IMG/VR virus record: IMGVR_UViG_3300042372_000326 | Span: 1-23,919 of that record | Source: a virus | DNA length: 23,919 nucleotides | Direction: 5' to 3' (one strand) | Shown: piece after piece, positions 1-23,919 of the stretch | Layout: the number at the start of each line of letters is the position of its first letter | How positions within the stretch are numbered: the stretch's first letter is position 1 | Notes under the pieces: model-generated | Seen by the model: only the letters and a program-made list of their open reading frames with translations | The model's database searches: none | Told to the model about the DNA's origin: nothing | Program-made: the position numbers and the translations under genes

Positions 1-2007
1 CCACACCAACACCGTATCCGACCCGCCCCCAGCGACGGTGGTGCCAATGGTGGTTGCGTTGGCGTCGGTGACGGTGGCCATCATTCCAGTATTACCGGCA
101 GCGGCGGGGAGGTTTGCGACAGTGGAGCCGACGGGACGGACGCCTTTCAGATACAGCAGCCCGTTAGAATTTGACCCACCATCGCCAAACTGGCCGATGT
201 TTATTCCGGCGCGGGAGAGGGAGAAGTCTTTGCTGCCGTTCACATCGCTGGTGGACGAAAAAGCCATAGCGCGATCATTGGCTAAATTGAAACCCGTTGG
301 CTGCATTGCCACTCGATAGACAGAGGTCACACGAACGCCGAAAAAGGTGCTCTCGCTAACAAACCCGCCGGTTGATTCAATGCCAGCCACCGCCGTCCCC
401 GAGGAGTTCTGCCACGTCGTCAAATTCGTCGTACTTTGCGCCGACCCAGCCCGGATAATCACCTGATTGACGTTCGCCGCAATCGACGGCGTGACGCCGA
501 CGCCGATAGAAGACGCGAACAACCCACCATTCGCATTCGCGCCCCCATCCCCCACCTGCAACGTGTTCGCCGAGGCGCGGGAGAGGGAGAGGTCTTTGGT
601 GGCGCCCTGAGATGCCGCCGACGAAAACCGGTATAGACCGCCAGATCCGACGTCTATGTTGTTGCCATTCTGGTAAAACGTATTTAGCGGGTTGAAAAAC
701 TCTTGCGCTGCCGCTCCTCCGCCCGAATTTATCCACGCCAGCGCCGTCCCCCCGCTGTTCTGCCACGTCTGCAAATTCGTCGAACTCTGCCCCGCCCCGG
801 CGCGGACGATGAGCTGAGTTACGCCGGTAGTGGGGGTTTGGTCGTAGGCGCGGAGGGTGCCGGAGGAGCCGGAGGAGCCTACGTCCAAGCGGAAGTTGCC
901 GTCGGTTGTGGTGCCGAGGAGGAGGTTGCCGGTGGGAGTAAACCGGCCTCGCTCAGTTAGCGCTGTGTCACCGACCACCGCCTTTGTTCCAAATGTAATT
1001 GCGCCAATTTCTCCGTTGACTATATCTTCTCCCGTGACAATGCCCTGGATGGCGGCGAACAGGCGATTACTAGACGATCTATTTAACCCGTAGAAGTCGA
1101 TGCGGGATGACCCACCAAATCCCGTCGTGTTGAGCAATTGGATGCCAGTGCCGCTGGCTCCGGTTACCGCCACACTCCCCGCCACCTGCAACCGATTCGT
1201 CGCATCGTCGGTGGTGGTGCCGAGGAGGAGGTTGCCGGTGGTGGCGGCGAAGCGGGCGCGTTCGGTGTTGCCTTGAGCGATAGCAATAAACGAAGAGCTA
1301 TCGGCACTGTTTATGTACAACGATGAGCCACTACTGGCTAGCACGTAGTTGGCGGCACTAGGCGATGACACGCCAAGATATAACGCGGCGACTGTTCCGC
1401 TCGTATACCTGCCAATATGCGCCGTTTCGGTCGCTACTCCAACGCCGATGCTAAGCAGGTTCGTTGCCGCATTATACGCAAACGCCGCCTCACTCCCCGC
1501 CTGCCCCGCCCCGGTGCCGTAGAGGATCTGGCCGGAGGCGACGGCGGCCCCGCCGCGCACGATGTCCGACGAGTCCGACAGACCGCTGCTCGGGATGGCA
1601 ATGTTTGCCGTGCCGTCGAAGGATACACCCGCGATGGTGCGCGCCGTTGCCAGCGCCGTGGCCGTCGCCGCGTTGCCGGTCGTGGAGCCCGAGGAGCCTG
1701 TCACGTTGCCCGTCACGTTTCCCGTGACGTTGCCGGAAAACGTCGCGGTGATGGTGCCCGCCGTAAAATTCCCGCTCGCGTCACGGGCCACGATGGCCGA
1801 CGCGGTGTTGCTTGCCGTGGCCGTGGTGTTGGCGTTGGAAACGGTTCCAGTTAGCTTCGTTGCGGCCAGCGACGTGATCCACGCCGGGTCAGCGTAGGTG
1901 CTGTTGACATCGACCTTGTCGGTGTTCAGGTTGGTAAAGTTCGTGTTGAGAGTGACCCGCGATGCCGCGATAATGTCGGTTGCAAGGATGGTGGTAATAG
2001 TGGCCAT
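1..2007 (-). CDS. Phage tail fibre protein, 3' part cut by window edge
   Basis: An open frame of 669 residues runs from an ATG at 2007 to base 1 with no stop, so the C-terminus lies outside the window. The ATG overlaps the TAA of the upstream gene (TAATG), which indicates coupling. The N-terminus is Asn/Thr/Ala-rich, then comes a segment typical of trimeric phage fibres with a GNVTGNVTGNVTG repeat (about residues 92-104). Further on, blocks such as TGNLLLGTTTD occur twice. A module of about 117-122 residues containing an RAG-x-Q-S-TNL-TWQNS motif and a later SLSRA motif also occurs twice. The last visible residues (GNTGMMATVTDAN, then TVAGGG) resemble the common C-terminal end of phage fibres, so little may be missing. 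The likely role is a host-contacting fibre at the tail tip; the receptor is unknown. It follows other fibre-related genes, which fits. Confidence 0.8.
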   Translation of the reverse strand, partial: MATITTILATDIIAASRVTLNTNFTNLNTDKVDVNSTYADPAWITSLAATKLTGTVSNANTTATASNTASAIVARDASGNFTAGTITATFSGNVTGNVTGNVTGSSGSTTGNAATATALATARTIAGVSFDGTANIAIPSSGLSDSSDIVRGGAAVASGQILYGTGAGQAGSEAAFAYNAATNLLSIGVGVATETAHIGRYTSGTVAALYLGVSSPSAANYVLASSGSSLYINSADSSSFIAIAQGNTERARFAATTGNLLLGTTTDDATNRLQVAGSVAVTGASGTGIQLLNTTGFGGSSRIDFYGLNRSSSNRLFAAIQGIVTGEDIVNGEIGAITFGTKAVVGDTALTERGRFTPTGNLLLGTTTDGNFRLDVGSSGSSGTLRAYDQTPTTGVTQLIVRAGAGQSSTNLQTWQNSGGTALAWINSGGGAAAQEFFNPLNTFYQNGNNIDVGSGGLYRFSSAASQGATKDLSLSRASANTLQVGDGGANANGGLFASSIGVGVTPSIAANVNQVIIRAGSAQSTTNLTTWQNSSGTAVAGIESTGGFVSESTFFGVRVTSVYRVAMQPTGFNLANDRAMAFSSTSDVNGSKDFSLSRAGINIGQFGDGGSNSNGLLYLKGVRPVGSTVANLPAAAGNTGMMATVTDANATTIGTTVAGGGSDTVLVW
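200..820 (-). repeat. Duplicated fibre module of about 117-122 codons
   Basis: The fibre gene carries two related modules. The block encoding LIVRAG near 800-818 matches the VIIRAG block near 449-468, 351 bases apart. The GCGGGAGAGGGAGA tract at 577 matches that at 211, 366 bases apart. Each module has RAG, STNL, TWQNS, SLSRA and GDGG motifs. Confidence 0.65.
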
Positions 2008-2261
2008 TAGCCCTCCGGTTCGACGCCGATGATGCGGGCGTCGTAGTCAATATTGGTGATGCGGACTTCCTGCTGCACTTCGAAGAGCCGCGACGCCGTT
2101 CCCGCTAACGAAACCGCCCACGGTTGCAGGGCTTCGGCCCAGGTGATAGCCGTGTCGTCCCATGACCCCGTGCCATCGGCCCACGTGCCGGTGCTCGTAG
2201 CCCACGTGTCTGCCGTGCCGCTCCACGGCCCGTAGACTTGCGCGATGGTCATGGTCGGCAC
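2007..2261 (-). CDS. Small tail-region protein with tryptophan heptad repeat
   Basis: The 84-residue protein uses a GTG start whose G overlaps the TAG of the upstream gene (TAGTG); an internal ATG at 2252 is an alternative start. Its N-terminal half has tryptophans at residues 13, 20, 27, 34, 41 and 48, exactly seven apart, usually preceded by Thr, Ser or Pro. The C-terminal half (RLFEVQQEVRITNIDYDARIIG) looks like a separate beta-rich or linker part. I do not recognise the family. It lies between a fibre-tail adaptor and the large fibre gene, overlaps both, and is probably a virion or fibre-assembly component. That function is inferred from position only. Confidence 0.7.
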   Translation of the reverse strand: MPTMTIAQVYGPWSGTADTWATSTGTWADGTGSWDDTAITWAEALQPWAVSLAGTASRLFEVQQEVRITNIDYDARIIGVEPEG

Positions 2262-2545
2262 TAGCGGTTCCTCACGCGAAGAATCATTGAGCGCTCGTCG
2301 GTGCGCCCGGCGCTGGTGACGATGCGGTTTACCAGCGTGTAGTCAGTGCCTACAGTGCCGCCCCCGATCCAGACCACGGTGATGGTGCCGCCGGTGATTC
2401 CGCTGGTGATCTGCGTTAGGCCAGCGGGTACCGTCCAACTTGATGTGATAACGGTTTCGCCGGTCGCCAGCCAGCCGTCCGTCAGCCAGTCAAAGCCGTA
2501 ATCAAGCTCGGCCGAAGGGTCTTTCGTCAAGATCGGTATCACCAT
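2261..2545 (-). CDS. Phage fibre-tail adaptor-like protein
   Basis: This 94-residue protein begins MVIPILTKDPSAELDYGFDW, followed by a Trp/Gly-rich beta region with a TWTVPAGLT-type strand (here SWTVPAGLTQ), and ends with R-x-DERSMILRVRN. That pattern (KDP near the N-terminus, WTVP-GL in the middle, GRTDERS near the end) matches small siphovirus proteins described as fibre-tail adaptors, which are Ig-like beta sandwiches joining fibres to the tail tip. The ATG at 2545 is chosen because the open frame further upstream reads through the preceding gene out of frame. This start overlaps the end of the upstream gene by 7 bases. The gene sits among fibre genes, which supports the call. Confidence 0.72.
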   Translation of the reverse strand: MVIPILTKDPSAELDYGFDWLTDGWLATGETVITSSWTVPAGLTQITSGITGGTITVVWIGGGTVGTDYTLVNRIVTSAGRTDERSMILRVRNR

Positions 2546-2922
2546 GCGGCCTCCAGTGTCGCAACGATGGCCGGGCGCAACTCGGTCACCGTCACGGCCA
2601 ATACCTGCACGTCGCCCAGCAGCCAAAACGCCGCGCTCTCTGGTTGCGGCAGGCGGTCGATGTATTGCGCCGCCTCCATGTCGCGGCCGCCTTCGCGGTA
2701 GCGGATGGTGACGCGGTAGCCGGTAATGCTGGTGTCGCTCGACGCAATCCATATCTGCTGCGCCTTCTTGTCCGGAAACAGCGTCATGCCCGTAATCCGC
2801 CGCATGGCCGGGTAGTCCACGCACGTCACGCGCACGTAGCCAGTGGCGGTGTTGCGCTGCTGGCCGCACAAGTCAGCCAGTGCTGGCAGTGCCACTGCGA
2901 ATAACAAGCCTAAGGTCCTCAT
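2539..2922 (-). CDS. Putative exported small protein inside the tail-fibre cluster
   Basis: The 127-residue protein starts at an ATG forming an ATGA overlap with the upstream stop. An ATG 12 bases earlier is possible but would lengthen the overlap. Residues 1-16 (MRTLGLLFAVALPALA) look like a signal peptide: one Arg, a hydrophobic core and an ALA-type signal peptidase I site before DLCGQ. There is no lipobox. The mature part has two Cys near its N-terminus (DLC and VTC), which could form a disulfide, then a beta-rich stretch with ITGYRVTIRYREGG. I do not recognise the family. An exported protein among virion genes is unusual. It might act in the periplasm, for example in superinfection exclusion, or the hydrophobic N-terminus might instead be a virion anchor. 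Confidence 0.68.
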   Translation of the reverse strand: MRTLGLLFAVALPALADLCGQQRNTATGYVRVTCVDYPAMRRITGMTLFPDKKAQQIWIASSDTSITGYRVTIRYREGGRDMEAAQYIDRLPQPESAAFWLLGDVQVLAVTVTELRPAIVATLEAAW

Positions 2923-3647
2923 AATGCCACCCATGCGCCGTTCACTCGCGCCTGCATCTGGTTATCAGTCGTGTTGTACAAGATCATGCCGTTCGCCGCC
3001 GTAAGCGCGTTGCGCTCACTTGTGGTCAGGCGCGGCACCAGTAATGCGCCAGTGGTTCCGGCAATCTCCAGCGTCGCCGAGGTTGCCGGACTCGATGTGC
3101 GAATGCCCACGTTGCCGCCGTTTGGATTCAGCAGCAGCGGGTAGGTTGTTCCGAGAGCCCCAACGTTCGAAGTCTGGATCCACGCGCCGAACGGCGAGGC
3201 GTTCGACAGCCCGATGTCTATCGAATTTGTGGCGGTGGAGGCGATCCGCACGAGTCCGTTCTGCGTCGTGCCGCTCGTTGCTGGCAGAGAGGTTACGCCC
3301 AGGACCTCTAGCTTTTGTGCCGGCGCTGTCGCACCAATCCCGAGGTAGCCGCTGTTGATAATCCGCGCCGCTTCGGTGCCGCCGTTGTTGCCGACCTGGA
3401 ACACAATCGCCGCACCACTCGCTCCAGCGCCGCTCGTTGCACGCAGCGTGAGCGTCGAGGTTGTCCCCGTGCCGCCCAGCACGACCGGCGCAAAAGCCGA
3501 ACTCGCCGAAATGGCAACGTTCGAAAGCGTGTAGCCGCCGCCGTTCACGTTGTCGCCCCATGCCCGAATGTCGTTGCCGAGGTTGTTGACGTCGGTAAAC
3601 GACAAAGTATCGGAAGCGATAAAATTGACTCGCGACAGCCAGGCCAT
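2919..3647 (-). CDS. Tail fibre/spike-like protein
   Basis: The 242-residue protein has a short N-terminal segment with FTDVNNLGNDIRAWGDNV, then Ser/Thr/Gly-rich repeats including GNVGIRTSSPATSATLEI and YLGIGATAPAQKLEV. Both are the LGIGTT-P-xKLEV type of repeat seen in phage fibres and in bacterial fibre-like proteins. The C-terminus (LLVPRLTTSERNALTAANG, then ILYNTTDNQMQARVNGAW) is a widespread terminal domain of phage fibres and tail-associated proteins. The start at 3647 has an AAGGA site close upstream and lies one base after the preceding stop. It probably contributes to a side fibre or to receptor binding. Confidence 0.75.
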   Translation of the reverse strand: MAWLSRVNFIASDTLSFTDVNNLGNDIRAWGDNVNGGGYTLSNVAISASSAFAPVVLGGTGTTSTLTLRATSGAGASGAAIVFQVGNNGGTEAARIINSGYLGIGATAPAQKLEVLGVTSLPATSGTTQNGLVRIASTATNSIDIGLSNASPFGAWIQTSNVGALGTTYPLLLNPNGGNVGIRTSSPATSATLEIAGTTGALLVPRLTTSERNALTAANGMILYNTTDNQMQARVNGAWVAL

Positions 3648-3648
3648 G

Positions 3649-3882
3649 CTATTCCTTTGCCTCGACGCGCACCAGCGCCGTGGCGTCGGCGTTCATCTGG
3701 TAGGTGTCGTTGGCGTCAACCTCGTGCGACTCCAGAATCGTCTGCAAAACCATCTGGACGGTCATTTGAAGCGCCTTGTCGATGTCCTGAAGCGGCGCAA
3801 TCTTCGCGCGGTTCGCGTTGATCTCCATCACGCACTGGTTGAGCCGCGCCTGCTGTTGTTTGGTGAGTTGAATGGTGTCCAT
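3649..3882 (-). CDS. Small hypothetical tail-region protein
   Basis: The 77-residue protein from the ATG at 3882 reads MDTIQLTKQQQARLNQCVME and is predicted mostly helical, with an acidic C-terminus. A longer form from a TTG at 3921 would overlap the hub gene by about 30 bases and is less likely. No clear Shine-Dalgarno is visible, so it may depend on coupling to the hub gene that ends seven bases upstream. I do not recognise the family. Small helical proteins in this position can be fibre-assembly or virion proteins, but nothing in the sequence proves that. Confidence 0.65.
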   Translation of the reverse strand: MDTIQLTKQQQARLNQCVMEINANRAKIAPLQDIDKALQMTVQMVLQTILESHEVDANDTYQMNADATALVRVEAKE

Positions 3883-3889
3883 ATAGCTA

Positions 3890-6800
3890 TTATGACGTGC
3901 GGATGCCGCCGGTAAATCCAAGCGTGGCCGAGGTCAAGCCCGACGCGCTGCCGACTGATGTTGTGGTCGAGGAAACGTTGCTGACCAGCGTGCTGCTGTT
4001 TCGAGTGAGACTCACCGTGGATTGCGACGAAAACTGCGAGATGTTGGCCGAAGTCGAGCTGATCGTATGAATCACGGTATCGGTTTGCGGGTTGCTGGAG
4101 TGATCCAGATAGTTCAGCGTTATCGTCGTATAACTGATTCCCGTGACCACTGAGGTCGTCGAGGTGTTGACGTTGGTCACGACCGTCTGACTGGCCGGGG
4201 CGTCAAGGTAGTTGATGGTCGTTGTCGTCGGGCTCACGGAAGAAACGACGGTTGCGCTGCTCACGGTCAGGCCGGTGAGGACGCTGGAAGACGCGGTGAC
4301 GCCGGGTGTTGTGCCGATGGAAAAGCTTGAAGCGCTGACAGCACCAGTGCCGCCGGTCAGCGTTATAGTCGTGCTCCCACTTGTATTGTTGACTACGACT
4401 CGCCCGCCCGGATCCGGACTCCCCCCGCCTGCGCTAATAAGCACTCGGCTAACGCTTCCATCGGTCAATGACACCGAGTTGGCGCGGTAGCTCGTGTAAT
4501 AACTCGTGCTGTTGTCGGTGATTCGCATTCCAGCTATTACGGATCCGATTCCGTCGTTAGCGTTAGTAATGACGGTAGTGATGCCGTTTAAATTTAGCGT
4601 AAGCGTGGCCCCGTTTAGCGTAACGTTGCCGCTCGAATCCGCCTTCAGTATGCCGCCGCTGTAGCTCGTGCCGCCCACCGACAGCGTTTTAAACCACCCG
4701 CCCTCGTTGCCAGACTCAACGCCAATAAAGCCGATCTGTGAGCCGCTCGCGTTGTAAACGCCGAACTTGCCAGGCTTCGACCCACCGCCGCCGACGCTAA
4801 TTTCGGTGGCGTCGAGCTTGGCCGTGGTAACTGCCCCGGCCAAAATAGTCGTGGCCGTGACAGCGTTCGTAGCGATCTTCCCGGCGATCACAGCGTTTGC
4901 GGCGATCTCGTTCGAGGTAATGGCATTCGCCTGTAGCTTTGGCGTGCTGATAGCGCCGCTCGCGATGGCCGTCTCGGTGATCTGGTTGGCCGCCACGACA
5001 ATTTTGTTGCCGGTGATCGTGAAAAGGTCGCTCGACGCTGCCAGATACTTCCGCAGGTCCAGCGTCCCCGCCGCGCTGCCAATCGAAAGCGTGTTTTGCG
5101 GCGTGCCAGCTACTTCGGTGTTGGTCCTGCCGTTCACATCAAACGACACCAACTTGGCCGATACGCTCGTGACCGAATCCGGCGAGGGTATGACTACCGC
5201 AATCGGCGATGGCGTGGCCGAGGTTGACGCCAAGAGCGTTGCGCCGCTGTACACGCGAAGCTCGACGCCGCCCCAGGTCACATCAGACGGCGCGGTGAAT
5301 GTCGCCGTGATGCGCTGCTGCGTCGTGCCGTCGCTGGCTGTCACCGTGGCCGCGGCGAACGACGCGCCGGTCACGTGCGAGGTCCATTCTGTGCCAGCCG
5401 TGCCAGCCGACGGCGGCGAGACCGCGATGGTCGCCGATGGCGTGCCCACTGCCGGGTTGCGCCCGTCCGTGTTGGCGTTGGCGTTGTTGTCGATCGAAAC
5501 GGCGTAGAACAGCCACGTCGCCGTCGCCTGTGGGAACGCCGAAAACTCTGCCGTCAGGCCGGTTCCGGTCTCCGCGCCGGTCACTTGGATTTTCTCGTTG
5601 CCCGGCAAATGCAGCCAAATCACCGCGCCGCCCCATCTGGCCAAAGCCGCCGCGCCGCTTGGTTGCGCCCACGCTAGGTCGATCAGCAGAGACTTCTGCC
5701 CTTGCCCGTTGGTAGCGTAGCGAGCGTTGGTAGCCGTAAAACCGCTCACGTTGTCGGCGTAGGGCGTCAGCACTGGCCGGCTAGCCAGCGGCCACGTAAC
5801 AGTGGCGTTGGCTGATGGCGTCAGGCCCGAGACGATGGTGTTAATGCGCGGCTTTTCGCTCGCGTCCATCGAGACAAACCAGCAACGAATGATCGACGAA
5901 CCAACGAAAAGGTCGTACCAGTCGCTCCGCGCCGTTGTCTCATTGACCGCCAGCGCCGGGCCTTGCGCCCGGTTGCCATCCTCGTACTCGTAAACGATCT
6001 GCACGCCGCCGAACTCGCGTTGCCAGGCCGCCGGAGGCGACGCTGGCGCGGTCCAGCCGAACACTAGCCTGTACTTCGGGGACGCGACCTGTGAGTCGTC
6101 GTACTGCACGGTCACGCTTACGCCGGTCACCAGCCGCGCGTACTCTTCGCCGGACTGATAGACCGTGTCGCCGACGGCGATGGTTACGTTGGGCGTTGCG
6201 TTGGTGTTGCCTGCGCGGACCAACTCGGCCTCGGCCGTCTCGCTGTAGCTGGCCAAATAAAAGCGCTTCGTCTCGGCTTGCGTCGGGCGCGGGATGTAGA
6301 CGGTAGCGGGCGAGGTCAGATGGTAGCCCCGATCAATCGGGGCGAAGGTGCCGCCCAAGTTGCGCGTTCCGCCCAGGGTCGCGGAGGAGTTGAGTGGCAC
6401 GGCGCTGCCGGTGCTCTGGTCTACCGGCTCCTCCCACACGTGGACGCCGACAAAGTCGCCGAGTGGCGACGGCGGCGTAAAAAACAGCTTCACCCGCAAA
6501 GTCGTCTCGTCGGCAAACTCGCTGGTCGCCGTTACGCCGGTCACGTTGTCCGGTGCCGTTGGCGTGCTGGTGCTGTTGCTGCCGGCGCTGGTGCCGCTGA
6601 TAGTCGTTACTGACCCGCCCATGCCGGCCAAAGCCCGCCAGTACTCCTGCACGCCGACGATGCTAGTGCCGGTGATGGCGCGGACGCGGAAGCGCAGGTA
6701 CAAGCCGGCCACGTCGGTGACCTGCACGTCATGGATCAGATACGACGACGACGACACACCGCGCGGCGTGTTAGCGATGGTCTGGATCTGGCCAGGCCGG

Positions 6801-8170
6801 AGGGTCACGCACAGCGCCTCTACCTGCTCGTCGGTTTCGTAGCTAATTTCGGTCACCGGGTCTTTCTTGGCCGCGATGACCTGCTGCGCTTCCACTAACG
6901 CTTGCACCTGCCCCAAGTCGCGCTCTAGGAACGCCTCGTAGCGTCCGCTGCCGCCGCCCTCCTGCGTGATCGTCCCGCTAATGTCGCCCGCATCTTCCGC
7001 CGTGATCGTGTCAGCGCCCAACGCCCGGTAAGATACCGTCAGCGTGTCGGCACTGGTCAACACGTCGCCGCCAGCGTCTTGGCGAATCGCAGTCGCGCCA
7101 AACTGCCAATACCATGCTTTGTCCGTGTCCGAAAGATACTGCCCGAAGTCTACATCTTGGTCGTTGAGGCGAATCGCGGCGATCTGCCCCAGCCGCCGCG
7201 AGAGCGTAAAGGCCCGCGCCGTGCCGTCGCCGGTAAACGGTTCCACCAGCGCCGCCACTTGCTCGGCCGGAACACGCGACAGCGTGGCGTTGGTTTTGTC
7301 CTCGCGAGTGCGCCGGGCCTGTAGCGAACGATAGTTCGCACTGCTGGTGGATATTGAAAATGGCGCGGTCGCAAACGTACGCGGCTTAAAGTACAGCTCG
7401 CGGTCTTCGTCGATCCACCACACGAAGTTGCACAGCGCCGCCAGCTGGCCAATGGCTTCAGATACCGTGGTGCTTGCGTCGAACGTCACCACGTCCACCA
7501 CGACGCCGTCATCGACGTTGGTGGTGCCGATGCCTTCGTTGCTTGCAAAGTTGGTAATCAGGTCTTGGACAATGAGCCCAGCGCGTCCGGTCACAAGCAC
7601 TTGGTCGAGCGTGCCGGTGTCTGTGATGTCCACCGCCCCGCCGCCAAGAGTTAGCGACAGCTGCAACGTCGTTGTCCCAGCGTTGACCACAAAGTACTCG
7701 ATAGTGCCGCTTAATCCGCCGCAAATGGCCCCCTGCGCGTGCGCCTTGACTCGGACCTTGTCACCATTCGCCCGGCCATGCGCGGACGCCGTGGTGAGCG
7801 TATTCGTGCTGGCGTCGGCAGTGAAGACAAAGCTGCCGTCGTAGTGCGCCGGTAGCGCCGTCGATGGATTGAAGCACCGCCGCCGGTCGAGCCGCTGCTC
7901 CCAGGTGATGCCGCTGATTTCGTAGAACGCGCCTGCCGCCGCGCCTGCTTCGGTGATCGAGACTTCCGATACTTCGTCGATGCTCCCGGCCCAGAGCTTG
8001 TTGCCACCGGTCCAGATCTCGACAAGCTGCCCCTGTTGCGGTCGGTAGGCCCCGCTAGTCGAAACCACGCGACAGCCAAACGTGGCCCGGTTGCCCAATG
8101 TCGCCGACAGCGACAGGCTGTAGGGAACGATCTCGCGGATACTCCCGCCGATGTAGACGTCGATGCTCAC
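3890..8170 (-). CDS. Tail hub/tip (host-specificity) protein
   Basis: This is the largest gene, 1426 residues. It starts at a GTG that overlaps the tape measure stop (GTGA). The N-terminus (residues 1-100; YRPQQGQLVEIWTGGNKLWAG, ending in ITWEQRLDRRR) and a later segment at about 223-265 (EAIGQLAALCNFVWWIDEDREL) are typical of baseplate-hub domains that close the tail tube. Around 520-960 there are several fibronectin-III or Ig-like beta domains with D-N-V-T/S-G-F/V-T-A linkers. Residues 1063-1122 hold Ile/Ala/Asn-rich repeats (ITETAIASGAIS, NAITSNEIAANAVIAG) ending in AKLDATEISVGG, a signature of lambda J-like and related tail tip proteins. The C-terminal 250 residues are Ser/Thr-rich beta repeats with two NYLD motifs. 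The likely role is a central tail tip that binds the host and carries fibres. Position after the tape measure gene agrees. Confidence 0.85.
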   Translation of the reverse strand: MSIDVYIGGSIREIVPYSLSLSATLGNRATFGCRVVSTSGAYRPQQGQLVEIWTGGNKLWAGSIDEVSEVSITEAGAAAGAFYEISGITWEQRLDRRRCFNPSTALPAHYDGSFVFTADASTNTLTTASAHGRANGDKVRVKAHAQGAICGGLSGTIEYFVVNAGTTTLQLSLTLGGGAVDITDTGTLDQVLVTGRAGLIVQDLITNFASNEGIGTTNVDDGVVVDVVTFDASTTVSEAIGQLAALCNFVWWIDEDRELYFKPRTFATAPFSISTSSANYRSLQARRTREDKTNATLSRVPAEQVAALVEPFTGDGTARAFTLSRRLGQIAAIRLNDQDVDFGQYLSDTDKAWYWQFGATAIRQDAGGDVLTSADTLTVSYRALGADTITAEDAGDISGTITQEGGGSGRYEAFLERDLGQVQALVEAQQVIAAKKDPVTEISYETDEQVEALCVTLRPGQIQTIANTPRGVSSSSYLIHDVQVTDVAGLYLRFRVRAITGTSIVGVQEYWRALAGMGGSVTTISGTSAGSNSTSTPTAPDNVTGVTATSEFADETTLRVKLFFTPPSPLGDFVGVHVWEEPVDQSTGSAVPLNSSATLGGTRNLGGTFAPIDRGYHLTSPATVYIPRPTQAETKRFYLASYSETAEAELVRAGNTNATPNVTIAVGDTVYQSGEEYARLVTGVSVTVQYDDSQVASPKYRLVFGWTAPASPPAAWQREFGGVQIVYEYEDGNRAQGPALAVNETTARSDWYDLFVGSSIIRCWFVSMDASEKPRINTIVSGLTPSANATVTWPLASRPVLTPYADNVSGFTATNARYATNGQGQKSLLIDLAWAQPSGAAALARWGGAVIWLHLPGNEKIQVTGAETGTGLTAEFSAFPQATATWLFYAVSIDNNANANTDGRNPAVGTPSATIAVSPPSAGTAGTEWTSHVTGASFAAATVTASDGTTQQRITATFTAPSDVTWGGVELRVYSGATLLASTSATPSPIAVVIPSPDSVTSVSAKLVSFDVNGRTNTEVAGTPQNTLSIGSAAGTLDLRKYLAASSDLFTITGNKIVVAANQITETAIASGAISTPKLQANAITSNEIAANAVIAGKIATNAVTATTILAGAVTTAKLDATEISVGGGGSKPGKFGVYNASGSQIGFIGVESGNEGGWFKTLSVGGTSYSGGILKADSSGNVTLNGATLTLNLNGITTVITNANDGIGSVIAGMRITDNSTSYYTSYRANSVSLTDGSVSRVLISAGGGSPDPGGRVVVNNTSGSTTITLTGGTGAVSASSFSIGTTPGVTASSSVLTGLTVSSATVVSSVSPTTTTINYLDAPASQTVVTNVNTSTTSVVTGISYTTITLNYLDHSSNPQTDTVIHTISSTSANISQFSSQSTVSLTRNSSTLVSNVSSTTTSVGSASGLTSATLGFTGGIRTS

Positions 8171-10773
8171 TGTGGAATCACTCCGAGCAGTTTCAGTTCA
8201 CGGGTCAGGGCGTCGAGTAACTGGCGCGTGTCGCCGGTCGTGCTGATGTTGATGGTTACAGCCCCGCCGCCGCCGCCAACGGCCATGCCGCGGGTTTCCA
8301 TGCGAATTAGGCTGTCCCAGATGTCTTTAAGTTTTGGCAAGTACTCGTTGTTTTTCTCAAGCAAATGCAACAGGTGAATCTGCGAGTAGCGGACTTCCTT
8401 CTCGATAAGATCCAGCGTCTTGTTCATGGCCGCGAACTGAAAGTTGCTGATGATCGACGACACCGCCGTTGCCACGCCAGCCACCGCATTTACGACCGCC
8501 GTAACGGGGTTGGCCGCCGCTACCGCCGAGCCAATGCCGCTGCTGGCCGACCCTGCCGCGCTGCTGATTCCGGGAATCGCGCCCATGGCCGCGTTGGCCC
8601 CGCCGCCCAGCACGCCGGGTATCGCCGAGGTCGCCGTGCGCGCTCCCGTGCCACCCAGCAGGCCGCCAAGTGCGCCGCCGACGCCGCCCAGGTTGGCCAT
8701 TAGCCCACCCAGCGCCGCAATGACTTTGTTGATGCCGTTTTCGATCACTGTCCGAATGAGAGACTTGGCGATCTGCTTGCCGAGTTCCTCAAACTTCTCA
8801 CCCACCTTGCCGCCGCTTACGATGATGTCGGCCAGGCCGCGCGAAAGGTCTGTCACGATGGTGGAGACCTGCCGGGAGATGGCCTGCTGCGTCTTCTTCC
8901 ACTCGCCCGCCGTGGCGCGGGACAGAATCTTTATCATCTCCGCATTGCGCTTGGCAGAGCGCGCCTGCTCCGCGCCGGCCAGAGCGCCGTCGTCCCGGCG
9001 CGGCTCGCCCGTCATAATCAGCTGGCCCAGGTCTAGGTTCCGCGCCGATGCCGCCGCAAGCTGAATATCGCCGATCGCCATCATCGCCCGCTTGCGCGCA
9101 AAGTCGAACGAATCGGCGACCTCTAGCGTCTTGGGGCGAATTGCGCCAAGGCCGTCAATCAGCTTAAGGTATTCTTGGCCCAGCGCTTCGGTGGCGCGTT
9201 GTAGATCTACGGATGACACCTTGCCCTGCTGGTAGGCTTCAATGATTCGCTCCATGGCCGTTCGCGCCAGCACGAAGCTGCCGATGGCGTCGGTGGTGTT
9301 GGTCACGCCGAGACGCTCAAAGCTGTTCGCCAGTTGGTCAACAACCGGCTTTAATTTGCTTTTCTTTTCGGCCAAAGCAGCGGCAGCAGCAGCCGCTGCC
9401 ATGTACTGCTCGACTAGCTTTTCGGCTTCTGTCTTGACGTTTGCGATTGGCTTTGCGTTTTTGTTGAGCTCGCGCGACAACAAAATCAACTGTTTATTGA
9501 ACTCGTCCAAGCTAATCGCGCCAGATCTATACTTTTTCTCTAGCTCAGCGACCAATGGAGATTTGCCGCGCAGCTGCTTGAGCAAGTTTTCCGTTGCATT
9601 CGAGAACAGACGATTTGAGTTGTTGAGATTGTCCTGCGCCACAGACAGTTCATAATGCGCGTAGGCAAGATTAGCCAGCCCAACCACCAACAGCGCAGCC
9701 CCCGCCGAAAACGCTGCCATGGCAATTGTGGCCTGCACTGTTCCGGCTGCAAACCCAGTCAGCGCTAAAATTTGAGCGCCCAATGCTGCGCCTAATGGCC
9801 CAATAACGCCAGCCAGCGAGCCAATGAGCGCTCCAAACTTAATAACGACTTGGCTGATGATGATAAACTTTTCCGTTAACGTGCCCAATACCACGATGGC
9901 GACAGGTATTGCGGCAGCATATGCCGCCAGCTGAATAGACGTTGCCTTAGTGCTGTCTGATAGACCATTAAAGGCAATGATCAAATCCTTGGCGCGTTCA
10001 ATCGCCGGATTCATAAACTCGTTAAGCACCATCTTTCCGATCGGCAGCAAAGCCTTGCCAAGCTCTGCCGCTGTTTGGGCCGTTGCTTCCTGCAGATTTT
10101 CAAACGCAGTCTTAGCCCCCGCCGTTGCCCTCTCGCTCTTCCCAAGCTCGGCAGTGATGATGCGAATAAACTGCTGAGAGCTAATCCCCATCTTCTCAAA
10201 GACTTTGGCTGGATCACCAATCGCCGCCGGGCCGAATTTTTCCTTGATGATCGCCGCGATCTGCGGGATACGCTCGATGATCGGGTCTAGGTTTTCTTTC
10301 GTCACCTTTCCCGCCGCGCCAAGCTGCGAAAGCTGTTTAATGACCTCGCTAAAATCTTCCTTGCCGCCACCAACCACGGCCAGGGCGTTCCCCAGCTCCA
10401 TCATGATTCGACGCGATTCGTCGGCGCTGTTGCCGAGCACCTGCAGCCTGATTGATCCCTTAACGGCGTCTTCCAGATTCAGGCCGGGTAGCTTTGCAAC
10501 CTCTTTCAGCCGCTCCATTTCCTCGGCGGCCGCCTTGGTGGACTTCATGGTAGCAGCCAAGCCGTTCCCCAGCGATTCCATCTTGGCAGCAGCAGCCAAA
10601 GCCCCAGCCGCCACCCCTGCCAGTGGCGCAGTTATGCCAATGGACAACGCCTGCCCGGCCTGCGCCACGTCCGCACCAAAGCGCTTGATTTTATTCAGGC
10701 TGGCGTTGACCTTCTTGTCAAAGTCGTCGGTGCTGGCCCCGATGCGGACAATCAGGTTGGACAGAACAGGCAT
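8167..10773 (-). CDS. Tail tape measure protein
   Basis: The 868-residue protein has the familiar start of tape measures (SNLIVRIGASTDDFDKKVN, then ALSIGITAPLAGVAAGALAA). Residues 100-180 show the IKQLSQLGAAGKVTKENLDP motif common in this family. A hydrophobic stretch at about 290-372 holds several possible membrane segments, a usual feature of tape measures that help DNA entry. Helical, charged segments follow. A Gly/Ala-rich region lies at about 690-755, ahead of a helical C-terminus. The protein sets tail length and is threaded inside the tail tube. The ATG overlaps the stop of the chaperone extension (TAATG). It is downstream of the tail chaperone genes, as expected. Confidence 0.92.
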   Translation of the reverse strand: MPVLSNLIVRIGASTDDFDKKVNASLNKIKRFGADVAQAGQALSIGITAPLAGVAAGALAAAAKMESLGNGLAATMKSTKAAAEEMERLKEVAKLPGLNLEDAVKGSIRLQVLGNSADESRRIMMELGNALAVVGGGKEDFSEVIKQLSQLGAAGKVTKENLDPIIERIPQIAAIIKEKFGPAAIGDPAKVFEKMGISSQQFIRIITAELGKSERATAGAKTAFENLQEATAQTAAELGKALLPIGKMVLNEFMNPAIERAKDLIIAFNGLSDSTKATSIQLAAYAAAIPVAIVVLGTLTEKFIIISQVVIKFGALIGSLAGVIGPLGAALGAQILALTGFAAGTVQATIAMAAFSAGAALLVVGLANLAYAHYELSVAQDNLNNSNRLFSNATENLLKQLRGKSPLVAELEKKYRSGAISLDEFNKQLILLSRELNKNAKPIANVKTEAEKLVEQYMAAAAAAAALAEKKSKLKPVVDQLANSFERLGVTNTTDAIGSFVLARTAMERIIEAYQQGKVSSVDLQRATEALGQEYLKLIDGLGAIRPKTLEVADSFDFARKRAMMAIGDIQLAAASARNLDLGQLIMTGEPRRDDGALAGAEQARSAKRNAEMIKILSRATAGEWKKTQQAISRQVSTIVTDLSRGLADIIVSGGKVGEKFEELGKQIAKSLIRTVIENGINKVIAALGGLMANLGGVGGALGGLLGGTGARTATSAIPGVLGGGANAAMGAIPGISSAAGSASSGIGSAVAAANPVTAVVNAVAGVATAVSSIISNFQFAAMNKTLDLIEKEVRYSQIHLLHLLEKNNEYLPKLKDIWDSLIRMETRGMAVGGGGGAVTINISTTGDTRQLLDALTRELKLLGVIPQ

Positions 10774-10955
10774 TAGCGCCGACCTCGCGCCTTAGCCTCC
10801 GCTTCTTTCGATGCCTTTTCCTGCTCCTGGTGCTTCATCTCCAGATACGCTCCCCATTCGCTGAACTCGCTTGATGACATCGTCGCCAGCAACTGCCCCA
10901 CTGTCATGTGCAAATGCTCGGCGAGCGCAAACGCAAACTTACGCTCGCCGGTTAG
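10773..10955 (-). CDS. Tail assembly chaperone extension (T part of G-GT), made by -1 frameshift
   Basis: No good start precedes this 60-residue frame, but it continues exactly in the -1 frame from the end of the chaperone gene. It reads LTGERKFAFALAEHLHMTVG, then QLLATMSSSEFSEWGAY, and ends in a charged helical tail (KHQEQEKASKEAEAKARGRR). The LAEHLHMTVGQLLATMSSSEFSEW pattern is that of GpT-like chaperone ends in many siphoviruses. A slip at 10955-10961 would give a 170-residue fusion of the upstream 110 residues with this part. In the lambda G/GT system the fusion recruits tail tube protein to the tape measure; the same job is inferred here. Its stop overlaps the tape measure start. Confidence 0.85.
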   Translation of the reverse strand, partial: LTGERKFAFALAEHLHMTVGQLLATMSSSEFSEWGAYLEMKHQEQEKASKEAEAKARGRR

Positions 10956-10961
10956 TTTTTT
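10919..10961 (-). promoter_or_regulatory. Programmed -1 frameshift site: slippery heptamer plus hairpin
   Basis: On the minus strand 10961-10955 reads A AAA AAC in the zero frame of the chaperone gene, immediately before its TAA. This is a canonical X XXY YYZ slippery heptamer. After a 4-base spacer comes CGGCGAGCG (10950-10942), which pairs perfectly with CGCTCGCCG (10927-10919) around a 14-base loop. Slippery site, correct phase, stimulator hairpin and matching -1 frame all agree. Confidence 0.88.
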
Positions 10962-11284
10962 GTGGCTTCAGCCGCCGCGTTCTCGGTCAGGCCGGATATG
11001 CGGCAGATTTCCGTAACCACGCGGTCGATCACGCTGCCGGACATCTTTAGCAGCGCGTCCTGGTGGGCCTGCTCGAAAACAGGCTTGCCCGTGTCTGGGT
11101 CAAAAGCCGACGCGATCAGCAAGCGCACCATGGCCAACGCCGGGGTGCGCTTCGCATCTTCTCCGAACCGAATCCGTTGGCCGGCGTCCATCTCGGTGAT
11201 TCCAATCTTCGCGTCCCATTCGGGCACGTCGATCAGTTCCGTTTTAAGTTGCACCGCTAAAATGCGGTCGGCAAGGGTCTTCAT
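10952..11284 (-). CDS. Tail assembly chaperone (G-like), zero-frame product
   Basis: The 110-residue protein begins MKTLADRILAVQLKTELIDV and has a charged, mostly helical body with FDPDTGKPVFEQAHQDALLK and SGSVIDRVVTEICRISGLTE. The acidic Ala-rich end is typical of this class. It lies between the tail tube and tape measure genes, the invariable position of tail assembly chaperones, and ends in a slippery sequence. It would coat the tape measure during tail assembly and is not expected in the virion. No Shine-Dalgarno is obvious, and the start is two bases from the preceding stop, so coupling is likely. Confidence 0.85.
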   Translation of the reverse strand: MKTLADRILAVQLKTELIDVPEWDAKIGITEMDAGQRIRFGEDAKRTPALAMVRLLIASAFDPDTGKPVFEQAHQDALLKMSGSVIDRVVTEICRISGLTENAAAEATKN

Positions 11285-11285
11285 G

Positions 11286-11882
11286 TTAATAGTCTACGAT
11301 TCCAATCGTCGAGAAAGATACGTTCTCACGGATGATCTCGTTCTCGCCGACGCTAATACCGACCGACGATTGCGACGCGCCAAAGCGCCAACGCACGGTG
11401 TTCGAAAAGTCGGCGTAAAGGTCGATGACGTAATAGCTGTTGGCGTTGGTCACAAAGTACGCGTCGTCGTAAAACCGGCCAAAGGTACAAGTGCCCTCAA
11501 GCTGCACTACAGCCCGCGACTTCCAGGCGTCGCCGAATACCTGAACCTCTTCAAGCGTCGGAGTGATATCAAGCGTCCAGTCGGTGCCCTGCGCCGCCTT
11601 CGACAGCGTCAGGAACGAGCCGGTGACGGTGATTGCCCCGACGGGAGTGTAGCTCGGGAAAACAATCTTTCCATTGCCCCAGGCGACCTGATAGAACGCC
11701 GGCGAAACAGTCGTCACGCCGTCAAGGACGGTCAGCGATGCGTTTGGATTAATCGCCCGGCGAGCGGCCAGCGTGATCTGGTAGACGCCACCGCCCAACG
11801 CGGTAGTCGCCTGTCCGGTCATGCTGGTGCCCGCCCCGGTGGCTAGGTAGATGTCTGCGTTGCGCCCTGCGAGAACTGCCAT
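11286..11882 (-). CDS. Major tail tube protein, longer paralogue
   Basis: The 198-residue beta-rich protein begins MAVLAGRNADIYLATGAG. Its C-terminal half (from about residue 100) carries DWTLDITPTLEEVQVFGDAW followed by GRFYDD, nearly the same arrangement as in the neighbour at 11891-12271. The middle (about 25-95) is an extra beta domain. The start has a strong AGGAGG site. Forming the tail tube is its probable role, given its place just before the chaperone. Which of the two paralogues is the main tube subunit cannot be told from sequence alone; the other may be a terminator, tube initiator or minor subunit. Confidence 0.75.
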   Translation of the reverse strand: MAVLAGRNADIYLATGAGTSMTGQATTALGGGVYQITLAARRAINPNASLTVLDGVTTVSPAFYQVAWGNGKIVFPSYTPVGAITVTGSFLTLSKAAQGTDWTLDITPTLEEVQVFGDAWKSRAVVQLEGTCTFGRFYDDAYFVTNANSYYVIDLYADFSNTVRWRFGASQSSVGISVGENEIIRENVSFSTIGIVDY

Positions 11883-11890
11883 AAGGCCTC

Positions 11891-12271
11891 CTAGGTGTAG
11901 CTGAGCGCGCCGCTGCCGGTAAAAGTGTAGCTGGCAGTCACCAGCCCGTTTTCGCTAGCGTTCAGACTGCCCTGGACAAAGCACGTGCCGCTGTAGTAAT
12001 TCGTGCCGTTGATGTAAAACCGCGCACTAACGGTCGTGCCGCCCAAGAACGCCGTATTCAGTGCCACGTGGCCGTTGGTGTCGGCGTTGTCGAAGCGGCC
12101 AGAGGCCGTGCCGCTAAACTCGCGGATGGTGGCCGTGCGCTCCTTCCACGTGTCGCCGAACGACTGCGTCTCTTCGAGGCCGGTAGACACGTCCAGCGTC
12201 CATGTGTCGATCTCCAGCACTGTGTTCGTGCTCAGCCGGAAACTGCCTGCATTGCCCGCTAAAATTGCCAT
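11891..12271 (-). CDS. Tail tube-like protein, shorter paralogue
   Basis: The 126-residue protein begins MAILAGNAGSFRLSTNTVLE. It contains W24-TLDVSTGLEETQSFGDTWK (to residue 43) and SGRFDN around residues 57-62, matching the neighbour at 11286-11882 motif for motif. It ends in a Ser/Thr-rich beta segment (ASYTFTGSGALSYT). Beta-rich proteins of about 125-150 residues with this E-E-x-x-x-F-GD-W signature occur as tail tube proteins in siphoviruses. The start has a good AAGGAG site seven to eight bases upstream. The gene follows the tail completion gene, as expected for a tube protein. Confidence 0.75.
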   Translation of the reverse strand: MAILAGNAGSFRLSTNTVLEIDTWTLDVSTGLEETQSFGDTWKERTATIREFSGTASGRFDNADTNGHVALNTAFLGGTTVSARFYINGTNYYSGTCFVQGSLNASENGLVTASYTFTGSGALSYT

Positions 12272-12282
12272 GGTTTTGCTCC

Positions 12283-12702
12283 TTAAACGTCGTGAATGAT
12301 GTCAAACTCCACGACCGTTGCGTAGAGTTTCTTGTCGGTTTCGAGCGCGTCTTCGTACTCGTTTCTGCGCCCGTTCAGATGCGTGCTGCGAACTGTGAGG
12401 CCGCTGGCTGTGGTGATGGCCGCTTCTTGCCCCATGATGGCGGCGTAGACGATGTCGGCAAGGTCGTCACTTGCCTTGCCGTTACCCTGTGCCATGCAGT
12501 AAAAGTTGACTGGCCGGCGTGTGGCCGTTGGCATAGCCCCGATGCTGTGGAACTGCTGGTCATCAATCATTTCGACGACGACGCACGGGTACTTAGTGGC
12601 CCGGCCTTGGTCGGCGTGCGCGTCGTACACCCGCGTGCTCACCAGCGCCGTAACGGGTGCTTGCGTCTGAAGGTACTTGTACAGCGCTTGGTAAAGTCTC
12701 AT
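12283..12702 (-). CDS. Tail completion/terminator protein (DUF3168 type)
   Basis: The 139-residue protein begins MRLYQALYKYLQTQAPVTAL with RVYDAHADQGRATKYPCVVV. That is the classic pattern of the DUF3168 tail completion family: a short helix, a small variable loop, then a Pro-containing strand. Later it has a DDLADIVYAAI helix and an ETDKKLYATVVEFDIIH strand. These proteins form the ring that ends the tail tube and joins it to the head. The gene overlaps the upstream gp10-like gene's stop by ATGA, and the order connector, adaptor, gp10, DUF3168, tube is standard. Confidence 0.85.
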   Translation of the reverse strand: MRLYQALYKYLQTQAPVTALVSTRVYDAHADQGRATKYPCVVVEMIDDQQFHSIGAMPTATRRPVNFYCMAQGNGKASDDLADIVYAAIMGQEAAITTASGLTVRSTHLNGRRNEYEDALETDKKLYATVVEFDIIHDV

Positions 12703-13235
12703 GCGGCCCTCGTGATCGCCTCAAAGGCGGCCTTGGCGCGGACTTCGATAAGTCGCTTGATCTGCAGGCGCTTGGCCTTGATCGAGTCGCGGAAAAAGAA
12801 CGCAGGCCGCGCGCCGGGGTGCTGAATCTTTGTGCGGACCTGGTCGCCAAGCCGCGCCAGCCAGCTGAACGCCGCGCCGCGAATGCGCATTTTTTTTCCC
12901 TGAATCGTGCGAGCCTTGGTGCCAAACTCAACCATAAAGGCGTGCGGCGCCAAATCCTTCAACGTAAACGTGTAGGCCTGCAGAAAAAATTTGTGCTTGC
13001 GGCCTTTGGCCGACTTCACCGACTTTTTCAGATCCCCAGGATTACGGATCGCGCCGAAGCGATGAGTCGGATAAGGCGCAACCGGCGCTCGGCGCTCAAC
13101 CTCATCTTCAAGCATTCTCGCACCCTGCAGAATGGCGTCTTGCAGCGCCGGGCCTTCGGCCGTGGCCATCAGCTTATTGAACTGCTGCGTCAGTTCGTCC
13201 AGTCCCTCGACTCTGATATTCCGCGCGCGTGCCAT
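12699..13235 (-). CDS. HK97 gp10-like head-tail protein
   Basis: The 178-residue basic protein has RVEGLDELTQQFNKL at the N-terminus, LQDAILQGARMLEDEVERRAP and PGDLKKSVK in the middle, and HAFMVEFGTKAR and PGARPAFFFRDSIKAKR further on. These are the hallmark segments of the HK97 gp10 family, thought to act at head-tail joining or tail completion. A GGAGGTG site precedes the ATG, which overlaps the TAA of the adaptor gene. Both neighbours are head-tail joining genes. Confidence 0.88.
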   Translation of the reverse strand: MARARNIRVEGLDELTQQFNKLMATAEGPALQDAILQGARMLEDEVERRAPVAPYPTHRFGAIRNPGDLKKSVKSAKGRKHKFFLQAYTFTLKDLAPHAFMVEFGTKARTIQGKKMRIRGAAFSWLARLGDQVRTKIQHPGARPAFFFRDSIKAKRLQIKRLIEVRAKAAFEAITRAA

Positions 13236-13573
13236 TAGATAAGCACCTCCAGCGCCTGCATGACAAGCATTTCGTTGCGCTCGTCCGGATTCAAAATCGT
13301 CCTGATATTAAAGTAGCGAGTCTTCCCGGTCTTCTGGTCAGCGTACTTAACCCGCATCTCGGGCTTTAGATCCTCGATGTACCGTAGCCGGATCGTGTGG
13401 GTAAGGTCGGCCATGACCTGCCGCGCCGCGAAAAACTCGCGCCCGTTGCCGGTCTCAATGCTCGCCCAGGTCGTCGCGTACTCGGTCCATGTGTCCGTGC
13501 GGTCGCCGTTTGCGTCCACGGCAATGGTGGGCTCTTGGATGATGATTAGGTGTTTCAAAGCGCCTGCTTTCAT
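13235..13573 (-). CDS. Head-tail adaptor (phage head-tail joining protein)
   Basis: The 112-residue protein begins MKAGALKHLIIIQEPTIAVD, with WTEYATTWASIETGNGREFF and HTIRLRYIEDLKPEMRV, and ends with RYFNIRTILNPDERNEMLVM. This matches the phage head-tail joining family (SPP1 gp16/HK97 gp9-like), a small beta barrel attached below the connector. The ATG at 13573 is chosen because it forms ATGA with the upstream stop and has AGGGTG upstream; a GTG at 13579 is an alternative start. Confidence 0.9.
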   Translation of the reverse strand: MKAGALKHLIIIQEPTIAVDANGDRTDTWTEYATTWASIETGNGREFFAARQVMADLTHTIRLRYIEDLKPEMRVKYADQKTGKTRYFNIRTILNPDERNEMLVMQALEVLI

Positions 13574-14160
13574 AGCCACACCCTGAACGGCGCAATCAGC
13601 GCCGAAACTGCAAACGGCAACTCGCGCTCATCGACCGCAGACGTGGTGCCGATGATGACCGCCTCGCGGTGCTCGTAAAAATGGGCCGCCAACATGCGAA
13701 TGGCCTGGCGCAGTTGGTGCGGTACCTGTGTCGGCAACCCGTACCCACACGTAAACTGCACTTCGATAGGATCGGTGTTGCGGAGCGTGTCCGTTGGCCA
13801 GTCTTTCTGATACTCCAGCACAATGGCCCCCGGCGTGCGCGCCGTAGACACGCCGTAGTCGGTTGCCGCAAACGTCCGCTGTGTGCCAGTTGAATCGGTA
13901 TACTTGACGTGCCCGACAGACACCAGCGGCGAGTAGGGTAAATGAATAACGCCGCTGCCCGGAAAGTAGTCCATAAACATCTTCCAGGTCTGCGTAAGGC
14001 AGCGGCGATTGATGATCGTTTCGATATGGTCGGTTGCCGCAAACAAATACGGCTCCAGCTGCTCTAGCGGCTGGCCCATGGCGCGGGAGTGCGCTTCAAG
14101 GTCAGCCGCTTCGAGCGGATAGCCGGTCGGGCCGGTTACAAGCTGGAGACGTAGATCCAT
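13570..14160 (-). CDS. Head-tail connector protein (gp6-like)
   Basis: The 196-residue protein has a short helical N-terminal part (LEAADLEAHSRAMGQPLEQL, ATDHIETIINRRCLTQTWKM), a beta insert (HLPYSPLVSVGHVKYTDSTG with AATDYGV), and a helical end (VPHQLRQAIRMLAAHFYEHR). This is the standard organisation of the gp6-like connector family that docks on the portal ring. It is longer than minimal gp6 proteins (about 100) but within the range of the larger subfamily. It sits after the capsid and small head gene, and overlaps the adaptor gene. Confidence 0.88.
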   Translation of the reverse strand: MDLRLQLVTGPTGYPLEAADLEAHSRAMGQPLEQLEPYLFAATDHIETIINRRCLTQTWKMFMDYFPGSGVIHLPYSPLVSVGHVKYTDSTGTQRTFAATDYGVSTARTPGAIVLEYQKDWPTDTLRNTDPIEVQFTCGYGLPTQVPHQLRQAIRMLAAHFYEHREAVIIGTTSAVDERELPFAVSALIAPFRVWL

Positions 14161-14163
14161 GTG

Positions 14164-14640
14164 TTAGGCAATTTCAGTTGCGGTGGCAGAGCCGCCAAAG
14201 CGCGGGCCAGCCAGAGCGATAGCGATGCCGCCCAGAACAGGCGAATCGACAACCTCGACGCACTTCAGACGTACGCAAGGATAGCCGCTGGCGACCAGCT
14301 CCTCGACGTTAACCTGAATCGCGTAAATCTGACTGCTACCGGCGGTCGTCGTAAAGCCAGCCGCAGCGCGAACCGTCATGGCTCCCTGAATGTCCGTCGA
14401 GGTAATTGACTTGCTCAAAAACCCCACAGCGCTGGTGTTGGTCGGCACAAAGTCGTCACAGGCCTCGACAGTAATAGTCGAAGTGCCAGTTGTGCCGACG
14501 CCCTTGTAGACAAGAAAGATGGCGCTTTCATGATTTTCCAGACTCACAACGTCCGAAGTAACCGTGCCGCTGAAAGCATCGGCCACCGGATCGAGTCCCT
14601 TGACAAAGTGCAGATTGTTCAATAATTCATAGCGAGGCAT
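14164..14640 (-). CDS. Hypothetical structural (head-associated) protein
   Basis: The 158-residue protein begins MPRYELLNNLHFVKGLDPVA. It is beta-rich with many Ser/Thr/Gly and no charged clusters (GVGTTGTSTITVEACDDF, RAAAGFTTTAGSSQIYAIQV). It has a strong AAGGAG site before the ATG. Position between the capsid and connector genes suggests a head protein, for example a decoration or head-completion protein, but no family is recognised. It ends three bases before the connector start. The strong own ribosome site and preceding hairpin suggest good expression. Confidence 0.7.
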   Translation of the reverse strand: MPRYELLNNLHFVKGLDPVADAFSGTVTSDVVSLENHESAIFLVYKGVGTTGTSTITVEACDDFVPTNTSAVGFLSKSITSTDIQGAMTVRAAAGFTTTAGSSQIYAIQVNVEELVASGYPCVRLKCVEVVDSPVLGGIAIALAGPRFGGSATATEIA

Positions 14641-14656
14641 TATGGGTCTCCTTCGT

Positions 14657-14678
14657 GCGGGCGACTTGCGCCGCCCGC
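14657..14678 (-). other. Hairpin between capsid and next gene
   Basis: GCGGGCG pairs with CGCCCGC across an 8-base loop, with an extra possible G-T pair inside. It lies in the 52-base gap between the capsid stop and the next ribosome site. There is no following T-run, so it is more likely an mRNA processing or stability element, or a weak attenuator, than a strong terminator. Confidence 0.5.
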
Positions 14679-14692
14679 TCCGGTGTTATTAA

Positions 14693-15997
14693 TTAGGCGC
14701 GGGCCGCAGTCGTCACAAACGGCGACAGGGTATTGCTGCCTTTGAAGGCCGTGATCGGCTGTTTGACGCTGCTCTGGCCGTTGGCGTCGAACGACCATTT
14801 GAACGTCATTTCGTCGTAAATGAAACGCACGTGCATGGACTGCGCAGCGCGCAGGCCGCCCTGCGTAATCATCACGTACTTGGACATGTTGGCAAGCACA
14901 ATGTCACCGGCGTCGCCGAGCGTTTCAGCCTGCTCAACGGGAATCACCGGAAAGCCTAGGAAGGTGCCGTACTGAATCGATCCGGCCACGCTGTTATTGG
15001 GCAGAAACACCGGCTGCTGTCCAACCGTCAGCAGCGGAAACTGACCGATAGTGTCGGGGTTGCAAAACCACGCGATGCGGTCGCCGGGATCGCGCAGGAT
15101 GCGCGACAACATGGCGGTCGCGTTTTCGATGACGAAGGTGTCAGCGGCCTGGCCGGACTTCTTTGCAACCTGCACGAGCAACTGCGCGCCGTAATTCTGC
15201 ACGCTGAAACCAAGCGGCATGCCGGCGCCGTTGCCGCGCCAAATGGCGTCATCCAACTTGAAGGCAATCTCGGAGGCAAAAGCGTTTTCCAGCACCGCGC
15301 CCATAGCCGGCGCGTTGCGAAGCAACCGCTCGGTGGCGTAATGCAGACACTTCAGCGATTCCAGCCGCAATTCATGCCGCGACAGCTTTGGCTTGGTAGC
15401 CGTCGGCGCGTCGGCCTCACCGGTCCAGTAGGCCTGTACGCCGCCCCAGCGCGAGCCATTGGCGCGGCTGGTCTCGTCGATGTACGGCAGGTCGATAGAG
15501 TCAGACCCTTCGCCCATGGGGATCTCGTTCACAAGCGGAAAAATGCGCGCCGTTTCGCGCGCCCGCTGCAGCAGCACATCAGAAAACGCCGTCGCGATGG
15601 CAAAACCACCGTCAGCCGGAATGCTGGCCGAGGAACCGGCAGCAGTCAGCGTCTCAAACAGTCGCTTGTCAACCTTGCCACCGAGGCCCTGAAACGATCC
15701 AGCGGGGGACTGGGCAAACGCGATGGCCTGCAGGTTCTCGCCAAAGCTGGCCCAGGGCCGCTTCGCTTCGTTGTCGCTGATGACGCGGGCGGGTTCACGG
15801 GTTACGTTCTGCTTGGCCCGCGCCTCAAGCGCTTCGACCGCCGCCAACTGCTCGCGGACGGACTTCAGTTCGTTTTCCTTGGCGTCCACGGTAGCAAGAT
15901 GCGCGACCGGGTCGGCGGCGACCGCAGAGGCCGCCAGTAATGCGCTGTAATCGGTTTCCAGCGCGGAGACGGACGATAAAAGCTCTCGTTTCGTCAT
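14693..15997 (-). CDS. Major capsid protein (HK97 fold)
   Basis: The 434-residue protein starts MTKRELLSSVSALETDYSAL at an ATG with AAGGAG seven bases upstream; a longer open frame upstream has no such signal. Residues 1-75 form a charged helical delta domain (ENELKSVREQLAAVEALEAR), expected to serve as scaffold and be removed by the protease encoded next door. The main part has GFAIATAFSDVLLQRARETA, RLESLKCLHYATERLLRNAP and the ASEIAFKLDDAIWRGNG block, followed by GMPLGF. That combination is diagnostic for HK97-type capsid proteins. The exact cleavage position cannot be read reliably. Confidence 0.95.
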   Translation of the reverse strand: MTKRELLSSVSALETDYSALLAASAVAADPVAHLATVDAKENELKSVREQLAAVEALEARAKQNVTREPARVISDNEAKRPWASFGENLQAIAFAQSPAGSFQGLGGKVDKRLFETLTAAGSSASIPADGGFAIATAFSDVLLQRARETARIFPLVNEIPMGEGSDSIDLPYIDETSRANGSRWGGVQAYWTGEADAPTATKPKLSRHELRLESLKCLHYATERLLRNAPAMGAVLENAFASEIAFKLDDAIWRGNGAGMPLGFSVQNYGAQLLVQVAKKSGQAADTFVIENATAMLSRILRDPGDRIAWFCNPDTIGQFPLLTVGQQPVFLPNNSVAGSIQYGTFLGFPVIPVEQAETLGDAGDIVLANMSKYVMITQGGLRAAQSMHVRFIYDEMTFKWSFDANGQSSVKQPITAFKGSNTLSPFVTTAARA

Positions 15998-16007
15998 AGT
16001 TTGCTCC

Positions 16008-16670
16008 TTATTGGCCCAGCACCCGCCAACGCCGCTCTCGCAGCGCCAACTCGTGCCGGGCGTGGTTTTCAGCCGCGCTGGGCGCGGTAGAAATTCGTTT
16101 GGCCGCCGAAAGGCTGGCCGACAAAAACTTGGCTCCAGGGTCGGCCCCAATGGGCACAATGGAGATCTCAAACGGTCTCCACTTGCTCGCCAGCAGGTGT
16201 GGCCGCTTGACCGTCGAATCCGGCGCCTGGGTCATTTCAACGATCTGAACGCCCATCGACACGCTGGTAAGAATGCCGTCCTCGATGTCCTGCCAGACCG
16301 ATGCCACGTCTTCGCGATCGGAGAACCGCAGCGTCGCTTCGTAGCCGCGACGGGTGCGCCGCGGATTCTCCACCACGCCCAGGACATACTCGACCTCTTC
16401 CTGCTGGTGGCCGTTTAGCACCGGCTTTCCGGCCAATTGCGTAACGTCGCCGCCGTCCATGGCAAACGACAGGTCGTAGGCGTCGCCAGAAAACATATCG
16501 ACTCGCTCCACCTTCGCGCCCGAGTAAAACAGCACGTCACGCTTGCGCTTGCCGGGTAGCTCGACCTTGTCGCCCTCCTCCGGCATTTGCAGGAGGTCGG
16601 CGGGCCGCAGCGAGGACAAAAGCGATTGCGGCGTCTGCAGTAGTAGCTGCTGTGCTTGGTCTACATTCAT
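16008..16670 (-). CDS. Prohead protease (HK97 family, peptidase U35 type)
   Basis: The 220-residue protein has KPVLNGHQ with candidate catalytic His88, GILTSVSMG with candidate Ser138 (or Ser136), and RPFEISIVPIGADPGAK with candidate Glu169. The spacing of these blocks fits HK97-type prohead proteases, which cleave the capsid delta domain and themselves. The C-terminal 40 residues are Ala/Arg-rich and may be a propeptide. It starts at an ATG that forms ATGA with the portal stop. It lies between portal and capsid genes, the usual arrangement. Confidence 0.92.
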   Translation of the reverse strand: MNVDQAQQLLLQTPQSLLSSLRPADLLQMPEEGDKVELPGKRKRDVLFYSGAKVERVDMFSGDAYDLSFAMDGGDVTQLAGKPVLNGHQQEEVEYVLGVVENPRRTRRGYEATLRFSDREDVASVWQDIEDGILTSVSMGVQIVEMTQAPDSTVKRPHLLASKWRPFEISIVPIGADPGAKFLSASLSAAKRISTAPSAAENHARHELALRERRWRVLGQ

Positions 16671-17866
16671 TGCTGGCCCCCCTGAAACGCGCCGGCCTGC
16701 GCGACCGGCACCATCGCACCTTGCACCAGATACAACTGGCCGCCGTCGTATGGGTTCATGTTTTCTTTCGAGCGGATCTCGTTCGCGTTCAATGCGCCGA
16801 TGTTTCGCATGGCCGAGTAGTAGCTAGCCCGACTGGCCGCGTCGCCGCGAAGCAAAGCGTCCATATTAAACTCGGCGTAGTAATTAGTCGCCTCGCGCGG
16901 CCCAAACAGTTGGAGATTGATCCGCTTCTCGATGCGCGTCAGCCAAGGCCGAATAGTGTGCGTCGCAAAGTCGATGCCCTGGTGCTCAATGTTGTTATTC
17001 GTGCTACGGGTCAGGTCCTGGATCATGTGCGGCGGCACGCGAAAAATGGAGCAGATGTCGGCCTTCTGGTACTGCCGCAACTCCAAAAACTGCATGTCCC
17101 GGTGGTTGATAGCCACCGTCTTGATTTCCGCGCCCTGCTCCAAAACGCCAATTTTCCCGGCGTTGCGAACGCCGCCGTAGGACTGCATCAGCCAGGTCTG
17201 CAGGTTCTTCCGCGCCTCGTTGCTCAACGCTTGCGGCACGGTCATGTAGGCGGGCGGGGTCGCGTTGTTGCGGAAGAAGTTTGCGCCGTACCCTTCGGCG
17301 TCCTGTGTCATGCCCAAGGCCTGGGCCATGTAGCCAACCGGCGAGTAGCCAGTCAGGCTATCCTCGCCGTCGTAGCCAAGGCCGGGTATGTGAAGGATGT
17401 CGCTGGCCGTGTACATGCTTTGCCCGTACTGATAGACCATCACGCCGGTTTCCGGATCGCGGAACACGCGCATGGACAACGGAGACAACGGCGTAAGCTG
17501 GGTCACGTCGCCGCGCTGGTTGGTCTGGATGCGCGCGTAAAAGTTGCCCGACAGACATAGGCACTTCGCGGCGAGTTCCCAGAACTCAAAAGCGGTCATG
17601 TCCGGGTTCGGCGAGTCATGCAGCAGGTAGTACAGCGGGTGGTTGCGATCCAACTCGCGGCCATCTCGACCACGCCGGTAAATCCCAAGCGGCAGACTGC
17701 CAATGGTCTCGGCAATTACGCGCACGCAGGCCCACACAGCAGTAATACGCATCGCGCTCTCGCTCGAAACGTAGTACTTGCTTCCAGACACGGGCCGATA
17801 CCAGAAGTCGTTATCCGGTGGCGGCGTTGCGCCGAGCTTGACCATGAGCTTGCCGAAAAGGTTCAT
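16667..17866 (-). CDS. Portal protein (HK97 family)
   Basis: The 399-residue protein has the classic segments SAMRITAVWACVRVIAETIG, SLPLGIYRR, FEFWELAAKCLCLSGNFYAR and the clip-region block ADICSIFRVPPHMIQDLTRS followed by TNNNIEHQGIDFATHTIRPW. It ends with NANEIRSKENMNPYDGG and a Gln/Ala-rich tail. These define the HK97-type portal that forms the dodecameric DNA channel and binds the terminase. The gene follows the large terminase after a short gap holding two direct repeats. A weak AGGAT is visible upstream of the ATG, so initiation may be moderate. Confidence 0.95.
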   Translation of the reverse strand: MNLFGKLMVKLGATPPPDNDFWYRPVSGSKYYVSSESAMRITAVWACVRVIAETIGSLPLGIYRRGRDGRELDRNHPLYYLLHDSPNPDMTAFEFWELAAKCLCLSGNFYARIQTNQRGDVTQLTPLSPLSMRVFRDPETGVMVYQYGQSMYTASDILHIPGLGYDGEDSLTGYSPVGYMAQALGMTQDAEGYGANFFRNNATPPAYMTVPQALSNEARKNLQTWLMQSYGGVRNAGKIGVLEQGAEIKTVAINHRDMQFLELRQYQKADICSIFRVPPHMIQDLTRSTNNNIEHQGIDFATHTIRPWLTRIEKRINLQLFGPREATNYYAEFNMDALLRGDAASRASYYSAMRNIGALNANEIRSKENMNPYDGGQLYLVQGAMVPVAQAGAFQGGQQ

Positions 17867-17867
17867 C

Positions 17868-17931
17868 CGGTATCACAATCCTACTGCATCGTGCTACCAC
17901 GGTATCACGAATTTTGCTTGGCGTGCTACCA
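17868..17931. repeat. Two 32-bp direct repeats, each an inverted repeat (operator-like)
   Basis: CGGTATCAC, 14 variable bases, GTGCTACCA occurs at 17868-17899 and again at 17900-17931 with no gap. The outer 9-mers are identical between copies while the 14-base cores differ. Within each unit GGTATCAC and GTGCTACC are inverted repeats with one mismatch. The pair occupies nearly the whole gap between terminase and portal; the second unit reaches into the terminase stop codon. Conserved half-sites with free cores suggest a dimeric protein-binding site or paired RNA hairpins. Confidence 0.72.
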
Positions 17932-19512
17932 GCCCAGTGTCACCGGCACCATGTCTTCGTAGACGCTGCGCTCTTTGGCCTTGGCGCTAGTGCTGATTCC
18001 AGTCGCCATAACGCACGCAATCACGAGGTCGTTGCGCGTCGTTTCGCGGTGGCGGTCTGGATGGACTGGCTTAATGTTGCCCGCCGGGTCGCTGGCGATC
18101 TCGCAGCATTCGATGTTCCAGCGCAGCACGGGTGAGCCGTCGTGGACTAGCTGCCGCTCGTGGACTAGCTGCTCGAAGCGCTTGGCAGCCGGACTCATCG
18201 ACACATAGCCCTGCCCGAACTCGACAACGCTTATACCCGCGTCCTGTAGTTGCTGCGCTGTGTCGCGGGCTCCGTAGCGGTCGTAGGCGATGGCCTGGAT
18301 GTTGTACTGCTCGGCCAGCTTTTCGATGTGTGCCACCACGTAGCGCCAATCGACAGTGTTGCCGGGCATCGTCTCGATGTGGCCGCCCTGCGCCCACTGG
18401 ACGTAAGGCACGCCGTCGGTGGCAGTCTTCTCGGCCAGCATCTTCGACGGCAGGTAGGCCCAGGCCCGGTAGTAGACTTTGCCCTCGTATGGCCAGCACA
18501 AGGCAAACGCCGTGAGGTCGCGCACAGCGGCAAGGTCCAGCCCGCCGTAGCACGGCACGCCGGCCAGATCCGGAAACTCGTCCATGCACTGGTCCCAGTC
18601 GCGCAGCGGTATCCACGTCGTCGTGGCGCTGGTCCACTGGTTCAGATACAAGCGCCGGAACGTGTTCTGCTTCTCCGGCCGCGCCAAGGCTTGCCGAAAC
18701 TCTTCTTCGTAGTCGCGGATATCATGCAGCACCCCCAGCGTCGGCAGCGCCAGCGGCCACAGGCTTTGATCGGTCCAGTCGGCGTCAATCGGAACTTCGT
18801 AAATCAGCGGAAAGTACGACTCGTCTTCAATCTCGCCGGACGCCACGCGCTTGGCGTACTGGTACTCGCGGTAGCAAATAGATTCCTGGTTGCTGCCCGC
18901 CGTGCTAATGGTCACCCATAACGGGTTGCGACGCGACTTGGAGCCGGTGGTGAGCGCGTCGTATAGCTCCTGCTCGGCAATGCCCCAAGCGTGCAACTCA
19001 TCGAACACCACCACCGATGGGTTGTAGCCGTGTTTGCCAGCGCCGTCTCTGCTCAAAGCGCGGATGATTGAGCCGGACTCGTTGTGCCGGATCAATTTCC
19101 GGGACTCGGTAATTGTCACCAGCGGCAGTAGGTCTTCCGATGCGCGAATCATGTCGGCCACGGCGTCAAAGCAGATGCTTGCCTGGTCGCGGTCCTTCGC
19201 GGCCATGTAAATTTCCTGCTTTTTCTCCTGCGACAGGAAAAACTCAGCGACGACCAGCGCGGCGACAGTCTGGGTTTTGGCCTGCTTCCGGCCCATAGAC
19301 GCAAACGCCTTGCGATACAGACGGCGGCCGTCCGGCCGTTTCCAGCCGAGCAAGTTGGCAATTAGCTTTCGGCTGTGTGGCAGTAGCTCAAATGGCTCTG
19401 GGCCGCCGGAGCGGGTGGCTTTGGTCAGCGTGAGGCCGCCAATAAGCGTTTCGGCCATTTGCACCGCGCCCACGTCCAGCCAGTTGCCGTTACTGGTGCT
19501 TTGTTTTGGCAA
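17926..19512 (-). CDS. Terminase large subunit
   Basis: The 528-residue protein carries an ATPase domain with a Walker A-like GRKQAKT (74-80) and Walker B VVVFDE (167-172), then a nuclease domain with GLDLAAVRDLTAF (Asp326), AYDRYGA (Asp411) and NDLVIA (Asp495) as likely metal ligands. The N-terminal LPHSRKLIANLLGWKRPDG block is common in this family. It packages DNA into the prohead and cuts it. The longest frame begins with TTG at 19512, overlapping the small subunit gene by 23 bases; an ATG at residue 19 (19458) is possible, and neither has a strong ribosome site. Confidence 0.94.
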   Translation of the reverse strand: MPKQSTSNGNWLDVGAVQMAETLIGGLTLTKATRSGGPEPFELLPHSRKLIANLLGWKRPDGRRLYRKAFASMGRKQAKTQTVAALVVAEFFLSQEKKQEIYMAAKDRDQASICFDAVADMIRASEDLLPLVTITESRKLIRHNESGSIIRALSRDGAGKHGYNPSVVVFDELHAWGIAEQELYDALTTGSKSRRNPLWVTISTAGSNQESICYREYQYAKRVASGEIEDESYFPLIYEVPIDADWTDQSLWPLALPTLGVLHDIRDYEEEFRQALARPEKQNTFRRLYLNQWTSATTTWIPLRDWDQCMDEFPDLAGVPCYGGLDLAAVRDLTAFALCWPYEGKVYYRAWAYLPSKMLAEKTATDGVPYVQWAQGGHIETMPGNTVDWRYVVAHIEKLAEQYNIQAIAYDRYGARDTAQQLQDAGISVVEFGQGYVSMSPAAKRFEQLVHERQLVHDGSPVLRWNIECCEIASDPAGNIKPVHPDRHRETTRNDLVIACVMATGISTSAKAKERSVYEDMVPVTLGW

Positions 19513-19876
19513 GCTCTAAAACCTTAGCCAAGGCCGTCTTGGCGACCGGCTTTTCAACGTCGCGGATTCCGGCGCGACCGCGACTTCGTGGCCCGATGCA
19601 CAGCTGGCCGCGTAATTCTTCCATTTGCCGCGTTAATGCCAGCCACACGCGGTCGTCTGCTGCTGATTCGCGGCGATACGTCGCTGAAGCGAGGTCGCCG
19701 TACTGCGCGGCGTCGGCCTGGCGCATGGGAACGCCGGCGGCGCGATTGTCTTCGACCAGTTGCCGGAAGATGGCGACCTCTTCAGGGCACAGGCTGGCCG
19801 GCGGGGCGATGGATTCCTGAATGATCGGACCCGGCTTCGGCGGAGGGTTTTTTGGTATCGGTCCTCTTAGTCCCAT
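19490..19876 (-). CDS. Terminase small subunit (P27-like)
   Basis: The 128-residue protein begins MGLRGPIPKNPPPKPGP, the typical Pro/Lys-rich start of P27-family small terminases. A helical region follows (CPEEVAIFRQLVEDNRAAG, DAAQYGDLASATYRRES), then a basic C-terminal part (GPRSRGRAGIRDVEKPVAKT). It recognises the packaging site and loads the large subunit. It lies directly upstream of the large terminase and directly downstream of the repeat-rich non-coding segment that is the likely recognition region. The ribosome site is weak. Confidence 0.88.
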   Translation of the reverse strand: MGLRGPIPKNPPPKPGPIIQESIAPPASLCPEEVAIFRQLVEDNRAAGVPMRQADAAQYGDLASATYRRESAADDRVWLALTRQMEELRGQLCIGPRSRGRAGIRDVEKPVAKTALAKVLELAKTKHQ

Positions 19877-20154
19877 GATTCTAGCTTATACCACCATGCG
19901 TGCATTTAATGCGCTTATACGACGCGGTCCAATGTGGTACTAGTGGTTTTTTGGTGGTACTTGTGGAAAACCTGTGGGAAACCTGTGGAAACCGAAACCG
20001 CGAAACCCAGAATTTAGCGTAACCGGATTCCGAAGTCGGTGCTGCGCTCAAAACCGCCAGGATCCGACCCACCCCTCCCCTTTTCTTCGCCTCAGCTTCG
20101 CCTTTTGCCGCCGAGATTTCCACAGGGTACTAGTCCGCCCGCTATAAGCCGGAT
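19877..20154. other. Non-coding repeat-rich region; candidate cos site or origin
   Basis: No convincing gene lies in these 278 bases. GGTACTAGT occurs at 19936-19944 and 20126-20134, with GGTACTTGT at 19956-19964. A minus-strand TTTTCCACA fits the DnaA-box consensus TTWTNCACA (plus positions 19962-19970), and close variants lie at 19981-19989 and on the plus strand near 20116-20124. A small palindrome GCATTTAATGC lies near 19902-19912. Position between an HNH gene and terminase is where cos sites usually lie in HK97-like phages. The role is inferred. Confidence 0.5.
19934..19988. repeat. Short direct repeats upstream of terminase
   Basis: GTGGTACTAGTGG (19934-19946) and GTGGTACTTGTGG (19954-19966) differ at one base and are 20 bases apart. 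They are followed by AAACCTGTGG at 19968-19977 and 19979-19988, 11 bases apart. Two repeat families in 55 bases suggest a protein-binding array. Confidence 0.7.
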
Positions 20155-20472
20155 TTATGGATACCGCCGCCGGTCGCCCTTGGTCTTCCAAACATGGCAC
20201 TGGTGGCACAGAGCCTGCAGGTTGCTACGGTCCAGCCGCACCCCGCCAGCACGCAGCGGCACGATGTGGTCCACCTCGGTAGCCACCGCCGCCTGGCAGA
20301 TGCGGCACACGGGCTCTTCGCGGCGCACCATGCGCGACAGAAGCTCCCATGTCGAGTCATATCCACGGGCGGTCGAGTCGGGCCGCCGGTCAGCAGGTCG
20401 CGGACGGGCTGGACATTGTGGACCATGGGCGGCCAGACAGCGCTGGCACCAGCGGGGAGGACGAATGGCCAT
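20155..20472 (-). CDS. HNH endonuclease
   Basis: The 105-residue protein has a C-terminal HNH domain: C56-R-I-C59, E66-V-D68-H69-I70, N84 in RSNLQALC, and C89-H-Q-C92-H93 followed by K97. The four Cys bind a structural zinc and His69, Asn84 and His93 form the HNH core. The N-terminus has three more Cys (9, 12, 20) in a Pro/Arg-rich segment. Small HNH proteins beside terminase genes assist cleavage at cos in HK97-like phages; the gene is separated from the terminase by the repeat region. The ATG at 20472 lies in the divergent promoter region and has only a weak ribosome site. Confidence 0.9.
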   Translation of the reverse strand: MAIRPPRWCQRCLAAHGPQCPARPRPADRRPDSTARGYDSTWELLSRMVRREEPVCRICQAAVATEVDHIVPLRAGGVRLDRSNLQALCHQCHVWKTKGDRRRYP

Positions 20473-20503
20473 GATTAAGTTTACTCAATCTGCATTTTTG
20501 CTA

Positions 20504-20531
20504 TTGCATAAAGCATGGTTTCTGCTAATCT
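20504..20531 (+). promoter_or_regulatory. Sigma70-like promoter for the plus-strand operon
   Basis: TTGCAT (20504-20509), a 16-base spacer and TAATCT (20526-20531) preceded by TGC (an extended -10). The surrounding 60 bases are AT-rich in a GC-rich window, and the operon begins 42 bases downstream. The same gap separates the divergent HNH gene, so it may also hold a leftward promoter, which I could not identify. Confidence 0.62.
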
Positions 20532-20540
20532 ATAGATGTA

Positions 20541-20555
20541 GCCAGCAACGCTGGC
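20541..20555 (+). promoter_or_regulatory. Hairpin in the 5' leader of the plus-strand operon
   Basis: GCCAGC-AAC-GCTGGC forms a 6-bp stem with a 3-base loop just after the expected transcription start. An AGGAG ribosome site follows at about 20560-20564. It could stabilise the mRNA or be an operator. Confidence 0.5.
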
Positions 20556-20572
20556 ACACAGGAGAAAAAACA

Positions 20573-20746
20573 ATGACAATGTTCAGCCCTACCTTCCACA
20601 GAGACAACACGGTGACCTTCTGGTCAGTCTATGAGCAGCGCTGGGTGCGCTGCAAGGCCTCGCGCATTAGCGACGCCGAGCTTGCCAGCATGTCCGATTC
20701 CGAGCGCCGCCGGGTGGCCCGGATCGTAGCCAAGGAGGTGCTCTAA
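20573..20746 (+). CDS. Small hypothetical protein, first gene of plus-strand operon
   Basis: The 57-residue protein begins MTMFSPTFHRDNTVTFWSVY after an AGGAG site and ends with a charged helix (SDSERRRVARIVAKEVL). A longer open frame upstream would read through the promoter region and is rejected. Its TAA overlaps the next ATG (TAATG). I do not recognise the family. First position after the promoter suggests early expression, but no function can be assigned. Confidence 0.72.
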   Translation: MTMFSPTFHRDNTVTFWSVYEQRWVRCKASRISDAELASMSDSERRRVARIVAKEVL

Positions 20747-20979
20747 TGCGCGCCTACGCCTACGTCACCACCGAGACCTGCCTCCGGCGCCACGCCGTCC
20801 GCCCCGGCGCGCTGATCGGGCGCGACGAGATCCCCGTTTCGCGGCACGGCGACTACACCGCCTGGTGCGACGGCAAGCGGGAGACGCTCCGCCGCATGGC
20901 CGACGGCGACACGGCTTACGGGCGCAAGTCAGCGCGAGCCGTGGCGATACTAATGGGCTGGGCGCGGAGGGACGCATGA
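20746..20979 (+). CDS. Small hypothetical protein
   Basis: The 77-residue basic protein begins MRAYAYVTTETCLRRHAVRP with an AAGGAGGTG site upstream. It contains DYTAWCDGKRETLRRMADGD and ends GRKSARAVAILMGWARRDA. Its start overlaps the previous stop and its stop overlaps the next start (ATGA), so it belongs to the coupled operon. The two Cys (12 and about 41) do not form a recognisable motif. The family is unknown. Confidence 0.72.
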   Translation: MRAYAYVTTETCLRRHAVRPGALIGRDEIPVSRHGDYTAWCDGKRETLRRMADGDTAYGRKSARAVAILMGWARRDA

Positions 20980-21557
20980 AAAACGCTGAACTCCGACAAT
21001 TCCTCGCGTCCAGATCCGCCTGCCAACCAGCCATGGACTGGCTCGGCGACCGCGACTCGGGCCAGATGTGGGCGGACTGCGAACGCCCGGACTGGCTACT
21101 GTGGTGGGCCGCGCATGCGGTGCCCCGCCAGGAACTAGTCCTCGCGGCGTGCGATTGTGCCGAGTTGGCGCTAAGGTTCGTCCCCGCGAATGAGCACCGC
21201 CCCCGGCTGGCGATTGAGACGGCGCGGCGATGGGCGACAGGCGAGGCGACGGTCGAGGAGGTGAGAGCTGCCCGCGCTGCTGCCGACGATGCTGCCGACG
21301 CGGCCTACGCTGCCCGCGCTGGTGCCCGCGCTGCTGCCGACGCTGTTGCCGCTGCTGCGGCCTACGCTGTTGCCGCTGCTGCGGCCTACGCTGCGGCCGA
21401 CGCTGCGGCCTACGCTGCCCGCGCTGCCTACCATGCCGACGAACCTTTCCGAGCTGCCTACGCTGCCCTCCGCGCTGCCAACGTTACCTACGCGACCGTG
21501 TGCCAGCTCATCCGCCAGCGTTGGCCCGAGTGTCCGCTGCCGGAGGTGGCGGCATGA
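20976..21557 (+). CDS. Ala-rich Imm-5-like putative immunity protein, copy 1
   Basis: The 193-residue protein starts at an ATG in an ATGA overlap, with GGAGGG upstream. Residues 1-100 include FLASRSACQPAMDWLGDRDS, RPDWLLWWAAHAVPRQELVL, AACDCAELAL and RPRLAIETARRWATGEATVE. The AxxCA-x-x-AL block followed by RPRxAIE-x-x-x-x-W-x-xGEATxEE resembles proteins annotated as Imm-5-like. Residues 101-170 are an Ala-rich stretch of AAYAA/AAADAA-type units, probably helical, and the C-terminus is VCQLIRQRWPECPLPEVAA. The true function in phages is unproven; immunity, anti-defence and host-interaction roles are all open. It is a tandem paralogue of the next gene. Confidence 0.75.
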   Translation: MKNAELRQFLASRSACQPAMDWLGDRDSGQMWADCERPDWLLWWAAHAVPRQELVLAACDCAELALRFVPANEHRPRLAIETARRWATGEATVEEVRAARAAADDAADAAYAARAGARAAADAVAAAAAYAVAAAAAYAAADAAAYAARAAYHADEPFRAAYAALRAANVTYATVCQLIRQRWPECPLPEVAA

Positions 21558-22096
21558 CCAACGAAAAACTCCGCCAATTTTTAATCTCCAGATCCGCCTG
21601 CCCTGCGTTCATGGACTGGCTGGGCAAACGTGACTCCGCCCAGATGTGGGCCGAGTGCCGTAGACCGGACTGGCTGCTTTGGTGGGCGGGACAGGCCGTA
21701 TCCCGCCAGGAACTGGTGCTGGCGGCGTGCGATTGCGCTGAGACGGCGCTGCGCTACGTGTCGGAGGTCGAAGACCGCCCCCGACTGGCGATAGAGACGG
21801 CGCGGCGATGGGCGAGAGGCGAGGCGACGGTCAAGGAGGTAGACGCCGCCCGCGTTGCCGCCATCTCCGCCTACATTAATGCTGGATACGCTGCTAGCTT
21901 CGCCGCCCTCACCGCGTACGCTACCCCCGCTCCCTTCGCCGCCCACTCCGCCGCTGTCGCCGCCAAAGAGGCTGCCCGCGCTGCTGCCCATGCTCCCAAC
22001 GCTGCTGCCGCTGCCAACGATGCTGCTTACGCTGAGATGTGCCAGCTCATCCGCCAGCGTTGGCCGGAGTGCCCGCTGCCGGAGGTCACCGCATGA
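21554..22096 (+). CDS. Ala-rich Imm-5-like putative immunity protein, copy 2
   Basis: The 180-residue protein overlaps copy 1 by ATGA. Its first 100 residues (FLISRSACPAFMDWLGKRDS, RPDWLLWWAGQAVSRQELVL, AACDCAETAL, RPRLAIETARRWARGEATVK) and last 19 (MCQLIRQRWPECPLPEVTA) are close copies of the neighbour. The Ala-rich centre differs in both length and sequence, with more Ser, Thr, Pro and aromatic residues. The conserved ends and diverged middle suggest a fixed fold with a changing surface. Annotation is the same tentative Imm-5-like call. A very Cys-rich frame over the same DNA is only a shadow of the GC-rich repeats. Confidence 0.75.
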   Translation: MTNEKLRQFLISRSACPAFMDWLGKRDSAQMWAECRRPDWLLWWAGQAVSRQELVLAACDCAETALRYVSEVEDRPRLAIETARRWARGEATVKEVDAARVAAISAYINAGYAASFAALTAYATPAPFAAHSAAVAAKEAARAAAHAPNAAAAANDAAYAEMCQLIRQRWPECPLPEVTA

Positions 22097-22278
22097 CCGC
22101 CCTAATCCGCGCCCTCTGGGCGCTCTCCGACGCCACCGGCAGCGCCGCCGTGTGGCTAATCGACCGGCAGGCGCAGGCGGTGCGGGAGGACGACACTCCC
22201 GCCTACCTAGGCGTCGAGGCGGTATTTGCCGTGCTCGGCTGGGCGCTGGTACTGGCTATATACGTGGCGATCTTTTGA
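22093..22278 (+). CDS. Small single-span membrane protein
   Basis: The 61-residue protein begins MTALIRALWALSDATGSAAV and ends with a hydrophobic segment of about 20 residues (VEAVFAVLGWALVLAIYVAI) that should cross the inner membrane. A short charged loop (DRQAQAVREDD) precedes it. The N-terminal stretch could lie on the membrane surface. It is coupled to copy 2 by ATGA and to the next gene by TTGA. It is not recognisably a holin, though a lysis or host-membrane role cannot be excluded. Confidence 0.7.
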   Translation: MTALIRALWALSDATGSAAVWLIDRQAQAVREDDTPAYLGVEAVFAVLGWALVLAIYVAIF

Positions 22279-22430
22279 CCGACCTTACCGCCGTCCCCAC
22301 CGCCGACCTCTACCGCGAACTCGCCCGCCGCCGTGGCGCGCGAGGCGGCCGGCCGCCCAAGCTCCGCGCGTGCCCCAAGTGCGGCGCCGTCGTCACCGCC
22401 GTCCAGGCGCGGCTCAAGTGTCCGCACTAG
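22275..22430 (+). CDS. Small zinc-ribbon-like protein with AT-hook-like segment
   Basis: The 51-residue protein uses a TTG start (TTGA overlap with the previous stop). It has DLYRELARRRGARGGRPPKL, where GGRPPK resembles an AT-hook core, followed by C33-P-K-C36 and C49-P-H51, a likely zinc site. A DNA- or RNA-binding regulatory role is plausible but inferred. No ATG in frame fits, and the coupling pattern of the whole operon favours the TTG. Its 3' end overlaps the end of the convergent minus-strand gene by 17 bases. Confidence 0.62.
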   Translation: MTDLTAVPTADLYRELARRRGARGGRPPKLRACPKCGAVVTAVQARLKCPH

Positions 22431-22710
22431 GCAACTGTCCGGAATTTCCGGATAGTTGACGACACCCCTCTGGACACTGCACGGCCAGGCGCTCGCACTC
22501 GCGGCAGCGCTTGGCCAGACCCAGCTTGTACCCCGTTGCGCGAGTGTAGGCCGATGGCGGCAGCCACCGGCCGCACCCGTCGCACCGCTTTAAGTCACAC
22601 TGAAAGCGCGAGCGCACCCACCGCTCTAGTTTGGCGGCCGAGTACAGGCCCTTGCCGGTCTTCGCGGCGCGGAGTGCGTCGAGGATCTCCGTGGCGATCT
22701 GGTCGTTCAC
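22414..22710 (-). CDS. Cys-rich (zinc-binding) small protein
   Basis: The 98-residue protein uses a GTG start forming GTGA with the upstream stop, with GGGAGGG near; longer forms run through the upstream gene out of frame. After a helical N-terminus (NDQIATEILDALRAAKTGKG) it has C38, C43-D-G-C46, C69-R-E-C72 and C79/C83. Two CxxC pairs about 23 residues apart suggest one zinc site, as in treble-clef or HNH-like folds, but no His/Asn active site is visible. The last 15 residues are encoded by a palindrome. It sits last in the replication-like operon. The family is not recognised. Confidence 0.7.
   Translation of the reverse strand: MNDQIATEILDALRAAKTGKGLYSAAKLERWVRSRFQCDLKRCDGCGRWLPPSAYTRATGYKLGLAKRCRECERLAVQCPEGCRQLSGNSGQLPSADT
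22432..22458. repeat. Near-perfect 27-bp palindrome at convergent gene ends
   Basis: CAACTGTCCGGAA and TTCCGGATAGTTG are 13-base inverted arms around one central base, with 12 of 13 pairs matching. It starts two bases after the stop of the plus-strand operon and lies inside the 3' end of the minus-strand gene, where it encodes QLSGNSGQL. No T-run follows on either strand, so it is either an atypical bidirectional terminator or a protein-binding site. Confidence 0.75.
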
Positions 22711-23102
22711 GGGTAGCCCTCCCACATGCGGGACGGGTCTACTGTCCCGTTCGACTGGCACTGCCTGCACTTGCCGCTGGCGTAGTACGGCACGCCCTTT
22801 AACCAACGGCAAACATGCACCCAGCCCCGATTGCATGAGCAGTTAAGCCATGCGCCGTCAGCCACTTGCGCCCTCTGTGGCCGCAATGCTTCGAGCGCGT
22901 TCCGGATGGCGGCCGGCGTAGGCCGCTCGTAGTGCGCGTTCACCAGATCGGCCATGGCGCGGCGTGCCTGTTCTTCGTCGTCGGCACTGACCAGCACGTT
23001 GCAGGCGGCGAGGGTCCACGCCTCTGCTTGCATGCCATACGGCAGAGGTAGCGCGTTTAGTTGCGCCAAAATGGCACTCGCCACGTCTCGCCTAATGGCC
23101 AT
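22707..23102 (-). CDS. Hypothetical replication-module protein with Cys-rich end
   Basis: The 131-residue protein starts at an ATG with GGAGG seven bases upstream and overlaps the DUF1376-type gene by 11 bases. Residues 1-80 look helical (RRDVASAILAQLNALPLPYG, EEQARRAMADLVNAHYERPT). The end has C88-S-C90-NRGW, C98 and C112-R-Q-C115, a possible zinc site. Position after a replisome-type gene suggests a helicase-loader or replication accessory role, but no catalytic motif supports a definite name. Confidence 0.68.
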   Translation of the reverse strand: MAIRRDVASAILAQLNALPLPYGMQAEAWTLAACNVLVSADDEEQARRAMADLVNAHYERPTPAAIRNALEALRPQRAQVADGAWLNCSCNRGWVHVCRWLKGVPYYASGKCRQCQSNGTVDPSRMWEGYP

Positions 23103-23919
23103 TATTGGCCTCCAGAGCCCTCAGGCGCAATTCTTCGGCCCATATTGGATCCTCAGTACCTTTTGCCCCTTGCGGAACGCTCAGAGCGAACGTACCGTCG
23201 CGCAGCCACCACTGCGCCGGCTTGGGCCGGAGGTGCCGGTTGGCGCGGTAGGCATCTCGCCAGCTCGCGACTGCTCGGCGGATCGACTCCGCGAAGTCGA
23301 TGGGCCGGTCGAGGTAACTGGCCGACTGCTGGAAGGCGCTGGTGATCGCCGCGATGGTCATCGGCAGGTCGCCGCCAGCCGGTAGCTGCTCGCAAGCGTA
23401 ACGCGCTGCGTCGGCGAAGGCCGCGGTCGGGTCCGGTTCGTTTTGGGTAAGGGGGAGGGGGTCGCGCGCCGCGCGCGCGTCCTGCTCAGAAGCTGTATAC
23501 TCTCCCTCTCTTTCTATAGGTATCAGTATAGGAGTTGACGCTGAGCGTGACGCTGAGCGTGACGGTGAGCGTGACGGTGAGCGTGAAATTGTGGTTGACG
23601 CTGAGCGTGACGCTGAGCGTGCGCGAATTTCGGCGCTTTTTCTGCCGGCGTCGGCTTGGCGTTGTTTGATATCAACGAGTTGCGGTCGCTTAGCGTCCAC
23701 TGTCGGGTGAGACATGCGGGAATCTCGCTCGATGAAAAGTGGCTTCAACTCGGGCCATACCCTGTTGAAATCCCGCAAAGTCACAGCGCACATTTTCGCA
23801 AGTGAGATTGCATCGAGAGGTAAGGTTCCGTGCTTCCAGTTGAGGTCGAGCAGGTCGCGGTAGACGCCGCGCGCGGCAAGCGAAAGGCGGGTCCTGGTCT
23901 CGCTGCACAGCCAGTTGTC
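23092..23919 (-). CDS. DUF1376-type replication-associated protein, 5' end outside window
   Basis: The frame is open from base 23919 down to its TAG, giving 275 visible residues, so the true start lies beyond the edge. A shorter form beginning at 23793 would lose conserved sequence. The visible start (DNWLCSETRTRLSLAARGVY, then RDLLDLNWKHGTLP) and VWPELKPLFIERDSRMSHPT are typical of DUF1376 proteins found in phage replication modules. A low-complexity RSAS/RSPS repeat follows, then a C-terminal domain (FAESIRRAVASWRDAYRANR, RPKPAQWWLRDG) resembling helical loader- or primosome-like ends. It probably helps start DNA replication; the exact role is inferred. Confidence 0.78.
   Translation of the reverse strand, partial: DNWLCSETRTRLSLAARGVYRDLLDLNWKHGTLPLDAISLAKMCAVTLRDFNRVWPELKPLFIERDSRMSHPTVDAKRPQLVDIKQRQADAGRKSAEIRARSASRSASTTISRSPSRSPSRSASRSASTPILIPIEREGEYTASEQDARAARDPLPLTQNEPDPTAAFADAARYACEQLPAGGDLPMTIAAITSAFQQSASYLDRPIDFAESIRRAVASWRDAYRANRHLRPKPAQWWLRDGTFALSVPQGAKGTEDPIWAEELRLRALEANNGH
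23537..23620. repeat. In-frame 12-bp repeat array (iteron-like)
   Basis: Seven consecutive 12-base units: GACGCTGAGCGT twice, GACGGTGAGCGT twice, one degenerate unit (GAAATTGTGGTT), then GACGCTGAGCGT twice. In the first type ACGCT-G-AGCGT is a perfect 5-1-5 palindrome. The array encodes RSAS/RSPS tetrapeptides in the DUF1376-type gene. An AT-richer stretch with TATAC and CTATAGG lies directly beside it (about 23495-23535). Confidence 0.8.

Follow-up and report, generated by a model that had tools for sequence, protein, structure and literature searches.

Two adjacent genes of a tailed-phage fragment encode related proteins in which a conserved head is followed by an alanine-rich part written in tandemly repeated codons. 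We consider it somewhat probable that this part is a selected helical binding arm on a globular head, a recurring codon-array module that also occurs on unrelated heads and is occasionally rebuilt by repeat recombination. The head would be globular and all-helical, with an Imm5-like core, and an Ala-rich helix or helical hairpin would project from it and lead back through a conserved helix at the C terminus. This projection would be a recurring tandem codon array, GCN combined with TAY/GAY or with TGG/GAG, whose aromatic and acidic face is the putative binding surface and which may serve as a length-adjustable arm. Repeat recombination would occasionally rebuild this arm and selection would hold its chemistry. 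The arm of the first gene (copy 1) appears to be younger and repeat expanded, and that of the second (copy 2) older and irregular, so that the phage would present heads of one kind with two different arms. Our best guess for the partner is a host or mobile-element protein encountered early in infection.

The window, that is, the whole stretch of DNA analyzed, is an entire IMG/VR record of 23,919 bases, judged from its genes to be a fragment of a tailed phage. The minus strand carries terminase, portal, capsid, and tail genes (open reading frames, by eye), and next to these is a short operon of small plus-strand genes with ATGA overlaps. The operon is flanked, near the terminase genes, by a small HNH-endonuclease-like gene (20155-20472, minus strand; by eye). 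In a predicted protein of the minus strand (23092-23793), the N and C parts are separated by an Arg-Ser repeat, SASRSASTTISRSPSRSPSRSASRSAS, a further stretch of simple repeats in this phage. Copy 1 (20976-21557, plus strand, 193 aa) overlaps by ATGA with an upstream gene of 77 aa (20746-20979, plus strand), of which a relative lies a short way ahead of the family gene in contig L004. Copy 2 (21554-22096, plus strand, 180 aa) starts within its own ATGA overlap with copy 1 and overlaps likewise with a downstream small gene that has a hydrophobic C-terminal stretch (22093-22278, plus strand) and a relative at the same place in phage contig L003. These small genes and their relatives were read by eye from open reading frames. 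Scans of the operon for sigma-70 promoters and terminators found none.

Copy 1 comprises an Imm5-like head, an Ala-rich codon array, and a C-terminal helix. Its conserved N-terminal head (residues 1 to 100; 20976-21275) includes the motifs RPDWLLWW and RPRLAIETARRW and was modeled as all-helical (pLDDT of ∼85 to 97). The array (approximately residues 98 to 169; 21267-21482) consists of units such as GCT GCT GCG GCC TAC and contains a perfect head-to-tail 24-bp duplication of GTTGCCGCTGCTGCGGCCTACGCT (21345-21392); the conserved last 19 residues, VCQLIRQRWPECPLPEVAA, are encoded at 21498-21554. The center of copy 2 (21845-22036) is an older, less regular Ala-rich segment, as judged from its codons and its silent differences to L003, and is followed by the conserved last 19 residues, MCQLIRQRWPECPLPEVTA (22037-22093). 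A sequence-only reading of this DNA had described the genes as tandem paralogues with nearly unchanged ends and differing Ala-rich centers. The paralogy was confirmed by a similarity search that retrieved the second window copy at an E value of 8e−62, far beyond chance, but "nearly unchanged" was too strong: 77 of the first 100 residues are identical (77% nucleotide identity; dN/dS = 0.25; dS = 0.70), as are 17 of the last 19 and 19 of the last 24. The difference between the centers was borne out, since they can be aligned only with gaps and differ in length and order. Given the silent distance of ∼0.7 between the copies, the window pair is no fresh duplication. The Ala-rich part of the center is the source of a family of 16 overlapping repeats. 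In copy 1 the array has mixed C/T third bases; in copy 2 its form is weak, degenerate, and irregular, with Pro, Ile, Thr, and Phe within the Ala-rich stretch.

The Imm5-like label given to these proteins from family knowledge was upheld for copy 2, which matched PF21805 (Imm5_like) with 32.2 bits, above the curated gathering cutoff of 25 bits, and for 24 of 62 relatives (E ≤ 1e−3), but copy 1 fell narrowly below the cutoff (22.8 bits). The match covers residues 49 to 104 of copy 2 and 50 to 157 of copy 1 and consists of a common core, R-P-x-x-A-I-E-x-A-x-x-W, with a helical stretch rich in Ala after it. Relative to PF21805, the phage members add an N-terminal RPDWLLW segment and a codon-array center with near-uniform third bases, whereas bacterial relatives (L049 to L055) have mixed third bases and lack the codon array. 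Neither window copy matched PF14423 (Imm5), which was hit weakly by 1 of the 62 relatives (E = 5.6e−4). PHROGs gave only families without an assigned function (copy 2 versus phrog_21347, E = 1.7e−9), NCBIfam nothing relevant for the family, and none of 21 members matched the PADLOC models of antiphage defense.

AlphaFold2 models of both copies (mean pLDDT of 78 for copy 1; pTM of 0.77 for copy 2) were confident about an all-helical head and a helix at the C terminus. As to whether the Ala-rich part is an exposed helix, which the sequence-only reading had left to structure prediction, this part was modeled as helical but at low confidence (pLDDT of 28 to 64 across the two models), so the predicted geometry of the arm is tentative. 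In copy 1 the array forms a 54-residue helix (residues 93 to 146) and the start of another (156 to 182), with an unreliable tip (pLDDT of 28 to 51); in copy 2 the Ala-rich part forms shorter packed helices (pLDDT of ∼51 to 64). The best structural match of the copy 2 model was SsdAI (7jtu_B; Z = 8.2 over 138 residues, root mean square deviation of 3.4; next best Z = 4.8), the immunity protein of a type VI secretion system cytidine deaminase (PMC7901873). Both are all-alpha, and the match fits the earlier link between Imm5 and DYW-type deaminases: Imm5 appears in lists alongside toxins of the DYW-type deaminase and CdiA-C kinds and is also found in polyimmunity proteins (PMC3482391). The resemblance to PF14423/SsdAI is nevertheless a weak lead only. 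It rests on the copy 2 model, with a Foldseek E value of 1.0; the copy 1 model does not retrieve SsdAI, and its own fold search gave no meaningful match. Searches of PDB sequences yielded only low-complexity or insignificant matches, profile searches did not match 7JTU, PF14423 was matched weakly by a single relative, and no toxin gene was seen among the commonest neighbor families. Cas1 hits in the copy 2 fold search (Z of ∼4) were ignored.

Relatives with the same layout were found on about 85 distinct viral contigs (a tally of contig names) and at 19 cellular loci, mostly in metagenome-assembled genomes (MAGs) and several of them possibly proviral. The cellular loci came from a genome scan with a broad alignment; a first scan with a narrow alignment returned no relatives. 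Collections of phages and plasmids contained no DNA match to the window and no protein match to P0002, and the plasmid collection contained no protein match to L007; in searches of these collections, relatives L013 and L009 matched one archaeal virus. One 24-kb contig of a Chloroflexi MAG (JAKAHU010000019.1; L040 and L045), possibly a provirus, carries several scattered Imm5-like heads, some with degenerate centers, and in a Spartobacteria MAG (L044:2754-3980) an Imm5-like head is fused to a C-terminal half resembling TPR repeats. Among 82 complete copies, the N domain ends at residues 84 to 115 (coefficient of variation [CV] of 0.07), and the Ala-rich center spans 19 to 202 residues (CV of 0.37), which locates the length variation among homologues in the center.

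Tandem arrangements are found again in phages that are not related to one another. Adjacent copies, or a copy beside a fragment, occurred in 9 of 74 records searched whole (G006, G007, G012, G014, G024, G027, G030, G039, and G041), and L123 and L124 have three copies each. Tandem copies mostly cluster by contig in the tree, and the duplication has therefore been repeated rather than inherited once. L003 is equally close, or closer, to each window copy as these are to each other, and judging from this phylogeny the window pair is probably older than most tandem pairs. Contig ends fell inside the family gene, mostly in the array, in 22 of 85 viral contigs, compared with 4% expected from a rough estimate based on the lengths of gene and contig; the repeats by themselves could explain this excess. 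Since assemblies break in the array, metagenomic copy counts are minimum values. Neighboring genes across ∼40 loci encode helicases, DnaB, primase, RecT, RecE, RusA, methyltransferases, integrases, and terminases, a set that suggests early regions devoted to DNA metabolism. Among the 25 commonest families per library for 133 neighboring proteins from ∼40 loci, none was a toxin. Homogeneous polyimmunity loci likewise contain tandem immunity-like paralogues without an obvious toxin (PMC3482391). In contrast to these, the genes described here lie in phage early regions and the copies differ in a codon-repeat arm. To our knowledge, such a difference between copies has not been described for homogeneous polyimmunity loci.

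Closely related genes revealed how the center changes. In two pairs the DNA of the N domain and C tail is 100% identical and the genes differ by a single in-frame indel, of 42 bp (L107/L108) or 96 bp (L018/L021); within the L072 array, copies 1 and 3 have identical N domains and C tails and are separated by four indels. Change driven by repeats and confined to one region of a fixed scaffold, as proposed earlier from the sequence, thus describes these pairs well. Indel lengths in the closest pairs are divisible by three, so on-off switching of the kind seen in simple-sequence contingency loci is not at work. Centers also move separately from their flanks. The first part of the copy 2 center is shared with L003, and silent differences between these two genes number 30 of 69 in the N domain versus 2 of 49 in the center (P = 6e−7); the tandem pair of L009 shows the same pattern (31 of 72 versus 3 of 57). 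Because silent differences are so much rarer in the center than in the N domain, centers have been exchanged or homogenized independently of the ends. Pooled pN/pS was 0.88 in the center and 0.31 in the head, but repeats misalign, and a reading of this ratio as positive selection was rejected as unproven. The variation of the center appears to be mainly gain, loss, and shuffling of codons.

The arrays have a distinctive codon signature, being written largely with one third base or with two alternating. The purity of the third base had a median of 73%, versus 30% for the same base in the head of the same gene, and exceeded that of the head in 75 of 75 arrays. In L098, for example, all 97 array codons end in T, compared with 14% in the head. 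Codon bias was ruled out as a cause of this purity, since the arrays run against the usage of their own genes. In 25 nonredundant arrays with a single dominant Ala codon, 552 codons deviated from it at positions 1/2 only and 30 at position 3 only, counts that are not independent because repeat units are amplified; by distinct codon types, the figures were 117 and 15, respectively. On the head tree, a tree of weak support, the third-base label switches at least 22 times. Our reading is that arrays have repeatedly been born from one codon or codon pair and have grown by copying of units. Fish type I antifreeze proteins offer a parallel, being Ala-rich amphipathic helices in which one Ala codon dominates in each lineage, contrary to the usage of the species; this lineage-specific bias has been read as a sign of independent origins and of the mutability of Ala codon runs, presumably via unequal recombination (PMC3855684). 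The arrays described here differ in spacing Tyr/Asp or Trp/Glu, where antifreeze proteins space Thr, and in belonging to phage proteins with several unrelated heads. Ice binding is not claimed for them.

The spacing of bulky and polar residues in the arrays is that expected of one face of a helix: in 39 nonredundant arrays, gaps of 3 and 4 between these residues were enriched (z = 13.7 and 9.1, respectively), the excess was present in 34 of the 39, and gaps of 3 and 4 alternated more often than in shuffled gap order. Their composition, too, is specific. Among changes one step away from the Ala codon, Asp was found 170 times, Ser and Thr 43 times each, Gly 23, Val 21, and Pro twice, and Tyr, two steps away, was as common as Asp. 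Among the matches listed, C and T arrays contained 10 to 11% Tyr, 10 to 11% Asp, and 0.2 to 0.4% Trp, and G arrays contained 6.8% Trp, 8.7% Glu, and 0.2% Tyr, values somewhat inflated for the bait residues, as both sets were largely collected with DNA baits containing Trp or Tyr/Asp codons. Codons ending in G cannot encode Tyr or Asp, and G arrays use Trp and Glu instead. The set collected by heads concurs (4 G arrays, with 26 Trp versus 2 Tyr/Phe/His); a test of Trp against G-ending arrays on independent pairs had low power. Judging from these compositions, aromatic plus acidic chemistry appears conserved across arrays with different third bases.

Searching viral contigs for the array pattern retrieved at least 244 open frames with a C or T array. 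Of those listed, 92 carried the Imm5-like head and 111 failed to match it; another 35 were truncated before this could be judged, and 6 were short. The heads of the matches listed fell into clusters H0 (100; the Imm5-like family and close kin), H1 (42), H2 (24), H3 (8), and H4 (5), and profile comparisons of one head with another gave probabilities below 1%. Ten representatives had no Pfam match above the cutoff (one weakly matched DUF7666) and no PHROG match. H1 to H4 (contigs behind L129 to L367) are four further families that carry the Ala/Tyr/Asp codon array and could not be assigned firmly to Pfam or PHROGs. On all five heads the array is alike in composition, third-base purity, and 3/4 spacing, and G arrays were found on all five. 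The module thus seems to be attached to at least five unrelated phage heads, as far as sequence comparison can tell. Some contigs (L097 and L136) carry arrays on two different heads, sometimes with a different third base. In two others (L145:1329-2833 and L180:8290-9794), a gene with the Imm5-like head adjoins one with the H1 head, both with C-ending Ala arrays, and recombination between them is conceivable. None of 794 sampled bacterial genomes contained the array 24-mer, but the collections are unmatched in size and virus specificity is therefore only a lead. We found no description of the module in open-access papers.

H2 heads occur in the cultured Xanthomonas phages KPhi1, phiXaf18, BsXeu269p/3, and XapPhi1-6 (L370 to L378); XapPhi7-15 were not among the hits, and the array gene of KPhi1 is K1pha_60. 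Their G-ending array, of ∼70 to 80 residues in the KPhi1 group and 144 in XapPhi3-6, combines Ala with Ser, Trp, Arg, Glu, and Gln. In annotated genomes of the KPhi1 group the gene comes shortly after a VapE-type gene, and in several records it is unannotated. XapPhi3-6 belong to a group isolated from 1987 to 2013 (PMC13168109). XapPhi5/6 differ from XapPhi3/4 at four array sites, all silent and without indels, and KPhi1 differs from phiXaf18 at two sites of the gene, both silent. Rapid length change is thus not universal, being absent among the complete XapPhi3-6 genes; two deposited XapPhi genomes terminate inside the array. With silent changes only and a stable length, the array protein is conserved in the short term, and large changes are episodic.

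These results bear on what the variable center is for. The proteins could be immunity-like or counterdefense proteins in an arms race, with changes of the arm and the differing tandem arms tracking toxins or defense proteins, much as the sequence-only reading had proposed in terms of a diversifying surface or an allele-specific partner. The PF21805 match, the ties of Imm5 to DYW-type deaminase and CdiA-C toxins and to polyimmunity proteins (PMC3482391), the alignment of the copy 2 model to SsdAI, whose cognate toxin is a DYW-group deaminase (Z = 8.2), the recurrence of tandem copies, and the early-gene neighborhoods all speak for this. We think it rather unlikely all the same. A Z of 8 may arise by chance in helical proteins, the Foldseek E value is 1.0, and the copy 1 model misses SsdAI; toxins were not seen among the commonest neighbor families of ∼40 loci, nor PADLOC matches in 21 members. 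Neither diversification of a surface by substitution nor an allele-specific partner was borne out: the arm varies in length and order with its chemistry unchanged, shuffling of like codons can account for the amino acid differences between arrays, and the substitutions in recent isolates, including those in the XapPhi arrays, are silent. An arms-race use of the binding arm is a live, unproven special case, and the binding arm itself is ranked first. At the other extreme, GCN microsatellites might grow neutrally by slippage in a tolerant linker, with composition and helicity arising incidentally from GCN codons and from units of three or four codons. The dominance of one Ala codon, the in-frame indels separating near-identical genes, and the pooled pN/pS of 0.88 in the center versus 0.31 in the head are all what slippage would leave behind, but one-step neighbors of the Ala codon would hardly be so unequal (from 170 Asp to 2 Pro), Tyr would not rival Asp despite needing two changes, and G arrays would not switch to Trp and Glu and so keep aromatic and acidic residues. 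The alternation of 3 and 4 also exceeds that of a concatenation of the same gaps, and recent point changes are silent; we hold neutral slippage to be improbable. The center was not found simply to drift, and it would seem to be neither neutral filler nor a demonstrated target of diversifying selection.

A structural role, in which the arm acts as a rod for oligomerization or assembly, perhaps within a complex for replication or packaging, and its length matters little, has a similarly small chance of being correct. Ala-rich helices can pack closely, the neighbors include helicase, DnaB, primase, RecT, RusA, and terminase genes, and the KPhi1 array gene comes after a VapE-type protein. However, the same arm on unrelated heads suggests a property shared by arms rather than one complex, and the genes have no position among structural genes. 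Diversity-generating retroelements and contingency loci share with this family a programmed or repeat-driven variation confined to one part of a protein, and the concentration of variation at codon positions 1 and 2 would suit a center that is the variable region of such a retroelement. That idea was rejected and has next to no chance of being right: a search for reverse transcriptase (PF00078) was negative in all 28 records, with positive controls detected, and ∼63% Ala with tandem periodicity is unlike the products of adenine mutagenesis.

The selected binding arm may be one case of something wider. It is conceivable, though we would not yet bet on it, that phages share an exchangeable arm of codon-array Ala helices whose face is aromatic plus acidic and which arose again and again from repeats of one codon and are carried by many unrelated early proteins, an evolvable interaction device that is lengthened, shortened, and swapped. 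The codon signature provides a means of finding array proteins, and since cultured Xanthomonas phages carry the array, its function is testable. High nonsynonymous counts in such arrays can mirror codon shuffling and need not imply an arms race. Should the arm prove functional, a large number of unannotated early proteins of phages would share one evolvable module that family libraries have missed, perhaps through repeat masking.
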